From contig MEGH01000031.1 of the NCBI GenBank assembly GCA_001725415.1, positions 20,700 to 84,699 on the forward strand: a DNA stretch of 64,000 nt. Direction: 5' to 3'. The translations under genes and the position numbers were made by a program. Within the stretch, counting starts at the first letter, position 1. Every line of letters starts with the position of its first letter. Origin of the DNA: Pseudonocardia sp. SCN 73-27 (GTDB lineage Bacteria; Actinomycetota; Actinomycetes; Mycobacteriales; Pseudonocardiaceae). Below the pieces are notes generated by a model. That model searched no databases. It had not been told where the DNA came from and worked only from the letters and a program-made list of their open reading frames with translations. Of this stretch, positions 1 through 64,000 are shown one piece after another.

Positions 1-923
1 TACTCCGTGGCCGCCTTCTTGCTGGGGTGGTCGGCCGGAAGCGTGGAGGAGACGGTGGTCGGGAAGCCGATGAACAGGCTCCGCTCGGTGAACGACTCGG
101 GGCCGGCGAGCTTGATGAACGCCTCGTTGGCCTGGCTGCCGATCTGCACGATCTGGGCGTCGACGTTGAGTGCCTTCCACGCCCGCTGCGCGGTCGCCGC
201 GTCCGCGGTGGCGCCTGCGACGATGATCGCCTGCGGGCCGGTGGCGGCGATCTTGGCCACGTTCGCGGTGATGTCGGCCTGCCCGGGCTGGAACTGCTCG
301 GTGCCGGTGAGCGTCAGCGACGGGATGTTCTTGATCGCGGCGACCACACCATCGAAGACGTCGCCCTTGGGGCCGATGATCGCGACCTTGGTCAGCCCGG
401 TGCCCTTCCAGTAGGCCGCGAGCGGCGCGAAACCCTTGGCCGTGCTGGCCGCGGACGCGAAGCTGTAGTCGAGGTACTGGGCGGGCAGCGCCTGCAGGAA
501 GCTCGCCGATCCGGAGACCATCGGGACCTTGCGCTCGTGCGCGATCGGCGCGACGGCGAGGGCGAGCGCGGTCGCCTCCGGCCCGACGAGGCCGACGACC
601 TTGTCGTTCTGGATCAGCTTGGTGGCGGCCGCGGCGGCGCCCTGCGGCGTCGACTTCGCGTCCTCGACGATCAGGTTGATCTTCTTGCCCTGCACCCCGC
701 CGGAGGCGTTGATCTGCTCGGTGGCGGCCTTGGCGCCCTGCACCTCGGGCAGCCCGATGCTCGAGAACGGTCCCGTCTGGGACAGCACGACGCCGAGGTT
801 GATCGTGTCGCCGCCCGCGGCGGTCCCGCCGCCGCTGGACCCGCCGCCCGAGGCCGAGCATCCGGTGAGGGCCAGTGTCGCCGCGGCCACGGCAGCAAGC
901 GGCAGCAGGACGAACCGTTTCAT
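1..923 (-). CDS. Branched-chain amino acid type ABC transporter substrate-binding lipoprotein (partial)
   Basis: The reverse strand reads from an ATG at 923 to the window edge, about 307 residues with no stop, so the C-terminus is missing. Residues 1-22 form a lipoprotein signal peptide ending in a lipobox (LTGC), followed by a Ser/Gly-rich linker. The mature part (motifs such as LGVVLSQTGPFSS and VVGLVGPEAT) matches the periplasmic-binding type I (LivK/Leu-Ile-Val) family, which delivers amino acids, aromatic acids or other small carboxylates to an ABC importer. The gene is divergent from the flavin monooxygenase at 1157. Given the catabolic surroundings the ligand is more likely an aromatic compound than an amino acid, but this is inference. 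The permease and ATPase genes would lie outside the window. Confidence 0.88.
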   Translation of the reverse strand, partial: MKRFVLLPLAAVAAATLALTGCSASGGGSSGGGTAAGGDTINLGVVLSQTGPFSSIGLPEVQGAKAATEQINASGGVQGKKINLIVEDAKSTPQGAAAAATKLIQNDKVVGLVGPEATALALAVAPIAHERKVPMVSGSASFLQALPAQYLDYSFASAASTAKGFAPLAAYWKGTGLTKVAIIGPKGDVFDGVVAAIKNIPSLTLTGTEQFQPGQADITANVAKIAATGPQAIIVAGATADAATAQRAWKALNVDAQIVQIGSQANEAFIKLAGPESFTERSLFIGFPTTVSSTLPADHPSKKAATE

Positions 924-1156
924 GTCATCTCCGTTGATCGACCGGTCGGGCACGGCGCGACGGCGTGAGGCGGCGATCGTATTTGAATGCAGACGATACA
1001 GTCAAGATTGAATGTAAAATTTCGACCATTGCCGCGCCCGGGGACGCTCGGTGACGAAACGTCACTCCATGCATTCACTCTTGCACATTAAATCACATGC
1101 AACTTAGCATTCCAGAGCCCGGGCCGCCAGGTCCTCCCACGTAGAGCGGGGCTGAG
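924..1156. promoter_or_regulatory. Divergent promoter region with operator-like repeats
   Basis: This 233-bp gap between divergent genes is strikingly AT-richer than the genome around it from about 980 to 1110. It contains a direct repeat of TTGAATGCA (983-991) and TTGAATGTA (1008-1016), a perfect inverted repeat GTGACG-AAA-CGTCAC at 1051-1065, and an ATGCAA half-site at 1097-1102. The first motifs resemble those in the other promoter gaps of the left half. The elements probably hold the two promoters and regulator sites; which protein binds is not known. Confidence 0.6.
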
Positions 1157-2308
1157 ATGCACGTGCACGCCGATGACACCGCCGTCATGGATGACACCGC
1201 CGTCGCGGACGACACCGCCGCCACCTCGCCGATGCGCAACGACAACCCGATGAAGCTGGGGGTCTTCTGCTTCAACGCGAGCGGCGGCACGTCGTTCACC
1301 ACGGTCGAGGAGGGCCGTATCGAGCCCAGCTGGGCCCAGACGGTCCGGATCGCCCGGGCCGCAGACGAGGCCGGATGGGAGTTCCTGCTCCCGCTGGCCC
1401 GGTGGCGGGGCTTCGGCGGGGCCACCGACCACAACGGGGCCTCCTTCGAGGTCTTCACCTGGGCGAGCGCCGTCTCCGCCGTCACCGAGCGGATCCAGGT
1501 GTTCGCGACCGCTCAGGTCCCGCTGACCCATCCGATCGTCGCCGCCAAGCAGGCCGCGACGATCGACCACGTCGGCGGTGGCCGGTTCGGGCTCAACGTC
1601 GTCGTTGGCTGGAACGCCGAGGAGCTCGGCATGTTCGGCATCGACCAGCGCCCGCACACGGAGCGCTACGCCTACGCCGCCGAGTGGCTGGAGCTCATCG
1701 ACCGGCTCTGGGCGGGCGGCCCGGTCGACCACGAGGGCCACTACTTCACCGTCCGGGGAGCCGATCTGCGGCCGCGCCCGGTCCAGCAGCGCCCGGTGAT
1801 CATCAACGCCGGGTCGTCGGTCGACGGGATGAACTTCATCGCACGCCATTGCGACTTCGGCTTCCAGGCCTACCCGGACCTCCCCCGGATCGCGGAGATG
1901 AACGCCGAGCTGCAGACCCGGGCCCGGGCGCACGGCCGCGAGGTCGGCGTGGTGAACACCGCCTACGTCGTGTGCGCCGACACCGAGCGGGAGGCCCGCC
2001 GCATCCACGACCACTACGTCGACGACCTCGGCGACTGGGAGGCCGCCACCCGGCTTCGCGACCAGCTCGTCGGGCGCAGCCGGTCGCATCCGGAGGAGAT
2101 GATGCGCTCGCTGACCCGCGCGCTCGTCGCGGGCTGGGGCGCGACGCCGCTGGTCGGCACGCCCGAGCAGATCACCGGCAAGCTCGTCGAGCTGCACCGC
2201 ATCGGCACCGGCGGGGTGGCACTGAGCTGGGTCGACTTCGAGGACGGGATCGGGCGGTTCAACGCGCAGGTGCTGCCGCTGATGCGCGAGGCGGGCCTGC
2301 GGCGCTGA
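1157..2308 (+). CDS. LLM-class flavin-dependent monooxygenase
   Basis: The 383-residue protein belongs to the bacterial luciferase-like (LLM) superfamily, which uses reduced FMN or F420 to oxidise small organic substrates. From about residue 32 it follows the branch that contains alkanesulfonate, dimethylsulfone and pyrimidine-ring (RutA) monooxygenases; the motif LGVFCFNASGG and the segment around VVGWNAEELGMFG are typical. Residues 1-31 are a low-complexity Asp/Thr/Ala leader (DDTAV and DDTAA repeated) that family members lack, so the true start may be the ATG at 1232 or 1250; neither has a clear ribosome site, while AGCGGGG precedes 1157. It runs convergently into the broken dehydrogenase downstream. 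Substrate unknown. Confidence 0.85.
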   Translation: MHVHADDTAVMDDTAVADDTAATSPMRNDNPMKLGVFCFNASGGTSFTTVEEGRIEPSWAQTVRIARAADEAGWEFLLPLARWRGFGGATDHNGASFEVFTWASAVSAVTERIQVFATAQVPLTHPIVAAKQAATIDHVGGGRFGLNVVVGWNAEELGMFGIDQRPHTERYAYAAEWLELIDRLWAGGPVDHEGHYFTVRGADLRPRPVQQRPVIINAGSSVDGMNFIARHCDFGFQAYPDLPRIAEMNAELQTRARAHGREVGVVNTAYVVCADTEREARRIHDHYVDDLGDWEAATRLRDQLVGRSRSHPEEMMRSLTRALVAGWGATPLVGTPEQITGKLVELHRIGTGGVALSWVDFEDGIGRFNAQVLPLMREAGLRR

Positions 2309-3271
2309 CGCCAGTTCAGACATCCCATGGTGTTGGGGTGTCGAGCGGCAGCGGTGTCGCGGTGGGCCCAGGCGGTGGTCTCGTCGTCCAGCTGGTCGTG
2401 GGGCCACGGGCCCGACCCCGGCTCGCGGAAGATCATCCGCACCTCCGAGGGCTGGCTGTAGAGGCCGATCTTGTCCCCGCCCGCCCTGAACACGCAGCCG
2501 GTCACGTGCGCGGCCGCATCGGAGGCCAGGTAGACCGATCGGCGCGACCAGCGCCGGATCGGCCCGGCCCTCCTTGACGGCCAGCCGCCACTCGCTCATC
2601 AGGCCCTGCGCGCGGTAGCGGGCGTCGCGCTCGCCGACGTCGGCCGTCATCCGGGTGGCCGCGAACGGCGCCACCGCGTTGACCGTGACGCCGTCCTGGC
2701 GCAGCGCCCAGGCCAGGTCGTAGGTCAGGCTCACGACCCCGCCCTTCGACGCCGCGTGGTGCGCGTCGCCGATGGGCGCCACCCACTGGTTCGACGCCGT
2801 AGTGATGATCCGTCCGCCCGCGCCCTACCCGCGGAACACCGGGACGGCGTGCCGGCAGAGCGCGAACATGCCCTTGAGGTTCACCGCCACGACGGCGTCG
2901 AAGTCCTCCTCGGCGACGTCCTCGATCAGCTGGTGGCGGACGATGCCGGCGTTGGTGACCACCACGTCGAGCCGGCCGAACGCCTCCAGGGCGGTCCCGA
3001 CCACGCGTGCGGCCCCGGCCCAGTCGGCGACCGACTCGGTGCTGGCGACGGCCCGGCCACCGGCCGCGACGATCTCGGGGACGACCGCCGCGGCGCAGTC
3101 GCCGTCGGCTTGGCTGGCGCCGTCGCGGCCGGCAGGGAGGTCGTTGACGACGGCGGCGCCAGCCGCGGCCAGCGCCTCCGCACGCCCGATCCCCCGGCCC
3201 CCGCCGGTGACGATCGCGACCCGGCCGGCCAGCGTCGGGGTCACGGGCTCGGCGGTCGGTGTGTCTGTCAT
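2309..3271 (-). pseudogene. Short-chain dehydrogenase/reductase, decayed
   Basis: Reading leftwards from ATG 3271, the protein starts as a classical Rossmann SDR (TGGGRGIG nucleotide motif, then VVTNAGIV). It hits an in-frame TAG at 2825-2827 after 148 residues. Coding resumes in the same frame (IITTAS...HHAASKGG, covering the expected active-site stretch, with His-His at the usual catalytic Tyr position), then shifts frame near 2536-2541 before VYLASDAAAHVTG. The tail runs into the 3' end of the convergent monooxygenase without its own stop. The segment after the glycine motif also looks shorter than in relatives. These lesions make a working enzyme unlikely. Relatives act as 3-hydroxyacyl-CoA or alcohol dehydrogenases. 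It is the last member of the LigB-type operon. Confidence 0.85.
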
Positions 3272-3341
3272 CGGGTCCCTCCGGGTGCTCGGCCGGCGGC
3301 GACGTCGCCGTCGGCGGTGATCGGCCGGCCTGCGGCGGGCG

Positions 3342-4757
3342 TCAGGCCGGACCGAACAGGTGCAGGGCCTTGGTCCGGGTGTAGCGGGTGAGGTCGCCCA
3401 GCCCGCCCCCGGGGAAGTCGCCGATCCCGCTCTGTTTGAACGGGGTCGGCGAGAACCCGCGACAGGCCCGGACCGGGCTGTTCACGTAGACCATCGCCGC
3501 CTGGATGTCGCGGGCCAGCACCTGCGCCGACGCGAGACTCGCGGTGTAGATCGAGGCGCTGAGCCCGTAGCGGACGCCGTTGGCGACGCGCACCGCCTCC
3601 TGCTCGTCCTCCCAGGTCAGGACGGACAGCACCGGGCCGAAGATTTCTTCCTGCTCGACGGGCGAGCCGGGCTCGACGCCGTCGAGCAGGGTGGGTTCGA
3701 GGTAGGCACCGCACTCGAAGGCGGTGCCGGCGAAGCTGCCGCCGCCGGTGACGACCCGCGCGCCGGCGGCGACACCCTCGGCGATCCGGTCGAGCACCGA
3801 GCGGCGGTGTCGCTGCGAGACCAGCGGGCCGAGCTCGCAGTCGGGGTCCAGCGGCCTGCCGGGTCGCATCGCGGCGAACCGGCCCGCGACGGCGTCGACG
3901 AACGCGTCGTGCACGCTCGCGTGCACGAGCACGCGGCTGGTCGAGGTGCAGGACTGACCCAGGCAGCGGGCCAGGTTCAGCCCGGTGACGGCGGCGTCTG
4001 CGGCGGCCGCGACGTCGGCGTCGGCGCAGACGACGATCGGGTTCTTGCCGCCGAGCTCCAGCAGCACGGGACGGACGGCCGTCTCGGCGCTGGCCCGCAG
4101 CACGCGCAGCCCGGCGGCGACGCTGCCGGTCAGCGCCACGAGATCGACGCCCTCGTGCCGGACGAGTGCCTCCCCCGTGACCGGCCCGTCGCCTGTCGCG
4201 ACCGTCAGCACGCCGGGTCCGAAGCACTCGTCGGCGAGCTCGCCGAGCAGCAGGCTGCTCAGCGGGGCCTGGTCGGGCGGCTTGAGCACCGCGGTGTTGC
4301 CCATCGCGATCGCCGCGACGGCCTGCAGCGCGAACAGCGCCGGATGGTTGTACGGCGTGATCACCGCGACCACGCCGTACGGTTCGCGGTGGGTGACGTG
4401 GATGTCGCCGGGCAGGCTCGCCGGCGCGCTGTCGCCGAGGACGAGGAAGGCGTCGTGCGCGATGCGCCGCGTCCGCGCCGCCGCCTCGCGCAGCTCGGCC
4501 CGCATCCCGCTGATCGGCATCCCGGTGCAGCGGGTGTCGAGAACGGCCAGCCGCTCGGCGTTCGCCTCGATCATCGCCGCGAACCGCTCGACGGCGGCGG
4601 CGCGCGCCGGGGTGCCGCGGTGCCACCACGCCGGGAAGGCGGCGCGGGCGGCGTCGACCGCGGCGGCCACCTCGGCCGGGCCGGCGACGGGCACCGTCGC
4701 GATCTCCTCGCCCGTCGCCGGGTCGACGACGGATATCGGGGGCGATGTGCTGGTCAC
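3342..4757 (-). CDS. Aldehyde dehydrogenase family protein
   Basis: At 471 residues this is a full-length NAD(P)-dependent aldehyde dehydrogenase that would oxidise an aldehyde to an acid (or acyl-CoA). Visible hallmarks are PYNHP near residue 137, Lys159 in AVLKPP, the general base Glu234 in LELGGKNP, and the nucleophile Cys270 in GQSCTSTSR. The start ATG at 4757 overlaps the upstream epimerase stop by four bases (ATGA), so it is translationally coupled within the LigB-LigJ operon. In this setting it may oxidise a semialdehyde made by ring cleavage or by the epimerases; the substrate cannot be deduced. Confidence 0.9.
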   Translation of the reverse strand: MTSTSPPISVVDPATGEEIATVPVAGPAEVAAAVDAARAAFPAWWHRGTPARAAAVERFAAMIEANAERLAVLDTRCTGMPISGMRAELREAAARTRRIAHDAFLVLGDSAPASLPGDIHVTHREPYGVVAVITPYNHPALFALQAVAAIAMGNTAVLKPPDQAPLSSLLLGELADECFGPGVLTVATGDGPVTGEALVRHEGVDLVALTGSVAAGLRVLRASAETAVRPVLLELGGKNPIVVCADADVAAAADAAVTGLNLARCLGQSCTSTSRVLVHASVHDAFVDAVAGRFAAMRPGRPLDPDCELGPLVSQRHRRSVLDRIAEGVAAGARVVTGGGSFAGTAFECGAYLEPTLLDGVEPGSPVEQEEIFGPVLSVLTWEDEQEAVRVANGVRYGLSASIYTASLASAQVLARDIQAAMVYVNSPVRACRGFSPTPFKQSGIGDFPGGGLGDLTRYTRTKALHLFGPA

Positions 4758-5725
4758 CGCAGCTCCTCACACAGGTGGGCGACGTAGGCGCGGACGCCCT
4801 CGGCGAGCGGGTGGCGCGGTGCCCAGCCGAACTCGGTGCGGATCCGCTCGGTGCTCATCCACGGGTTGGGCCGGCGCGCCACGGCGTCCGGTCGCGACCG
4901 TAGCCGTCCGGTGAAGCCCGGCACGGCCTCCTCGACCGCCCGCGTGACCTCGCCGTGGGTCACGGCCCGGCCGGCGCCGATGTTGTAGACCGGGCGCGCG
5001 GGATGCGGTGCCAGGTGGACGGTCGCGATGCCGTCGGCGATGTCCGCGGCGTAGGACAGGTCGTAGCCGGCCTCGGCGACCGGGATCCCGCCGCGCTCGC
5101 GCGCGTAGTCGGGCTCCTCACCGAGCACTGCCGCCCGGGCCAGCCTGCTGATGAGGCTGAGGTAGGTGCCGTAGCCGGGCCCGTACACCCCGCCGAGCCG
5201 GACGGTCAGCAGCTCGGTGCCGTAGGCGCGGGCCAACATGCCCGAGACGATCTCCAGCAGCTTCTTCGCCCACGCCTGGGTGAGGAAGTTGTCCGCGCTC
5301 TCCTGCAGGACGACGCGGGCGTCCTCGGTGTAGGGGATCTCCTCGGGCGGCAGGCACCAGTAGACGTCGGTCGAGCTGGTCACGGTCAGCCGCGGCACCC
5401 CGCAGGCGCGCACGCCCTCGAGGACGGCGGTGAGCATCGCGGTCCGTTCCCGCACGTCGGTGGCCGGGTCGAGCTCCTTGGGCGCGTGCCCGGACAGGTC
5501 GACGACGCTGTCGGGCCGCTCCTCGGCGAACAGCCGCTCGACGGCGGCGGCGTCGGTCAGCTCCACCTGCGCGATCCGCACCGCGCCGTCGGCCACCCCC
5601 GGTGCGAGGACACGCGGCACCGGCCCCGTCCCGCGCCGGGTGGCGACGACCTCGTGCCCGCGCGCGGCGAGCGCCATCGCGGTGTGCGCGCCGACGAAGC
5701 CCGTCCCGCCCAGCACGACGATCAC
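4754..5725 (-). CDS. NAD-dependent epimerase/dehydratase (extended SDR)
   Basis: The 323-residue protein starts at a GTG (5725) that overlaps the upstream stop as GTGA. Its N-terminus shows the extended-SDR nucleotide motif GGTGFVG, and later VTSSTDVYW and VYGPGYGTY fit the SDR fold. A canonical YxxxK is not obvious: the area reads LTQAWAKKLLE, so Tyr appears replaced. The family acts on nucleotide sugars or related polyols. Placement between a LigJ-like hydratase and an aldehyde dehydrogenase points to a small-molecule role in catabolism rather than sugar nucleotide synthesis (inference). It is a distant paralogue of the next gene. Confidence 0.82.
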   Translation of the reverse strand: MIVVLGGTGFVGAHTAMALAARGHEVVATRRGTGPVPRVLAPGVADGAVRIAQVELTDAAAVERLFAEERPDSVVDLSGHAPKELDPATDVRERTAMLTAVLEGVRACGVPRLTVTSSTDVYWCLPPEEIPYTEDARVVLQESADNFLTQAWAKKLLEIVSGMLARAYGTELLTVRLGGVYGPGYGTYLSLISRLARAAVLGEEPDYARERGGIPVAEAGYDLSYAADIADGIATVHLAPHPARPVYNIGAGRAVTHGEVTRAVEEAVPGFTGRLRSRPDAVARRPNPWMSTERIRTEFGWAPRHPLAEGVRAYVAHLCEELR

Positions 5726-6627
5726 GCCACGACCCCCGCGGTCCGCAGCGCCGCGACGTAGCGGCGCATCCCCTCCCGCAGCGGCAGCCGCGGCGCGAAC
5801 CCGAACTCGGCGCCCGCCCGGGTGATGTCGAGCCGGCGCCGCGGGTCCCAGGCGGGCAGGCCCGCCAGGACGCCGAGCGTCCGGTCGTCGGCGCCGGCCG
5901 CCTCGGCCGCGGCGACGACGTCGTCGCGGCCGACGTCCTCGCCGGCCGCGAGGTGGTAGACGGGCCCGGTCGCGTCGGACCGGCACAGCTCGACCAGTCC
6001 GCGCGCGATGTCGTCGACGTGGGCGAAGTCGGCGTACGGCGGCGCCGTGACGCGCAGCTCGGTGCCGGTCGCGATCGCGCGGCAGATGCGTGCGGGCAGG
6101 TTGACCATCGACGCGTAGCGCGGCCCGTAGACCATCGGCATCCGGACGACTTGGACCGACGGACCGTCGCCGGCCGCCGCGGCGAGCTGTTCCTCCCAGC
6201 GCTTGAACAGCCCGGGCCCCTCGAGCCCGAGCCGATCGGCCGGCGCGGGCTCCTCGGGGAACGGGCCCGGTGTGCCGGGTCCGAACACCGCCAGCGAGCT
6301 GCCGGCGACCAGCCGCCGAACGCCCGCCCCCTGGCAGGCGTCGAGCACCGTGGCCAGCAGCAGCGGGCCGCCCTCGACGGCCCGGCGCAGCGGCCGCCAG
6401 CCTCCGGTCGCCAGCTGCAGCACCGTGTCGACCTCGGACTCGCGCAGCACCCGGGTCAGCGCGTCGACGTCGGCGAGGTCGACCTGCGCCACCCGGTGCA
6501 CGCCGGCGTCGAGCCCCTCCGGCCCGCCCGGGCGGCGGCGCACGAACACCGCGGGGACCCCGCCGGCGACCAGGTGGTCGGCGACGTGCGAGCCGATGAA
6601 GCCGGACGTCCCGGTCACGAGGATCAT
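5722..6627 (-). CDS. NAD-dependent epimerase/dehydratase (extended SDR), second copy
   Basis: This 301-residue extended SDR has TGTSGFIG at residues 5-12, an active-site-like region LVAGSSLAVFG, and MVYGPRYAS later on. As in its neighbour, the usual YxxxK is not plain (the area reads LFKRWEEQL), so catalysis may differ from sugar epimerases. The ATG at 6627 overlaps the LigJ-like stop (ATGA), and its own stop overlaps the next GTG, so the two epimerase-like proteins are probably made in similar amounts. They may form a heteromer or catalyse consecutive steps; this is inference. Confidence 0.82.
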   Translation of the reverse strand: MILVTGTSGFIGSHVADHLVAGGVPAVFVRRRPGGPEGLDAGVHRVAQVDLADVDALTRVLRESEVDTVLQLATGGWRPLRRAVEGGPLLLATVLDACQGAGVRRLVAGSSLAVFGPGTPGPFPEEPAPADRLGLEGPGLFKRWEEQLAAAAGDGPSVQVVRMPMVYGPRYASMVNLPARICRAIATGTELRVTAPPYADFAHVDDIARGLVELCRSDATGPVYHLAAGEDVGRDDVVAAAEAAGADDRTLGVLAGLPAWDPRRRLDITRAGAEFGFAPRLPLREGMRRYVAALRTAGVVA

Positions 6628-7643
6628 GCCGGGCTGCTCGCGGTCACCGGGAGCGACAGCCGGGGGTAGACGGTTCGCGCGTTGCCCGCGAAGACCGCGG
6701 TGCGTTCGGCGTCGGTCAGGAAGTCGAAGCCGTCGATCACCGGCTTGAGGTCGTCGTAGTCGCGGCCCGTCCGCGGGTTGGGCGACGTGCCGCTGCCGGG
6801 CCGCTCGGTGCCGAACAGGCAGCGGTCCGGGCCGACCGTGCGCAGCAGCAGCTCCAGCGACAGCGGATGGTGCAGCACGGTGTCGAACCACAGCCGGCGC
6901 AGCGCGGTGGTGAAGTCCTCGCGGGTGCCGTCGGACAGCTCGTTGTGCGACCAGTCGGCCTGCCAGCGCCCGATCTGGTAGGGCACCGAGCCGCCGCCGT
7001 GCGCCACGACGATCCGCAGGTCGGGGAACTCGTCGAACACCCGGGAGCGCATCAACGACATGATCGCGACGGACTCCTCGGTGATGAAGTGCTCGCTGTA
7101 GGTCTCGCGCTCGTTGAAGCAACCCGCGGCGTGGACGAGCGCGGGGACGTCGAGCTCGACGAGCTCGGCGTAGAGCGGGTACCAGAACTCGTCGCCGAGC
7201 CCTGGGGTGAAGCCAGTGCCCTCGTACGGGTCGGGGTTGACGCAGACGCCGACGAACCCCAGCTCGTCGATGGCCCGGTGGAGCTCGTCGAAGCACACCT
7301 CGACCGGCTGGCCGGCCCCGATCGGCAGCCCGGCGACGCCGGCGAACCGGTTCGGGTACAGGGCGACCGTGCGGGCGATGACGTCGTTAGTGGCGGCCGT
7401 CCAGATCGGCAGGATCCGGGCCGGCCGCACCGAGTGCATGGCGTGGTAGGGCCGGGGCGAGAGCAGTTGGACGTCCGTGCCGACGGAGTCCATGTACTCG
7501 ACGTTGCGCGCGGCGAAGGTCTCGAGCCGGCGCTGCGAGACCTTGGGGGTCAGCGGGTGGTAGCCGCCGTCGGCGAGCAGGTCGGCGCGGAAGGCGTAGA
7601 GGCCCTCCGGGGCGAACAGGTGGGCGTGGCAGTCGACGATCAT
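6624..7643 (-). CDS. Amidohydrolase-superfamily hydratase, LigJ-like (4-oxalomesaconate hydratase)
   Basis: The 339-residue protein has the amidohydrolase metal motif near its start (CHAHLF, His6 and His8), later VHAAG and VAHGGGSVPYQ, and FGTERPG near the C-terminus. Many stretches agree with 4-oxalomesaconate hydratase LigJ of Sphingobium (for example LLSPRPYHAM, VNPDPYEG and the spacing of the closing FGxExPG). LigJ adds water to 4-oxalomesaconate to form 4-carboxy-4-hydroxy-2-oxoadipate in gallate and protocatechuate 4,5-cleavage. The gene is coupled to the RidA gene upstream (ATGA) and lies in one operon with a LigB-type dioxygenase, while three RraA/LigK-like genes follow in the neighbouring operon, which supports the call. 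A decarboxylase of the ACMSD type is the main alternative. Confidence 0.8.
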   Translation of the reverse strand: MIVDCHAHLFAPEGLYAFRADLLADGGYHPLTPKVSQRRLETFAARNVEYMDSVGTDVQLLSPRPYHAMHSVRPARILPIWTAATNDVIARTVALYPNRFAGVAGLPIGAGQPVEVCFDELHRAIDELGFVGVCVNPDPYEGTGFTPGLGDEFWYPLYAELVELDVPALVHAAGCFNERETYSEHFITEESVAIMSLMRSRVFDEFPDLRIVVAHGGGSVPYQIGRWQADWSHNELSDGTREDFTTALRRLWFDTVLHHPLSLELLLRTVGPDRCLFGTERPGSGTSPNPRTGRDYDDLKPVIDGFDFLTDAERTAVFAGNARTVYPRLSLPVTASSPA

Positions 7644-8035
7644 CGTCGGGCCCCTTCCAGGAAGGCGGTGATCTCGGCGGCGACGGCGAGCGGCGCGCGC
7701 AGCGCGTCCGACACCTCGACGTGGCGGGCCGGCCGGTGGTCGGGGTCGGGGAACGCCGCCGTCCAGGCGTCGTCGAGCAGCGGCCGGTGGTCGCCGTGGG
7801 CCACGGTCACGCTCATCCGCACGACGTCGGCGCGCTCGCCCCCGGCGGCCGCCAGCACCCGGTCGACGTTGGCGAACAGCAGCCGCACCTGCTCGGCGGG
7901 GTCGGGCGGCACCCGCCCCGAGTCGGGGTCGAGGCCGAAGATTCGGCTGGAGACCAGGAGCGGGCCGGCCACGGACGCGACGGGGATCGGCGCCTTACCG
8001 TGGTGCAGCCCAGGGACGTGGACGGATCGCGGCAC
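7640..8035 (-). CDS. RidA family protein
   Basis: At 131 residues this is a single RidA (YjgF/YER057c/UK114) domain. Members of the family deaminate reactive enamines/imines or act in ring-cleavage pathways on oxo-enol intermediates. The GTG start at 8035 is well supported by AAGGAGG about 10 bases upstream. The gene follows the dioxygenase by 33 bases and overlaps the LigJ-like gene by four. RidA homologues recur in aromatic degradation operons, where tautomerisation or hydrolysis of a cleavage product is a plausible role; the actual reaction is unknown. Confidence 0.85.
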   Translation of the reverse strand: MPRSVHVPGLHHGKAPIPVASVAGPLLVSSRIFGLDPDSGRVPPDPAEQVRLLFANVDRVLAAAGGERADVVRMSVTVAHGDHRPLLDDAWTAAFPDPDHRPARHVEVSDALRAPLAVAAEITAFLEGARR

Positions 8036-8068
8036 CGGCGCGCGCCTCCTTCGGAACGGGGTGGGGGG

Positions 8069-9049
8069 TCAGGACCAGAGCACGAACGCCATCGCGCAGC
8101 CGGTCCCGGCCTCGGATCGGTAGATCGGCACGTACTCCTTCCAGGCCAGGCGCCGGTCGCGCAGCGCTCCCGCGACCGTCACCCAGTTCCGGATCTCCGA
8201 CGTGCCGCTGTTCATCAGGTGCGCGGGCAGGGCGCGAAGGGCGTCGGCGTCACCGGCCTCGAGGGCATCGAGCAGCCGCGCGTCCAGTTCCTCGTCGACG
8301 ACGAAGTGGCTGAGCCCGCCCGACGCCAGCAGCCCGACGCGGGTGTCCGCGGGGTAGGCGGCGATGGCCTCGGCCAGCGCGACGCCCAGGTCGTAGCAGC
8401 GCGACGGGGTCGGCTGATTCGGCGGGTAGTAGGTGTTGAGCATCAACGGCACCATCGGCACCGGTGTGTCACCGAGCAGCCGGTGCAGCACGAAGCCGTA
8501 CGCGTGGCCGAAGCCGACGCCGTCGGGCGTCGTGTTCATCCAGGTGACGTCGAAGCCGCGGTCGGTGAGCGAGGAGACGAGCGAGCGGGCGAGGTCGGGG
8601 CTGCCGGGAAAGGTGTGCTCGGCGTCCATCGAGTAGTTGTGGGTCACCAGCTCGAGGAACTCCGAGCCCTCGGACGGCATGTACAGCGTGCGCAGCGACT
8701 CGTGGCCGCAGATGGCCAGGGCGGGCCGGTTGCCCTCGGTGAACAGCTCCTCCTGGTCGTCGCCGACGATCACCAGGGCGTCGAGCCGGGCGGCGGCGAT
8801 GTCGCTCGCCATCCGGTCCAGCGCCATCTGGCACTGGTCCCACTGCTTGTCCCAGACCGAGCGATCCAGCCGTCCGCGCATCCGCTCCTGGTTGCGCTCC
8901 AGCAGCTCGGCGTAGCTGACCGGGCGGCCGTCGGTGTCGTAGAGGTTCGGGTTCACCGCGTCGTGCCGCGCTCGCCGCGCCCAGTGCTCCGGCGACGACG
9001 CCAGCAGCACGCTGTGCGAGGTCGCTCCCCCGAGGACGATCGAGGCCAT
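8069..9049 (-). CDS. Extradiol ring-cleavage dioxygenase, class III (LigB superfamily)
   Basis: The 326-residue protein belongs to the LigB family, Fe(II) enzymes that split catechol-like rings next to the hydroxyl pair. It begins with the typical ATSHS histidine segment, has VGDDQEE and GFGHAYG (histidine in the active-site region), LASGGLSHF, and closes with YRSEAGTGCAMAF, the C-terminal signature seen in gallate and protocatechuate 4,5-dioxygenase catalytic subunits. The start chosen is the ATG at 9049, preceded by GGAGGA; the reading frame extends further upstream without homology. It leads the operon with RidA and a LigJ-like hydratase. No separate LigA-type small subunit gene is seen, so it is probably a one-component enzyme like gallate dioxygenase. 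Confidence 0.88.
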   Translation of the reverse strand: MASIVLGGATSHSVLLASSPEHWARRARHDAVNPNLYDTDGRPVSYAELLERNQERMRGRLDRSVWDKQWDQCQMALDRMASDIAAARLDALVIVGDDQEELFTEGNRPALAICGHESLRTLYMPSEGSEFLELVTHNYSMDAEHTFPGSPDLARSLVSSLTDRGFDVTWMNTTPDGVGFGHAYGFVLHRLLGDTPVPMVPLMLNTYYPPNQPTPSRCYDLGVALAEAIAAYPADTRVGLLASGGLSHFVVDEELDARLLDALEAGDADALRALPAHLMNSGTSEIRNWVTVAGALRDRRLAWKEYVPIYRSEAGTGCAMAFVLWS

Positions 9050-9212
9050 GAGGTGACTCCTCCGCGGCAGGACGTGGGGGCGCCGCCTACCCGGTGCGAC
9101 GCACGTCGACCGGGGCGGCGCCGGGGTGCGGCGCACCCGTCTGCGTTCAGGACTGTATTTAATCTAGTATTCTAAGTCAACTGACGATCCTGCACCGGCT
9201 CGGAGGGGCGCC
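9050..9212. promoter_or_regulatory. Divergent promoter region of the LigB-type operon
   Basis: A 163-bp gap separates the divergent dioxygenase and reductase-remnant genes. Its only AT-rich stretch is 9151-9180 (GACTGTATTT ... TCTAAGTC), bounded by a short GACT/AGTC inverted repeat. A promoter probably lies here. The ATGCAA half-site present in other promoter gaps of this half is not seen. Confidence 0.45.
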
Positions 9213-9731
9213 GTGACCGCTGCGCCCCTCAGTCCCACCGACCGCCCGCTGCGCGTCGTCCAGGTGCGCGCGGAGGCCGAGGGCGTGGTCGCGCTCACGC
9301 TCGTCGACCCGCGCGGCGCCGAGCTGCCGGTATGGACCCCCGGCGCCCACGTCGACCTGGTGCTGCCGTCCGGGCTGGTGCGGCCCTACTCGCTCTGCGG
9401 CGACACCGCCGACCGGCGCTCCTAGGAGCGCTTCGCCGCCACCGGCCCGGCCCCGGACGTCACCGGCGACGCTTTCGATGTCGAACCGGTGCGCACCGGC
9501 CGGACCGTCCGGGTGCCGGCCGACCGCACCGTGCTCGACGTGGTGCGCGAGCTCGTGCCCGACGCGCCCGCCTCCTGCGAGGAGGGCTTCTGCGGCTCGT
9601 ACGAGGTCGCCGTCCTGGAGGGCACGCCCGATCACCGCGACCAGGTCCTCTCACCCGAGGAACGGGCCGAGGGCGAGACCATGATGATCTGCGTGAGCCG
9701 GTGCCGCGGCCCGCGGCTGGTGCTCGACCTC
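9213..9731 (+). pseudogene. Phthalate-dioxygenase-reductase type oxidoreductase, internally deleted
   Basis: The frame opens (GTG 9213) with the flavin-binding barrel start of a PDR/VanB-like reductase (VDLVLPSG, then RPYSLCGD), stops at a TAG (9423-9425), and continues in the same frame straight into the C-terminal 2Fe-2S domain (RFAATGPAP ... SCEEGFCGSY ... SRCRGPRLVLDL). Roughly 150-180 residues that should hold the rest of the flavin and NAD domains are absent. The cluster motif Cx4Cx2C has Tyr in place of the third Cys, and no stop follows the normal C-terminus. Such proteins pass electrons from NAD(P)H to Rieske oxygenases. The remnant lies between the two operons, convergent with the thiolase. 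Confidence 0.85.
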
Positions 9732-9747
9732 CAGCCCGCCGGCCGGG

Positions 9748-10878
9748 TCAGGCCAGCTCGACGATCGTCGCGTTGGCCATCCCGCCGGCCTCGCACATCG
9801 TCTGCAGGCCGTAGCGGACCCCGTTGGCGCGCATGTGGTGGATCATCCGGGTGAGCAGCACGGCGCCCGACGCGCCGAGCGGATGGCCCACCGCGATCGC
9901 CCCGCCTAGCGGGTTGAGCCGGGCCTCGTCGGCCCCGGTCTCGGCGAGCCAGGCCAGCGGCACCGGCGCGAAGGCCTCGTTGACCTCGAACACCCCGATG
10001 TCGTCGATCCGCAGCCCGGCCCGGTCCAGCACCCGGGCCGTCGCGGGGATCGGCGCGGTGAGCATCGTGACCGGGTCGTCCCCGACGACCGTGCCGGCGA
10101 CGAACCGCACCAGCGGGGTCAGGCCGAGCGCGCCCGCCCGCTCCGACGTCGTGATGAGCACGCCCGCGGCGCCGTCGGAGATCTGCGAGGAGTTGCCGGC
10201 GTGGATCACGCCGTCGGCCGCGAACGCCGGGGGCAGCCCCGCCAGCGTCTCGAGCGTGCCGCCGCGGCGTACGCCCTCGTCGGCCGGCACCCCCTCGACC
10301 GGGACCAGCTGGCCGGCGAACTCCCCGGCGTCCCAGGCGGCGGCGGCGAGGGCGTGCGAGCGCAGCGCGTACTCGTCGAGGCGGACGCGACCCAGGCCCC
10401 AGCGCGCCGCGACCGCCTCCGCGCCCAGCCCCTGGCTGAAGGATTCGACCCCGAACCGGTCGAGCACGGTCGCGCCGTACGGCTCGCCGGTCGAGCGCGC
10501 CGCGCCCAGCGGCACCCGGCTCATCATCTCGGTGCCGCCCGCGACCACCAGGTCGTACTGCCCGCTGAGCACGCCGCCGACGGCGAAGTGCAGCGCCTGC
10601 TGGCTCGACCCGCACGCCCGATCGACGGTCGTGCCGGGCACGGTGACCGGCCAGCCGGCCGCGAGCGCGCCCATCCGGGCCAGGTTGCTGGACTGGTCGC
10701 CGAGCTGGTTGACCACGCCCCAGACGACGTCGTCGACGGTCGCGGGGTCGACCCCCGTGCGCTCGACCAGCGCCGTCAGCACCCCGGCGGTGAGGTCGAC
10801 GGGGTGCAGCGCGGCCAGCCCGCCCTTGCGGCGCCCGATCGGCGTCCGGACGGCCTCGACGACAACGGCGTCACGCAC
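9748..10878 (-). CDS. Thiolase family protein (acetyl-CoA C-acyltransferase)
   Basis: This 376-residue thiolase catalyses CoA-dependent cleavage of 3-oxoacyl-CoA. The nucleophile is Cys89 (DRACGSSQQ), the histidine lies in GHPLGASG, and the second cysteine in TMCEAGG near the C-terminus. The GTG start at 10878 follows AGGAGG with good spacing. It overlaps the upstream CoA-transferase by eight bases and is the last gene of the Rieske operon. Together with the acyl-CoA dehydrogenase, hydratase and hydroxyacyl-CoA dehydrogenase it completes a beta-oxidation spiral. Confidence 0.92.
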   Translation of the reverse strand: MRDAVVVEAVRTPIGRRKGGLAALHPVDLTAGVLTALVERTGVDPATVDDVVWGVVNQLGDQSSNLARMGALAAGWPVTVPGTTVDRACGSSQQALHFAVGGVLSGQYDLVVAGGTEMMSRVPLGAARSTGEPYGATVLDRFGVESFSQGLGAEAVAARWGLGRVRLDEYALRSHALAAAAWDAGEFAGQLVPVEGVPADEGVRRGGTLETLAGLPPAFAADGVIHAGNSSQISDGAAGVLITTSERAGALGLTPLVRFVAGTVVGDDPVTMLTAPIPATARVLDRAGLRIDDIGVFEVNEAFAPVPLAWLAETGADEARLNPLGGAIAVGHPLGASGAVLLTRMIHHMRANGVRYGLQTMCEAGGMANATIVELA

Positions 10879-12022
10879 GGGGTACCTCCTGCGGGGAGCG
10901 GACGAGATCGGCCTGGTCCCCACCCAGCCGCGGGGCGGGGCGGGAACCGGTGGCGGGTGGGGTCCGGGAGAACGAGACGGGCAGGCCCAGCACCGGCACC
11001 GGGCCGGCGGCGCCGGGCTGGGCCAGCTCCCGGACCAGCGGCGCGGCCGGCCCGGCGAGGGCCTCGGCGAGGCCGTCGACGACGGCGACGCAGCAGTCGT
11101 GCGCGGCCGCGAACGCCCGCCACTGCACCTTGCTGCGGGCCGCGAACACCGCGGCGACCTGCGCGTGGGTGGGCGAACCGGTCGGCTCGTAGCGGCCGTC
11201 GCGCAGGTCGGGGCGGCCGACGGCGGCGCACCAGGCGTGCCAGAACTTCTCCTCCAGCGCCCCGATGCTCACCCAGCCGTCGATGCACCGGTAGACCTGG
11301 TAGCAGACCACGCCGCCGCTCCACAGGCCCCGCTCGTGGGGCGCGGCCGAGCCGGTGCCGAGCGTCGTGGCGACCGTCATCGCGGCCATGAGCAAGCTGC
11401 CCTGTGCCATCGGGACGTCGATCCACTGGCCCTCGCCGGAGCGGTCGCGCTCGCGCAGGGCGGCCAGCACCGACACCGCGGCAAGCAGCCCGCCGGTGGA
11501 GTCCGCGACCTGCATCGGGGCCAGCGCCGGCTCCTCCTCGACGGCCCCGGTGAACGAGAGCAGACCCATCGAGGCCAGGTAGTTGATGTCGTGCCCGGCG
11601 CGGTGGGCGTCCGGCCCGGTCTGGCCCCAGCCCGAGATCGAGCACAGCACGATCTCCCGCCGCACCTCCCGCAACGCCGGGTAGCCGATGCCGAGCCGGT
11701 CGAGCACCCCCGGCCGGAACGACTCGACGACGACGTCCGCGTCGGCGACCAGGTCGAGGAACGCGGCGTGTCCCGCCGCGGACTTGAGGTCGAGCACGAC
11801 CGAGCGCTTGTCCCGGTTCAGCCCGACGAACGTCATCGAGGCCGTCGTCGGGTCCGTCGACGGCCGCAGCGGCTCCCGGGTGCGGGCGTAGTCGCCGCCC
11901 GGCGGCGCCTCCACCTTGACGACGTCCGCCCCGAGGTCGGCCAACACGAGCGTACACAGCCCGCCCGGGAGTAGCCGGGTCAGGTCGAGCACCCGCACCC
12001 CGTCGAGCGGAGGCGCGGTCAC
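10871..12022 (-). CDS. CaiB/BaiF (family III) CoA-transferase
   Basis: The 383-residue protein has the N-terminal LDGVRVLDLTRLLPG segment, the LADLGADVVKVE motif, and a probable catalytic Asp in PMQVADSTGG. Family III enzymes move CoA between acids and thioesters through an Asp-bound intermediate, or act as alpha-methylacyl-CoA racemases. The GTG start overlaps the enoyl-CoA hydratase stop (GTGA). It may activate an acid to feed the beta-oxidation genes on both sides. It is one of four such genes in the window. Confidence 0.88.
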   Translation of the reverse strand: MTAPPLDGVRVLDLTRLLPGGLCTLVLADLGADVVKVEAPPGGDYARTREPLRPSTDPTTASMTFVGLNRDKRSVVLDLKSAAGHAAFLDLVADADVVVESFRPGVLDRLGIGYPALREVRREIVLCSISGWGQTGPDAHRAGHDINYLASMGLLSFTGAVEEEPALAPMQVADSTGGLLAAVSVLAALRERDRSGEGQWIDVPMAQGSLLMAAMTVATTLGTGSAAPHERGLWSGGVVCYQVYRCIDGWVSIGALEEKFWHAWCAAVGRPDLRDGRYEPTGSPTHAQVAAVFAARSKVQWRAFAAAHDCCVAVVDGLAEALAGPAAPLVRELAQPGAAGPVPVLGLPVSFSRTPPATGSRPAPRLGGDQADLVRSPQEVPRA

Positions 12023-12792
12023 CGGCCGCTCCACACCGGCGGCCGCCGTTCGACGAACGCGCGGGCGCCTTCCGCGGCGTCGGCGGAGGCGAACACCGGA
12101 TCGGTGATCGCGCGCTGCCGGGCGAACCGCTCGTCGGCGGGCCAGTCCCGTGCCGCGCGCATGACCTGCTTCGCGGCAGCCAGGGCGAGCGGTCCGTTCG
12201 CGACGACTCGCTCCGCGAGCTCCAGCGCCCCGGTGAGCGCTCCGCCGGGCGGGGTCAGCCGGTTGACCAGGCCGAGCTCCGCGGCCCGCACGGCGGGCAG
12301 CGGGTCGCCGGTCAGTACCAGCTCCGCGGCGATCGACGGCGGGATGCGCTCGGGCAGCCGGAACAGGCCACCCGCGCGAGCCACGAGCCCACGCTTGACC
12401 TCGGGCAGCCCGAACACCGCGTCCTCCGCCGCGACGACCAGGTCGCAGGCCAGGACCAGCTCGAAGCCGCCGGCGAGCGCGTGCCCCTCGACCGCGGCGA
12501 CCAACGGGGTGGCCGGTGGCGCCTCGGTCAGCCCGCCGAAGCCCCGGCCCGGTACGCCCGGCGTCTCCCCCTCCAGGAACCGGGCCAGGTCCATTCCGGC
12601 GCAGAACGTGCCGCCCGCCCCGGTCAGCACCCCGACGCCGAGGTCCGTGGAGGCGTCGAGGCGGTCCAGGGCGGCAGCGATCGCCTCGCCCTGTGCGCGG
12701 GTCATCGCGTTGCGCCGGTCGGGCCGGTTGAGCGTGACGACCATGGTGCGGCCGACCGTCTCGACGAGCACGTCGGGGGCGGGAGCGCTCAC
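12019..12792 (-). CDS. Enoyl-CoA hydratase/isomerase family protein
   Basis: The 257-residue crotonase-fold protein shows the CoA-binding GGTFCAGMDL loop and the oxyanion segment EGHALAGGFELVLACD. Crotonases hydrate, isomerise or hydrolyse acyl-CoAs; the glutamate expected of true hydratases in the next helix region is present as LPEVKRGL. The GTG start overlaps the upstream dehydrogenase stop (GTGA). It sits between a hydroxyacyl-CoA dehydrogenase and a CoA-transferase in a coupled beta-oxidation set. Confidence 0.9.
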   Translation of the reverse strand: MSAPAPDVLVETVGRTMVVTLNRPDRRNAMTRAQGEAIAAALDRLDASTDLGVGVLTGAGGTFCAGMDLARFLEGETPGVPGRGFGGLTEAPPATPLVAAVEGHALAGGFELVLACDLVVAAEDAVFGLPEVKRGLVARAGGLFRLPERIPPSIAAELVLTGDPLPAVRAAELGLVNRLTPPGGALTGALELAERVVANGPLALAAAKQVMRAARDWPADERFARQRAITDPVFASADAAEGARAFVERRPPVWSGR

Positions 12793-13556
12793 CGGGGCGG
12801 CATCCGGATCGCGCCGTCGAGCCGGACGGTCTCGCCGTTGAGGTAGCCGTTCTCGACGAGCGCGACGGCCAGCTGCGCGAACTCGCCGGGGTCGCCGAGC
12901 CGCCGGGGGTGCGGCACCCCGGCCGCCAGCTTGTCGCGCAGGTCGTCGCGCAGCTTGGCCAGCATCGCGGTGTCGAAGACGCCGGGCGCAATCGTGTTGA
13001 CCCGGATGTTCCAGCTCGCCAGGTCACGGGCCGCGACGAGGGTCATCCCGTGCACGCCGGCCTTGGCGGCCGCGTAGGACGTCTGGCCGATCTGGCCGTC
13101 GAACGCCGCGACCGACGCGGTGAGCACGACCGCGCCGCGCTCGCCGTCGACGATCTCGTTGCGGCTCATCCGGGCCGCGGCCAGCCGCAGCACGTTGTAG
13201 GTGCCGACGAGGTTGATCCGCACGACGTCGGCGAAGGAGCCGAGGTCGCCGGGCTCGTGGTCGCGCGTGACGATCCGCAGCCGGTCGCTGTTGCGGCCGG
13301 CGCAATGCACCAGCACCCGCAACGGCCCGTGCTCCTCGGCCACGTCGAGGGCGGGGCCGAGGCCGGCAGGATCGGTGATGTCGGCCGCGACGAACCGCGT
13401 GTCGCCGCCGATCTTCTCGGCGGCCTCCTCCCCGGCCGACCCGGGCAGGTCGACGAGCACGACCCGCGCGCCGCGCTCGGCGAGCAGCTGCGCGCTCGCC
13501 CTCCCCAGCCCCGAAGCGCCGCCCGTGACCAGGGCGGAGACGCCGTCGATACGCAT
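12789..13556 (-). CDS. SDR family, 3-hydroxyacyl-CoA dehydrogenase type II like
   Basis: At 255 residues this is a classical SDR with TGGASGLG near residue 11, the NAD-acid region LVDLPGS, and the catalytic Tyr and Lys in SYAAAKAG. Its pattern (RISRN-like MSRNE insertion and the C-terminal VRLDGAIRMPPR) matches the HSD10/type II 3-hydroxyacyl-CoA dehydrogenases that oxidise 3-hydroxyacyl-CoA with NAD. It follows the acyl-CoA dehydrogenase by 28 bases and overlaps the hydratase gene. Confidence 0.9.
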   Translation of the reverse strand: MRIDGVSALVTGGASGLGRASAQLLAERGARVVLVDLPGSAGEEAAEKIGGDTRFVAADITDPAGLGPALDVAEEHGPLRVLVHCAGRNSDRLRIVTRDHEPGDLGSFADVVRINLVGTYNVLRLAAARMSRNEIVDGERGAVVLTASVAAFDGQIGQTSYAAAKAGVHGMTLVAARDLASWNIRVNTIAPGVFDTAMLAKLRDDLRDKLAAGVPHPRRLGDPGEFAQLAVALVENGYLNGETVRLDGAIRMPPR

Positions 13557-13584
13557 TGGACGTTCCTCCAGACAGGGGCCCGGC

Positions 13585-14733
13585 TCAGAGGCCGAGCGAC
13601 TTGCTGATGATCGACTTCATGACCTCGCTGGTGCCCCCGTAGATCCGGGTCACCCGGGCGTCGGCGAAGAGCCGGGCGATCGGGTACTCCCGGACGTAGC
13701 CGTAGCCGCCGAAGACCTGCAGGCAGCGGTCGGTGACCCGGCCCTGCGCCTCGGTGCAGAACAGCTTGACCATCGCGGCGTCGGCGGGTGACAGCTCGCC
13801 CGCCACCAGTGCGGCGACCGCCCGGTCCAGCAGCGACTGGGCGGCCTCGACCTCGGTGGCCACCGCGGCGATCTCGAACTTCGTGTTCTGGAAGGCGGCG
13901 AGCTCGCGGCCGAAGACGCGGCGGTCGTGGGCGTACCCGATCGTCAGGTCGACGGCGGCCCTGGCCTGCGCGGTTGCACCGACGGCGATCGCCAGCCGCT
14001 CCTGGGCGAGGTTGCGCGCCAGGTACTCGAAGGCCCGGCCCTCCTCACCCAGCCGGTTCGACACCGGCACCCGTACGTCGCTGAACGAGAGCTCCACCGT
14101 GTCCTGCGCGCGCAGGCCGATCTTGTCGAGCGTGCGGCCGCGGGCGAAGCCCGGCGCGTCGCCCTCGACGACGAGCAGGGTCAGCCCGCCGCGCCGGTCG
14201 TCCGGGTCCTCCCCGGTGCGGGCGAGGACGATCACGAGGTCGGCGAGCAGCCCGCCGGTGATGAAGGTCTTGGCGCCGTCGAGGATGTAGCGGTCGCCGT
14301 CACGGCGGGCCCGGGTGCGCACCCCGGCCAGGTCGGAGCCCGTCCCCGGCTCGGTGAGCGCGATCGCGGTCAGCGTGGTGCCCGCGGCGATGCCCGGCAG
14401 CCAGCGGGCCTTCTGCGCGGGGTCGGCGAGGTGCACGAAGTAGGGCAGGATCACGTCGACCTGGGTGCGCAGGGTGCCGAGCGTGACGGCCGCGCGCGCC
14501 GCCTCCTCCTGGACGACGACGTTGTAGCGGTAGTCGTCGATGCCGGTCCCGCCGTACTCCTCGGGCACGCCCAGCCCGGTCACGCCGAGCGCGGCGATGT
14601 CGGCGAAGAACTCGCGCGGCAGCACCCCGGCGGCCTCCCACTCACCGAACACCGGGACGACCTTGTCGGTGACGAAGCGGCGGACCGAGTCCCGGAAGGC
14701 CTCGTGGTCGTCGTCGAACAGGGTGCGGCGCAT
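13585..14733 (-). CDS. Acyl-CoA dehydrogenase
   Basis: The 382-residue flavoprotein introduces the first double bond of an acyl-CoA. Family signatures ALTEPGTGSD (flavin/substrate site), FGGYGYVREY and the C-terminal YGGTSEVMK with the catalytic base Glu are all present. ATG 14733 shares one base with the stop of the preceding RraA gene (TGATG). Placement with hydratase, dehydrogenase and thiolase supports a dedicated CoA-ester pathway, perhaps for an alicyclic or branched acid left after ring cleavage; the chain is unknown. Confidence 0.93.
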   Translation of the reverse strand: MRRTLFDDDHEAFRDSVRRFVTDKVVPVFGEWEAAGVLPREFFADIAALGVTGLGVPEEYGGTGIDDYRYNVVVQEEAARAAVTLGTLRTQVDVILPYFVHLADPAQKARWLPGIAAGTTLTAIALTEPGTGSDLAGVRTRARRDGDRYILDGAKTFITGGLLADLVIVLARTGEDPDDRRGGLTLLVVEGDAPGFARGRTLDKIGLRAQDTVELSFSDVRVPVSNRLGEEGRAFEYLARNLAQERLAIAVGATAQARAAVDLTIGYAHDRRVFGRELAAFQNTKFEIAAVATEVEAAQSLLDRAVAALVAGELSPADAAMVKLFCTEAQGRVTDRCLQVFGGYGYVREYPIARLFADARVTRIYGGTSEVMKSIISKSLGL

Positions 14734-15374
14734 CAGGTTCCGCCGTCCGGACGCAGGCCCAGCAGGTCCATCGTGGTGGCGCCGGCCCGCAGCTGCGCGA
14801 ACTGTTCCTGCTCGCGCTCGGCCCGCCGGCGCGCGGCCCCTCGCACCGCGTCGACGTCCGCTGCGGCGACGACGACCACGCCGTCCCCGTCGCCGATGAC
14901 CGCGTCCCCGCGGCGCACCGTGACGTCGCCGAACTGCACCGGATCGCCGACCGACCGGCTCGCGGCGGCGTCCTTGCCGGTGCCGCGCACGCACAGGCCG
15001 CGGGCGTACACCGGGAACCCGAGGGCGGCCAGCGCCGCGGAGTCGCGCACGCAGCCCTCGATCACCAGCCCGGCGAGCCCGCGGGCGAGCGCCGCGACGG
15101 CCATCACCTCACCCCAGTAGCCGTGGTCGACCGCGTCCCCGCAGGTCGCGACGATCACCTCACCCGGCGCGGCGACGTCGAGGGCCTCGTGGAGGGCCAG
15201 GTTGTCGCCCGGCGGGCAGCGCACCGGCAGGGCCCGGCCGGCGAGCGCGAGCGGGTGCACCGGGCGCAGCTCGTGGGGCAGGGCACCACCCCCGCCCGAG
15301 GCCTCGTGCACCGTCGCCGCACCCAGCGCGAGCAGCTCCGCGATCCGCCCGTCCACCCCGACGCCGGCGCTCAC
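14733..15374 (-). CDS. RraA/LigK family protein (HMG/CHA aldolase-like), copy 1
   Basis: This 213-residue protein has the RraA-like fold with the GxxD-type segment GYWGEVMAVAALARGLAGLVIEGCVRD, typical of divalent-metal 4-hydroxy-4-methyl-2-oxoglutarate / 4-carboxy-4-hydroxy-2-oxoadipate aldolases (the Arg-Asp pair is the substrate/metal site). Such class II aldolases release pyruvate, the last step of gallate and protocatechuate 4,5-cleavage. The N-terminus differs from the two neighbours. The GTG start overlaps copy 2's stop (GTGA). RraA (an RNase E inhibitor) is unlikely in this context. Confidence 0.85.
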   Translation of the reverse strand: MSAGVGVDGRIAELLALGAATVHEASGGGGALPHELRPVHPLALAGRALPVRCPPGDNLALHEALDVAAPGEVIVATCGDAVDHGYWGEVMAVAALARGLAGLVIEGCVRDSAALAALGFPVYARGLCVRGTGKDAAASRSVGDPVQFGDVTVRRGDAVIGDGDGVVVVAAADVDAVRGAARRRAEREQEQFAQLRAGATTMDLLGLRPDGGT

Positions 15375-16060
15375 GACGTGCTCCCGGCGGGGGCCTGCAG
15401 CCGGTGGTAGCCCGCGGTACGGCGGGCCTCGTCCAGCCGGTCCCCGGAGCGCAGCCGCACCCGGATCCGGTCCTCCGCGGCGTCGATCTCCTCGGCCTTG
15501 GCGAGCACCTCCGCACACCGGCCGGCCGGGACGACGAGCACGCCGTCGCGGTCGCCGAGCAGCCAGTCCCCCGGATCCACCCGGACGGTCGCGGCCTGCA
15601 CCGCCACCTCGTACGACTCGGCCGCCACCCGGTCCTTGCCGGTGCGCATGGTCCGCGACCTCGCGAACACCGGCAGCCCGGTCTCGACGATCCCGCCGCT
15701 GTCGCGGCAGACGCCGTCGATCACGACGCCGGCGACGCCGTTGCGCACCGCGGTGGCGGTGAGCAGGTCGCCCCACACGGTCGTGTCGAGCCGGCCGAGG
15801 TTGTCGATGACGACCACCGCGCCGGCCGGGACGTCGTCGATGTAGTCGCCCACCGAGCGCCCCGACTCCCCCACCGGCAGCATCCGCACCGTGAACGCCC
15901 GGCCCACCATCGGCCCGTGGTGGGACGTCAGCTCGGCGCCGACCGGGAGCAGCCCGACGCACTGGCCGTGGATGCCGAGTGCGTCGAGCGCGTCGGAGAC
16001 CGCCGGGGTGTCGAGCCGCCCCAGCCGGTCGGCGATCTCCCGGTCGGTCGCGGCGTTCAT
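15371..16060 (-). CDS. RraA/LigK family protein, copy 2
   Basis: The 229-residue protein starts with LDTPAVSDALDALG, the common RraA-family opening, and carries WGDLLTATAVRNGVAGVVIDGVCRD with the Arg-Asp pair of the aldolase subfamily. It is a tandem paralogue of the flanking genes, overlapping both by four bases. A 4-carboxy-4-hydroxy-2-oxoadipate or oxaloacetate-decarboxylase activity is the likeliest function. Having three divergent copies suggests separate roles or a mixed oligomer (the family forms trimers/hexamers). Confidence 0.85.
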   Translation of the reverse strand: MNAATDREIADRLGRLDTPAVSDALDALGIHGQCVGLLPVGAELTSHHGPMVGRAFTVRMLPVGESGRSVGDYIDDVPAGAVVVIDNLGRLDTTVWGDLLTATAVRNGVAGVVIDGVCRDSGGIVETGLPVFARSRTMRTGKDRVAAESYEVAVQAATVRVDPGDWLLGDRDGVLVVPAGRCAEVLAKAEEIDAAEDRIRVRLRSGDRLDEARRTAGYHRLQAPAGSTS

Positions 16061-16743
16061 GCCCGCTCCCGGGACGCGGCGAGCATCAGCTCGTAGCGGG
16101 AGTCCATGACCTCATCGACCGGACGGCCGCGGCGGACCTCCTCGACCAGCCGCGCCTCGACGGCGGCGATCCGCTCGGCCCGCTCCAGGACGTCGGCCAC
16201 CGCGGCGGCGGGCACCACCACGATCCCGCTCGCGTCCGCGACGACCCAGTCCCTAGGTGCGACGGCGACGCCGTCGACGGTCACCGGCCCGCCCCAGCCG
16301 ACCTCGACGGCGCGGCCGCGGGCGGTCACCGGCGTACCAGTGCGGGCGTAGAGCGGCAGCCCGAGCGCGGCGGCCTCGTCGACATCGCGGGCCGCGCCGT
16401 CGACAACGACACCGGCCAGCCCGCGGTGATGGGCCGCGGTGGACAGGATGCCGCCCCAGCCCGCGCAGTCCATGCGGCCGCCGTGGGCGACCACGACGAC
16501 GTCGCCCGGTTCGGCGTGCACGACGGCCGCGGTGCCCAGGTGCGAGCCCGGCGACGTCGGGGCGGCCGCGAGCCGCCCGAGCTCGACGGTCACCGCCCGT
16601 CCGGCGACGGGCCGGTCGCCGCCGGCCAGCCGGCGCAGTGCCGTCACCGCGCCGGCGGGCAGCCCCGCCTGGTCGAGCGCGTCGGACAGGGTCGGCGTGC
16701 CGACGGCGAGCAGCCGGCCCGCCAGGTCCTGCGCGGTGATCAT
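16057..16743 (-). CDS. RraA/LigK family protein, copy 3
   Basis: The 228-residue protein opens with VGTPTLSDALDQAGLP and has WGGILSTAAHHRGLAGVVVDGAARD, again keeping the Arg-Asp pair expected in aldolase-type RraA proteins. ATG 16743 overlaps the stop of the CoA-transferase upstream (ATGA), and its stop overlaps copy 2. It is as different from copies 1 and 2 as they are from each other by eye, so the copies are not a recent duplication. Confidence 0.85.
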   Translation of the reverse strand: MITAQDLAGRLLAVGTPTLSDALDQAGLPAGAVTALRRLAGGDRPVAGRAVTVELGRLAAAPTSPGSHLGTAAVVHAEPGDVVVVAHGGRMDCAGWGGILSTAAHHRGLAGVVVDGAARDVDEAAALGLPLYARTGTPVTARGRAVEVGWGGPVTVDGVAVAPRDWVVADASGIVVVPAAAVADVLERAERIAAVEARLVEEVRRGRPVDEVMDSRYELMLAASRERA

Positions 16744-17981
16744 AGTGTCCGCTCCTCGTCCGTTCCCCGCCCGCCACCGGCCGGGACGACCAGGGAGCCG
16801 AGGACCTCGTCAGTGTGCTCGCCCAGCGCGGGCGCGGGCCGGCGCAGCGTGAACGGGGCGTCGTCGATGACGGCGGGACGTCCGACGTAGACGAACTCGC
16901 CGTCGCCGCGGCCGAGGTCGCCGCGGACGAACAGCTCGCGCGCGGCGAGCTGCGGATCGGCCGCGGCCTCGGGCACCGTCCGGTGCGCCGGCACGATCGG
17001 CAGCAGGTGCTCGCGGGCGAGTGCCATCCAGTCGGCCAGGGTCCGGGTGTGGAAGACGGCCTGCACCTCGTGGCGTAGGTCGAGCCGGCCGGACGCGAAG
17101 TCGGCCTCGCCGCTCACCGCGTCGGCCAGGTCGGGACGCCCGGCCACCCGGCAGAACGTCTGCCAGAACTTCGGCTCCAGGGCGCCGAGCAGCACGATCC
17201 GCCCGTCGGAGGTCTCGTAGTACTGGTAGGTGGCGCTGCCCGACTCGTCGTCGCGCTTGTTGGGCAGCGTCGAGCGATCCCGGATCAGGTGGTCGTTGAG
17301 CTCGGTCGCCACCGCCTGGGCTGCCGTGGCGACGACGGCGTCGGCGCCCGAGACGTCGATGCGACAGCCGCGCCCGGTGCGGTCCCGGCGCAGCAGCGCC
17401 GCCAGGATGTACTGGGCGCCGAAGTGTCCGGCGAGGAACGGGCCCTGCCCGGCCATCGTCGTGCCGTCCATCGGCCCCGGGTCGGGCACCGCGCGGACCA
17501 GGCCGTCCGCACCCATGGCGTGCGGCTTAGCCCCGGCGAGGGCGTTCATCATCCGGCCGTGGGTGGGCAGCATGCCGTACGGCGGCGTGGTGCCCAGGCC
17601 GGTCACCTGGCAGTACACGATCGACGGCTTCCGCTCACGCTGGGCCTCCCAGCCGACGCCGAGCCGCGCGCACGTGTCGCCCGCGTAGCCGTCGACGACC
17701 ACGTCGGCCGTCGCGTGCAGCCGCCAGAAGTCGGCCAGCCCGTCCGGGGACCGTAGGTCCAGGGCCACGCTGCGCTTGTTCCGGTTCATCTGCTCGTGGG
17801 AGGGACTGCGGTGCGGGGCGATCTGGCCGAGGATGTCGCGCAGGTAGTCGCCGCGCCCCGGGCTCTCCACCTTGATGACGTCCGCGCCCAGGTCGGCGAG
17901 CAGCATCCCGAGGTAGGCGCCGTTGGTGAGCGCACCCAGCTCCAGGACCCGCACGCCGGCCAGCAGCGGTTCCGTGGTCAT
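16740..17981 (-). CDS. CaiB/BaiF (family III) CoA-transferase
   Basis: The 413-residue protein has VRVLELGALTNG, LADLGADVIKVE and the central MNRNKRSVALDL motif of family III CoA-transferases. The region where the catalytic Asp is expected reads VPDPGPMDGTTMAGQGP, with candidate Asp residues. It is coupled to the 104-residue gene upstream (ATGA) and to RraA copy 3 downstream. Its place directly after the Rieske oxygenase genes suggests it loads CoA onto an aromatic or oxygenated acid; unproven. Confidence 0.87.
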   Translation of the reverse strand: MTTEPLLAGVRVLELGALTNGAYLGMLLADLGADVIKVESPGRGDYLRDILGQIAPHRSPSHEQMNRNKRSVALDLRSPDGLADFWRLHATADVVVDGYAGDTCARLGVGWEAQRERKPSIVYCQVTGLGTTPPYGMLPTHGRMMNALAGAKPHAMGADGLVRAVPDPGPMDGTTMAGQGPFLAGHFGAQYILAALLRRDRTGRGCRIDVSGADAVVATAAQAVATELNDHLIRDRSTLPNKRDDESGSATYQYYETSDGRIVLLGALEPKFWQTFCRVAGRPDLADAVSGEADFASGRLDLRHEVQAVFHTRTLADWMALAREHLLPIVPAHRTVPEAAADPQLAARELFVRGDLGRGDGEFVYVGRPAVIDDAPFTLRRPAPALGEHTDEVLGSLVVPAGGGRGTDEERTL

Positions 17982-18292
17982 CCGGTGCCCTCGTAGCGGC
18001 GCCGCCATGCCGGACGGTCCAGGGCGTGCGGCGGGAGCCGGTGGAAGTGCAGCCACTGCCAGGAGCCGTCCGCCGCGCCGAAGCGCTCGTCGATCGCGTC
18101 GTCGAGCCGGGCGAGCGCCTCGGTGAGGGTCGGCGCCTCGAACACCAGCTCCGGGACCGCCGGCGCGCTGGCCCGGCGCACCCACTCGCCGTCGCCGTCG
18201 GGACGCGACTCGACGGCGACGACCAGCGTCGGGACGTCGACGTCCTCGACCTCGACCGGGGCCGGGTCCGGGGTGCGGTGCTCGGTCGTCAC
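17978..18292 (-). CDS. Small protein of unknown function coupled to Rieske oxygenase
   Basis: I do not recognise this 104-residue protein. The GTG start at 18292 overlaps the Rieske stop (GTGA) and its stop overlaps the CoA-transferase start (ATGA), so it is a genuine operon member. It is acidic in its first half (VEVEDVDVP) and has an ELVFEAPTLTEALARLDDAIDERFG helix-like centre, then an aromatic, basic C-terminus (SWQWLHFHRLPPH). There is no signal peptide or membrane segment and no 2Fe-2S or ferredoxin cysteine motif, since it contains no cysteine. It could be an assembly partner or a small subunit of the oxygenase (inference from position only). Confidence 0.75.
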   Translation of the reverse strand: MTTEHRTPDPAPVEVEDVDVPTLVVAVESRPDGDGEWVRRASAPAVPELVFEAPTLTEALARLDDAIDERFGAADGSWQWLHFHRLPPHALDRPAWRRRYEGTG

Positions 18293-19623
18293 GACGGAAC
18301 CGTGTACGCGAAGTCCTGGCCGTCGGCCTTGCGGTGCGGTGCGGTGCCCTCGACCCAACCGACCTCACGCGGCAGCGTCATGCCGACCGACCGGACCCGG
18401 AACAGCGACGGGTCCACGGCACTGGCGGGGGCCAGACCCTCCTTGGTCATCTTGGTGAGCGCCCGCTTGAGCGAACGGCGGACCCGCACGATCCCGGCGT
18501 CGGTGGAGCCCAGCCGCTCCTGGGTCCGGTCGACGATCGGGCCCATCCCGACCTGACACGCCGCGTCCTGCGGCCAGGGCCCGGGCAGCCCGGAGAAGTG
18601 CGTCGTGCGCTGGTCCTCCCAGTCGATGCCGAAGTCGTTGGTCACGGAGTAGCGCGAGCGGTGGGCGTTGTAGGGCAGCCGCGGGTCGCGCTCCGGGGAG
18701 GCGCCGGCGCTGGTCAGGTGTCCGCTCTCGCGGCCGTCGCGGGTGCCGTCGCGGAAGATGGTCAGCACCTTCTCGGCGAGCGGGGTGGCCGGGTGGTAGC
18801 TGAAGCAGACGGCCAGCGTCTCGTTGTCGTCGATCGGGACCCACGCGTGCCCGCCGATCGTCGGGTACCGGCTGCCCGGCGGGACCATCGTGTAGAAGGG
18901 GAAGAGGTACTGCTGGACGCGCCAGTAGTAGCTCGTGTCGTCGCCGTCGACGTTGCGCCGTGCGGCGATGGCCACCCCGTAGTCGGTGTCGAGCACCTCG
19001 AACCGCGGCCGGCGGTCGGTCATGCTGTACGCCAACGACATCACCGTCGAGGAGCGGCCGTCGATGCGGCTGTGCAGGAACGGGCCGTGGCTGGAGTCGA
19101 TCTCGCCCTCCAGCGCCTGCAGCCAGTTGCACTCCTGCACCCGGAACGAGACGTGGCACTGCGCCGCGTCGACGGAGGCCCACTCGAAGTCGGGCAGCTC
19201 GGGCGGGGTGGCGCCGCCCATGTAGACCCAGACCACGCCGCCGCGCTCGCGGGCGGGGTAGGAGCCGATCGACACCTTGCTCTTGAACGTGCTGTCGGCT
19301 GGCTCGTTGGGCATGTCGACGCACTGTCCGGTGACGTCGAACTTCCAGCCGTGGTACACGCAGCGCAGGCCACACTCCTCGTTGCGCCCGAAGTACAGCG
19401 GCGCGCGGCGGTGCGCGCAGAACGGCTCGACGACCCCGACCCGGCCGTCGGTGTCGCGGAACGCGAGCAGGTCCTCACCGAGCAACCGGATGCGGTAGGG
19501 CACCCCGTCGAGCTCCAGGTCGCCGGATCCGACGGCCGGGATCCAGTACTGCCGCATGAACGAGCCGAGCGGCGTACCGGGTCCGACCCGGGTGAGCAGT
19601 TCGTTGTCCTCGGCGCTCAGCAT
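18289..19623 (-). CDS. Rieske non-haem iron oxygenase, phthalate 4,5-dioxygenase-like
   Basis: The 444-residue oxygenase subunit has a Rieske 2Fe-2S motif with Cys69-X-His71 and Cys88-X2-His91, and a catalytic-domain segment LEGEIDSSHGPFLHS that supplies the His ligands of the mononuclear iron. The opening (VGPGTPLGSFMRQYW) and IDSSH signature fit the Pht3/OphA2-type phthalate 4,5-dioxygenase and related demethylase group. It needs a reductase; the only candidate in the window is the deleted remnant at 9213. Start ATG 19623 has GATGA-rich upstream sequence but a modest ribosome site. It leads the longest catabolic operon and is divergent from the GntR regulator. Confidence 0.9.
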   Translation of the reverse strand: MLSAEDNELLTRVGPGTPLGSFMRQYWIPAVGSGDLELDGVPYRIRLLGEDLLAFRDTDGRVGVVEPFCAHRRAPLYFGRNEECGLRCVYHGWKFDVTGQCVDMPNEPADSTFKSKVSIGSYPARERGGVVWVYMGGATPPELPDFEWASVDAAQCHVSFRVQECNWLQALEGEIDSSHGPFLHSRIDGRSSTVMSLAYSMTDRRPRFEVLDTDYGVAIAARRNVDGDDTSYYWRVQQYLFPFYTMVPPGSRYPTIGGHAWVPIDDNETLAVCFSYHPATPLAEKVLTIFRDGTRDGRESGHLTSAGASPERDPRLPYNAHRSRYSVTNDFGIDWEDQRTTHFSGLPGPWPQDAACQVGMGPIVDRTQERLGSTDAGIVRVRRSLKRALTKMTKEGLAPASAVDPSLFRVRSVGMTLPREVGWVEGTAPHRKADGQDFAYTVPS

Positions 19624-19866
19624 GCGTCATCCTCCTGATCAACCGTGGCGGGTGCGTCGCCGCGCGTCACGCGCCGTTCGGGAACCGACAGTCCGACGAC
19701 GTTGCGTACGATATTGCATGTAATCTCGGCGCGCAACTGCGAGCCGGCGTGGGACGATCGACCCCATCCGGGGAATCTGCAATACTGTAGGCAAGATTCC
19801 ATTCCATACGGGGCTCCTCGCTATGGTTGCAGCGCCGGTGCACTCACGGGGAAGAGCGATACCCAC
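19624..19866. promoter_or_regulatory. Divergent promoter region, Rieske operon / GntR regulator
   Basis: The 243-bp gap contains ATTGCATGTAAT at 19713-19724, a near-palindrome centred on CATG, preceded by TTGCGTACGATA. It also contains an inverted repeat of GGAATCT (19772-19778) and AGATTCC (19794-19800) that encloses TGCAATACTGTAGGCA. Both are the kind of site bound by FCD-type GntR repressors, and the sites lie on the two sides expected for control of both genes. TGCAATAC..GGCAA is shared, in reverse, with the gap at 27.7 kb. Confidence 0.6.
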
Positions 19867-20535
19867 ATGGCGAACACGGACTCCACATCCGACGTGCAGA
19901 ACGGCTCGTCGGTCGACCGGGTCGCGGCCAAGCTGGTCAGCCTGATCACCGCCCGCGAGATCAACCCCGGCGAGCAACTGCGCCAGGAGGACCTGGCCGA
20001 ACGTCTCGACGTCAGCCGGGTGCCCATCCGGGAGGCGCTGCACGCGCTGTCGAACCTGGGCCTGCTCAGCCACGAGCGGCACCGCGGGTTCTTCGTCGCC
20101 AAGCGGACCCGCAGCGAGCTGCTGCAGATAGCCCGGCTGCTCGAGCTCCTCGAGACCGAGCTCATCACGCACATCGAGTGGCCCGACGAGGCCGCGCTCG
20201 ACGAGCTCAACGCGCTCAATGCCGAGATGGACAAGATCGCCTCGGAGGCAGACTGGGTCGCGCTCATCGACCTCAACCGCGCGTTCCACTTCCGGATCTT
20301 CGCGTTGTCGTCGCAGACCCTGGTCTACCGCGAGGTCGAGCGGCTGTGGCAGCTCGCCGCGCCGTACATCATCTTCGACCTCTCCCGTCCCGAGGAGCGC
20401 GAGCAGACGGTGGCCGAGCACGCCGCGCTGATCGAGGCCCTGCGCGAGAAGGACCAGGACCGGCTGCTCGACGTTCTCAACCACCACCGCGCCAAGACGG
20501 GTCTGCCGGTACGTGGCGGGGCCGGCGAGCGCTGA
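19867..20535 (+). CDS. GntR family transcriptional regulator, FCD (FadR/VanR) subfamily
   Basis: The 222-residue protein has a winged helix at about residues 15-75 (LRQEDLAERLDVSRVPIREAL is the recognition region) and an all-helical FCD ligand domain from about 85 to 215, including the metal-type histidines in NRAFHFRIF and EHAALIEAL. ATG 19867 follows GGGGAAGAG. FCD regulators commonly repress catabolic operons and are released by an organic acid. The gene diverges from the Rieske operon and ends against the third catabolic unit, so it is the obvious local regulator. Confidence 0.92.
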   Translation: MANTDSTSDVQNGSSVDRVAAKLVSLITAREINPGEQLRQEDLAERLDVSRVPIREALHALSNLGLLSHERHRGFFVAKRTRSELLQIARLLELLETELITHIEWPDEAALDELNALNAEMDKIASEADWVALIDLNRAFHFRIFALSSQTLVYREVERLWQLAAPYIIFDLSRPEEREQTVAEHAALIEALREKDQDRLLDVLNHHRAKTGLPVRGGAGER

Positions 20536-20551
20536 GCCGGCGCGCGCCGGC
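20536..20551. terminator. Palindromic hairpin between convergent genes
   Basis: GCCGGCGCGCGCCGGC is a perfect 16-base palindrome that starts right after the GntR stop codon and lies 5 bases before the stop of the convergent CoA-transferase. It could end transcription from both sides. No T-run follows, as is common in actinobacteria. Confidence 0.5.
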
Positions 20552-20556
20552 GCCCG

Positions 20557-21849
20557 TCAGTGCAGGGCGCCGGCCCTGGCGAGCTCCTCGACCTCCGCGG
20601 CCGAGTAGCCGAGCAGCTCGGTGAGCACCGTCGTGGTGTGCTCGCCGAGGTCCGGGGTCCCGCGCCACGGCAGGCCCGGAGTGGCCGACAGCCGGAACGA
20701 CGAGGCGTTGTAGCCGACCCGGCCGAGCGCGCCCCCGTCGAGGTCGACGAAGTGCCCGCGGTGCGCGAGTTGGGGGTCGTCGAACAGGTCGGACGGCTTC
20801 TGCGCCACCCCCGAGCGCACCCCGGCCCGCTGCAGGTGGGTGAGCAACGGGTAGGGCTCCCACGTCGCCGTCCACCCGGACAGCTCCCGGTCGACCTCGT
20901 CGCGGCGGCGCAGCCGCCCGGTCGCCGTGGCGAGGTCCGGGTCGGCCGCCCAGCCTGGCTCCCCCATCGCCACGCGTAGCCGCCGCCACTCCTCGTCGGA
21001 CTCGACGGCCAGCGCGATCCAGCGGTCATCGCCCAGGCAGGGGTACATGCCGTGCGGCGCGTGGTGCGCCGACGCGTTGCCCATCGGCCCCGCCACCGCG
21101 CCCGTCAGCTGGTGGTCGAGCAGCTCGGTCGTGACGAACTGCAGCGCGCACTCCACCTGCGACATCTCGATGTACTGCCCCACCCCGTCGCGGCGGCGGC
21201 GGATCAGCGCCGCGGTGAGCGCGGCGAGGCCGTAGCGCGGGGCGATGCTGTCGGTGTAGGCGCCCTTGGGGCCGGCGGGGTTGCGGTCGGGCCAGCCCGT
21301 CAGCAGGTGCATCCCGGCCAGCGCCGCGCCCTGGCCGCCGTAGCCGCGGTAGTCCGACTGCGGGCCGTGCGCGCCGCGCATACTGGAGCTGACCATGACG
21401 GCCGACGGGTTGAGCGCGTGCACGTCCTCCCAGCCCAGACCCCAGCGGTCCATCACACCGGGCGAGAAGCTCTCCGTGACGACGTCGGCCCAGCCGATCA
21501 GCCGCCGCGCGACGTCACGGGCCGTCTCGTTGCCCATGTCGAGGGTGATGCCGAGCTTGCCGGCGTTGAACTCGGCGAAGAAGCCCGAGGTGTTGACGTC
21601 GGGGACGCCGTCGAGGAACGGCCCGCCGAACCGAACGCTGTCCATGTGCGCCCGCGACTCCACCCGCACGACGGTCGCGCCGTAGTCGGACAGGAAGCGG
21701 GTGACGATCGGCGCCGCCGCGGCCCAGGAGAAGTCCGCGACCTTGAGCCCCGCGAACACCGGCCGGCGCCCGCCGGGATGCCAGGCCTCGGGTCGGACCG
21801 CGGTCGCGGCCCCGGTCTCGGTCTCGACCTCGTCATGGGTTGCCGTCAC
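20557..21849 (-). CDS. CaiB/BaiF (family III) CoA-transferase
   Basis: The 430-residue protein begins with a 30-residue extension, then FAGLKVADFSWAAAAP and the conserved YGATVVRVES. The expected catalytic Asp region reads AYTDSIAPRYG. Family III enzymes form acyl-CoA thioesters from CoA donors. GTG 21849 overlaps the stop of the next homologue (GTGA). It ends the transport-decarboxylase operon. Two neighbouring CaiB genes may form a heterodimer, as in succinyl-CoA:(R)-benzylsuccinate CoA-transferase BbsEF (inference). Confidence 0.87.
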   Translation of the reverse strand: MTATHDEVETETGAATAVRPEAWHPGGRRPVFAGLKVADFSWAAAAPIVTRFLSDYGATVVRVESRAHMDSVRFGGPFLDGVPDVNTSGFFAEFNAGKLGITLDMGNETARDVARRLIGWADVVTESFSPGVMDRWGLGWEDVHALNPSAVMVSSSMRGAHGPQSDYRGYGGQGAALAGMHLLTGWPDRNPAGPKGAYTDSIAPRYGLAALTAALIRRRRDGVGQYIEMSQVECALQFVTTELLDHQLTGAVAGPMGNASAHHAPHGMYPCLGDDRWIALAVESDEEWRRLRVAMGEPGWAADPDLATATGRLRRRDEVDRELSGWTATWEPYPLLTHLQRAGVRSGVAQKPSDLFDDPQLAHRGHFVDLDGGALGRVGYNASSFRLSATPGLPWRGTPDLGEHTTTVLTELLGYSAAEVEELARAGALH

Positions 21850-23090
21850 GGGCTGCTCCTCTCCCACACCGCACCGTCGTGCTCCCCGGGCTCGGCCACC
21901 CATCCGGCCGGGGCCAGCGGCGTCACGGTGAAGCGGGCGAACGGCGCCGGATGGCGCACCGGGTCGGCGACGCCGGGCAACCGCAGCTCGCGCCACACGT
22001 CCCGGACCCGAAGGTGCTCATCGATCAGGATCTCCTGCACGCTCATCGCCGGCGCGAGCAGGACGCGGTTGCGGACCGCGAAGTCGTAGAGCTCCAGGAT
22101 GGTCTTGCTGCGCAGGAACTCGTCGATGTGCGCGGCCAGCACGTCGTAGTCCTCCTGGCGCAACCGGTTGGCGTCCTCGCCGTTCCAGTCGTAACGGGTG
22201 AGGATCGGGTCGTCGAAGTGCGACTCGACCATCCACCGCACCATGGCGTCGTACGACCGGGCCCGGGCGTGCCCGCCCCCGCCGCCGACGGGGACGAAGT
22301 GCACGTACCCGTCGGCGCACTCCCAGACGAACCGGGTGACCAGGTCGAGTCCGCGCTCCTTGCGGTAGGCGCCCCCGCGCTGGTCGTCGCGCCCGGCGAG
22401 CTGCCAGGTCATCGTCGAGTTGAGCAGCGTCCAGACCACGCACTGCTCGATCGAGACGTCGACGTGCTGGCCCGACCCGGAGGCCAGCGACTCGTAGTGG
22501 GCGACCAGCGACGCCGCGGCACCCTCGGCCCCGCCGTGCGCGTAGGCGACCTGCGCCGCGATGGACAGCGGCGGCCGGTCCGGGTCGCCCGTGACGTAGG
22601 CGTGCGCGCCCATCGCCTGCAGAGTGATGTCGGCGGCGGTGTAGTCGCAGTAGGGGCCGTCCGAGCCGTACGGGGTGATCGACGTGTGCACCAGCCGGGG
22701 GTTCGCGGCGCGCAGCACGTCGTGGCCGAGGCCGCGGGCGGCCATCCGGCCCAGCCCGTCGGTCTCGACGAGGATGTCGGCCTCCGCGACGAGCGCCAGC
22801 AGCCGCTCCCGCCCGTCGGGCCGGTCCAGCGGCAGGCAGATGCTGCGCTTGCCGATGTTCTGCGCCGCCCACGCGATGCTGCGCCGGACGCCGTCCGTGC
22901 CGGTGTACCACGGCGGGCGCAGCCGCGCAGGCTCCCCGCCCGGCGGCTCGACCTTCACGACGTCGGCCCCCAGCTCGGCGAGCACCCGGCCGGCGTGTGC
23001 CCCGGTCTCGTCGGCGAGGTCGAGGACCCGCAGGCCCGCGAGCGGTCCGGGTTCCTGGTCTGGCATCGTCGCTCCGTTCGGCTCGCTCAC
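21846..23090 (-). CDS. CaiB/BaiF (family III) CoA-transferase
   Basis: The 414-residue protein shows LAGLRVLDLADETG, LAELGADVVKVEPP and WAAQNIGKRSICLPL, which fit family III CoA-transferases. At the site of the usual catalytic Asp the sequence reads AYAHGGAEGAAAS, with no clear Asp, so this subunit may be non-catalytic and pair with the adjacent one. GTG 23090 overlaps the decarboxylase-like stop (GTGA); a later ATG at 23066 is possible. Confidence 0.85.
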   Translation of the reverse strand: MSEPNGATMPDQEPGPLAGLRVLDLADETGAHAGRVLAELGADVVKVEPPGGEPARLRPPWYTGTDGVRRSIAWAAQNIGKRSICLPLDRPDGRERLLALVAEADILVETDGLGRMAARGLGHDVLRAANPRLVHTSITPYGSDGPYCDYTAADITLQAMGAHAYVTGDPDRPPLSIAAQVAYAHGGAEGAAASLVAHYESLASGSGQHVDVSIEQCVVWTLLNSTMTWQLAGRDDQRGGAYRKERGLDLVTRFVWECADGYVHFVPVGGGGGHARARSYDAMVRWMVESHFDDPILTRYDWNGEDANRLRQEDYDVLAAHIDEFLRSKTILELYDFAVRNRVLLAPAMSVQEILIDEHLRVRDVWRELRLPGVADPVRHPAPFARFTVTPLAPAGWVAEPGEHDGAVWERSSP

Positions 23091-24094
23091 GTGACGGCCA
23101 CCTGTTGCCCGGGGAACAGGTCGGCCGGGTCGACGAGGCCCGGTGTCAGCCCCTGCTCGGCGACGTAGCGGGCGAGGGTGTCGAGCATCGCAGGGTCGTC
23201 GAGCCCGTAGGGCATCCGGTCGCGGCCCAGCTCGGCTGCCTGGGCGCCGTCGAGGACACCCATGTCGCGCAACGACTCGAGGTGCTCCCCGCGCCCGCGC
23301 AGCACGCGGCGCTTCGCGTCGTCGAACAGGGCCCGGACCGCGCCCGGCAGCCACGGGTGCTCCTCGGCGAGCTGGCGCCGCACGACGATGCAGTGGTTGG
23401 CCGGCCAGACCCCGTGCGCCCGCCAGTAGCGGGCGGTCTCGGCCCTGCGGTCGGGGAACAGCGGCCGGGTGATCGCCTCGACGTCGACGCCCTTGTTCCC
23501 GACGTCGACGAGGTTGCGCGCCGGCAGGTTCAGCAGCAGCGCGTCGAGGTCCCCGGCGGCGAGCAGCTCGGCGAGCGCGACCCCGGGCAGGCAGACCGTG
23601 AGGTCGATCTCGGCGGGCACCGTGAAACCGGAGACGCCTGCGTGGCTGCGCTCGGCCGGGCGCTCCATCACCCAGCGCACGTCCCGCGGATCGAGGCCGT
23701 GATCGTCGCGCAACACGCCGCGGGCCCAGACGGCCGCCGTCTGCTGGTACTCGGGCACGCCGACCCGCAGTCCGGCCAGGTCGGCCGGGCGGCTCGCCGC
23801 GACGTCCGCGCGCACGAGCACATGGGCGTGGAAGAACCGGCGCGAGGTGAAGACCGGCAGCGGAAGCCAGTCGCGGTTCCCCGCGGCGTGCAGGATGAAC
23901 ATCGAGGCGAGCGACATCTCCGAGACGTCGAACTCGCGGTTCTTCAACTGCCGCCAGAACATCTCCGACGGGTGCATCGCCCGGGCGTCCAGCACGAGGC
24001 CGTCGGCGCGCGCCGCTCCGTGCAGCACCGGCTCGGTGTAGGTGTTGCGCGACAGGGCCGCCGTCAGCCGCAGCGGAGCCGCTCCCCCGGTCAT
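23087..24094 (-). CDS. 4,5-dihydroxyphthalate decarboxylase-like protein (NMT1/PBP fold)
   Basis: The 335-residue protein has no signal peptide or lipobox, so it is cytoplasmic despite its solute-binding fold. Its features (FDVSEMSLASM, VGVPEYQQTAAVWARG, ITRPLFPDRRAETARYW, NHCIVVRR) match the Pht5/OphC family that turns 4,5-dihydroxyphthalate into protocatechuate. With a phthalate-type Rieske oxygenase and a LigB dioxygenase in the same region this suggests a phthalate-like route. It is coupled on both sides by 4-base overlaps, with an ABC permease before it. An alternative role as an orphan binding protein is less likely. Confidence 0.78.
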   Translation of the reverse strand: MTGGAAPLRLTAALSRNTYTEPVLHGAARADGLVLDARAMHPSEMFWRQLKNREFDVSEMSLASMFILHAAGNRDWLPLPVFTSRRFFHAHVLVRADVAASRPADLAGLRVGVPEYQQTAAVWARGVLRDDHGLDPRDVRWVMERPAERSHAGVSGFTVPAEIDLTVCLPGVALAELLAAGDLDALLLNLPARNLVDVGNKGVDVEAITRPLFPDRRAETARYWRAHGVWPANHCIVVRRQLAEEHPWLPGAVRALFDDAKRRVLRGRGEHLESLRDMGVLDGAQAAELGRDRMPYGLDDPAMLDTLARYVAEQGLTPGLVDPADLFPGQQVAVT

Positions 24095-24852
24095 CGGGCC
24101 TCCCCCTGCCAGCGCGAGGCGCGCCGCTCGACGAGGGTGAGCACGCCGGTGAGCAGCAGCGCGATCACCACCATGACGACGACGCCGGCCAGGATGCCGT
24201 CGACGTCGAACCGTCCCTGGCTCACCACGACCTGGTACCCGATCCCCTCCGTCGCCCCGACGTACTCCGCGATGAGCACTGCCGGGAAGGCGTAGCCCAG
24301 CGCGAGCCGCATCGTGCTCAGCAGCTTGAGCGACAGGGCCGGCAAGTACAGCTCGCGCAGCAGGTCGCGGCGGCCGGCCCCGTAGAGGGCGAGGCCCGCG
24401 CGCATCTCGTCGGGGATGTCGACGAAGGCACCCGCCATCACGATCGCCACCAGGAACACGATGGTGAAGACCACCAGCACGACCTTCGGCGCGAAGCCGA
24501 AGCCCAGCACGATCGTGAGGAACGGGTAGACGAGGATGCGTGGCATCGCGTTGACGAACGTGATGAACGGGTCGGCGATCCGGCCCAGCGTCGGCGACGC
24601 CCCGATCAGCGCCCCGAGCAGCACCCCGGCGGCCAGCCCGAGCACGTAGCCGACCAGCAGGATCGCCAGGCTGGAGCGGACGTCGTCGAGCAGGCCGCCC
24701 GACGACCACCACGTCCCGAGCGCCTCGACGACGCCCAGCGGCGATCCGGCGAGCTTCGCCGGGAGCCGCCCACTCGCGGCGAGCACCTGCCACACCACCA
24801 GCAGCGCGGCGACGAAGCCGAGCTGGGCCGCGACGAGACCCGCGCGGCGCAT
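24091..24852 (-). CDS. ABC transporter permease, NitT/TauT type
   Basis: The 253-residue inner-membrane protein has about six hydrophobic segments and the EAA-type cytoplasmic loop (YGAGRRDLLRELYLPALS). It resembles SsuC/TauC permeases, which take up sulfonates, taurine, nitrate or aromatic acids. It shares one base with the upstream permease stop (TGATG at 24852) and overlaps the decarboxylase-like start. Two different permeases in one operon suggest a heterodimeric channel. Confidence 0.9.
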   Translation of the reverse strand: MRRAGLVAAQLGFVAALLVVWQVLAASGRLPAKLAGSPLGVVEALGTWWSSGGLLDDVRSSLAILLVGYVLGLAAGVLLGALIGASPTLGRIADPFITFVNAMPRILVYPFLTIVLGFGFAPKVVLVVFTIVFLVAIVMAGAFVDIPDEMRAGLALYGAGRRDLLRELYLPALSLKLLSTMRLALGYAFPAVLIAEYVGATEGIGYQVVVSQGRFDVDGILAGVVVMVVIALLLTGVLTLVERRASRWQGEAR

Positions 24853-25664
24853 CAGAAGATCCGCCAGTTGCTCATCCGGCGCTCCAGCCGCACCAGCGAC
24901 CGGTCGAGCACGAAGGCCAGCGCCGCGACGAACAGGATGATCGCGATCACGGTGGCCGTCTGCAGTGTCTGCGTGGCCGTGGCGACCCGGAACCCGATGC
25001 CCGCGCGCGACCCCAGGAACTCCGCGACGACGGCCGCCAGCAGCGCCCACGCCGCGGCCGCCCGCAGGCTGCCGAGCACCCACGTCGCGACGGCCGGCAC
25101 GAACACATGCCGGACCAGCTCCGCCGTCGAGGCCCCCTGCACGCGGGCGTTGTCGAGCAGGGACCGGTCGATCTGGCGGACGCCGACGTAGATGCCGTAG
25201 AAGCCGATGAAGAAGGTGCTGGTCGCGACGTAGACGAGCTTGGAGGCGTAGCCGAAGCCGAGCCAGACGATGAACAGCGGCGCGAGCGCGACGTGCGGGA
25301 TGGCGTTGAGCGCGGCGAGGAACGGCGAGGAGAACGTCGCCAGCGACCGGAACGGCACGAAGACGGCGACGAGCAGGACGGCGCAGGCCATCCCGAGCAG
25401 GTAGCCGCCCGCGGCCTCCCGCAGGGTCACCCCGACGTCGGCCCACCAGCCGGGGCTCACCGCGAGGGCGGCGGCCTCCTGCGCCACCTGCCCGGGCGAG
25501 GACACGACGAGCTCCCAGCTGCGGTCGAGGCCGGCCATCAGCTGCCAGCCGGCGAGCACGACGACGACCAGGCCGATCCGGGCCGCCCAGACCGTCGTGG
25601 TCGTACGGGAGCCGCGGCGGGCGCGGGCCGGTGCGGCCGGCCGGGCGAGGACCTCAGTGCTCAT
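24852..25664 (-). CDS. ABC transporter permease, NitT/TauT type
   Basis: The 270-residue permease has a basic N-terminal tail of about 25 residues, then about six membrane segments and the EAA loop (ARVQGASTAELVRHVFVPAV). It is related to the downstream permease but diverged. Its start lies within the 3' end of the ATPase gene (11-base overlap), so translation is coupled. It forms part of the importer with the ATPase and lipoprotein upstream. Confidence 0.9.
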   Translation of the reverse strand: MSTEVLARPAAPARARRGSRTTTTVWAARIGLVVVVLAGWQLMAGLDRSWELVVSSPGQVAQEAAALAVSPGWWADVGVTLREAAGGYLLGMACAVLLVAVFVPFRSLATFSSPFLAALNAIPHVALAPLFIVWLGFGYASKLVYVATSTFFIGFYGIYVGVRQIDRSLLDNARVQGASTAELVRHVFVPAVATWVLGSLRAAAAWALLAAVVAEFLGSRAGIGFRVATATQTLQTATVIAIILFVAALAFVLDRSLVRLERRMSNWRIF

Positions 25665-26502
25665 CGGCCGGCCCGACCTGGGTCCGCAGCTGCTCCCACA
25701 GCGCGTGGTGGAGGGCGACGAACCGGTCGTCGAAGCGCAGCTCCATCAGGTTGCGCGGGCGCGGCAGGTCGATGACGTGGTCGCCGATGACGCGCCCGGG
25801 CGAGCGGCTCATCACGACGACCCGGTCCGACAGGCCGATCGCCTCCTCGAGGTCGTGGGTGATGAACAGGACCGTGGGCCGTTCGGCATCCCAGAGCCGG
25901 AGCAGGTCGTCCTCCATGAGCGTCCTGGTCTGGACGTCGAGGGCGCTGAAGGGCTCGTCCATGAGGATGATCGGCGGCCGATAGGCTAGCGTCGCCGCGA
26001 CCGAGACCCGCTTGCGCATGCCGCCGGAGAGCTGGTGCGGGTAGCGGTCGGCGAAGCCACCGAGACCCACGCGGCGCAGCCACTCCTGGGCCTGCTCGGT
26101 CGCGTCCGCCTTCGTCGCCCCGCGGAAACGCAGCGGCAACGCCACGTTCTGCACGGCGGTGCGCCAGGGCAGCAACGCGTCCTTCTGGAAGATGAAGCCG
26201 ACGTCGCGGCGCACCGAGCGGACCTCGCTGCCGAGCACCTCGACACGCCCGGAGTCCTGCCGGGCCAGGCCGGAGATCAGCCCGAGCAGGCTCGACTTCC
26301 CGCAACCCGACGGGCCGACGACCGAGCAGAACTCGCCGCCGGCGACGGTGAGCGAGATCCCGTCCAGCGCGGTGAACCCGCCGCCGTCGGCCGTCGGGTA
26401 GACGCGCCGGACCTCGTCGAGCGTGATGTAGGGCGACGGCGGCGCCACGGTCCCGACCCCTCCCGGCGCCGGTCGCGGCTGCTCCTCGTTCACGTTCGGC
26501 AC
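25654..26502 (-). CDS. ABC transporter ATP-binding protein, NitT/TauT type
   Basis: The 282-residue ATPase has Walker A GPSGCGKSS, the Q-loop region FIFQKDALLPWR, the signature LSGGMRKR, Walker B IILMDEPFSALD and the switch His in LFITHDLEEA. It energises the two permeases downstream. It lies 16 bases from the substrate-binding gene. About 25 N-terminal residues are a proline-rich extension. Confidence 0.93.
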   Translation of the reverse strand: MPNVNEEQPRPAPGGVGTVAPPSPYITLDEVRRVYPTADGGGFTALDGISLTVAGGEFCSVVGPSGCGKSSLLGLISGLARQDSGRVEVLGSEVRSVRRDVGFIFQKDALLPWRTAVQNVALPLRFRGATKADATEQAQEWLRRVGLGGFADRYPHQLSGGMRKRVSVAATLAYRPPIILMDEPFSALDVQTRTLMEDDLLRLWDAERPTVLFITHDLEEAIGLSDRVVVMSRSPGRVIGDHVIDLPRPRNLMELRFDDRFVALHHALWEQLRTQVGPADEH

Positions 26503-26518
26503 CTCGCTCCTCCCGCGG

Positions 26519-27631
26519 TCACGACCGACCCGCGCCGACCGGCGTGAGCCCCAGGTCGCGGTAGGCCTGCTCGGCGTAGGTGTTGACGAAGTACGTGGCC
26601 AGGTCGACGTCGGCGTCGCCGGGATCGATGGCCTTGGACGCCAGCGCGAAGGTGCGGGTGTCCTGCAGCTCCTGGGCGGAGTACATCCCGTCGTTGGACA
26701 CGTAGGACTTGCTGACCAGCTCCCACTCCACGGGCCACGCGGCGGGGTTCTTCGCCCGGGCGTCCCTGAACTCGGGCGTGACCTGCGCGAGGGCGGCGGC
26801 CGGGTCGCCCGCGTCTTGCTTGACGTCGGTCAGGCCGTGCACCAGCGCGGTGACGATCGTCTGCGTGACCTGCGGGTTGGCGTCGGCGAAGCCGGACGTG
26901 GTGACCAGCCCGTTGCCCAGCAGCCTGCCGGCGACCGGGCCGTAGTCGGCGACGTCGTTGGAGTTGTGGAACTCGGCGCCGAGGTTCTCGCTGACCGCGA
27001 GCGAGGCGGAGAAGGAGTCCATCGCGATCCAGTCGGCGCGTCCGGACTGCAGCGCGGCGAGGAACGCGTCCTGCGAGCCCAGCGCGACGCCCTTGACGTC
27101 GGTGCCCGGCTTGAGCCCGTGCTTCTCGAGCATCCCGTTGCCGTAGGCCTGCCCGGAGCTGCCCTCGCGCGTGTAGCCGAAGACCGTACCGTGCAGGTCG
27201 GGGAAGGTGCGCGCTACGGGAACCTTCGCCTTGCCGCCGACGAAGACGAAGCCCGCGCCGTCGTACATCTCGAAGACGCTGAGCAGGTCGTGCTGCTCGG
27301 CGGACAGCTTCATCACCTGGAACGAGTTGCAGACGCACATCTCGACCTCGCCCGCGACGAGTGCGGTCATCAGGTCGTTGCCGGTGCTCATCGGGACCAG
27401 CTGGACGTCGACACCGAGGCGGCGTTCGGCCTCCTCGAGGTATCCCTTCCCCAGTGCGGTGAACAGCGGCATGTTCGACGAGTTGGTCGTGCCGGTGAGC
27501 GCGATGCGCACCGTCTTCACCTCGCCGCCGGCGTCCTTGCCGCCGGAACCGCATCCGGCCAGTGCCACTGCCGTGGCGAGCGCGACCAGGCTCGTCGCGA
27601 GGCGAGATCGGGCTGTCGTCAGTCGATTCAC
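26519..27631 (-). CDS. ABC transporter substrate-binding lipoprotein, NitT/TauT type
   Basis: The 370-residue protein has a lipoprotein signal peptide with lipobox LAGC at about residues 23-26, then a NMT1/TauA-like binding domain (IALTGTTNSSNMPLF, FGYTREGSSGQAYGNGML). It is the extracellular receptor for the importer encoded next. It starts its own transcription unit behind a 153-bp regulatory gap, though it may also be read through from the monooxygenase. The ligand is unknown; the coupled decarboxylase-like gene makes an aromatic acid plausible. Confidence 0.9.
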   Translation of the reverse strand: MNRLTTARSRLATSLVALATAVALAGCGSGGKDAGGEVKTVRIALTGTTNSSNMPLFTALGKGYLEEAERRLGVDVQLVPMSTGNDLMTALVAGEVEMCVCNSFQVMKLSAEQHDLLSVFEMYDGAGFVFVGGKAKVPVARTFPDLHGTVFGYTREGSSGQAYGNGMLEKHGLKPGTDVKGVALGSQDAFLAALQSGRADWIAMDSFSASLAVSENLGAEFHNSNDVADYGPVAGRLLGNGLVTTSGFADANPQVTQTIVTALVHGLTDVKQDAGDPAAALAQVTPEFRDARAKNPAAWPVEWELVSKSYVSNDGMYSAQELQDTRTFALASKAIDPGDADVDLATYFVNTYAEQAYRDLGLTPVGAGRS

Positions 27632-27784
27632 GATGTCCTCACGCCGTCGGGTGGAAGCGAATCGTTCGATCCGGGAGGCGGGCGAGATCCCCCGCGCGAT
27701 GGGCAGAGACTAAAGCATGCAAGGTCAGTATGCAATATTGCCTACGCATTGTGGCGACGCTCAGTCGGCGCACGTACGCGCAGC
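27632..27784. promoter_or_regulatory. Promoter region of the importer operon with palindromic operator
   Basis: This gap contains GCAATATTGC (27732-27741), a perfect 10-base palindrome within TATGCAATATTGCCTA, and a second ATGCAA at 27717-27722 that forms GCATGCAA. The sequence TTGCCTAC next to ATTG recurs in reverse in the GntR/Rieske gap. The sites probably bind the FCD-type GntR regulator or a relative, and a promoter for the importer genes is likely here. Confidence 0.6.
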
Positions 27785-28804
27785 TCAGGGCACCCGTGTC
27801 CGCAGTGCACCGGCCAGCGCGAGACCCACCGCGCCGGCCTCGAGCTCGTCGGCCTCCGGCCAGAATCGGCACAGCACCAGGTCGATCCCGACGCCCTCGA
27901 GGGCCGCCACCCGTTCGGCGACCAGGTCCGGCGGTCCGACGAGTCCGACCTCCAGGCCGCTGGCCCGGATCGGCCCGAACCGCGGGTCGGCCGCGACGGC
28001 GTCGGCGTATACCCGCTCGGCCCGCGTCCGGGCACGGGTCACGTCCGGACCGGGGACGACGAACGCGTTGACCCCGAACTCGAGCGCGCGGCCGTGGCGC
28101 GCGGCCCGCTCCCGCATCGCGGCGACCTTCCCGGCCAGCCCGGCGAGCACGTCGTCGAAGGACGGCAGCCGGTCCGGGGTCGCGAACCACAGGTCGGCAC
28201 AGCGCGCCACCATGTCCCCGCCACGGTCGGAGCGGCTCACGGCGTAGATCGGCGGCGATCCGCCGGCCGGCGCGATCGGCAGCCGGACGCCGTCGAGGGG
28301 GAACGGCTCCCCGCGCCGGACCTCCGCGCTGCTCCACAGCGCCCGTACGGTCGCGACGAACTCCTCGGCGCGCGCGTACTTCGCCTCGTCGTCGGCGTGC
28401 CGGACGGCCGAGAACGCGGTGTGCTCGGCCTCCCACCAGCCGGTGACCAGGTTGACCGCCGTCCGGCCCGGCGCGATCCGGTCCAGCGACGCGGCGAACT
28501 TGGCCAGGATCGCGGGGTGCCAGAAGTCCGGGTTGGCGGCCGGCATGATCCGGATGTCACGCGTCGACGGCGCGACGGCCGAGGCCAGGATCCACGCCGA
28601 GAGGTCGGGCCCGAGGTGGCGCTCGGCGAACAGCGCGACGTCGAACCCGAGGCGGTCCGCGACCACCGTGGCGTCGCGGGCCAGGGCGAAGTTCGGGTCC
28701 GGACACCCGCGCTCCAGCGGGCGCGCGGCCGCTTCGGTGGCTGCCCGCATCGCGTCGGTCGCGACGACCGCGTGCGGAACCGGGACGAACAGACCTGCTC
28801 GCAT
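27785..28804 (-). CDS. LLM-class flavin-dependent monooxygenase
   Basis: The 339-residue luciferase-like oxidoreductase has the barrel motifs LFAERHLGPDLSAW, MPAANPDFWHPAILAKF and NLVTGWWEAEH typical of the dimethylsulfone/alkanesulfonate monooxygenase branch (SfnG, SsuD). Such enzymes use FMNH2 made by a separate reductase. ATG 28804 lies 31 bases after the SDR gene, with GAGGGAT upstream. It is only distantly similar to the other LLM at 1157. Combined with a TauT-like importer a sulfonate or sulfone substrate is possible; this competes with the aromatic-acid reading. Confidence 0.87.
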   Translation of the reverse strand: MRAGLFVPVPHAVVATDAMRAATEAAARPLERGCPDPNFALARDATVVADRLGFDVALFAERHLGPDLSAWILASAVAPSTRDIRIMPAANPDFWHPAILAKFAASLDRIAPGRTAVNLVTGWWEAEHTAFSAVRHADDEAKYARAEEFVATVRALWSSAEVRRGEPFPLDGVRLPIAPAGGSPPIYAVSRSDRGGDMVARCADLWFATPDRLPSFDDVLAGLAGKVAAMRERAARHGRALEFGVNAFVVPGPDVTRARTRAERVYADAVAADPRFGPIRASGLEVGLVGPPDLVAERVAALEGVGIDLVLCRFWPEADELEAGAVGLALAGALRTRVP

Positions 28805-28835
28805 GCTCGATCACATCCCTCGTCGGACGGCCGGT

Positions 28836-29579
28836 TCAGTCCGGCATGTGGCTCCCACCGTTGACGTGCAGGTTCTGCCCGGTGAGGTACGCGCCGGCCG
28901 GGGACGCGAGGAACGCCACGACCCCGGCGACGTCGGCCGGCAGGCCGATGCGGCCCAACGGGATCCGGGCACCGATCGCGGCGATCTCCGGCTCGCTCAG
29001 CGCGACCCGCGGCTGGTCGGTGTCGACGATCCCCGGCGAGACGCAGTTGACCCGGATCCCGTGGCGGGCCAGGCCGAGCGCCATCGACCGGCTCGCCGCG
29101 ACGAGCCCGCCCTTCGCCGCGGTGTACGCGACGCCGTCGGCCGCTCCGCGGACGGCCGAGGAGGCGATGTTCACCACGACCCCGCCGTCCTGCGCGCGCA
29201 GGTGCGGGACCGCCGCGCGGGTGGCCTGGATCGGCGCCTCGAGGTCGACGGCGAGGACGAGCCGCAGCTGGTCCGGCTCCAGGTCGGCAAGCTCGGCGCG
29301 GGGGTAGATCCCGGCGTTGTTGACCAGCACGTCCAGCCGGCCCGACGCCGCCGCGGCGCGGTCCACCAGGTCGGCCGCGGCGCCCGGCGTGGCGAGGTCG
29401 GCGCGCAGCGGGAACGCCCGCCGGCCCGCGGCCCGGACGCCCGCGGCCACCGCGGCGGCCGCGGCCTCGTCGTCGTGCCAGTGGACCGCGACGTCGTGCC
29501 CAGCGCCGGCCAGCGCGAGCACGCACGCGGCCCCGATCCCCTGCTGAGCCCCGGTGACGAGCGCGACGGGGTCGGTCAT
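28836..29579 (-). CDS. Short-chain dehydrogenase/reductase
   Basis: The 247-residue classical SDR has TGAQQGIG near residue 9, NNAGIYP, and the catalytic YTAAKGG segment, and ends in NVNGGSHMPD. It would oxidise or reduce an alcohol/ketone with NAD(P)H. ATG 29579 follows GGGAGG closely. It is the first gene of its operon and diverges from the isochorismatase-like gene. A dihydrodiol dehydrogenase role for a Rieske product is conceivable, but no motif proves it. Confidence 0.9.
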   Translation of the reverse strand: MTDPVALVTGAQQGIGAACVLALAGAGHDVAVHWHDDEAAAAAVAAGVRAAGRRAFPLRADLATPGAAADLVDRAAAASGRLDVLVNNAGIYPRAELADLEPDQLRLVLAVDLEAPIQATRAAVPHLRAQDGGVVVNIASSAVRGAADGVAYTAAKGGLVAASRSMALGLARHGIRVNCVSPGIVDTDQPRVALSEPEIAAIGARIPLGRIGLPADVAGVVAFLASPAGAYLTGQNLHVNGGSHMPD

Positions 29580-29640
29580 CGATCCTCCCAATGATCATAT
29601 GTAAAATAGCATGCAACCGAAGCTGACAATTGGAGCAACG
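29580..29640. promoter_or_regulatory. Compact divergent promoter with ATGCAA motif
   Basis: Only 61 bp separate two divergent starts. The middle is AT-rich and reads ATATGTAAAATAGCATGCAA (29598-29617). ATGTAAAAT also occurs in the gap at 1 kb and GCATGCAA in the gap at 27.7 kb. A bound regulator here would block both genes. Confidence 0.55.
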
Positions 29641-30354
29641 ATGTCCGCCCCGGACCCCCGCGTCACCGCCCTGTGGGAGCCGTTCCTCAGCGACCGCGAC
29701 CGCGCGCACCTCGCCCGCAGCCCCGGCCCGACCCTGACCGGCTTGGGCGCGCGGCCGGCGCTGCTGCTCGTCGACAACTACCGGATGGTCTTCGGCGACG
29801 ACCGCAGGCCGTTGCTCGAGGGGCTCGCCGACAACCCGCTCTACGTCGGCTCCGAGGCCTGGCCAGCGGTGGAGGCGCAGCGCGTCCTGCTGGGCGTCGC
29901 GCGCGAGCTCGGCGTGCCCGTCGTCCACACGACCGGCGACCCGAACATGCCCGGCTTCGACTGGACGCGCCGGCACGCGGGGCAGCGGGCCGCACCCGCG
30001 CAGTGGCGGCGCGACCCCGACGACTTCCGGTTCGTCGACGCGCTCGCCCCCCGCGAGGGCGAGTTCGTCGTCGCCAAGGCCGCGCCGAGCGCGTTCTTCG
30101 GGACCTCGGTGCCCGCGCTGCTGCAGATGCTCGGAGTCGACAGTGTGATCGTCTGCGGCGAGAGCACCAGCGGCTGCGTCCGGGCGACGGCCGTCGACGC
30201 CGCGTCGCACCGGCTGCGGGTGACCGTCCCCGCCGACTGCGTCTACGACCGCCACGAGGCGGCGCACGCGATCGCGCTGTTCGACCTCGCGGCCAAGTAC
30301 GCCGACGTCGTGCCGTCCGCCGACGTCGTCGCGGCGCTACGCAAGCTGCCCTGA
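29641..30354 (+). CDS. Isochorismatase-like cysteine hydrolase
   Basis: The 237-residue protein belongs to the isochorismatase/N-carbamoylsarcosine amidase superfamily. The catalytic triad is visible: Asp45 (LLLVDNY), Lys147 (VVAKAAPSAFFG) and Cys179 (STSGCVRAT). These amidases hydrolyse amides such as maleamate or N-carbamoyl compounds. The start at 29641 is supported by GGAG; an ATG at 29611 lies in the operator region. It ends convergently with an 18-base overlap against the deacetylase. The substrate is unknown. Confidence 0.87.
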   Translation: MSAPDPRVTALWEPFLSDRDRAHLARSPGPTLTGLGARPALLLVDNYRMVFGDDRRPLLEGLADNPLYVGSEAWPAVEAQRVLLGVARELGVPVVHTTGDPNMPGFDWTRRHAGQRAAPAQWRRDPDDFRFVDALAPREGEFVVAKAAPSAFFGTSVPALLQMLGVDSVIVCGESTSGCVRATAVDAASHRLRVTVPADCVYDRHEAAHAIALFDLAAKYADVVPSADVVAALRKLP

Positions 30355-31200
30355 CCAGTACTCGGCGATCGCGTCGCTGGTGGTGCGCCAGACGCCTGCG
30401 GCCACGGCGACGTGCCGCAACGCCGCCGCCAGGTGCAGGTGCCGGAACGGGACGCCGGTCACGAACGGGTGCAGGCCCAGCGCCATCACCCGCGCGCGGG
30501 TCCGGCCCTCGGTGCGCAGCACCTCGCACTGGTCGCGGATCATCTGCCCGAAGGCCTCGGCGGAGTGGCCCTGGCCCTTGATCGCGACGGAGTCGTTGAG
30601 CTCCGCGGCGTAGGGAACCGACAGCAGGCCCGGCACGCGGGTCGCGAACGGCTGGTCGTCCGCGCACCAGTCGAGCACGTAGAGGTAGCCGAGCTCGCGC
30701 AGCAGCTCCGGCGTCCGCCCGGTCTCGGTCATCCCCGGGCCGAGCCAGCCGACCGGCGCACGGCCGGTCGCGTCGGCGATCGTCTCGGTGACGCGGCACA
30801 GCTCGGCGCGTTCGGCGGGCTCGTCCAGACCGGTGTGGAAGTGGGAGTTCGTCCAGCCGTGCGCGACGAAGGCCCAGCCGCGTTCCACCCCGGCCCGCAC
30901 GATCTGCGGGTACTCCGCGCAGACGGCGGCGTTGACGATCATGGTGGCCGGCATGCCCAGCTCGTCGAGCAGCTCGATCGTCCGCCAGATCCCGACCCTG
31001 GTCCCGTAGTCGCGCCAGCCGTGGTTGAGCGGGTCGGGGACGAACCCGCTGGTCGCTGCGGCGAGGCTGGTCGACGGCACCCCGTACTCGAAGTGCTCGA
31101 CGTTGATCCCCAGCCAGAACGCCAGCGCCGCACCGCCCGGCAGGGCGACCGGCGGCCGCTCGGTGATCGGCGAGTAGCGGTACAGCGGGTTCGCGCTCAT
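30337..31200 (-). CDS. Polysaccharide deacetylase (NodB)-family protein
   Basis: The 287-residue protein resembles the NodB-like group that includes PuuE-type allantoinase: WLGINVEHFEYG near the start, FVAHGWTNSHFH (metal/active-site His region), WLGPGMTET and LHPFVTGVPFR near the end. These hydrolyse C-N bonds of acetylated sugars or ureides. It lacks a signal peptide, so a cytoplasmic small-molecule amidohydrolase is more likely than a cell-wall deacetylase. Its ATG overlaps the P450 stop (ATGA). Confidence 0.85.
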   Translation of the reverse strand: MSANPLYRYSPITERPPVALPGGAALAFWLGINVEHFEYGVPSTSLAAATSGFVPDPLNHGWRDYGTRVGIWRTIELLDELGMPATMIVNAAVCAEYPQIVRAGVERGWAFVAHGWTNSHFHTGLDEPAERAELCRVTETIADATGRAPVGWLGPGMTETGRTPELLRELGYLYVLDWCADDQPFATRVPGLLSVPYAAELNDSVAIKGQGHSAEAFGQMIRDQCEVLRTEGRTRARVMALGLHPFVTGVPFRHLHLAAALRHVAVAAGVWRTTSDAIAEYWSGQLA

Positions 31201-32429
31201 CGCGCGCGCAGCACGACCGGGACGTGCGCCCAGCCGTTCTGCAGCGTGGAGCGGATCCGCGTCGGCTCCCCGGCCGGCTCCCAGGAGCAGAACCGCGCCA
31301 GCAGCTCCTCGAGCAGGATCCGGCTCTCCATCCGGGTGATCGACGCCCCGGGGCAGACGTGCTCGCCGAACCCGAACGCCAGGTGCCCCCGGCTCCCCGA
31401 CCGGCGCACGTCGAACCGGTCCGGGTCGGGGAAGACGGTCTCGTCCCGGTTGGCGGACAGGTAGAGCAGGTAGGCGTGCTGGCCGGCGCGGACCGCGACG
31501 TCGCCGATCGTGGTGTCGGCCGTCGCCGTCCGCACGAAGCCGGGCACCGGCGACGCCCAGCGCAGCGTCTCGTCCACCGCGTTTCCGGCCAGCGACGGGT
31601 CCGCTGCCAGCGCCGCCAGCTGGTCGGGGTGCCGGGCCAGGGCGTGTGCCGCCCAACCGAGCAGGTTGCGCGTCGTCTCGTTGCCCGCGACGAGGGTGGT
31701 CAGGCTCAGCCCGAGGACGTTGTCGGCGGTCAGCTCCGCGTGCTCGCGCTCGGCACGGACGAGGGTGGTGAGCAGGTCCTCGGCGTCGGCGTACCGGTCG
31801 AGCTCGCGCCCACGCCGGGTCAGGTTCTCGCGGAAGTACTCGTTCATCGGACGCATCGCGGCGGTCGCGGCCCGTAGCTCGTCACGGGTGAGGTCACCGC
31901 CCATCGCCATCATCAGGTCGCTCCAGGCGCGGAAGTCGCCCAGGTTGTCACCCGGCAGCCCGAACAGCTTCGCGATCACCCAGAGCGGCAGCGGCACCGC
32001 GAGCCGCTCGACGAAGTCGATCTCGGTGTCGGGCTCCAGCCCGGCCACCAGCTCGCGGCAGAACGCGCGGATCGCCGGCTCGAGCGCGGCCGTGGCCCGC
32101 GGGGTCATCGACGGCGCGATCACCCGGCGCAGGAACCGGTGCCGCGGCGGATCGGTGGTCATGAGCCGCTCGACCGCGGGCGGGAAGAACTCGTCGCCGA
32201 CGTTCTGCCGGTGCACCACGTCGTTGACCAGGACGCCGGAGGCCGAGCTCCACAGCGTGGGCGCCTTCGAGATCGCGGTGACGTCGGCGTGCCGGCCGAC
32301 GACGAACGTGTCCAGGTCCGGCAGCAGGTAGGCGGGCGTCTCGGCCCGCATCCGGGCCAGCGCGGGGTGCGGATTCTCGCAGAAGGCCGGATCGTCGATC
32401 CGCAGCTGGGCGGCCATCCCGGTCGGCAT
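31197..32429 (-). CDS. Cytochrome P450
   Basis: The 410-residue bacterial class I P450 has the I-helix oxygen-binding motif AGNETT (248-253), Glu287 and Arg290 of ExxR (ETLR), and the haem ligand Cys359 in FGFGEHVCPG. It would hydroxylate or demethylate a substrate with electrons from ferredoxin; no ferredoxin gene is nearby. It starts an operon with the deacetylase-like gene. The upstream ribosome site is weak (AGGG). Confidence 0.93.
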   Translation of the reverse strand: MPTGMAAQLRIDDPAFCENPHPALARMRAETPAYLLPDLDTFVVGRHADVTAISKAPTLWSSASGVLVNDVVHRQNVGDEFFPPAVERLMTTDPPRHRFLRRVIAPSMTPRATAALEPAIRAFCRELVAGLEPDTEIDFVERLAVPLPLWVIAKLFGLPGDNLGDFRAWSDLMMAMGGDLTRDELRAATAAMRPMNEYFRENLTRRGRELDRYADAEDLLTTLVRAEREHAELTADNVLGLSLTTLVAGNETTRNLLGWAAHALARHPDQLAALAADPSLAGNAVDETLRWASPVPGFVRTATADTTIGDVAVRAGQHAYLLYLSANRDETVFPDPDRFDVRRSGSRGHLAFGFGEHVCPGASITRMESRILLEELLARFCSWEPAGEPTRIRSTLQNGWAHVPVVLRAR

Positions 32430-32495
32430 GCGAGGACCCTAACAGCGGAAAATCTCGGATTCAAGAACGAATGCAATCTGGATGTGCTGTTGGTA
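32430..32495. promoter_or_regulatory. P450 promoter gap with ATGCAA half-site
   Basis: This 66-bp gap upstream of the P450 is AT-rich from 32449 to 32490 and contains ATGCAA (32471-32476) in GAATGCAATCTGG, next to GGATTCAAG. These resemble the half-sites in the other promoter gaps of the left half. Its far side is the truncated end of the conjugation pseudogene. Confidence 0.45.
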
Positions 32496-33493
32496 TCAGG
32501 CCTGCTCTTCGCCGAGGCCGGCCGCTGAACTCGCTGCCGGGCTGGTGAGCCAGCCGAGGGCGGGCATGATCGTCGAGGTGATCGACGAGCGGGTGCGGTC
32601 GTTCGTCCCGAGGAACTGGCCCAGGTCGAGCTCGAACGCCGGCTCGGGGCTGCGGGGCAGCAGCACCGTCACCTCCCGCGACGCCGCCTCCGGATCCGAC
32701 AACCACCCCAGGACATCCCGCATCGACTTCTCGCCAAGTGCGGCGGCGTGCAGGAGCGCGGCGAGGACGCGGCGGCCCTGGGCATCCCAGAACTCCCGGT
32801 CCCCTGAGGATCCGGCGCGGGTGGTGGCGGCGAGCATGTCTGCGGCCCGCTCCCCCGCGGTCACCGGATCACTGCAGCCGGACAGGGGTCGAACATGACC
32901 GTCGACGGGAGCCCGGCGAGGCCGACGGCGTTGAACACCCACACCGGGCCCCGCTCGAACCGGGATACCCTCGTCAGCTCGTAGAGATCGGCGCGGGTCG
33001 AGGCGACCAGTGCGGCGCCGGGGGCGTCGAGGATCTGCCCGGCCAGCCACCCGGACTCGCCGGTGCGGGGGCCGCCGAGGATGAGGGTGACGTCCTCGAC
33101 CGAGGACCACACCCACAACAACCCGCTGCGGCACAACAGGACCGCAACCTCCGGCACCGGCAGCCGCCACCGCTCGCGCCTGTCCATCCCCGCGAGGGAC
33201 GGGCGGACGGCGCCGGCGCGGCGGCGCATCGCCCCGCTGCCGGCGTGGCGGACGACGTCGAGGGTCGACGCCACCTCGGACTTACGCCGGGTGCGCGATC
33301 CCCAGCGGTTCACCGTCGACGACGACCGGGTCCAGCGGTGCCACACCCACACCCCTGCCGCCGCGACGGCCAGCAGGAGAACCGGCAGCCCGACCGCCGT
33401 AGCCAGGGCGGCCAGAGGCAGGAGCGCGATCAGGCCGCAGCAGATCGCGAGCACCGTCGCGCCGCGCTCGGCCACGACCACGGTGCCGGCCAC
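32496..33493 (-). pseudogene. TraG/VirD4-type conjugation coupling ATPase, frameshifted and truncated
   Basis: The N-terminal part (33493 down to about 32870) has two hydrophobic segments, then the conserved SRTRRKSEVASTLD and a P-loop region. The frame breaks after STVMFDP and resumes in another frame as LSGCSDPVTAGERAADMLA. The Walker A reads GGPRTGESG where relatives have GKSG, so the catalytic Lys is Glu. The protein then ends after SITSTIMPALGWLT, leaving out roughly the last 200-250 residues with Walker B. It would have pumped DNA into a type IV channel. Confidence 0.8.
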
Positions 33494-33526
33494 CGCGGCG
33501 GCTGGGAGAGGGAAGGGTCCAGAGGT

Positions 33527-33881
33527 TCATCGCTTCACCCCGAGTGCGTAGGCAACCGAGTCGGATCGCTCGGGCGTTGGCCGGGCCCATACGGGAGAAC
33601 CGAAACCGGTCCTGCCCCAACGCGATCGCCAGATCCAGCACCGCGATCTCACTCGTCGACGCCTTGGCGAATGCGCCGGCGTTGAACGCGGCTTGGGTCC
33701 AGCCGATCCAGCACGTGCCGTCCCGGTCCCGCTCCACGCATGCGTCGCGGAACTCCGCACGGGCCGGCCAGGTGCCGTGCACGATCAACAGCCCGACCGC
33801 GGCAGCGACGTGCGGGCTGTGCCCGCGCGCCCACCGCCGCAGCCCGATCACCGCAGACGTCGTCGGCGTCGGCGCGCTCAC
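33527..33881 (-). pseudogene. Conjugative-element protein of unknown function, frameshifted
   Basis: A GTG at 33881 overlaps the integrase-fragment stop. The product begins with SAPTPTTSAVIGLRRWARG and runs about 105 residues (GTWPARAEFRDACVER, FAKASTSEIAVLDLAIALG). The frame breaks near 33560-33575; the expected ending VAYALGVK is found in another frame, stopping at 33527. I associate this protein with the gene block of actinobacterial conjugative elements but know no function for it. Confidence 0.55.
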
Positions 33882-34168
33882 CGCGCCACCTCCGACCTTG
33901 CCTGCTCGCCGGAGAGGTCGACACCGATGTGACCGACCGTCGCGGCGGTGCGCGGATTGCGGCGCTCGTCGACCCTGGGCCGCGAGGCGACGCGCGACCT
34001 TCTCTGCTTCGGCAGCCGCCCGCGGTCCGGCTGGGACGATCTCCCGCAGGTAGTGGCGACGGCCGTTGACCGCGTCGATCCCTGCATAGACCGAGACGCG
34101 CAGTGCGCCACTGGGGAGCTCTTCGCGCTCCCCCGCGGCCGCTTCCGACGGCTGGTCGACGTTGCCAT
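33878..34168 (-). pseudogene. Tyrosine integrase N-terminal fragment, frameshifted
   Basis: From ATG 34168 the product starts MATSTSRRKRPRG, then the homologous sequence jumps frame at a G-run near 34130 (EELPSGALRVSVYAGIDAVNGRRHYL, EIVPAGPRAAAEAEKV), and returns to the first frame as VDERRNPRTAATVG before stopping at 33878. This is the arm-binding N-terminus of an actinobacterial phage-type integrase; the core-binding and catalytic domains are missing. It faces the tRNA 3' end 88 bases away. Confidence 0.75.
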
Positions 34169-34256
34169 GATCGAAAGGTGGCAGCGACTCGCACCATATT
34201 TGATTCCATGAGCCGGAACCAGCGCCGGACGCAAACACGTTCTTGCAGGTCAGAAG

Positions 34257-34331
34257 TGGTGGGCGCGGCAGGGTTCGAACCTGCGACCGCTCGGGTGTAA
34301 GCCGAGTGCTCTCCCGCTGAGCTACGCGCCC
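34257..34331 (-). tRNA. tRNA-Val (anticodon TAC), CCA encoded
   Basis: The reverse strand folds as a complete tRNA: acceptor GGGCGCG/CGCGCCC, D-stem GCTC/GAGC, anticodon stem CTCGG/CCGAG with loop CTTACAC giving anticodon TAC, variable CGGTC, T-arm GCAGG-TTCGAAC-CCTGC, then discriminator A and an encoded CCA at 34257-34259. It lies at the junction of the conserved chromosome and the integrated element and is the probable attachment site. Confidence 0.97.
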
Positions 34332-34360
34332 GGGACCGGTCCTCGGGCCGGTGTGCGGCG

Positions 34361-34819
34361 TCAGAGCGCCGCGATGGCCTTTCGCCAGCCGTCCTGGTCG
34401 CGGGCGTCGCCGGGGCCGTTGACCTCGGCGAAACGTACGACCCCGTCCTTGTCGACGAGGAAGGTGCCACGCAGGGCGAAGCCGGCGTCGGCGTTGAAGA
34501 CGCCGTAGTCCTGCGCCACCTTGCCGTGCGGCCAGAAGTCGGCCAGCAGCGGGAACGTGTAGCCCTGCTCCTTGGCCCAGGCCCCGAGGGCGAAGGGGTG
34601 GTCGACGGAGAGGGCGAGGACCTGGACGTCGTCGTTCTGGAACGCCGAGAGGTCGTCGCGTACCGAGCAGAGCTCGCCGGTGCAGACGCCGGAGAAGGCG
34701 AAGGGGTAGAAGACGACGAGGACGGCCTTGTCCCCGCGGAACGACGAGAGGGTGACCTCGTCGCCGTTGCCGGACTTGAGCGTGAAGTCGGGAGCCTGCG
34801 AGCCCACCGTGAGCGCCAT
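34361..34819 (-). CDS. Peroxiredoxin, AhpE/Bcp type
   Basis: The 152-residue thiol peroxidase reduces peroxides with a peroxidatic Cys46 in FYPFAFSGVCTGELC. The overall sequence, including DFWPHGKVAQDYGVFN, matches mycobacterial AhpE. AhpE of Mycobacterium is a one-Cys enzyme, but here Cys51 follows five residues later, the arrangement of the resolving Cys in Bcp/PrxQ proteins. ATG 34819 follows GGAGATCC. It sits 29 bases past the tRNA gene and downstream of DUF3052 on the same strand. Confidence 0.92.
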   Translation of the reverse strand: MALTVGSQAPDFTLKSGNGDEVTLSSFRGDKAVLVVFYPFAFSGVCTGELCSVRDDLSAFQNDDVQVLALSVDHPFALGAWAKEQGYTFPLLADFWPHGKVAQDYGVFNADAGFALRGTFLVDKDGVVRFAEVNGPGDARDQDGWRKAIAAL

Positions 34820-34910
34820 GATCAGGGATCTCCTCGGCACGTCGACGACACCGCACCCCGGTTCGGGGCGCCGCACTGTCCACGAGCCTATTCCACCCGC
34901 GGGTGCGACT

Positions 34911-34947
34911 CCGCCCGTGACCCCCCGTTCGTCGGGGTCACGGGCGG
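34911..34947 (-). terminator. Strong hairpin terminator after DUF3052 gene
   Basis: A perfect 14-base inverted repeat, CCGCCCGTGACCCC at 34911-34924 and its complement at 34934-34947, encloses a 9-base loop. It starts 13 bases beyond the stop of the DUF3052 gene and would separate it from the peroxiredoxin. Confidence 0.75.
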
Positions 34948-34960
34948 GGTCGGCGCCGGT

Positions 34961-35395
34961 TCAGCGTCGTTGCTTGCCCTGTTTCGGGGAGGCGAGCCGG
35001 GCACCGGCCCATTCCTCGCTCACGCTCACGTTGGACGTCTGTGCGAGCCCGGCCGTCGGGGCGGCCTCGGCGATCTCACTCGGCTCCAGGTGCCCCGGGC
35101 GGCCCGTCTTGGGTGTGAGCACCCAGACCACGCCGTTGTCGGCGAGTGGACCCCTGGCGTCGACGAGGGCGTCGACGAGGTCGCCGTCGCCCTCCCTGAA
35201 CCACATGAGGACGACGTCGATGACCTCCTGGGCCTCCTCGTCGAGCAGCTCGTCGCCGCTGCGTTCCTCGACGGCGTCGCGCACCGCCTCGTCGACGTCG
35301 GAGTCCCAACCCAGTTCCTGGACGACCATGCCCGGCTCGATGCCGAGCTTGCCCGCGATGTCGGACGTACGTCCGGCATCTTCCGCGGCGACCAC
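34961..35395 (-). CDS. DUF3052 family protein
   Basis: The 144-residue acidic protein (IEPGMVVQELGWDSDVDEA, ELLDEEAQEVIDVVLMWF, HLEPSEIAEAAPTAG) is the actinobacterial DUF3052 family, which has no known activity. GTG 35395 follows AAGGGGG. It diverges from aceE, as in other Actinobacteria. No cofactor motif or signal peptide is visible; the C-terminus is basic (KQGKQRR). Confidence 0.85.
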   Translation of the reverse strand: MVAAEDAGRTSDIAGKLGIEPGMVVQELGWDSDVDEAVRDAVEERSGDELLDEEAQEVIDVVLMWFREGDGDLVDALVDARGPLADNGVVWVLTPKTGRPGHLEPSEIAEAAPTAGLAQTSNVSVSEEWAGARLASPKQGKQRR

Positions 35396-35581
35396 GCGCG
35401 CGCCCCCTTGTTGTCGTGTGTGGGTCGTGTCGACCCGTGTTTCGGATGCGGAATCCGAACACGTGGGGCCTGCGCTGCGCAACCGCCGTTTCACGATCGC
35501 ACCGAGGGGGGCACGATAGGGGCTGTACGGACTTGAAGAGACGCGGGCCGGCAACGGCGACGGCGTCGCACGACGAACGGC

Positions 35582-38374
35582 ATGACCGCCCCCCAGGGAG
35601 ACCCCTTGACCGGCCAGAACAACCGCTCCGAGAGAACCGGGCGTGTACACGTGATCCGTGACGGCCTCGCCGCGCACCTCCCGGACATCGATCCCGAGGA
35701 GACCGCGGAGTGGCTCGACTCATTCGACGCGGTGCTCGACGAGGCGGGCCAGCAGCGCGCCCGCTACCTGATGCTGCGCATGTTGCAGCGTGCCCGTGAG
35801 CGACACGTCGGTGTCCCGTCGCTGACCAGCACGGACTACGTGAACACCATCCCCACCGACCGGGAGCCGTGGTTCCCGGGCGACGAGGAGGCCGAGCGCG
35901 CCTACCGTCGTTGGATCCGCTGGAACGCGGCGATGACGGTGCACCGGGCGCAGCGGCCGGGGATCGGGGTCGGCGGGCACATCTCGAGCTACGCGTCGTC
36001 GGCGACGTTGTACGAGGTCGGCTTCAACCACTTCTTCCGGGGCAAGCAGCACCCGGGCGGCGGCGACCAGATCTACATCCAGGGCCACGCCTCCCCCGGC
36101 ATCTACGCGCGCGCGTATCTCGAGGGCAGGCTGACCGAGGACCGGCTGGACGGGTTCCGTCAGGAGCTGTCGCACGGTGGTCCGGGTCACGGTCTGCCGT
36201 CGTACCCGCACCCGCGGCTGATGCCGGACTTCTGGGAGTTCCCGACGGTGTCGATGGGCCTCGGCCCGATGAACGCGATCATGCAGGCACGGTTCAACCG
36301 CTACCTGCGTGACCGCGGCGTCAAGGACACCTCCGACCAGCACGTGTGGGCGTTCCTGGGCGACGGCGAGATGGACGAGCCGGAGTCGCGGGGCCTCATC
36401 CACGTGGCCGCGACGGAGGGCCTCGACAACCTGACGTTCGTCGTCAACTGCAACCTGCAGCGTCTCGACGGGCCGGTGCGCGGCAACGGGAAGATCATCC
36501 AGGAGCTGGAGTCGTTCTTCCGGGGTGCGGGCTGGAACGTCATCAAGGTGATCTGGGGCCGCGAGTGGGACTCGCTGCTGCACGCGGACCGCGACGGCGC
36601 GCTCATCAACCTGATGAACACGACGCCCGACGGCGACTACCAGACCTACAAGGCCAACGACGGCGCCTTCGTCCGTGAGCACTTCTTCGGCCGGGACCCG
36701 CGGACGAAGGACCTCGTCCACGACCTGTCCGACGCCCAGATCTGGGGCCTCAAGCGCGGTGGGCACGACTACCGCAAGGTGCACGCGGCCTACGCGGCGG
36801 CGATGGAGCACAACGGGCAGCCGACGGTCGTCCTGGCGAAGACGATCAAGGGCTACGGCCTGGGTGCGCACTTCGCGGGCCGCAACGCCACGCACCAGAT
36901 GAAGAAGCTGTCGCTGGACGACCTCAAGCAGTTCCGCGACGAGCAGCGCATCCCCATCAGCGACGCCGAGCTCGAGCGCGACCCGTACCTGCCGCCGTAC
37001 TACCACCCGGGCAAGGACGCACCGGAGATCCGCTACATGGAGGACCGGCGCAAGGCCCTCGGCGGGCCGGTGCCGTCGCGGCGCACGGCGTCGAAGGCGC
37101 TGGTCCTGCCGGGCGACAAGGTCTACGAGGTGGCGCGCAAGGGGTCCGGCAAGCAGGAGGCCGCCACGACGATGGCGTTCGTCCGGATCCTGCGCGAGCT
37201 GATCAAGACGAAGGAGATCGGCGCGCGCTTCGTGCCGATCATCCCGGACGAGGCGCGCACGTTCGGGATGGACTCCATGTTCCCGACGCAGAAGATCTAC
37301 AATCCGCACGGGCAGCAGTACACGTCGGTCGACGCGTCGCTCATGTTGGCGTACAAGGAGTCCGAGCAGGGCCAGATCCTGCACGAGGGCATCAACGAGG
37401 CCGGTTCGGTGGGGTCGTTCACCGCGGCGGGCACGTCGTACGCGACGCACGACGAGCCGATGATCCCGGTGTACGTCTTCTACTCGATGTTCGGCTTCCA
37501 GCGCACTGGCGACTCGATCTGGGCGGCAGCCGACCAGATGGCCCGCGGCTTCCTGGTGGGCGCCACGGCGGGTCGGACGACGTTGACGGGTGAGGGCCTG
37601 CAGCACAACGACGGGCACTCGCTGCTGTTGGCGGCGACGAACCCTGCGGTCGTGGCGTACGATCCGGCGTTCTCCTTCGAGGTGGCGCACATCGTCAAGG
37701 ACGGGCTGCGCCGGATGTTCGGCGAGTCGCCGGAGAACGTCATGTACTACCTGACGGTCTACAACGAGCCGTACGTCCAGCCTGCCGAGCCGGCCGATCT
37801 CGACGTCGACGGTCTGCTGCGCGGCCTCTACCGGTACGCGGCGTCGCCGCGGTCGGAGGGCCCGCAGGTCCGGCTGCTGGCGTCGGGTGTGTCGCTGCCG
37901 TGGGCGCTGAAGGCCCGCGACATGCTGGCCGAGCAGTGGGGCGTGGGCGCCGAGGTGTGGTCGGTGACGTCGTGGGGCGAGCTGCGCCGCAACGGCGTGG
38001 ATGCGGAGCGCCACAACCTGATCCACCCGGAGGAGGCGCCGAGGGTCCCGTACCTGCAGACGGCCCTGGGGGACTCGGACGCGCCGGTCGTGGCGGTGTC
38101 GGACTGGATGCGCGCGGTCCCGGACCTGGTGCGCCAGTGGGTGCCCGCGCCGTTCACGACGCTGGGCACCGACGGCTTCGGCCTGTCGGACACCCGGCCG
38201 GCGGCGCGGCGGCACTTCGCGGTCGACGCGGAGTCGATCACGGTGGCCGCGTTGGGGTCGCTGTCCGCGCGCGGTGAGGTCGACCGTGGTGTCGTGGCCG
38301 AGGCGGCGGCGAAGTACGCGATCGACGACCCGCAGGCGGCGGGCCCGCAGACGTCGGACTCGGGCGTCGCCTGA
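35582..38374 (+). CDS. aceE: Pyruvate dehydrogenase E1 component, homodimeric type
   Basis: The 930-residue enzyme is the thiamine-diphosphate E1 of pyruvate dehydrogenase, which decarboxylates pyruvate and acetylates the E2 lipoyl group. It begins with a variable 35-residue tail, then the conserved [21 protein letters not shown] and [12 protein letters not shown]-type sites; the ThDP/Mg motif [10 protein letters not shown] with [14 protein letters not shown] lies near residue 255-300, and the C-terminal domain has [13 protein letters not shown]. The length matches E. coli AceE and actinobacterial homologues. It is transcribed alone, between DUF3052 and a cold-shock gene, as in related genomes. 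Confidence 0.97.
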
Positions 38375-38393
38375 CGCCTGTCCCGCACGGTGA

Positions 38394-38427
38394 TCCGCCC
38401 CGGTGCCCGCGAGGGTGCCGGGGCGGA
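38394..38427 (+). terminator. Hairpin terminator of aceE
   Basis: TCCGCCCCGG (38394-38403) pairs perfectly with CCGGGGCGGA (38418-38427), 20 bases after the aceE stop. The loop is 14 bases. No T-run follows. Confidence 0.7.
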
Positions 38428-38721
38428 CCCGTGTGAGACGCCGGTCACCGTCGACACACGGTCGGACACGGTGCGCGACAGCCGTGTCGGCGGCTCGGCC
38501 GGGCGTCGTCGGATCGGGACCGAACGATGGCCCCGACGGGGTCTGTCGGCACGAATCCACAGGTCATTGGCTCTCGGCATGAGGGCTGAGTCACGGTACG
38601 CTCCGCCCGACGCCGACCTCGCGTGATCGCGAACGGGGTCCCGACCCGGGCGCAGAACCCAGTGACCGGGCGGCGCGATGCCGGGGGCGAGTGCCCCGGC
38701 ACAGGTACGAGGAGAGCAAGA

Positions 38722-38928
38722 ATGGCAGAGGGCACCGTCAAGTGGTTCAACAGCGAGAAGGGCTACGGCTTCCTCGCTCCTGACGGTGGTGGCGCGGACG
38801 TGTTCGTGCACTACTCGGCGATCCAGGTCAACGGCTACAAGAGCCTCGACGAGGGGCAGCGCGTCTCGTTCGACATCGAGCAGGGCCAGAAGGGCCCGCA
38901 GGCCACCGGGGTCACCCCGATCGCCTGA
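38722..38928 (+). CDS. Cold-shock domain protein
   Basis: The 68-residue single-domain RNA chaperone has RNP1 (KGYGFLAP) and RNP2 (VFVHYSAI), the paired nucleic-acid-binding strands of CspA proteins. ATG 38722 follows GGAGAG. It is preceded by about 290 bases of leader, typical of cold-shock genes, and ends against a bidirectional hairpin. Confidence 0.95.
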
Positions 38929-38987
38929 TCGCGGCGATCACCCGGCCCCGAGCACACCCTCCTCGACCCACCCGTCTCATCTCCACT

Positions 38988-39020
38988 GCGGACCCGGATC
39001 TCGCCTGAGTCCGGGTCCGC
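38988..39020. terminator. Bidirectional hairpin between csp and pirin genes
   Basis: GCGGACCCGGA (38988-38998) and TCCGGGTCCGC (39010-39020) form a perfect 11-base stem with an 11-base loop between two convergent genes, so it can serve both. Confidence 0.7.
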
Positions 39021-39046
39021 AACGGTAGCCGGGCCGGTCGGAGGGC

Positions 39047-39811
39047 TCAGCCCAGGGCCGCGTGCATCTCCCACACCAGTACTTCGGCGCCCTCGGCGCC
39101 GGCGGTCACCCGTCGGCCCTCGGACGCCGTGATCCGGGCGGCGTCGCCCTCGGCGAGCCGTCCGGCGCCCTCCAGCTCGACGTCGCCTCGTGCCACGAAC
39201 ATGTGCACATAGGGCGCGACGGGCAGCTGCGTCGCGCCGTGCGGCTGCAGCCGGGCCGCGTGCAGTGCGGCGTCGCGCTGCGCAATGGAGATCGCGCGAT
39301 CCCTTGCGTGCCTTGGCATTCCGGACGCGACGACGACGAGTCCGCCCGCGTCGAGCTCCGGTCCGATGTCGACCTGTTCGTAGCCGGGCGTGACGCCGGC
39401 CGAGTCGGGCACGACCCACATCTGGACGAAGTGGACGTCGGTCATGGGCCGGGCGGGGTCGGCGCGGAAGGCGTCGTTCTTCTCCGAGTGCAGGATGCCG
39501 CTGCCGGCCGACATCCGTTGCGCCAGACCGGGATGGATGACGCCGGAGTGCCCCGTGGAGTCCTGGTGGACCAGCGACCCCTCGAGCACCCAGGTGACGA
39601 TCTCGGTGTCGCGGTGCGGGTGCGTCTCGAAGCCGCTGCCCGCCGTGACCCGGTCGTCGTTGCTCACGAGGAGCAGCCCGAAGTGGGTGTCGTCAGGGTC
39701 GTAGTGCGCGCCGAACGAGAAGCTGTGCCGGGAGTCGAGCCAGTCGATCTCGGTGTGCAGGCGGTCGTCGGCGCGCCGGACGAGGACGTCGTGCGTTTCG
39801 GATCGGGTCAT
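39047..39811 (-). CDS. Pirin family protein (bicupin)
   Basis: The 254-residue protein has the N-terminal cupin with the metal ligands of pirin in FETHPHRDTEIVTW and the later SGILHSEKN; relatives are YhhW-type quercetin 2,3-dioxygenases. It may cleave quercetin or act as a metal-dependent redox protein. ATG 39811 follows GAGGAGAG. It is one of two pirins in the window; the other (50011) shares only the fold. Confidence 0.9.
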   Translation of the reverse strand: MTRSETHDVLVRRADDRLHTEIDWLDSRHSFSFGAHYDPDDTHFGLLLVSNDDRVTAGSGFETHPHRDTEIVTWVLEGSLVHQDSTGHSGVIHPGLAQRMSAGSGILHSEKNDAFRADPARPMTDVHFVQMWVVPDSAGVTPGYEQVDIGPELDAGGLVVVASGMPRHARDRAISIAQRDAALHAARLQPHGATQLPVAPYVHMFVARGDVELEGAGRLAEGDAARITASEGRRVTAGAEGAEVLVWEMHAALG

Positions 39812-39927
39812 CGGGCTCTCCTCTCGTCGTCGCACGGTCGCCGACCGCGACCGTCGCACGCGTGCGTTGCGCGGCTGTTGCACCGCCGGCGGTGCCCGGA
39901 TCGACGAGAACGATTGTGCCCGCCCGC

Positions 39928-41049
39928 TCAGCCCTCCTCCGGCCGGGCCGCCAACCCGGCCGACCACCGCTCCTCGACCCGTCCCAGCTTCCAGACGGCG
40001 AGTGCGACGACCCACGTCAGCACGAACAGGCCGACGACCACGAAGCCGACGTTGTCGAGGTCGAGGCCCGCCACCCAGGCGAGCGGTCCCGACTCGATGC
40101 CGAGCTTGTCGGCGAACAGCGACAGCAGTTCGATCATGCCGATGACCAGGGCCACCGCGACCGACAGCGCGGTGATGGTGACGTTGTAGAACACCTTGCG
40201 GACAGGTCGCAGGAACGCCCAGTCGTAGGCGAAGCACATGAAGGCGCCGTCGAGGGTGTCGAACAGGCACATCCCGGCCGCGAACAGCACCGGCAGCACC
40301 AGCACCGCGTACCAGGGCAGCGCCCCGGCCGCGGCGCCTCCGGCGATGACCAGCAGGGTGACCTCGCTGGCGGTGTCGAAGCCCAGCCCGAACAGCAGCC
40401 CGACGGGGTACATGTGCCGGGGCTCGCGGACGGCGCGGGTCGCCTTGCCGAGGATGCGGTTCATCAGACCGCGCTTGTCGAGATGTTCCTGCAGCTGGGC
40501 CTCGTCGTAGCGGCCGCGGCGCATGTCCCGGAACACGCGCAGGATCTGCACGAGGACGACCAGGTTGATCAGCCCGAGCAGGACGAGGAACAGCCCTGAC
40601 ACCCCGGTGCTGACGAGCCCGCCGATCTGCTTGAGCGACGAGCCCTCGTCGGAGATCTCACCGGCGATCGCCCGGACGCCCAACGAGATGAGTGCGACCA
40701 GGACGAGCACGACGGACGCGTGCCCGAGGGCGAACCAGAACCCGACGGACAACGGCCGCGACCGGCCCGGCTCGCGTTCGGCGAGCAGCTTGCGGGTCGT
40801 GTTGTCGATGGCGGCGATGTGGTCGGCGTCGAATGCGTGCCGCATGCCGAGCAGGTAGGCCGTCAGCCCGAGGCCGAGGCCGAAGGCGCCGGTCGAGCCC
40901 AGGTCGTAGTGGCGGGGCGCGACGAACACCGCGAGGACTCCCCAGCCGACGACGGTGAGTGCCAGCAGCGCGGCGGCCATGGCGACGACGGCGCGCTTCT
41001 CCGCGGGCTGCAACCGGACCCGGGCCCGGTCGGTGGAGAGCTGAGTCAT
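39928..41049 (-). CDS. Nickel/cobalt transporter, NiCoT (HoxN/NixA) family
   Basis: The 373-residue permease has about eight membrane segments and the family signature RHAFDADHI in the second, then LGHASVV and LGFDTASEVTLL. It takes up Ni2+ or Co2+ with high affinity; cobalt would feed the cobalamin needed by nrdJ in this window, though the genes are 11 kb apart. ATG 41049 follows GAGAGG. No cobalamin riboswitch is evident in the 172-bp upstream gap. Confidence 0.93.
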   Translation of the reverse strand: MTQLSTDRARVRLQPAEKRAVVAMAAALLALTVVGWGVLAVFVAPRHYDLGSTGAFGLGLGLTAYLLGMRHAFDADHIAAIDNTTRKLLAEREPGRSRPLSVGFWFALGHASVVLVLVALISLGVRAIAGEISDEGSSLKQIGGLVSTGVSGLFLVLLGLINLVVLVQILRVFRDMRRGRYDEAQLQEHLDKRGLMNRILGKATRAVREPRHMYPVGLLFGLGFDTASEVTLLVIAGGAAAGALPWYAVLVLPVLFAAGMCLFDTLDGAFMCFAYDWAFLRPVRKVFYNVTITALSVAVALVIGMIELLSLFADKLGIESGPLAWVAGLDLDNVGFVVVGLFVLTWVVALAVWKLGRVEERWSAGLAARPEEG

Positions 41050-41221
41050 CGACGTCCTCTCGTCCGCCCGCGGGATCGTCCTCGCGGGCCGGTCCAGGAG
41101 ACCAGCGACATCGGCTCGTCGACAACATTGAGCAGATGACAAGATGCGTCGAAGCCGACCGGTTCCGGACAGCCGGGAACGAACCACCCGAGTGATCTGC
41201 ATCACAAACGCCAGGCGTGCC

Positions 41222-42532
41222 ATGCTTCGCCCCGTGACGCCCGCGTCCGTGCCCGCCGGCGCTCCCGTCTCCGCCGTGACGCTGCGCCGCCTCGAGCTCG
41301 CCGCCGGCGGCATCGCCGGGGCCTGCCTCGCCGCGATGGAGCGCCGCCAGCCGTGGTTCCGCAAGCTGCCCGCCGCGCTGCGCTCGGGCGTCCAGCTCGT
41401 CACCCAGACCGGCGTCGCGAACTTCGTGGGCTGGCTCGTCGCGACCGGGGGCGGGCCGACCCGCGCGTCGGAACAACCGGAACCTCCCGAGCACACCGCC
41501 GACATCGCCGTCGCCGAGGGCGGCCACACGGGCGCGGGCTCGGTCCGGCTCACCGCCGAGGCGTTCCGCATCGCCCCCCGCGACCTCGCCCGCCGGCTCA
41601 CGCTGCGGCAGACCGTCGAGCTCGTCCGTGTCGCCACCGACGTGCTCGAGGAGCGGCTGCCCCCGCTCGCCGCCGACGAGGACGAGTTCCGGGTGCTGTC
41701 GGAGGCGGTGCTGCGCTTCGGGCGCGAGGTCGCGTTCGCCGCCGCGACCGCCTACGCCGGGGCGGCCGAGGACCGCGGCGCGTGGGACGCCCGGCTGGAG
41801 GCACTCGTCGTCGACGGGGTCGTGCGCGGGGACACCGGCGACGAGCTGGTGTCGCGGGCGTCGGCACTCGGCTGGGACCCGGCGGGACCGGTGCGGGTCG
41901 TCGTCGGGACACCGCCGTCGGACCATGCGCCCGAACGCCTCGGGGAGCTGCGCCGCCGCGCCGGGCGCGCCGGGCGGTCGGTGCTGGTCGGGGCACAGGG
42001 CAGCAGGCTCATCGTCCTGCTCTCGGGGGCGGCACCCGATCTCGACCACGAGCCCGACGACCTCACCGAGGTCCTCGCGGCCCTCTCGCTCGACTTCGGA
42101 CCGGGCCCGGTCGTCGTCGGGCCGCTGCCCTCGGCGCACGCCAGCGCCCGCGACGCGCTGTCCGGGCTGCGCGCCGCCCCCGCGTGGCCCGAGGCGCCGC
42201 GCCCCGTCCCCGCCGACGACCTGCTGCCCGAACGCGCCTTCTCCGGCGACACCGAGGCGCACCGACGGCTCGTCGAGACCGTCGTGACCCCGCTGGCCGA
42301 CGCCGGCGGCGAGCTGTGGCGCACCCTCGCCGCCTACCTCGACGGCGGCGCGTCGCTGGAGGCGTGCGCACGGACGCTGTTCGTGCACCCCAACACGGTT
42401 CGCTACCGGCTGCGCAGGGTGAGTGACCTCACGGGACGCTCCCCCGCCGACCCTCGGGACGCCCTGGTCCTGCGCGCGGCACTGCTGGCCGGGCGGCTCG
42501 CGGGCACCGAGGACAAGACCGACCCGCCCTGA
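41222..42532 (+). CDS. fasR: PucR-family regulator of fatty-acid synthesis, FasR-like
   Basis: The 436-residue protein ends in a PucR-type helix-turn-helix (LEACARTLFVHPNTVRYRLRR region), with a long helical N-terminal part. Its place directly ahead of fabD-fabH-acpP-fabF on the same strand is that of Streptomyces FasR (activator of the fab operon). The ATG at 41222 is chosen; upstream in-frame codons lack homology, and a GTG at 41234 is possible. Its target is probably the inverted repeat at 42632-42648. Confidence 0.85.
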   Translation: MLRPVTPASVPAGAPVSAVTLRRLELAAGGIAGACLAAMERRQPWFRKLPAALRSGVQLVTQTGVANFVGWLVATGGGPTRASEQPEPPEHTADIAVAEGGHTGAGSVRLTAEAFRIAPRDLARRLTLRQTVELVRVATDVLEERLPPLAADEDEFRVLSEAVLRFGREVAFAAATAYAGAAEDRGAWDARLEALVVDGVVRGDTGDELVSRASALGWDPAGPVRVVVGTPPSDHAPERLGELRRRAGRAGRSVLVGAQGSRLIVLLSGAAPDLDHEPDDLTEVLAALSLDFGPGPVVVGPLPSAHASARDALSGLRAAPAWPEAPRPVPADDLLPERAFSGDTEAHRRLVETVVTPLADAGGELWRTLAAYLDGGASLEACARTLFVHPNTVRYRLRRVSDLTGRSPADPRDALVLRAALLAGRLAGTEDKTDPP

Positions 42533-42631
42533 GCTGCGAAAGATCGGCCCCGAACACCGCCGCAGGGTTGCGACTCCTACAAACGAAGGTCCCCCGACGT
42601 GGCGAGTCGCCGGTCACATAGTCTTCGTCGT

Positions 42632-42648
42632 TGTGGAGAACCTCCAAA
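42632..42648. promoter_or_regulatory. Inverted repeat upstream of fabD, candidate FasR site
   Basis: TGTGGAG-AAC-CTCCAAA is a 7-base imperfect inverted repeat (one mismatch) 67 bases ahead of the fabD start, in a 183-bp gap that must hold the fab operon promoter. By position it is the best candidate operator for the FasR-like protein. Confidence 0.5.
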
Positions 42649-42715
42649 AGGCGCCCGCGGAGTTCGTGCGTGCCGCTATCCCGCGCGAACACCTCAGCGG
42701 TGTTCGCTGTCCGTC

Positions 42716-43648
42716 GTGATCGCGCTGCTCGCGCCGGGTCAGGGCTCCCAGACCCCCGGCATGCTGACCCCGTGGCTCGACGACCCCGGTGCCGAGGAGA
42801 CCGTCGCCGCCTGGTCCGACGCCATCGGCCTCGACCTCCGACGGCTCGGCACCACCGCCGACGCCGACGAGATCAAGGACACCGCGGTCACCCAGCCGCT
42901 CGTGGTCGCGACGGCGCTGCTGGCCGCGGCCCGGCTCGGTGCCCACGTCACGCTGCCCGAGGAGAGCCCGATCGCCGGGCACTCCGTCGGTGAGCTCGCC
43001 GCCGCCGCGATCGCCGGCGTCCTCGGCACCGACGCCGCCGTCTCCCTCGCCGCCGTCCGCGGCCGCGAGATGGCCGCCGCGTGCGCGCTCGAACCGACCG
43101 GCATGAGCGCGACGCTGGGCGGGAACCCCGACGACGTGCTCGCACGACTGTCCGAGCTCGGCCTCGACCCGGCGAACCGCAACGGCGCCGGTCAGATCGT
43201 CGCGGCCGGACTGCTGACCGCGCTCGAGGAGCTCGCCACGAACCCTCCGGAGCGCGCCCGCGTCAAGGCGCTGCCCGTCGCCGGTGCGTTCCACACCCGG
43301 TTCATGGCCCCCGCCGAGGACGCGCTGCGCGAGCACGCCGCCTCCATCGAGCCGGCCGACCCGAGCCGGCCGCTGCTGTCCAACGCCGACGGCACCGTCG
43401 TCACCGACGGTGCCGAGGCGCTGCGCAGGCTCGTCTCCCAGGTGACCCGGCCCGTCCGCTGGGACGTCTGCATGTCCACGTTGCGCGAGAAGGGGGTGAC
43501 CGCGGTGATCGAGCTTCCGCCCGCGGGTGCACTGGTCGGACTGGTCAAGCGCGAGCTGAAGGGCACCGCCACGCTCGCCCTCAAGACCCCCGACGACCTC
43601 GACGCGGCCGCTGCCCTCGTCGCCGAGCACGCGGAGGCGCGGGCATGA
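42716..43648 (+). CDS. fabD: Malonyl-CoA:ACP transacylase
   Basis: The 310-residue enzyme moves malonyl from CoA to ACP. The nucleophile Ser90 lies in AGHSVGE, and the catalytic His in GAFHTRFM near residue 194; LAPGQGSQTPGM opens the protein. A GTG at 42716 is chosen because homology begins at once; no strong ribosome site is visible. It is followed by fabH with a 4-base overlap (ATGA). Confidence 0.94.
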   Translation: MIALLAPGQGSQTPGMLTPWLDDPGAEETVAAWSDAIGLDLRRLGTTADADEIKDTAVTQPLVVATALLAAARLGAHVTLPEESPIAGHSVGELAAAAIAGVLGTDAAVSLAAVRGREMAAACALEPTGMSATLGGNPDDVLARLSELGLDPANRNGAGQIVAAGLLTALEELATNPPERARVKALPVAGAFHTRFMAPAEDALREHAASIEPADPSRPLLSNADGTVVTDGAEALRRLVSQVTRPVRWDVCMSTLREKGVTAVIELPPAGALVGLVKRELKGTATLALKTPDDLDAAAALVAEHAEARA

Positions 43649-44634
43649 CCGGCAAGTTGAGCCTCGCGCCCGCCGTCCCCGGTGCCCGCATCATCGGCAT
43701 GGGCAGCTACCAGCCCGAGAAGATCGTCACCAACGACGACCTGGCCGAGCGCGTCGAGACCAACGACCAGTGGATCCGTGAGCGCGTCGGCATCGTCGAG
43801 CGTCGTGTCGCCGCCGACGACGAGCTCCTCGTCGCCATGGCCGCCGAGGCGGGCCGGCTGGCGGTCAAGGACGCCGGGATCGCCCCCACCGACGTCGACA
43901 CCGTCATCGTCGCCACCTGCACGATGCCGTACCCGATCCCCAACGCGGCCGCCCAGACCGCCGACCGGATCGGCATCGTCGCGCCGGGCGCGTTCGACCT
44001 CAACGCCGCCTGCGCGGGCTTCAGCTACGCGATGGGCACCGCCGCCGACCTCATCCGCGCCGGCTCGGCGCGCAACGTGCTCGTCATCGGCGCCGAGAAG
44101 CTGACCGACTGGCTCGACTGGGACGACCGCTCGACCTGCATCATCTTCGCCGACGGCGCCGGTGCGGCGGTCCTGTCCGCGGCCCCCGACGCCGAGTCGG
44201 TGGGCGTCGGCCCCGTCGCGTGGGGCTCCGCGGGCGACCTGCACGCCATGATCGAGATCCGCCCGCACAACAACTCGCTCGCCCAGGAGGGCCAGTCGGT
44301 CTTCCGCTGGGCGACGACCAAGATCGCCCCGGTCGCGTTGCGTGCCATCGAGCTGGCCGGCCTCACCCCCGCCGACATCGACGTCCTCGTACCGCACCAG
44401 GCCAACCTGCGGATCGTCGAGGCCGTCGCGAAGCGGTTGCGCGCCAAGGGCGCCCGCGAGGACATGGTCGTCGCCGACGACATCGTCCACTCCGGCAACA
44501 CGTCGTCGGCGTCGATCCCGCTCGCCCTCGACCACATGCGCACCGCCGGGCGCATCAAGTCCGGCGACGTCGCCCTGCTCGTCGGGTTCGGCGCCGGACT
44601 GTCCTATGCCGGACAGGTCGTCGTCTGTCCCTAG
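43645..44634 (+). CDS. fabH: 3-oxoacyl-ACP synthase III
   Basis: The 329-residue KAS III starts fatty-acid chains by condensing an acyl-CoA primer with malonyl-ACP. Cys123 (NAACAGFSYAMG), the His in VPHQANLRI and the Asn in SGNTSSASI form the triad. In actinobacteria it often prefers branched primers. The ATG overlaps the fabD stop. Confidence 0.96.
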   Translation: MTGKLSLAPAVPGARIIGMGSYQPEKIVTNDDLAERVETNDQWIRERVGIVERRVAADDELLVAMAAEAGRLAVKDAGIAPTDVDTVIVATCTMPYPIPNAAAQTADRIGIVAPGAFDLNAACAGFSYAMGTAADLIRAGSARNVLVIGAEKLTDWLDWDDRSTCIIFADGAGAAVLSAAPDAESVGVGPVAWGSAGDLHAMIEIRPHNNSLAQEGQSVFRWATTKIAPVALRAIELAGLTPADIDVLVPHQANLRIVEAVAKRLRAKGAREDMVVADDIVHSGNTSSASIPLALDHMRTAGRIKSGDVALLVGFGAGLSYAGQVVVCP

Positions 44635-44684
44635 GATCGACGACCGACGGACCTCCCACAGTTTCCCACCAGAAGGAGCACCCA

Positions 44685-44927
44685 GTGGCTGACAACGCCG
44701 AGATCCTGTCCGGCCTCGCCGAGATCGTCGAGGAGGTCGCCGGTATCGACGCCGGTGACGTCGCTGCCGAGAAGTCGTTCGTCGACGACCTCGACATCGA
44801 CTCGCTGTCGATGGTCGAGATCGCCGTCCAGGCCGAGGACAAGTTCGGTGTGAAGATCCCCGACGAGCAGCTCGCCGAGCTCAAGACGGTGGGCGACGCG
44901 GTGGACTACATCGCGAAGAACCAGTGA
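44685..44927 (+). CDS. acpP: Acyl carrier protein
   Basis: The 80-residue acidic protein carries growing chains on 4'-phosphopantetheine at Ser40 (DIDSLSMVE). GTG 44685 follows AGAAGGAG. It lies 50 bases after fabH and its stop overlaps the fabF start (GTGA). Confidence 0.97.
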   Translation: MADNAEILSGLAEIVEEVAGIDAGDVAAEKSFVDDLDIDSLSMVEIAVQAEDKFGVKIPDEQLAELKTVGDAVDYIAKNQ

Positions 44928-46168
44928 CGGGGGCCCCCGTCGAGGTCGTCGTCACCGGGTACGGCGCGACCACCCCGCTCGGCGGGGACGCCGCGTCGAC
45001 CTGGGAGGCGCTGCTGGCCGGGAAGTCGGGCGTCGGCACGACGCAGGGCGCGTTCACCGAGCGGTTCGACCTCCCGGTGAAGATCTCCGCGCAGCTGGCC
45101 GTCGAGCCGACCGACGTCATCGCCCGGGTGCAGGCGCGGCGCATGGACCGCTGTGAGCAGGTCGCCGTCGTCGCCGCCCGCGAGGCGTGGGCGCACGCGG
45201 GCCTCGACGGCGACGAGCCGAAGGTCGAGCCCGAGCGGCTGGCGGTGTGCGTCGGCACCGGTATCGGCGGCGCCGTGACCCTGCTCGACCAGGACGACCT
45301 GCTCGAGGGCGGTGGGGTCCGCAAGGTGTCCCCGCTGACCGTCCCGATGCTGATGCCCAACGGTCCGGCCGCCGTCGTCAGCCTCGAACTGGGGGCACGC
45401 GCGGGTACGCACGCGCCGGTCTCGGCGTGCGCGTCCGGCGCCGAGGCACTCGCGTGGGCCTACCGGCTGCTGCAGGACGGTGACGCCGACGTCGTCATCG
45501 CCGGTGGCGCCGAGGCCTGCATCACCGGCATCACCGTCGCCGGGTTCGTCCAGTCGCGCACGCTCAGCCAGCGCAACGACGACCCGGAACGCGCCTCGCG
45601 CCCGTTCGACACCGATCGCGACGGGTTCGTCCTCGGCGAGGGCGCCGGCATCCTGGTGCTGGAGCGGGCCGAGTTCGCCAGGGCCCGCGGGGCGACGATC
45701 CACGGCCGGCTCGCCGGCTACGGGCTGACCTCCGACGGCTACCACATCACCGGGCCCGACCCCTCGGGCGCGGGACAGTCGCGGGCCATGCTCAAGGCCG
45801 TGAAGACCGCGGGCCTGGAGCCGTCGGACATCACGCACGTCAACTGCCACGCGACCTCCACGGTCGCCGGCGACGTGGGTGAAGCCGCCGCGGTGCGCAA
45901 GGCCCTGGGCGACCAGCCGGTGCTGACGGCGCCGAAGTCGGCGCTGGGGCACCTGGTGGGCGCGGCAGGCGCGGTCGAGAGCCTCGTGACGATGCTGTCG
46001 ATCCGTGACGGGATCGTCCCGGCCACGCTCAACCTCGAGAACCTCGACCCGGGTGTCTCACTCGACGTGGTGCGCGGCGAGCCGCGGAAGATGGACATCG
46101 ACGCCGCGATGAACAACTCGTTCGGCTTCGGCGGGCACAACGCCTCGGTGGTCTTCACCAAGGTGTGA
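44924..46168 (+). CDS. fabF: 3-oxoacyl-ACP synthase II
   Basis: The 414-residue KAS II extends acyl-ACP. Nucleophile Cys169 (SACASGAEAL), His in NCHATSTVAGD and His in SALGHLVGAAG are all present. The GTG start overlaps the acpP stop. It ends the fasR-fabD-fabH-acpP-fabF order seen in Streptomyces. Confidence 0.96.
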   Translation: MTGAPVEVVVTGYGATTPLGGDAASTWEALLAGKSGVGTTQGAFTERFDLPVKISAQLAVEPTDVIARVQARRMDRCEQVAVVAAREAWAHAGLDGDEPKVEPERLAVCVGTGIGGAVTLLDQDDLLEGGGVRKVSPLTVPMLMPNGPAAVVSLELGARAGTHAPVSACASGAEALAWAYRLLQDGDADVVIAGGAEACITGITVAGFVQSRTLSQRNDDPERASRPFDTDRDGFVLGEGAGILVLERAEFARARGATIHGRLAGYGLTSDGYHITGPDPSGAGQSRAMLKAVKTAGLEPSDITHVNCHATSTVAGDVGEAAAVRKALGDQPVLTAPKSALGHLVGAAGAVESLVTMLSIRDGIVPATLNLENLDPGVSLDVVRGEPRKMDIDAAMNNSFGFGGHNASVVFTKV

Positions 46169-46182
46169 GCCTCGTACACACG

Positions 46183-46217
46183 ACGGGCCCGGTACGCGCT
46201 GCGCGCGCCGGGCCCGT
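46183..46217. terminator. Hairpin terminator after fabF
   Basis: ACGGGCCCGG (46183-46192) pairs with CCGGGCCCGT (46208-46217) around a 15-base loop, 15 bases past the fabF stop and before the convergent membrane protein gene. Confidence 0.75.
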
Positions 46218-46257
46218 TGTCGTCGCCGCCCGGTCGTGGCAGGTCAGGGACTGTGCG

Positions 46258-46812
46258 TCAGCAGGGTTCGGACAGCAGGCTGCCGGCGGAGCCCGTCTCC
46301 AGCCGCGGCGGGTCGCCCACCATCGGGAACGCCCCGCGCCAGCAGATGCGCGGCACCCGCAGGTCGGGCGGGGCGTCCTCCAGCGACTGCGTCGACACGA
46401 ACCGGACCATCGCCAGCACGCGGCCGCCGCCGACGTCGTCGATGCGGTCGACGCGGATCGTGCCGTCGGCCGCCGTGTCGATCGACGCGATCCACTGCTC
46501 CCGCGGCTGCTGCGCGACCCGCTCGGGCACGACCGACACCGCCCACAGGTCGTAGTCGCGCGAGTTGATCGCGTCGAAATAGCGTTGCAGCTGGCTGCGG
46601 ACGGCCTCGGACAGCGGATGGTTCTCGGCGTCGGCCGACAGCTCCACCTGCGACGGGCCCGCCCCCGACATGGGCGGTGTCCCGGGCGCACCCGACGGTG
46701 CGACACCCTCGAACATCCGCCCGCCCAGCACCCAGGCCGAGACCCCCGCCGCCACGAGCAGCGCCACCAGGGCCACCGCGAGCGCAGGCGTGTAGCGGAC
46801 CCCCGACCTCAC
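46258..46812 (-). CDS. Membrane-anchored protein of unknown function
   Basis: The 184-residue protein starts at GTG 46812 and has one membrane segment at residues 8-30 (TPALAVALVALLVAAGVSAWV), a Pro/Gly/Ser linker and a soluble domain (SEAVRSQLQRYFDAINSRDYDLWA) whose helix-rich opening recalls an NTF2-like domain. It has no clear catalytic motif. I cannot name its function. It follows DUF3145 on the same strand with a 133-base gap. Confidence 0.75.
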   Translation of the reverse strand: MRSGVRYTPALAVALVALLVAAGVSAWVLGGRMFEGVAPSGAPGTPPMSGAGPSQVELSADAENHPLSEAVRSQLQRYFDAINSRDYDLWAVSVVPERVAQQPREQWIASIDTAADGTIRVDRIDDVGGGRVLAMVRFVSTQSLEDAPPDLRVPRICWRGAFPMVGDPPRLETGSAGSLLSEPC

Positions 46813-46945
46813 GCCGTCGTCGTCCTCATCGGACCCGGTTCCCCCACCGGTCGTGCATCCCCCACAGCCACAGTGTCCCCGACCACCCCGACACGATCAC
46901 GCCGACCCTCCCCGGGTCGGGCGTCGCAGGGCGCGGACGTGGCGG

Positions 46946-47434
46946 TCAGCCGACCTGGTGCAGCCAGGTGACCGGCGCGCCGTCACCGGCGAGCCGGAAC
47001 GGCTCCAACGCGTCGTCCCAGGCCGAGCCGAGCAGCGCGTCGATACCCGCGTGGACCTTGCTCGCCGATGCCCCGGCCATCACGGCACGCAGCTGGTCCT
47101 CGCCCACGACGATGTCGCCGTTGGCGCTGGTGCGTCCCCGCCACATCCCGAGGCCCGGCACGTAGCAGAACCGCTCGCCGTCGACACCCGGGCTGGGCTC
47201 CTCCGTGACCTCGAACCGCAGCATCGGCCAGGCACGCAGAGCCCCCGCGAGGGCACCACCGTTCCCGGCGACGCCGGACCAGGTCACCTCCGCCCGGAGT
47301 GTTCCGGGCGCGGCCGACTGCGGAGTCCACTGGAGAGACACTTTGCTCCCCAGTACCCCCGACATCGCCCACTCGACATGCGGGCAGACCGCAGTCGGCG
47401 ACGAGTGGACGAAAACCACGCCGCGTGTGCTCAC
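46946..47434 (-). CDS. DUF3145 family protein
   Basis: The 162-residue protein (TRGVVFVHSSPTAVCPHVEWA, TSANGDIVVGEDQLR, LGSAWDDALEPFRLAG) is the actinobacterial DUF3145 family, found near the fab operon in many relatives. Its function is unknown. GTG 47434 follows GGAGG. Confidence 0.9.
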   Translation of the reverse strand: MSTRGVVFVHSSPTAVCPHVEWAMSGVLGSKVSLQWTPQSAAPGTLRAEVTWSGVAGNGGALAGALRAWPMLRFEVTEEPSPGVDGERFCYVPGLGMWRGRTSANGDIVVGEDQLRAVMAGASASKVHAGIDALLGSAWDDALEPFRLAGDGAPVTWLHQVG

Positions 47435-47660
47435 TGCAGACCTCCGCTGTTCGACGAGGATCGTCTTCCCCTACGTCCTCGCGCACCGCGTCGGCGAACA
47501 GATCGCGCTTGTGTATCAGTGGCCCCGGTGGGGCCGGTTCGGCCGGGCGGACCCGGCGGTGGTCGGCTGTCGGTGATCACTCTGCCCGATGGGGCCGTCC
47601 GGGGCAAAGCCTCACGGCGCGTCGGGCGTGTCGATCACCCGTGTCGCTCCCGGCCTGTGC

Positions 47661-48770
47661 TCAGACGACGCGGTAGTGGACGACGGAGACGTCCCCGTCG
47701 CCGGGGCCCGCGGGCGTCGGGTCGGCGTCGGAGGCCACGAGACCCCGCTCGACGAGCACCTCCAGGTGCACCGCGGTCTCCAGGATCGCGAGCATCCGGT
47801 TGAACGGGTCGAGCTCGGCGAGCGTCCGGCCGCGCCGGGTCCAGGCCAGGGTCGCGGCGACCTCGTTGGCCGTGGTGCGGCCCTCCGCCAGCCCTGCGAG
47901 GGTGTCGTCGAGGCGCTGGGCGTGGTGGGCGAGCAGCTCGTCGACCCGCTCGTGGACACGCCGTCCCACCTTGCCGTGGGCGGGCAGCATCGCCGCGTCG
48001 GGCCGGTCGCGCAGCAGCTGCAGCGACGTCATGAAGTCCGACAGCGGGCTCGGCGGCGCGATGGGCTCGAACCCGATCGACGGCGTGATCGTCGGCAGCA
48101 CGTGGTCGCCGGTGAACATGAGGTCGTGGTCGCCGTCGGCGAAGACCATGTGGCCGCGGGTGTGGCCGGGCGTGGCGATCGCGGTGAGCGTGCGGCCGAG
48201 CGGGCCGGTGCCGTCCGGGCCGGGCTGCTCCGGGCCGACGGTGAGCACCGCGCCGTCCTCGAGCCACTCGTCCGGGGGCTCCCACATGCGCAGGTCCATC
48301 CGCGGCGGCGGGTTCGCGCTGATGAGGTCGGCGAGGTCGTCCGCGCCGGCCTGGCGCAGCCGCTCCATGTGCGACGAGCCGCCCTGCCCGCGGTCGGGGC
48401 GGTTGATCTCGTCGAGACCCACCTTCTCCCCCGCGCCCAGCAACACCCGCGACCCGAAGCGGCGCCGCAGCTCCACACCCATCGTGTAGTGGTCGCGGTG
48501 CGAGTGCGTGCACAGGAACCGGCGCACGTCCTGCAGGCCCGTGCCGAGCGCCGACAGGCTCTCGGCCAGCAGCTCCTCGGCCACGGTGAGTGCCCAGCCG
48601 GAGTCGACGAGCGTCCAGCCGTCGACGTCCTCGATCGCGTAGACGTTGACCGCGCGCAGCCCGTCGTTGGGCAGGGGCAGCGGGATGCGGTAGACGCCGG
48701 GGGCGCAGCGGTAGGTACCGGGCGCGGTCCAGTCGCCGCCGGGCTCGTCGTCGAGGATCGTCGGGCTCAC
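47661..48770 (-). CDS. Metallo-beta-lactamase-fold hydrolase
   Basis: The 369-residue protein has the zinc motif HxHxDH (THSHRDHYTMG) at about residue 90, GHTRGHMVF and TGDHVLPT, with the C-terminal helical domain common to thioesterase/lactonase-like MBL proteins. The start is GTG 48770, nine bases after the transglutaminase-like stop, suggesting cotranscription. Substrate unknown. Confidence 0.9.
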   Translation of the reverse strand: MSPTILDDEPGGDWTAPGTYRCAPGVYRIPLPLPNDGLRAVNVYAIEDVDGWTLVDSGWALTVAEELLAESLSALGTGLQDVRRFLCTHSHRDHYTMGVELRRRFGSRVLLGAGEKVGLDEINRPDRGQGGSSHMERLRQAGADDLADLISANPPPRMDLRMWEPPDEWLEDGAVLTVGPEQPGPDGTGPLGRTLTAIATPGHTRGHMVFADGDHDLMFTGDHVLPTITPSIGFEPIAPPSPLSDFMTSLQLLRDRPDAAMLPAHGKVGRRVHERVDELLAHHAQRLDDTLAGLAEGRTTANEVAATLAWTRRGRTLAELDPFNRMLAILETAVHLEVLVERGLVASDADPTPAGPGDGDVSVVHYRVV

Positions 48771-48779
48771 CCCAGCACC

Positions 48780-49481
48780 CTAGGCGGAGGTGGGGGCCGA
48801 GAACTCGTCGGTGCCTGCGTGAGAGTCGCCACCGAGGAGTGCCTCGCCGTAGGTGGCGCGGAACCGGGTGAGGATGGTGTCCAGGGGCAGATCGGCCGAC
48901 GGGCCGTGGTCGACGACGTACTCCATGTACCGCGCGCCGTCGCCGGTGAACTGGTGCATCAGCGTGTGGCCCTCGCCGTCGAAGTCGAGCGGCTCCACCC
49001 CGAACCGGTGACACAGCTCCGCGTTGAACGCCGGCGACGCCTTCAGCCACCGCCCGCCGAGGTACAGCTCGCTGTAGCCGTGATGGATGAACACGTCGTG
49101 GCCGTTCATCAACGCGCGCAGCCGCGGGGTGTTGAGGTGGTTGCGGACGTCGGCGAACCCCAGTCGCGCCGGGATGCCGACGGCCCGCGCCGAGGCCGTG
49201 AGCAGCACCGCCTTGGGCACGCACCAGTTGCGGGGCGCCACCGCGACCACGCTCGCCCGGTAGTCGCGCGGGTCGGTGCTGATCCGGAACGGGTCGTACC
49301 AGATGCGGTCGCGTACGGCGCCGAACAGCAGCCCCGCCCGGCGCACCTCGTCGTCCTCGCCGCCGACGGCCCGTTCGGCGAACTCCCGCACCTCGGGGGC
49401 GTCGGAGTCGACGAACTCGCCCGGCGTCAGGTTGTCCTCCGGACGGTCCGAGGCCGATGGGGTCGTGCCCGTGTCCGCCAC
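48780..49481 (-). CDS. Transglutaminase-like domain protein
   Basis: The 233-residue protein has the transglutaminase/protease core: the Cys in APRNWCVPKAVLLTASARAVGIPAR, then VRNHLNT and HHGYSELYLGGRWLKASPAFN. No signal peptide is visible, so it is probably cytoplasmic; the family crosslinks or cleaves peptides. GTG 49481 with GAGGAGC upstream is chosen over upstream in-frame codons without homology. Confidence 0.88.
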   Translation of the reverse strand: MADTGTTPSASDRPEDNLTPGEFVDSDAPEVREFAERAVGGEDDEVRRAGLLFGAVRDRIWYDPFRISTDPRDYRASVVAVAPRNWCVPKAVLLTASARAVGIPARLGFADVRNHLNTPRLRALMNGHDVFIHHGYSELYLGGRWLKASPAFNAELCHRFGVEPLDFDGEGHTLMHQFTGDGARYMEYVVDHGPSADLPLDTILTRFRATYGEALLGGDSHAGTDEFSAPTSA

Positions 49482-49691
49482 GTGCCGCTCCTCACTCTCC
49501 GTCGTGACAGGGTCGCACGGCGTCACCGTACCGCGCGGTCCACGCTCACTCATACCACCCGGTCGGGGCGGCTTTCCCACCCCGGAGGTGACGCTTCGTC
49601 GATTAGTGTCGTCACGCAGCAAATCGGTCAGGTGACCGTCGCGACCGGGACTCACGGCTCGTGACGGCACGGAAGGAGCGGGGGTCCGTCG

Positions 49692-49904
49692 ATGGTGGCA
49701 GGCAAGCCGGAGCGCCCGGAGGTGGTGCAGGCGCCGTTCCTCACCGTCGCCGAGGTGGCCGAACGGATGCGGGTCTCGAAGATGACGGTGTACCGGCTGG
49801 TGCACAGCGGCCAGCTACCCGCCGTCCGGTTCGGACGCTCGTTCCGGGTGCAGCGCAACGCGGTCGACGACCTCATCGAGTCGGCCCGTTTCGAGGCAGG
49901 CTGA
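49692..49904 (+). CDS. Small excisionase-type DNA-binding protein
   Basis: The 70-residue protein is a winged-helix/excisionase (MerR-like) domain: FLTVAEVAERMRVSKMTVYRLVHSGQLPAVRFGRSFRVQ. It agrees closely with the conserved mycobacterial Rv0500A, so it is chromosomal and not a phage excisionase. It probably binds DNA as a transcription factor. A hairpin repeat follows the stop after 31 bases. Confidence 0.9.
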   Translation: MVAGKPERPEVVQAPFLTVAEVAERMRVSKMTVYRLVHSGQLPAVRFGRSFRVQRNAVDDLIESARFEAG

Positions 49905-49935
49905 TCCGCAGCAGCGACCGGCAGGCGATCCGACC

Positions 49936-50000
49936 CCGCCGAGTTCGACGCGAGACTGCTCCGGGCCGGCCCGGGACCATCCTGCTGTCGAACTCGGCGG
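49936..50000. repeat. Dispersed 64-nt hairpin repeat, copy 1
   Basis: Outer arms CCGCCGAGTTCGAC (49936-49949) and GTCGAACTCGGCGG (49987-50000) are perfect inverted repeats. Inside is a second perfect palindrome CCGGGCCGGCCCGG (49961-49974), preceded by GACTGCTC. It lies between convergent genes and could end transcription of both. Related copies are at 55788 and 57630. Confidence 0.85.
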
Positions 50001-50010
50001 TTCGTGTCGA

Positions 50011-51009
50011 TCAGCGGGTCCGACCGCGCGGGCGCAGCGGCACCGGCGGCATGGCGGGCGCCGACAGCGGGTCCCCGTCGTAGCCGGTCACCTCACCGAA
50101 GCGGGCCGGCCCCGTGCCGGTGATCTGGGCCTGCCACGCCGACCGCGCCGACCGCACCTCGTCGCCGCTGCGGCCGACGAACTCGTCGCCGCTGCGGCCG
50201 ACGAAGTTCCACCACATGACGATCTGCTCGTCGAACGGCACACCGCCCAGCAGCAGGAACCGGCTCGCGGACGCGGCACGCAGCCGCAGCTGCGACCGTC
50301 CGCATCCCAGGTAGCACAGCGTTCCCGGGTCGAGGACACCGTCTATGTCCGGCTCCCCGGAGACCGTCAGCACCGCGTGCTCGAAGTCGGGCTCCACCGG
50401 GATCACGACGTCCGCACCCGCCGCCAGCTCGACGTCCACCCCGACCAGCGGGGTGTGCACCCGGCCCGGCGACAGCGCCTCGGCGAACTCCCCGAGCAGC
50501 ACGGTCGCGCGCATGCCGGTGCCCGTGACCGTCGGCAGCCCGGCGTGGAACTCGAACCGCGGCGGGGTCTCGCGTGCCTCGTCGGGCAGCGCCACCCACA
50601 GCTGGGCGCCGTGCAGCAACGGCGCGTGCGGATCGGGCGACTGCTCGGCGTGGGCGATGCCGCGGCCCGCCGTCATCAGGGCGAGCTCCCCCGGCCCGAT
50701 CACCTCGTCGCTGCCCAGGCTGTCGCGGTGGTGCACGGTGCCCTCGAGCAGCCAGCTCACCGTCTGCAACCCGATGTGCGGGTGCGGCGGCACCTGCATG
50801 CCGGGCGCCTTCGCGACATCATCGGGGCCGTAGTGGTCGACGAAGCACCAGGCGCCGACCATGCGCCGGCCCAGCGTCGGCAACAGGCGGCGGACCTTCG
50901 TCGACCCGCCGAGTGCGACGGTCTTGGCCGCCAGCACCTCACGCACCGGCTCGACGCGCGGCTCGGGTCCGCAGACCTCGACCGCAGGCCGCGTAGACGT
51001 GTCGCTCAT
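50011..51009 (-). CDS. Pirin family protein
   Basis: The 332-residue bicupin has MQVPPHPHIGLQTVSWLLEG, with metal ligand histidines, and GRGIAHAEQSP. Its C-terminal part holds an internal duplication of eight residues (FVGRSGDE twice, encoded by 50162-50209). ATG 51009 is well placed. The Nudix gene lies 16 bases upstream on the same strand, so the two may be cotranscribed. Confidence 0.9.
   Translation of the reverse strand: MSDTSTRPAVEVCGPEPRVEPVREVLAAKTVALGGSTKVRRLLPTLGRRMVGAWCFVDHYGPDDVAKAPGMQVPPHPHIGLQTVSWLLEGTVHHRDSLGSDEVIGPGELALMTAGRGIAHAEQSPDPHAPLLHGAQLWVALPDEARETPPRFEFHAGLPTVTGTGMRATVLLGEFAEALSPGRVHTPLVGVDVELAAGADVVIPVEPDFEHAVLTVSGEPDIDGVLDPGTLCYLGCGRSQLRLRAASASRFLLLGGVPFDEQIVMWWNFVGRSGDEFVGRSGDEVRSARSAWQAQITGTGPARFGEVTGYDGDPLSAPAMPPVPLRPRGRTR
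50162..50209 (-). repeat. 24-bp tandem duplication inside pirin gene
   Basis: Two adjacent 24-base units (50162-50185 and 50186-50209) are nearly identical and encode FVGRSGDE twice. The frame is preserved. The short perfect repeat points to recent slippage or unequal exchange. Confidence 0.85.
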
Positions 51010-51025
51010 GACCCGCTCACCGGAC

Positions 51026-51535
51026 TCATCGGTCCAGACTAGGACGCCGGCCGTCGGCGTCGAACCCGAACGCCGCCACCGCGGGCACCGGCGCATCACC
51101 CGCCAGCCACACCAGGACCTGCCGCTCGTGCGGCACCACCGGGTCGGGCAGCGCCGCGAGCGGGAACCAGCCCACCCCCGCGGACTTGTCGTCCTCCGCG
51201 GCGCGTGGCTCCCCCGACCAGCGTCGGCAGGTGAAGAAGAAGTCGACGCGCTCGTCGACGGGCAGGCCCGTCGCCTGCGTACGGTGCAGCGCCGTCAGGG
51301 GTTCGAGATCGACCGGGTCGACGACGACGCCCAGCTCCTCGGCCGCCTCCCGCACCGCGGCGCGGTGCACCGACTCGCCGTCCTCGACGTGCCCCGCGGC
51401 CGCCGCGGCCCAGTACCCGTCCATGAACCCGGTTCCGGCGCGCAGCTGCAGCAGCACCTCGATGCCTTGCGGGCCGTCGCGCAGCAGCAGGACGTACGCG
51501 GCGGGGACGAGACGGAACCGGTCGGTCACGATCAT
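51026..51535 (-). CDS. Nudix hydrolase
   Basis: The 169-residue protein carries the Nudix box (GHVEDGESVHRAAVREAAEELGV, with the REx2EE core) and would hydrolyse a nucleoside diphosphate derivative. ATG 51535 starts right at homology. Followed closely by the pirin gene. Substrate unknown. Confidence 0.92.
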   Translation of the reverse strand: MIVTDRFRLVPAAYVLLLRDGPQGIEVLLQLRAGTGFMDGYWAAAAAGHVEDGESVHRAAVREAAEELGVVVDPVDLEPLTALHRTQATGLPVDERVDFFFTCRRWSGEPRAAEDDKSAGVGWFPLAALPDPVVPHERQVLVWLAGDAPVPAVAAFGFDADGRRPSLDR

Positions 51536-51769
51536 CGACCCTACGGGCGCCGCCGTACAGGCAGTGGAAAGCCCCGGGCCGCGGTCGGGGGCACAGCGGC
51601 CAGGGCGAGCGGTGCGTGGTGCGCGGGGTCAGTCCGACGACGTCGGGCCGGTCCATCGCGGTCACCTCGTCGACGGTGATCCGCGGGATGAACGTCGCCG
51701 ACGGGTGGTTCTTCGGGTTCGCGGTGTAGAGCCGTCCTCGGGTACACCGCGGCTCGGCGGCGGCAACGA
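51536..51769. other. Gene-free interval with a coding-like fragment
   Basis: No complete gene is seen here. On the reverse strand, 51630-51730 reads as LYTANPKNHPSATFIPRI and VDEVTAMDRPDVVGL, which looks like protein sequence but has no start or complete frame. It may be the tail of a lost gene. Confidence 0.4.
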
Positions 51770-51807
51770 CCGAGGGGCCGGACCGCGGTCGCGGTCCGGC
51801 CCCTCGG
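51770..51807 (-). terminator. Very strong terminator hairpin of nrdJ
   Basis: An 18-base perfect stem (51770-51787 with 51790-51807) has a two-base loop. It begins 15 bases beyond the nrdJ stop. It is the strongest hairpin seen by eye in the window. Confidence 0.85.
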
Positions 51808-51821
51808 GGCTGCTCCGACGG

Positions 51822-54662
<2,841 letters not shown>

Positions 54663-54816
54663 CCTCGTCCTCTTCCCCTGAGCAACCGTGGTGCGGTGGT
54701 GCCGCACCGATGTCAACGACCGCGCCGGCCGGTGAGCCGCCCGACGGGCCGTCCGGTGGGTCGACCGGCCGGTGTCGCGCGCCGGCCGGGCGACACGCCC
54801 GTTCCCAATCCGCGTT

Positions 54817-55344
54817 CTACGGCGCGCTCCGTCGCGACGGGGTGCCCCCCGCCTCGGCGTCGCCCGCTGCGTCCTCCGCGTCGTCGGCTGCTTCCCCGGC
54901 ATCCGACTTCCGCAGGTCCGCGATCTCCTTCTCGAAGTCGTCGATCGACGAGAAGGACCTGTACACACTCGCGAAGCGCAGGTACGCCACCTCGTCGAGC
55001 TCCCGCAGCGGCCCGAGGATCGCCAGCCCCACCTCGTGGCTGGGGATCTCGGCCGTACCGCCCGCCCGGACCGCCTCCTCGACGCGGTGCGCGAGCTGCT
55101 GCAGCGCGTCCTCGTCGACAGGGCGCCCCTGGCAGGCACGTCGTACTCCGCTGACCACCTTGTCGCGGAGGAAGGGCTCGGTCACACCACTGCGTTTGAC
55201 GACCGCGAGCACCGGCTCCTCGACCGTCGTGAACCGCCGTCCGCACGACGCGCACGAGCGGCGGCGCCGGGTCGCCTGCCCGTCGTCGACCTCACGGGAG
55301 TCGATGACGCGGCAGTCGGAATGACGGCAGAACGGGCAGCGCAC
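54817..55344 (-). CDS. nrdR: Transcriptional repressor NrdR
   Basis: The 175-residue protein has a four-Cys zinc ribbon (CPFCRH ... CASCGRR) followed by an ATP-cone domain that senses dATP, the repressor of ribonucleotide reductase genes. GTG 55344 is used because CPFC must come directly after the start; GAGAGGATC lies upstream. The tail after about residue 152 is an acidic Ala/Asp/Glu extension that E. coli NrdR lacks. Confidence 0.95.
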
Positions 55345-55408
55345 AGTAGTGATCCTCTCTCCGAGAGCGACCGCAAAACCCAACCTGTGGCCGAACAACA
55401 CGTATGTA

Positions 55409-55424
55409 ACCACAAGATGTGGGG
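55409..55424. promoter_or_regulatory. NrdR-box-like palindrome upstream of nrdR
   Basis: ACCACAAGATGTGGGG contains CCACA-AGA-TGTGG, matching the NrdR-box pattern (ACACnATATnTnGTGT type) in its outer half-sites. NrdR boxes normally occur in pairs; a weaker ACACGTATGT (55398-55407) is next to it, but the spacing is unusual. It suggests autoregulation of the nrdR-nrdJ pair. Confidence 0.5.
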
Positions 55425-55787
55425 GTAGTCGCGACCGGGAGGCCCCAGAATCGCAGGTTCCCCCGATCTGGCGAGTCGGTGGCGGCGATCGCGCCGGGCG
55501 TGGTCGCGCAGCGCGGCGTGTCGGACACGCAGCGCCGCCACGGGACCCGTCCGGATCCGACGACGCGTACCCGCACCGACGGCGACAACTCCGGAGCGCG
55601 ACCGCTGCACGACCCCCGGCGGACCCCGGACAAGCTCGCCCGGTTCACCGACGAGACCCGATCCGGAACGCACGACACTGCCATCCCGGGCGTCCCGCAC
55701 AGGACGGCACCCATGGCCGGACACCGCCTGCGATCGGGTAAGGCACTGCACCGCGTGACGACCCGAGGCACGTTCAGTGGAACGCCG

Positions 55788-55851
55788 CGCCGAACTCGAC
55801 ACCAGACTGCTCACGAGGTTGCTGGATCCAGCCTGTTCGTCGAACTCGGCG
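55788..55851. repeat. Dispersed 64-nt hairpin repeat, copy 2
   Basis: Outer arms CGCCGAACTCGAC (55788-55800) and GTCGAACTCGGCG (55839-55851) pair with two mismatches. The inner palindrome is GCTGGATCCAGC (55821-55832). GACTGCTC after the left arm matches copy 1. It lies 37 bases beyond the LysM stop. Confidence 0.8.
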
Positions 55852-55888
55852 TGAGCGTCGGGACGCCCCTCGAAAGCCCACAGCGCGC

Positions 55889-56590
55889 TCAGGCCGCGGG
55901 GGCCGTGAGCACCTGGCCCGGGCGCAGCGCGGCCGAGTGCAGGCCGTTGAGCTCCGCGATGTGCGCGGCAGCAGCCGCGGGGTCGGCGTCGGGCGCCGTG
56001 CGGCGGGCGATGTCCCACACCGTGTCGCCCTGCCCGACCACGACCTGTGCCGTCGCCGCGGGGATGCCGGGGCCGGTGTCGCGCGTCGCGTCGGCCAACG
56101 AGCCCAGGCCCACCACCACGCCCGCCGCCACGACGGCCAGCACCACCAGCGCCGCGGCCCGGCGGACCCGGTAGCGCAGCGCCGGCAACGTCCGCCGGAC
56201 GGTCCGTGCGCCCGCAGGACGGCGACGCACCCGGCGCGCCGGGACACAGCGGCCGTGGACCGTGCGCTCGACGCTGTCGGCCAACGGCGGCTCCCACTCC
56301 GCCGGTGCCGCGGGACCGACCGGGAGACCGCCGGGGATGAGCGTCAGCGCCGGGCGGCACTCCGCCGCACCACCGGGACGCGCCGCGACCGACACGCTCC
56401 GCCGCGGCTCCCCGCGACGGGCCTCGCGCGGCCGCGCGGGGCGCGGACCCGAGCCGTGCCGCCGAGCACGCCCGGCACCGCAGTCCGGCCGGGCCTCGCG
56501 ACCACCGCGGACGACCGTCTCCTCCGGCGCCCTCCCGGGCTCCGCCTCCGACCGCGCGCCCGCACATCCGGGAGCCGTGCTGACAGACAT
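55889..56590 (-). CDS. LysM-domain protein, SOS-linked (Rv2719c/DivS-like position)
   Basis: The 233-residue protein has a long Arg/Pro/Gly-rich N-terminal region, a membrane segment near residues 155-175 ([17 protein letters not shown]) and a C-terminal LysM domain ([28 protein letters not shown]). Divergent from lexA and next to LexA boxes, it takes the position of mycobacterial Rv2719c and corynebacterial DivS, SOS-induced suppressors of cell division. Homology rests on LysM and position; the N-terminus is longer than in those proteins. Confidence 0.82.
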
Positions 56591-56699
56591 GGCATTTCCC
56601 TTCCCGTCGGCGCCGGCTGCTGCGTCGGCGACTCGCGTCGTCCGGGGTGCACCCGCGCCGCCCGCGGTGGCCCACCGCACCGGATCGGATACGCTCCGT

Positions 56700-56731
56700 T
56701 CGCACGGACGTTCGATCGAACGTCCGTGCGA
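56700..56731. promoter_or_regulatory. Two back-to-back LexA boxes in a perfect palindrome
   Basis: TCGCACGGACGTTCGA (56700-56715) and TCGAACGTCCGTGCGA (56716-56731) each match the actinobacterial LexA box TCGAAC-N4-GTTCGA with one mismatch. They abut as exact reverse complements in a 34-base palindrome (56699-56732). They lie 110 bases upstream of the LysM gene and 152 bases before lexA. Confidence 0.85.
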
Positions 56732-56781
56732 ATGTCTATCACCGGCCACCGACAATTCTCGGCGACGCGCCCGCGTGTCGT

Positions 56782-56797
56782 TCGAACATGTGTTTGG
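56782..56797. promoter_or_regulatory. LexA box near lexA
   Basis: TCGAACATGTGTTTGG agrees with TCGAAC-N4-GTTCGA except for TTGG at the end. It lies about 85 bases upstream of the lexA start and would mediate autorepression. Confidence 0.75.
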
Positions 56798-56882
56798 CGG
56801 CGGCGATGATCGGGTCTACGGTTCGGTGGCGACGGCGGCGGGGACGGACGGTCCCGCCGCGCCGATCGAGGAGGCGGACGAG

Positions 56883-57614
56883 ATGGCACGGGACGAGACC
56901 GGTACCGACCGTGAGGCCGGGCAGGTGCGGTCCTTCCCGGACCCGGCCGACGCCGAGGGCACCGGCGCGGCGCTCACCCCACGGCAGCGCAAGGTCCTGG
57001 AGGTCATCCGGGACTGGGTCGACCGCTTCGGCTACCCGCCGAGCGTGCGGGAGATCGGTGACGCGGTCGGCCTGACGTCGACGTCGTCGGTGCACCACCA
57101 GCTGCGCACCCTCGAGCGCAAGGGCTACCTGCGGCGCGACCCGAACCGCACCCGCGCGGTCGACGTGCGCTCCCCCGAGGACATCGGCGACGAGAACGCC
57201 GAGGCCCGGACCGACGCCACCGAGCGCGACGAGCACCCCGCCCCCGCCTACGTCCCCCTGCTGGGCAACATCGCCGCCGGTGGGCCGATCCTGGCCGAGC
57301 AGGCGGTCGAGAGCGTGTTCCCGCTGCCGCGGGAGATCGTCGGCGAGGGCACGCTGTTCCTGCTCAACGTCCGTGGAGACTCGATGGTCGAGGCCGCGAT
57401 CACCGACGGGGACTGGGTCGTGGTGCGCCAGCAGCCGGTCGCCGAGCAGGGCGAGATCGTCGCCGCGATGATCGACGGCGAGGCCACGGTCAAGACCTTC
57501 CGCCGCCGCGACGGGCACGTGTGGCTGATGCCGGCCAACCCGGCCTACGACCCGATCCCGGGCGACGACGCGTCGATCCTCGGCCGGGTCGTCGCGGTGC
57601 TGCGCCGCCTCTGA
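56883..57614 (+). CDS. lexA: SOS repressor LexA
   Basis: The 243-residue repressor has an N-terminal winged helix ([40 protein letters not shown]) and a self-cleaving domain with cleavage site Ala132-Gly133, catalytic Ser167 (GDSMVEAAI) and Lys204 (ATVKTFRRR). The N-terminus is about 30 residues longer than E. coli LexA, which is common in actinobacteria. ATG 56883 follows GAGGAGG. Followed by a hairpin repeat. Confidence 0.96.
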
Positions 57615-57629
57615 CCCACCCCGCACCCA

Positions 57630-57692
57630 CGCCGAGTTCGACACAGGACTGGTCCGCCGGCGGTCGCCGGCAGCCCGACGCCGCACTCGGCG
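57630..57692. repeat. Dispersed 64-nt hairpin repeat, copy 3
   Basis: The left arm CGCCGAGTTCGAC (57630-57642) has the family sequence; the right arm ACTCGGCG (57685-57692) pairs only with its first eight bases. The inner palindrome is CCGGCG-GT-CGCCGG (57657-57670). It lies between the convergent lexA and propeller-like genes. Confidence 0.75.
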
Positions 57693-57701
57693 GGACGAGG
57701 G

Positions 57702-59486
57702 TCAGCGGCCCGGGCGCGCCCCGACGTCGGTGGCGTCGACGGAGTCGGCCTCACGAGAGGTCTGCTCCTTGTCGCGGTCCGTCCTCCCGTTGCGTGAGCC
57801 GTTCTCCGCCACAGGTCGGGGTGGCTGGTCGCCGCGGGAGCCGTCGTCACCTGCTCCCGGTGGAGGCGGACCGGCGGGTGTGGGCCGCGGTCCCGACGTG
57901 GCGGGCGGCGGCCCGCCCGGAGGCGATCCCGCACCGTTGGGACCCGCACCGTTGGGAGGAGGGCCGTTCGGACCCGGGACCGGCGGCCGGCCGTTGGACG
58001 GGAACTGGCCGGTGGGACCGGCCGGGCGCAACGGCCGGGCAGGTCCGACGGCGTACGCAGACCCAGGTCCCGGAGGACCGCCAGGACGACCCGGGCCGCC
58101 GGGACCACCCACGGGAGCAGGACGCCCACCGGGCGGCCCCACACGTGGCGGCCCCACCGGGGGCGGACCCTGCGGCGGGCCCGGAGGCCGACCGACGGGC
58201 GGCGGACCGATGCGCGGCCCCTGGGGCGGACGCCCGGGCCCGGCCCCGTTCGGCGGTGGAGGTCCCGGCCGCGGGCCACCGGGACCTACGGCCGGAACCG
58301 GAGCGGGCACGTCCCCGGCACGAGCATCTGCGGAAGCCGCACGGTCGTCGGGGCGCGGCGGGCTGTCGGCGGTGACGGTCGGCGAGTCGTCGGGCTCAGG
58401 CGGCTCGGACTCGAGTTTGCGCAGCTCGCGACGCGACCGGGAGAACGAGCGCAGCGCCATCAGGACGGCACCGACGACCAGCACCCCGGCGGTACCGACG
58501 GCACCGATCATCGCCGGGGAGGACCAGGACACGGCGTCCTTCTCGACCGGGTCGGCGGGCGCGGCGGGGGCCTCGGCGGTACCGGCGCTGATGAACGCGA
58601 CTGCGCCGTCGACGGACCGCAGCGCGCCGGGCGTGCCGTCACGGGTCTCCGAGCCCGACCACAGCGCTCCCGTGGCGTCGAGCGCGACGGCCTCGCCCTG
58701 GGGCTCGTCGGGCAGCGGGATGCGGGTGGGGGCGGCCTTGAGGGCCTCCACGATGGCGCCGGCGTCGCCCGGTGCTGCGACGGGGTAGAGCCAGGCATCG
58801 GTGTAGCTGCGCAGCGCGACGGTGCGCCCGTCGGGACTCACCGATCCGCCGGTGACCAGGCGGGACCCGATGCCGCCGAGCGGTCCGCCCGGGGTGTCGG
58901 AGGCGGGCAGCGAGAGGTCGGCGACGCGCTGCATCGCGGTCGGGCCGGTGCCGGTGAGCGGCCCGGGCGTCCGGTAGACCCCCGCGGGGCCGACGGCGTC
59001 CTTGGTGACGATGACGGGCACGCCGTCGGCGCCGACGAGCATCGCCTCGGCGTCGTGCGGGCCGTCGGGGTAGCTGAGCCGGTAGAGCTTGGAGGCACCG
59101 GTCGCGGGCAGCGTGATGACGGCGACGGTCGAGCGGGTCGACGTGTTGTCTCCGATGTCGGCCACCCACAGCGCCCCGGCGGGCCCGCGGGCGAGGTCCT
59201 CGGGGTCCAGCGGGTCGGTGGTGGCCGCGCGACTGTCGGTGACGGCGCAGGTGGCCGGGTCGATGGCGTAGGCGGCGGTGCGGCGGCCACCGTCGGCCAT
59301 CGCCCACACCGTCGGGTTGTCAGGGGTGCCGTCGACGACGAGACCCGACAGCTCGGCGAGCCGTGGGTCGTCGACGGTGCAGTGGGTGCGGACGCCCGGG
59401 GGCGGGTCGGCGGCGAGGGCCGTCCCGGCTCCGCCCAGGAGGGCGGCCCCGAGGACCAGGACGACCGCGGCCGCGCGACGGATCAC
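57702..59486 (-). CDS. Membrane-anchored protein with proline-rich cytoplasmic tail
   Basis: The 594-residue protein has a signal peptide (residues 1-24), an extracellular domain with repeated short strand motifs (LSGLVVDGTPDNPTVWAMAD, EDLARGPAGALWVADIGDN, PQGEAVALDATGALWSG) that looks like a beta-propeller, a single membrane segment near residues 335-355 (AMIGAVGTAGVLVVGAVLMAL), then about 200 residues that are very rich in Pro and Gly. GTG 59486 starts 8 bases after the hflX stop. The function is unknown; the layout recalls sensors or adhesion receptors. The tail is intrinsically disordered. Confidence 0.85.
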   Translation of the reverse strand: MIRRAAAVVLVLGAALLGGAGTALAADPPPGVRTHCTVDDPRLAELSGLVVDGTPDNPTVWAMADGGRRTAAYAIDPATCAVTDSRAATTDPLDPEDLARGPAGALWVADIGDNTSTRSTVAVITLPATGASKLYRLSYPDGPHDAEAMLVGADGVPVIVTKDAVGPAGVYRTPGPLTGTGPTAMQRVADLSLPASDTPGGPLGGIGSRLVTGGSVSPDGRTVALRSYTDAWLYPVAAPGDAGAIVEALKAAPTRIPLPDEPQGEAVALDATGALWSGSETRDGTPGALRSVDGAVAFISAGTAEAPAAPADPVEKDAVSWSSPAMIGAVGTAGVLVVGAVLMALRSFSRSRRELRKLESEPPEPDDSPTVTADSPPRPDDRAASADARAGDVPAPVPAVGPGGPRPGPPPPNGAGPGRPPQGPRIGPPPVGRPPGPPQGPPPVGPPRVGPPGGRPAPVGGPGGPGRPGGPPGPGSAYAVGPARPLRPAGPTGQFPSNGRPPVPGPNGPPPNGAGPNGAGSPPGGPPPATSGPRPTPAGPPPPGAGDDGSRGDQPPRPVAENGSRNGRTDRDKEQTSREADSVDATDVGARPGR

Positions 59487-59496
59487 CGTCGGATGC

Positions 59497-60978
59497 TCAT
59501 CGGGGCGCCGCCGTGAAGGCCGCGACCGCCGTGGCGAGCTCGGGGCCGACGCGGGCGCGCAGCCGGGTGCCGTCGGCCACGTGTTCCTCCTCGATGACGA
59601 TGCCCTCCTCGTGGATGCGGGCGACGAGCGAGCCCTCGGTGTAGGGCAGCAGCAGGTCGACCTCGACCTCGGGGTTGGGCAGGAGCTCGGCGATGCGCCG
59701 GGCGAGCAGGGCGATGCCGTCACCGCGGTGTGCGGAGACGAACACGGCGTCGGGCAGCAGGTGGCGCAGCCGGGCGAGCTGGAGGTCGGTGGCCGCGTCG
59801 ACCTTGTTGACGACGAGCAGTTCCGGCGGCATCCGCCCCTGCTGCTCCTCCCCGATCTCGACGAGGACCTTGCGCACCGCGGCGATCTGGTCCTCGGGCA
59901 GCTGGTCGGAGGCGTCGACGACGTGGACCAGCAGGTCGGCCTGCGCGGTCTCCTCGAGCGTCGACCGGAACGCCTCGACGAGCTGGTGGGGCAGGTGCCG
60001 CACGAACCCGACGGTGTCGGTGAGGGTGTAGGAGCGCCCGTCGGGGGTCTCGGCACGACGCGTGGTCGGGTCGAGGGTGGCGAACAGGGCGTCCTCGACG
60101 AGCACTCCGGCGTCGGTGAGGGCGTTGAGCAGGCTGGACTTGCCTGCGTTGGTGTAGCCGACGATCGCGACGCCCGGGGTCTCGTTGCGCCGCCGCGACC
60201 CCCGCTGGGTGTCGCGGACGGTGCGCATGGCGGCGATCTCGCGGCGCAGCTTGGACATGCGGTGGCGGATGCGGCGGCGGTCGAGCTCGATCTTGGTCTC
60301 ACCGGGGCCACGGCCACCGATGCCGACGCCGCCCGCGGCCCGGCCACCGACCTGCCGGGACAGCGCCTCACCCCAGCCGCGCAGCCGCGGCAGCAGATAG
60401 GACAGCTGGGCCAGCTCGACCTGCGCCTTGCCGTCCCGGGAGCGGGCGTGCTGGGCGAAGATGTCGAGGATCAGGGCGGTCCGGTCGATGACCTTGACCT
60501 TGAGCTTCTCCTCCAGCTGACGCAGCTGGCCGGGTGAGAGCTCGCCGTCGGCGATCACGGTGTCGGCGCCGGCTGCCTGGACGGCGGCGCGCAGCTCGTC
60601 GACCTTGCCGGAGCCGATGAAGGTGGCGGGATCGGGGCGCGCGCGGCGCTGTACGAGGCCGTCGAGCACCTGGGAGCCGGCGGTCTCGGCGAGGCGGGCG
60701 AGCTCGACGAGCGAGGCCTCGGCCTGCGTGGCGGTGCCAGAGGTCCAGACACCGACGAGCACGACGCGTTCGAGGCGCAGCTGCCGGTACTCGACCTCGG
60801 TGATGTCGGTGAGCTCGGTGGACAGGCCCACGACCCGCCGCAGTGACGACCGCTCCTCGAGGTCCATGTCGCCCGTCGACGGCTCGCGGCCCACGTGTCC
60901 GGCCACCGTCGCGTCGCGGCGGGGGTCGTCGGTGTGCTGGGTGAACATGCCGGAGATGTCGAGTCGGGATTCAGTCAT
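59497..60978 (-). CDS. hflX: GTPase HflX
   Basis: The 493-residue ribosome-associated GTPase (splits stalled ribosomes) has GYTNAGKSSL (G1), DTVGF in the G3 position, NKVD (G4), and an N-terminal domain with the family motif IGGRGPGETK. ATG 60978 is chosen, with an ATG at 60990 also possible. It is followed by the propeller-like gene and preceded by dapF. Confidence 0.95.
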   Translation of the reverse strand: MTESRLDISGMFTQHTDDPRRDATVAGHVGREPSTGDMDLEERSSLRRVVGLSTELTDITEVEYRQLRLERVVLVGVWTSGTATQAEASLVELARLAETAGSQVLDGLVQRRARPDPATFIGSGKVDELRAAVQAAGADTVIADGELSPGQLRQLEEKLKVKVIDRTALILDIFAQHARSRDGKAQVELAQLSYLLPRLRGWGEALSRQVGGRAAGGVGIGGRGPGETKIELDRRRIRHRMSKLRREIAAMRTVRDTQRGSRRRNETPGVAIVGYTNAGKSSLLNALTDAGVLVEDALFATLDPTTRRAETPDGRSYTLTDTVGFVRHLPHQLVEAFRSTLEETAQADLLVHVVDASDQLPEDQIAAVRKVLVEIGEEQQGRMPPELLVVNKVDAATDLQLARLRHLLPDAVFVSAHRGDGIALLARRIAELLPNPEVEVDLLLPYTEGSLVARIHEEGIVIEEEHVADGTRLRARVGPELATAVAAFTAAPR

Positions 60979-61044
60979 CGTGAGACCCATCATCCCACGT
61001 CGCGACGACGGTGTCCGCCGCATTGCGTCGCGACGGGGCGAGGG

Positions 61045-61944
61045 TCACCCGTTGTGGGTGACAGGCCCGCTGTCCAACCCGTCCCACCAGGCACGGTCGA
61101 GCTCGCCGCGGGCGAGGACGACGGCGGGCCCGTGCAGGACGGTGGTGCCGTCGGGTTCGACGGTGACGCGCAGCCGCCCGCCCGGGGTGCCGACGCGCAC
61201 GTCGCCGGACTCGCGGCCTGCCTGGCGCAGCGCGGCGACGACGGCTGCGACGGTCCCGGTGCCGCAGGACCGGGTCTCCCCCACCCCGCGCTCGTGGACG
61301 CGCATGCTCACCTCGGCGTCGCCGTCGCCGCCGGTCACGGGCGTCACGAACTCGACGTTGACCCCGTGCGGGAAGAGCGCCGGGTCGTGGCCGGGGGGCA
61401 CGTCGAGGTCGAGCCCGGCGATGTCGGTGGTGGTGACGCAGGCCAGGTGCGGGTTGCCGACGTCGACGGCGACGCCCGCGTAGGCGTGCCCGCGGACGGT
61501 CGCGGTGCTCTCGGCGCCGACCTTCGCGAGGCCCATCCCGACCGACACCTCGCCCCCGGCGCCGTCGCCACCGGCGAAGCGGACGGTGCGCACTCCCCCG
61601 CGGGTGCCGATGACGTGCTCGCCCGTGCCGTCGGGAAGCAGGCCGTCGAGGGCCAGGTGGCGGGCGAAGACGCGGACGCCGTTGCCGCACATCTCGGCGA
61701 CGCTGCCGTCGCCGTTGCGGTAGTCCATGAACCACTCGACGCCCGGTTCGGGCGCGGGGGCGCCCGCCCCGGCGGCGGCCCAGCGGACGACGCGCAGGAC
61801 ACCGTCGGCACCGAGGCCGCGGCGGCGGTCGCACAGGGCGGCGACGCGGGCCGGGGTGAGGTCGAGCGCGCCGTCGGGGTCGGGGAGGACGACGAAGTCG
61901 TTCTCGGTGCCGTGGCCCTTCGCGAACCGGATTCCGCTGCTCAC
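61045..61944 (-). CDS. dapF: Diaminopimelate epimerase
   Basis: The 299-residue enzyme converts LL- to meso-diaminopimelate for lysine and cell wall. The two catalytic cysteines are Cys86 (MCGNGVRVF) and the one in SCGTGTVAA near residue 228. GTG 61944 lies 5 bases after the miaA stop, so they are cotranscribed. Confidence 0.96.
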   Translation of the reverse strand: MSSGIRFAKGHGTENDFVVLPDPDGALDLTPARVAALCDRRRGLGADGVLRVVRWAAAGAGAPAPEPGVEWFMDYRNGDGSVAEMCGNGVRVFARHLALDGLLPDGTGEHVIGTRGGVRTVRFAGGDGAGGEVSVGMGLAKVGAESTATVRGHAYAGVAVDVGNPHLACVTTTDIAGLDLDVPPGHDPALFPHGVNVEFVTPVTGGDGDAEVSMRVHERGVGETRSCGTGTVAAVVAALRQAGRESGDVRVGTPGGRLRVTVEPDGTTVLHGPAVVLARGELDRAWWDGLDSGPVTHNG

Positions 61945-61949
61945 GGGCC

Positions 61950-62867
61950 TCAGGGTATCGACGCCACCACCTGTGCGGTGAGGTCGGGGGCCGCCCCGTC
62001 GAACCAGCGGATGCGGTGGTCGCGGCGGAACCAGGAGCGTTGGCGGCGTACGAACCGCCGGGTGGCGACGACGGTGCGCTCGGCGGCCTCCGCCATCGTG
62101 CGGTCGCCGTCGAGGGCGTCGACGACCTGCTGGTAGCCGAGTGCGCGGGAGGCGGTGCGACCGTCGCGCAGGCCGCGGTCGAGCAGGGCGCGGGTCTCGT
62201 CGACGAGCCCGGCCGCCATCATGAGGTCGACGCGTAGCGCGATGCGCTCGTCGAGCTCGGCGACGTCGCGGTCGACCCCGACGAGGACGGCGTCGTAGCG
62301 GGGGGCCCCGATGCGCGGCATGGTCGCGGTGAAGGGCCGGCCGGTGAGCTCGATGACCTCCAGGGCGCGGACGATGCGGCGTCCGTTGCTGGGCAGGACG
62401 GCGGCCGCGGCGGCGGGGTCGAGCCCGGCGAGGCGGGTGTGCAGGACCCCGGATCCCCGTTCGGCGAGCTCGTCCTCGAGGCGGGCGCGGATCGCGGGGT
62501 CGGTGCCGGGGAACTCGAGCTCGTCGAGGACGGCCTGCACGTAGAGGCCGGAGCCGCCGACGAGCACCGGGGTGCGGCGGTCGGCGCGCAGCCGTTCGAT
62601 CACGGCGCGGGCCTCGCGCTGGTATGCGGCGACCGACGCGGTGTCGGTGATGTCGAGGACGTCGAGCAGGTGGTGCGGGACGCCGCGGCGTTCGGCGACG
62701 GTGAGCTTGGCGGTGCCGATGTCCATGCCGCGGTAGAGCTGCATGGCGTCGGCGTTGACGACCTCGCCGCCGAGCTTCTCGGCGAGCGCGAGGCCGAGGT
62801 CGGACTTGCCGGTCGCGGTCGGTCCGACGACGGCGACGAGCGGCGGCCCGGCGGCGGCACTGCTCAC
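61950..62867 (-). CDS. miaA: tRNA dimethylallyltransferase
   Basis: The 305-residue enzyme adds dimethylallyl to A37 of tRNAs. Walker A is [10 protein letters not shown], with [15 protein letters not shown] and [10 protein letters not shown], and the C-terminal [13 protein letters not shown] 62867 overlaps the upstream stop (GTGA). Confidence 0.96.
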
Positions 62868-63592
62868 CGGGGTGTCCAGAACGCGACGTGGTAGGCCACC
62901 CCGAACGGTGCGACGGAGCAGAGCAGCTCGGCGTCCCAGCGCAGGCCCTCCGCGGCACCGGCGAGGACCTGCCACGGCGCCCGGCCGGCCACCCACAGCT
63001 CGGCCGCGAGGGCCGGGTCGAGTGCGGCGAGGGCGTCGGTGTCGGCGGTGGCCAGTGCGGCGGCGACGCCCGTGTCGAACGCGGCGGCGCGGGGGTCGAG
63101 GTGGCCGGGGGCCTTCTCCGTGTGGGTGGCGGCGCCGTCGCCAACGACGAGCAACCCGACAGCGTCCTCCTCGGACGCGAGCTCGGAGGCGAGCGCGCGG
63201 CCGAGCGCGAGACAGTCGGCCGTCGGCAGGTCGGGGGCGACGAGCTCGCCGCGGACCGTCACCGCCGCACCGGTCGACGCGGCGGCCCAGCCGGCGACGA
63301 GCAGCGGCAGCGGCAGGTCGGGGTCCACGGCGGAGTACGGGGAGGCCGACGTGTCGAGCGCGACCCGGACGTCGACGCCGAACCCGGCGAACGTCCCGGC
63401 GGCGTGGGACGCGACGGTGCGCCGGCCCCCGGCGTCGGCACCGACGGCGACCCAGCGCGGGGCCCGCGCGGCGAGGCCGGCGGCGGCGTCGAGGACCGCG
63501 TCGCGCACGTCGGCGGTCTCGGCCGCGGCGGCGCCCGCGAGCTCGGGCACCAGCAGGGGCGGCTGGGGCAGGACGGCCACCGCGGAGATCAC
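62864..63592 (-). CDS. LigB-fold (class III extradiol dioxygenase B-like) protein of unknown function
   Basis: The 242-residue protein has the extradiol dioxygenase B fold ([16 protein letters not shown] at the start, [20 protein letters not shown] in the middle) but lacks an obvious metal site; it always stands next to miaA/dapF in actinobacteria. GTG 63592 is the homology start, and its stop overlaps the miaA start. Confidence 0.82.
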
Positions 63593-63810
63593 GGCACCGA
63601 GCGTAGCCACCGGGCCGGGCGGGCGCGGCGGCTCGTCGCCCCTCAGCGTCCGCTGGCGGCGCGACCCGGGCGAGCGGTTCCCGTACGTGCGCTTACCTGT
63701 TTGAATCGCTTCCGACGGGCCGGTCGGCGATCGGCTCCCGCGATGTGCAACGGGCTCCGCCTCGGCGGAGCGCCCGTCCCGCAGGGGTGGGCCTGACGAG
63801 GGAGGCACGG

Positions 63811-64000
63811 GTGTCGGACGAGCAGGCGAAGAGCGGGGACGGGACGGAGACGGAGGCCGCCGCGGTCGAGGCCGTGCCCGAGCAGCAGGCAGCCGAGCCC
63901 GAGAAGGCACCCGGGGCGACGACCGGGCAGGAGCAGGCCGAGCCCGCCCGCACCACCGTCGCCGCCCCGCCGCGGCCGGTCCCGGGTCCGCCGCCCGCGC
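63811..64000 (+). CDS. Probable DUF349-type protein, N-terminus only
   Basis: A GTG at 63811 with GAGGGAGG upstream opens a frame that runs off the window. The visible 63 residues are acidic Ala/Glu-rich then proline-rich (SDEQAKSGDGTE, EPARTTVAAPPRP). By position (upstream of miaA and divergent) this is the DUF349 coiled-coil gene of actinobacteria; no DUF349 domain is visible yet. Confidence 0.55.
   Translation, partial: MSDEQAKSGDGTETEAAAVEAVPEQQAAEPEKAPGATTGQEQAEPARTTVAAPPRPVPGPPPA

What the first reader, a model, noticed from the sequence alone, without database searches (positions are those of the whole stretch)
49936..57692. A family of 64-nt nested hairpins next to convergent or terminal gene ends
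Three copies (49936-50000, 55788-55851, 57630-57692) share the outer arm CGCCGA(G/A)(T/C)TCGAC, then an AC-rich link to GACTG(C/G)TC, and end near ACTCGGCG. Their inner palindromes differ completely in sequence but keep position, as if paired changes had been selected. This points to a structured RNA or bidirectional terminator family, or a REP/MITE-like element.
Basis: seen in the sequence. Interest (0 to 1): 0.7.

Follow-up and report, generated by a model that had tools for sequence, protein, structure and literature searches.

The report
Dispersed hairpins of an endonuclease gene
The three hairpins belong to a family of about ninety copies that sit just behind genes in this soil bacterium, and the same kind of hairpin brackets a nuclease gene in its relatives, which suggests a little-noticed kind of mobile DNA that has settled in as punctuation at gene ends.

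Summary
The three copies belong to a 63-nt palindrome family with at least 88 places in this 6.95-Mb Pseudonocardia genome, mostly just behind stop codons and rarely between divergent genes (2 of 89). Arms and an off-centre loop word, CATGATCGAA, are conserved; other species keep the fold with different arms (15 of 21 pairs changed on both sides).

No RAYT transposase was found here. Instead, same-architecture palindromes bracket ~300-aa proteins: an AbiEi-like part joined to a DUF559 nuclease domain resembling homing endonuclease I-Bth0305I. All 62 genomes of the genus searched have such genes. In 49 of 69 loci examined the upstream and downstream flanks are more alike than in 99% of control genes, with gene-specific arms. 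P. sulfidoxydans carries the gene matching the window's family; at that locus relatives have no element, a solo palindrome, or palindrome-gene-palindrome. A second gene's palindromes predicted a second dispersed family (31 places; shuffled arms 0-3).

Best reading: REP/RAYT-like non-autonomous repeats of a different nuclease, kept as bidirectional 3'-end hairpins. Mobilisation and termination are inferred.

The parts
49937..49999 (-). Copy 1 of the 63-nt palindromic element; arms 49937-49949 and 49987-49999; inner part strongly diverged (no CATGATCGAA loop word)
   Evidence: 68.6 bits on -, 65.2 on +
55788..55851 (+). Copy 2 (64 nt); arms 55788-55800 and 55839-55851; a weak, degenerate match (24.7 bits) is at the orthologous place in G023 (P. 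sulfidoxydans)
   Evidence: (64.2 bits)
57630..57692 (+). Copy 3; arms 57630-57642 and 57680-57692 (right arm with two changes)
   Evidence: 54.5 bits
49692..49904 (+). HTH_17 gene ending 32 nt before copy 1
50011..51009 (-). Pirin-family gene whose stop lies 11 nt beyond copy 1 (convergent)
54817..55344 (-). NrdR-like gene; its start side faces copy 2 (443 nt away)
55889..56593 (-). LysM-domain gene; its stop lies 37 nt from copy 2 (tandem)
   Evidence: start codon as I extended it; the gene caller gave 55889-56188
56826..57614 (+). lexA; ends 15 nt before copy 3
57702..59486 (-). gene without a Pfam match at E 0.001 whose stop lies 9 nt beyond copy 3 (convergent)

Best explanation
The window's hairpins are solitary, non-autonomous copies of a palindromic element that belongs with a Vsr-fold endonuclease gene (AbiEi-like DNA-binding part plus DUF559/MTES_1575 nuclease domain). 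In the autonomous unit one palindrome lies before and one just at or after the gene. I propose that the protein recognises its own palindrome, as double-stranded DNA or as a fold-back hairpin, and cuts there. Repair or replication would then copy the palindrome, alone or with the gene, to new places, or insert the gene into an existing palindrome. Solitary copies persist where they do least harm and some good, immediately behind stop codons, where they would act as bidirectional 3'-end hairpins (U-tract-less terminators or mRNA ends). Shown here: the family, its placement, the conserved arms and loop, cross-species covariation, the bracketed nuclease genes with gene-specific palindromes, the three-state locus, and a second dispersed family predicted from a second gene. 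Inferred: recognition and cleavage by the protein, mobility as mechanism, and transcription termination.
For: 1) Family and placement: at least 88 places. Of 89 copies 46 convergent, 32 tandem, 2 divergent, 6 overlapping a called gene, 3 at contig edges; of 49 G023 copies 32/14/0/1/2. Spacer DNA in the fetched G023 regions is 17% convergent, 47% tandem, 36% divergent by length. Stop-to-element median 15 nt in G000, 17 in G023. 2) Constraint at 18 shared sites: arms differ at 38/467, links 58/180, inner stem 50/251, loop 24/234, against 109/519 in adjacent aligned spacer and 17% at third codon positions (19 sites). 3) Cross-species covariation, 50 sequences from seven genomes: 92.0% of cells paired, 15 of 21 pairs with double changes, covariation score reached by 0 of 500 shuffles. 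4) Of 12 spans between close elements that I picked, 5, in five genomes, hold the same protein family. 5) Genus search: 62 of 62 genomes have 2-19 homologues. Flank test: 49 of 69 loci above the 99th percentile of 415 control genes, 40 of 69 best matched by their own partner, 9 of 13 in G012 mutually best. 6) Locus states: palindrome-gene-palindrome in G023, one full palindrome in G068, one of 52 nt in G000, no element in G013, only a 14-nt palindrome in G017. 7) Prediction test: arms from the G023 C32 gene recover 31 places in 707,733 bp, against a mean of 0.4 and maximum of 3 for 40 shuffled arms; the palindromes of its C16 gene recover 3. 8) Fold: AF2 pLDDT 93.2; Foldseek finds AbiEi 6y8q (E 5.7e-5) and, for the nuclease part, homing endonuclease I-Bth0305I 3r3p (E 0.076, prob 1.00, TM by target 0.70); the sequence profile finds 3hrl at 9.4e-6.
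Against: No target-site duplication: direct repeats of 2-10 nt at the borders of 89 copies are no more frequent than in shuffled pairings. Sites without the element differ from sites with it by more than the element. No pair of 63-nt copies within G000 or G023 is nearly identical (closest 4 of 63 differences), so no recent burst is visible. 20 of 69 bracketed-gene loci fail the flank-similarity test. In 400 kb each of G012 and G080, palindromes of their own nuclease genes found 0 or 1 place each, and the G012 L320 palindromes found 6 places in G023 but 0 in the G012 stretch, so expansion is occasional and similarity is not strictly own-genome. At the gene's locus G000 and G068 have only a solo palindrome, although both genomes are rich in copies. 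Many genomes of the genus have the nuclease genes but few or no R2-type copies, as expected if arms differ by gene, but also compatible with a looser link. The control spacers and control genes come from G023 regions chosen because they hold elements.
Confidence: 0.68

Rival explanations
1. A family of bidirectional 3'-end hairpins (U-tract-less intrinsic terminators or mRNA stabilisers) with no mobile-element meaning; sequence likeness reflects a bound factor, and the nuclease genes simply carry the same terminators.
For: Placement right behind stops and between convergent genes; strong fold, mean -35 to -37 kcal/mol; arms and loop conserved at shared sites.
Against: Terminators do not explain a palindrome upstream of the nuclease genes matching the downstream one with gene-specific arms, the solo versus palindrome-gene-palindrome locus, or a second family predicted from a gene's flanks. 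No T-run.
Confidence: 0.15
2. Operator hypothesis: the AbiEi-like part binds the palindromes around its own gene to control itself, and dispersed copies are a regulon or decoy sites.
For: The best Foldseek hit is the AbiEi antitoxin, a family known to me, from recall, for binding inverted repeats at its own promoter.
Against: Dispersed copies lie behind genes, not at promoters (2 of 89 divergent); a downstream copy is not needed; a conserved nuclease domain remains unexplained. It could coexist with the best explanation.
Confidence: 0.1
3. A MITE of an ordinary DDE transposase whose terminal inverted repeats are the 13-nt arms.
For: Short, dispersed, inverted arms, patchy across species.
Against: No target duplication; arms at shared sites are more conserved than adjacent spacer, unlike a decaying insertion; palindromes bracket a nuclease gene. 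I did not search the genome for DDE genes with these ends.
Confidence: 0.05

Closest known systems
REP / BIME / REPIN repeats with RAYT (TnpA-REP) tyrosine transposases
   Same: Dispersed species-specific palindromes behind genes and between convergent genes; a nuclease gene bracketed by the same palindromes. PMC3733652 (abstract, outline and passages seen) reports this placement and bracketing for GTAG REPs.
   Different: Longer (63 nt against the 20-40 bp stated there), no GTAG tag seen, and the partner is a DUF559/Vsr-fold nuclease; no PF01797 match in this genome.
CGTC-tagged REPs (PMC3733652)
   Same: Palindromes for which that paper found no dedicated transposase.
   Different: That paper reports 4 families, predominantly alphaproteobacterial; the word 'actinobacteria' does not occur in its main text. 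Tag and length were not compared here.
Vsr-fold homing endonuclease I-Bth0305I (3r3p)
   Same: Closest named mobile nuclease to the nuclease domain by fold and a weak sequence match (E 0.34).
   Different: Here a free-standing gene with an AbiEi-like N-terminal part, bracketed by palindromes; the PDB entry is titled a mobile intron protein.
AbiEi antitoxins (6y8q)
   Same: Best Foldseek hit and weak, below-cut-off Pfam AbiEi_1 matches in 3 of 5 proteins.
   Different: Fused to a nuclease domain; I did not look for an AbiEii partner next door.
U-tract-less (I-shaped) intrinsic terminators of actinobacteria (recalled)
   Same: Strong hairpins just behind stop codons without a T-run.
   Different: Sequence-specific arms and loop shared by dozens of loci, and matching copies before the nuclease genes.

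Membership tests
REP/RAYT (REPtron) | Palindromic repeats in many copies, mostly behind genes | tested here: met
REP/RAYT (REPtron) | Y1/HUH (PF01797) transposase gene in the genome | tested here: not met
   0 matches in G000 (99 contigs, 99.99% complete); 5 of 60 genomes of the genus have one
REP/RAYT (REPtron) | A nuclease gene bracketed by the same repeats | tested here: met
   but the gene is DUF559/Vsr-fold, and for the window's family it was found in G023, not in G000
REP/RAYT (REPtron) | GTAG tag at the foot of the hairpin | tested here: not met
   flanking base counts of 91 matches show no conserved tetranucleotide, only a C-rich left and G-rich right
Intrinsic terminator | Stable hairpin close behind stop codons | tested here: met
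Intrinsic terminator | U-tract after the hairpin | tested here: not met
   4 of 176 sides have 5 or more T in 12 nt
Intrinsic terminator | Transcripts end at the hairpin | not testable with these tools
   no RNA data
MITE of a DDE transposase | Target-site duplication | tested here: not met
   direct repeats of 2-10 nt at the borders of 89 copies are not in excess over shuffled pairings
MITE of a DDE transposase | Autonomous element with the same ends | not tested
   DDE genes were not searched
Rfam RNA family | Match at gathering score | tested here: not met
   window: only a tRNA; one good copy: only a match far below its gathering score
DUF559/MTES_1575 nuclease (partner gene) | Pfam match and PD-(D/E)XK/Vsr fold | tested here: met
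   PF04480 above cut-off in 4 of 5 proteins, MTES_1575 matched below its own cut-off in 4; 3r3p and 3hrl by fold and sequence
Uptake-signal (DUS-like) sequence | Single copies also inside genes | tested here: not met
   the 15-nt loop core with 0 or 1 mismatch occurs at 37 places in the genome, all 37 inside listed elements

The most novel reading that the evidence does not exclude
A class of bacterial mobile DNA not found in my literature searches: free-standing AbiEi-DUF559 (Vsr-fold) endonuclease genes, each bracketed by its own pair of about 60-nt palindromes, which home into or copy those palindromes. All 62 Pseudonocardia genomes searched have 2-19 such genes, a few of which have spawned tens, perhaps hundreds, of solitary palindromes that became gene-end hairpins, and the system extends to at least one other family of the order.
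Probability: 0.5. Interest if true: 0.9.

Novelty: new variant of a known kind. Interest (0 to 1): 0.8.

Why it matters
DUF559 is named a domain of unknown function in Pfam. Here such proteins acquire a testable role: many of the genes carry what look like their own two substrate sites, so specificity could be read from the genome. If confirmed, REP-like repeats arose with at least two unrelated nucleases, which bears on how palindromic repeats spread without a known transposase, an open question stated for CGTC REPs in PMC3733652. It would also supply many gene-site pairs of natural sequence-specific nucleases, and explain where some actinobacterial gene-end hairpins come from.

Tried and rejected
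Orientation-specific RNA: tandem copies are 14 same/18 opposite in G000 but 11/3 in G023 and 8/1 in G012, so neither supported nor excluded. Paired changes inside this genome: arms and inner stem show no more pairing than shuffles, except pair 17/47 (51 against 39.7, P 0.0056); pair 15/49 pairs less than expected (17 against 29.3, P 0.0004) in 86 copies without shared sites (11 columns tested, no correction). A kept mismatch is suggested but not universal: several bracketing palindromes pair perfectly there.

RAYT: not found. Rfam: nothing. Viral contigs: the exact-arm pattern found 0. DUF559 homologues on plasmids (6 of 72,556 records) and phages (1 of 50,697) were weak and not followed up. 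The first gene caller chose antisense frames in this GC-rich DNA and was discarded; the second was trained on 142 ORFs chosen by codon-position GC and checked only against a few recognisable genes. An arm scan for the C16-gene family was uninformative: 82 hits, largely the C20 family and chance, and 0-33 hits for 30 shuffled arms; I used the BLAST counts instead. Palindromes of G012 and G080 genes found 0 or 1 place in 400 kb of their own genome. Of the 31 C32-family places 12 are convergent, 13 tandem, 3 divergent, 2 at edges, 1 in a called gene, a looser placement than the window's family.

Literature: searches gave no listed paper linking DUF559 to flanking palindromes or describing this repeat; one search listed 25 of 3,869 papers, and only open-licence PMC papers are held. 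PMC3733652: abstract, outline and found passages seen. PMC12308824: four passages seen (DUF559 beside a transposase as a recombination hotspot in another bacterium). The rest: listings only.

Rows dropped before counts: of 91 collated matches, L033:2321 and L038:2153 were left out of the 89 used for context and border tests, and L107 too, where only copies of exactly 63 nt were used (58 of 88 in G000, 48 of 49 in G023). Two of 51 G023 rows (L211:9097, 15922) belong to another subfamily and were left out of the 49. Of 28 G000 copies with both flanks in fetched G023 DNA, 18 were used for divergence, 8 had no R1 match in G023 (one of these has a weak one, one keeps a left arm), 1 spans the gene-bearing site and 1 is the other subfamily; one search included that last one. 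G023 regions were chosen because they hold elements, so the shared fraction is not an estimate; arms of shared copies are biased towards conservation, because both had to score. The 39 loci added to the 30 best-per-genome loci were picked by me from the listed matches.
Full report
Both arms in the right spacing occur at 28 places in the 6.95-Mb genome (G000) and 0 times when the pattern is read backwards. A covariance model from 22 copies (R1) gives 150 rows, which are 88 distinct places, a lower bound because the list stopped at 150 rows; one more appeared. Consensus: CGCCGAGTTCGAC, a hypervariable link, GACTGGT, a loop holding CATGATCGA, ACCAGTC, a link, GTCGAACTCGGCG. The three window copies have an eroded inner part.

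Placement is not random. With a codon-usage gene caller, 46 of 89 copies lie between convergent genes, 32 between tandem genes, 2 between divergent genes, 6 overlap a called gene and 3 are at contig edges. In G023 the same counts are 32, 14, 0, 1 and 2 of 49. By length, spacers in the fetched G023 regions are 36% divergent. The element starts a median 15 nt (G000; 96 of 124 distances at most 30) or 17 nt (G023; 53 of 78) from the stop. In G012 copies also avoid divergent spacers (1 of 21) but most lie farther from stops. Border repeats that would betray target duplication are not in excess.

Sequence constraint. G023 is a close element-rich relative; the four main pieces around the window are 88-93% identical. 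At 18 shared sites arms differ at 38/467 positions and the loop at 24/234, while links differ at 58/180 and the inner stem at 50/251. Aligned spacer next to the elements differs at 109/519 and third codon positions at 17%. Arms are therefore more conserved than adjacent spacer (Fisher P 1e-8) and links less (P 0.003). Selection of scoring copies biases the arm figure downward. Two of 18 pairs align better with the inner part inverted. The loop core with at most one mismatch occurs at 37 places, all inside listed elements; 37 collated copies that carry it keep arms 89% (left) and 94% (right) identical to consensus, while 11 of 28 copies chosen on arms differ from the core at 5 or more of 15 bases.

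Other species keep the shape and change the letters. On 50 sequences from seven genomes, 92.0% of pair cells are standard pairs, 15 of 21 pairs have double changes, and no shuffle of 500 reaches the covariation score (0.392 against 0.149). Copies within a genome are related, so cells are not independent events. With the broader model R2, 46 of 62 genomes of the genus, this one included, have at least one match at E up to 1e-4. In a sample of the class, 10 of 296 do: this genome, 8 in one genus (g8) of another family of the order, and 1 of another family (strict filters).

The partner gene. No PF01797 (RAYT/Y1) match exists in G000, G023, G012, G029 or G068. I looked at what lies between close element pairs: of 12 spans that I picked, 5, in five genomes, hold the same ~300-aa protein. 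Pfam gives DUF559 above its cut-off in 4 of 5, with MTES_1575 and AbiEi_1 below theirs; the fifth, from a g8 genome, has only a weak AbiEi_1 match. AlphaFold2 on 21 relatives gives pLDDT 93.2. Foldseek's best hit is the AbiEi antitoxin 6y8q (E 5.7e-5, the only one below 0.001); for the nuclease part it lists homing endonuclease I-Bth0305I 3r3p (E 0.076, prob 1.00, TM 0.70 by target length) and 3hrl (E 0.55, prob 0.97). The sequence profile finds 3hrl at 9.4e-6 and 3r3p at 0.34.

The rule holds across the genus. All 62 genomes have 2-19 homologues at E up to 1e-10. For 30 best-per-genome loci and 39 more picked from the listed matches, I compared the DNA before and after the gene. 49 of 69 exceed the 99th percentile of 415 control genes of G023, 44 exceed every control but two, and in 40 of 69 the best downstream match to the upstream flank, among all 69, is its own. 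The two high controls score 70 and 77; the genes with these scores are flanked by yet another palindrome family. In G012, 9 of 13 paralogues are mutually best. The palindromes differ from gene to gene within one genome. The 20 loci that fail are listed; some of them do have hairpins on both sides, but unlike ones.

The link to the window's family. The G023 gene at C20:26375-27265 is bracketed by two palindromes of the window's family (L213:6310-6372 and 7342-7404). In the same intergenic place G068 has one full palindrome (70.2 bits), G000 one with an inner deletion (52 nt, 37.4 bits), G013 no match, and G017 only a 14-nt palindrome CGCCGAGCTCGGCG (14.7 bits, E 0.24), which may be chance or a remnant. 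Flanking bases also differ, so the border is not proved to the base. Parsimony on these few genomes favours insertion of the gene into an existing palindrome in G023, but loss is possible. A prediction then held: arms from another G023 nuclease gene (C32) recover 31 places in 707,733 bp, against 0.4 on average and at most 3 for 40 shuffled arms; palindromes of a third (C16) recover 3. In contrast, palindromes of the G012 and G080 genes recover 0 or 1 place in 400 kb of their own genome, so large solitary families look like the exception.

Interpretation. The simplest account of bracketing, gene-specific arms, dispersed families and the three-state locus is a REP-like system with a Vsr-fold nuclease in place of RAYT: the gene with its two palindromes is the autonomous unit, and solitary palindromes are its relics or targets. 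Placement behind stops and constraint on arms suggest that copies are now useful or harmless 3'-end hairpins. It works like REP/RAYT, but membership fails on the transposase and the tag. Steps not shown: recognition and cutting by the protein, the copying route, and termination.

Noticed in passing
L228:12848-14555 and L235:15859-17128 flanks (G023): A second kind of short palindrome, GAGTGGCGATAGTCGC...GCGACTATCGCCACTC, lies on both sides of two ordinary genes; 36 places in 707,733 bp of G023, none in the window on the + strand.
   Followed up: partly
L220:18880-19112, L218:1599-1772, L199:16687, L206:6967, L231:64 (G023): Palindromes of the C32-gene family form head-to-tail arrays with a period of about 59-62 nt.
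   Followed up: no
L387:3935-4207 (G132, genus g8; same as L311:1501-1770): Three palindromes with a period of about 103-104 nt precede the nuclease gene and one follows it; two more lie 1.5 kb upstream.
   Followed up: no
L093:1001-1086 (G000 C39): An 86-nt copy with about 23 extra bases near the right arm.
   Followed up: no
L225:14412-14440 (G023), opposite G000 copy L030; and L391:1367-1380 (G017): A 14-nt CGCCGAGCTCGGCG stands where a relative has a full element, as if the middle had been deleted.
   Followed up: partly
L089:116-177 and 195-257 (G000 C57): Two elements only 17 nt apart.
   Followed up: no
L037/L207 and L087/L208: Two of 18 shared sites fit better if the part between the arms is inverted in one species.
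   Followed up: partly
window 34260-34331: A tRNA gene is the only Rfam gathering-level match in the window.
   Followed up: no
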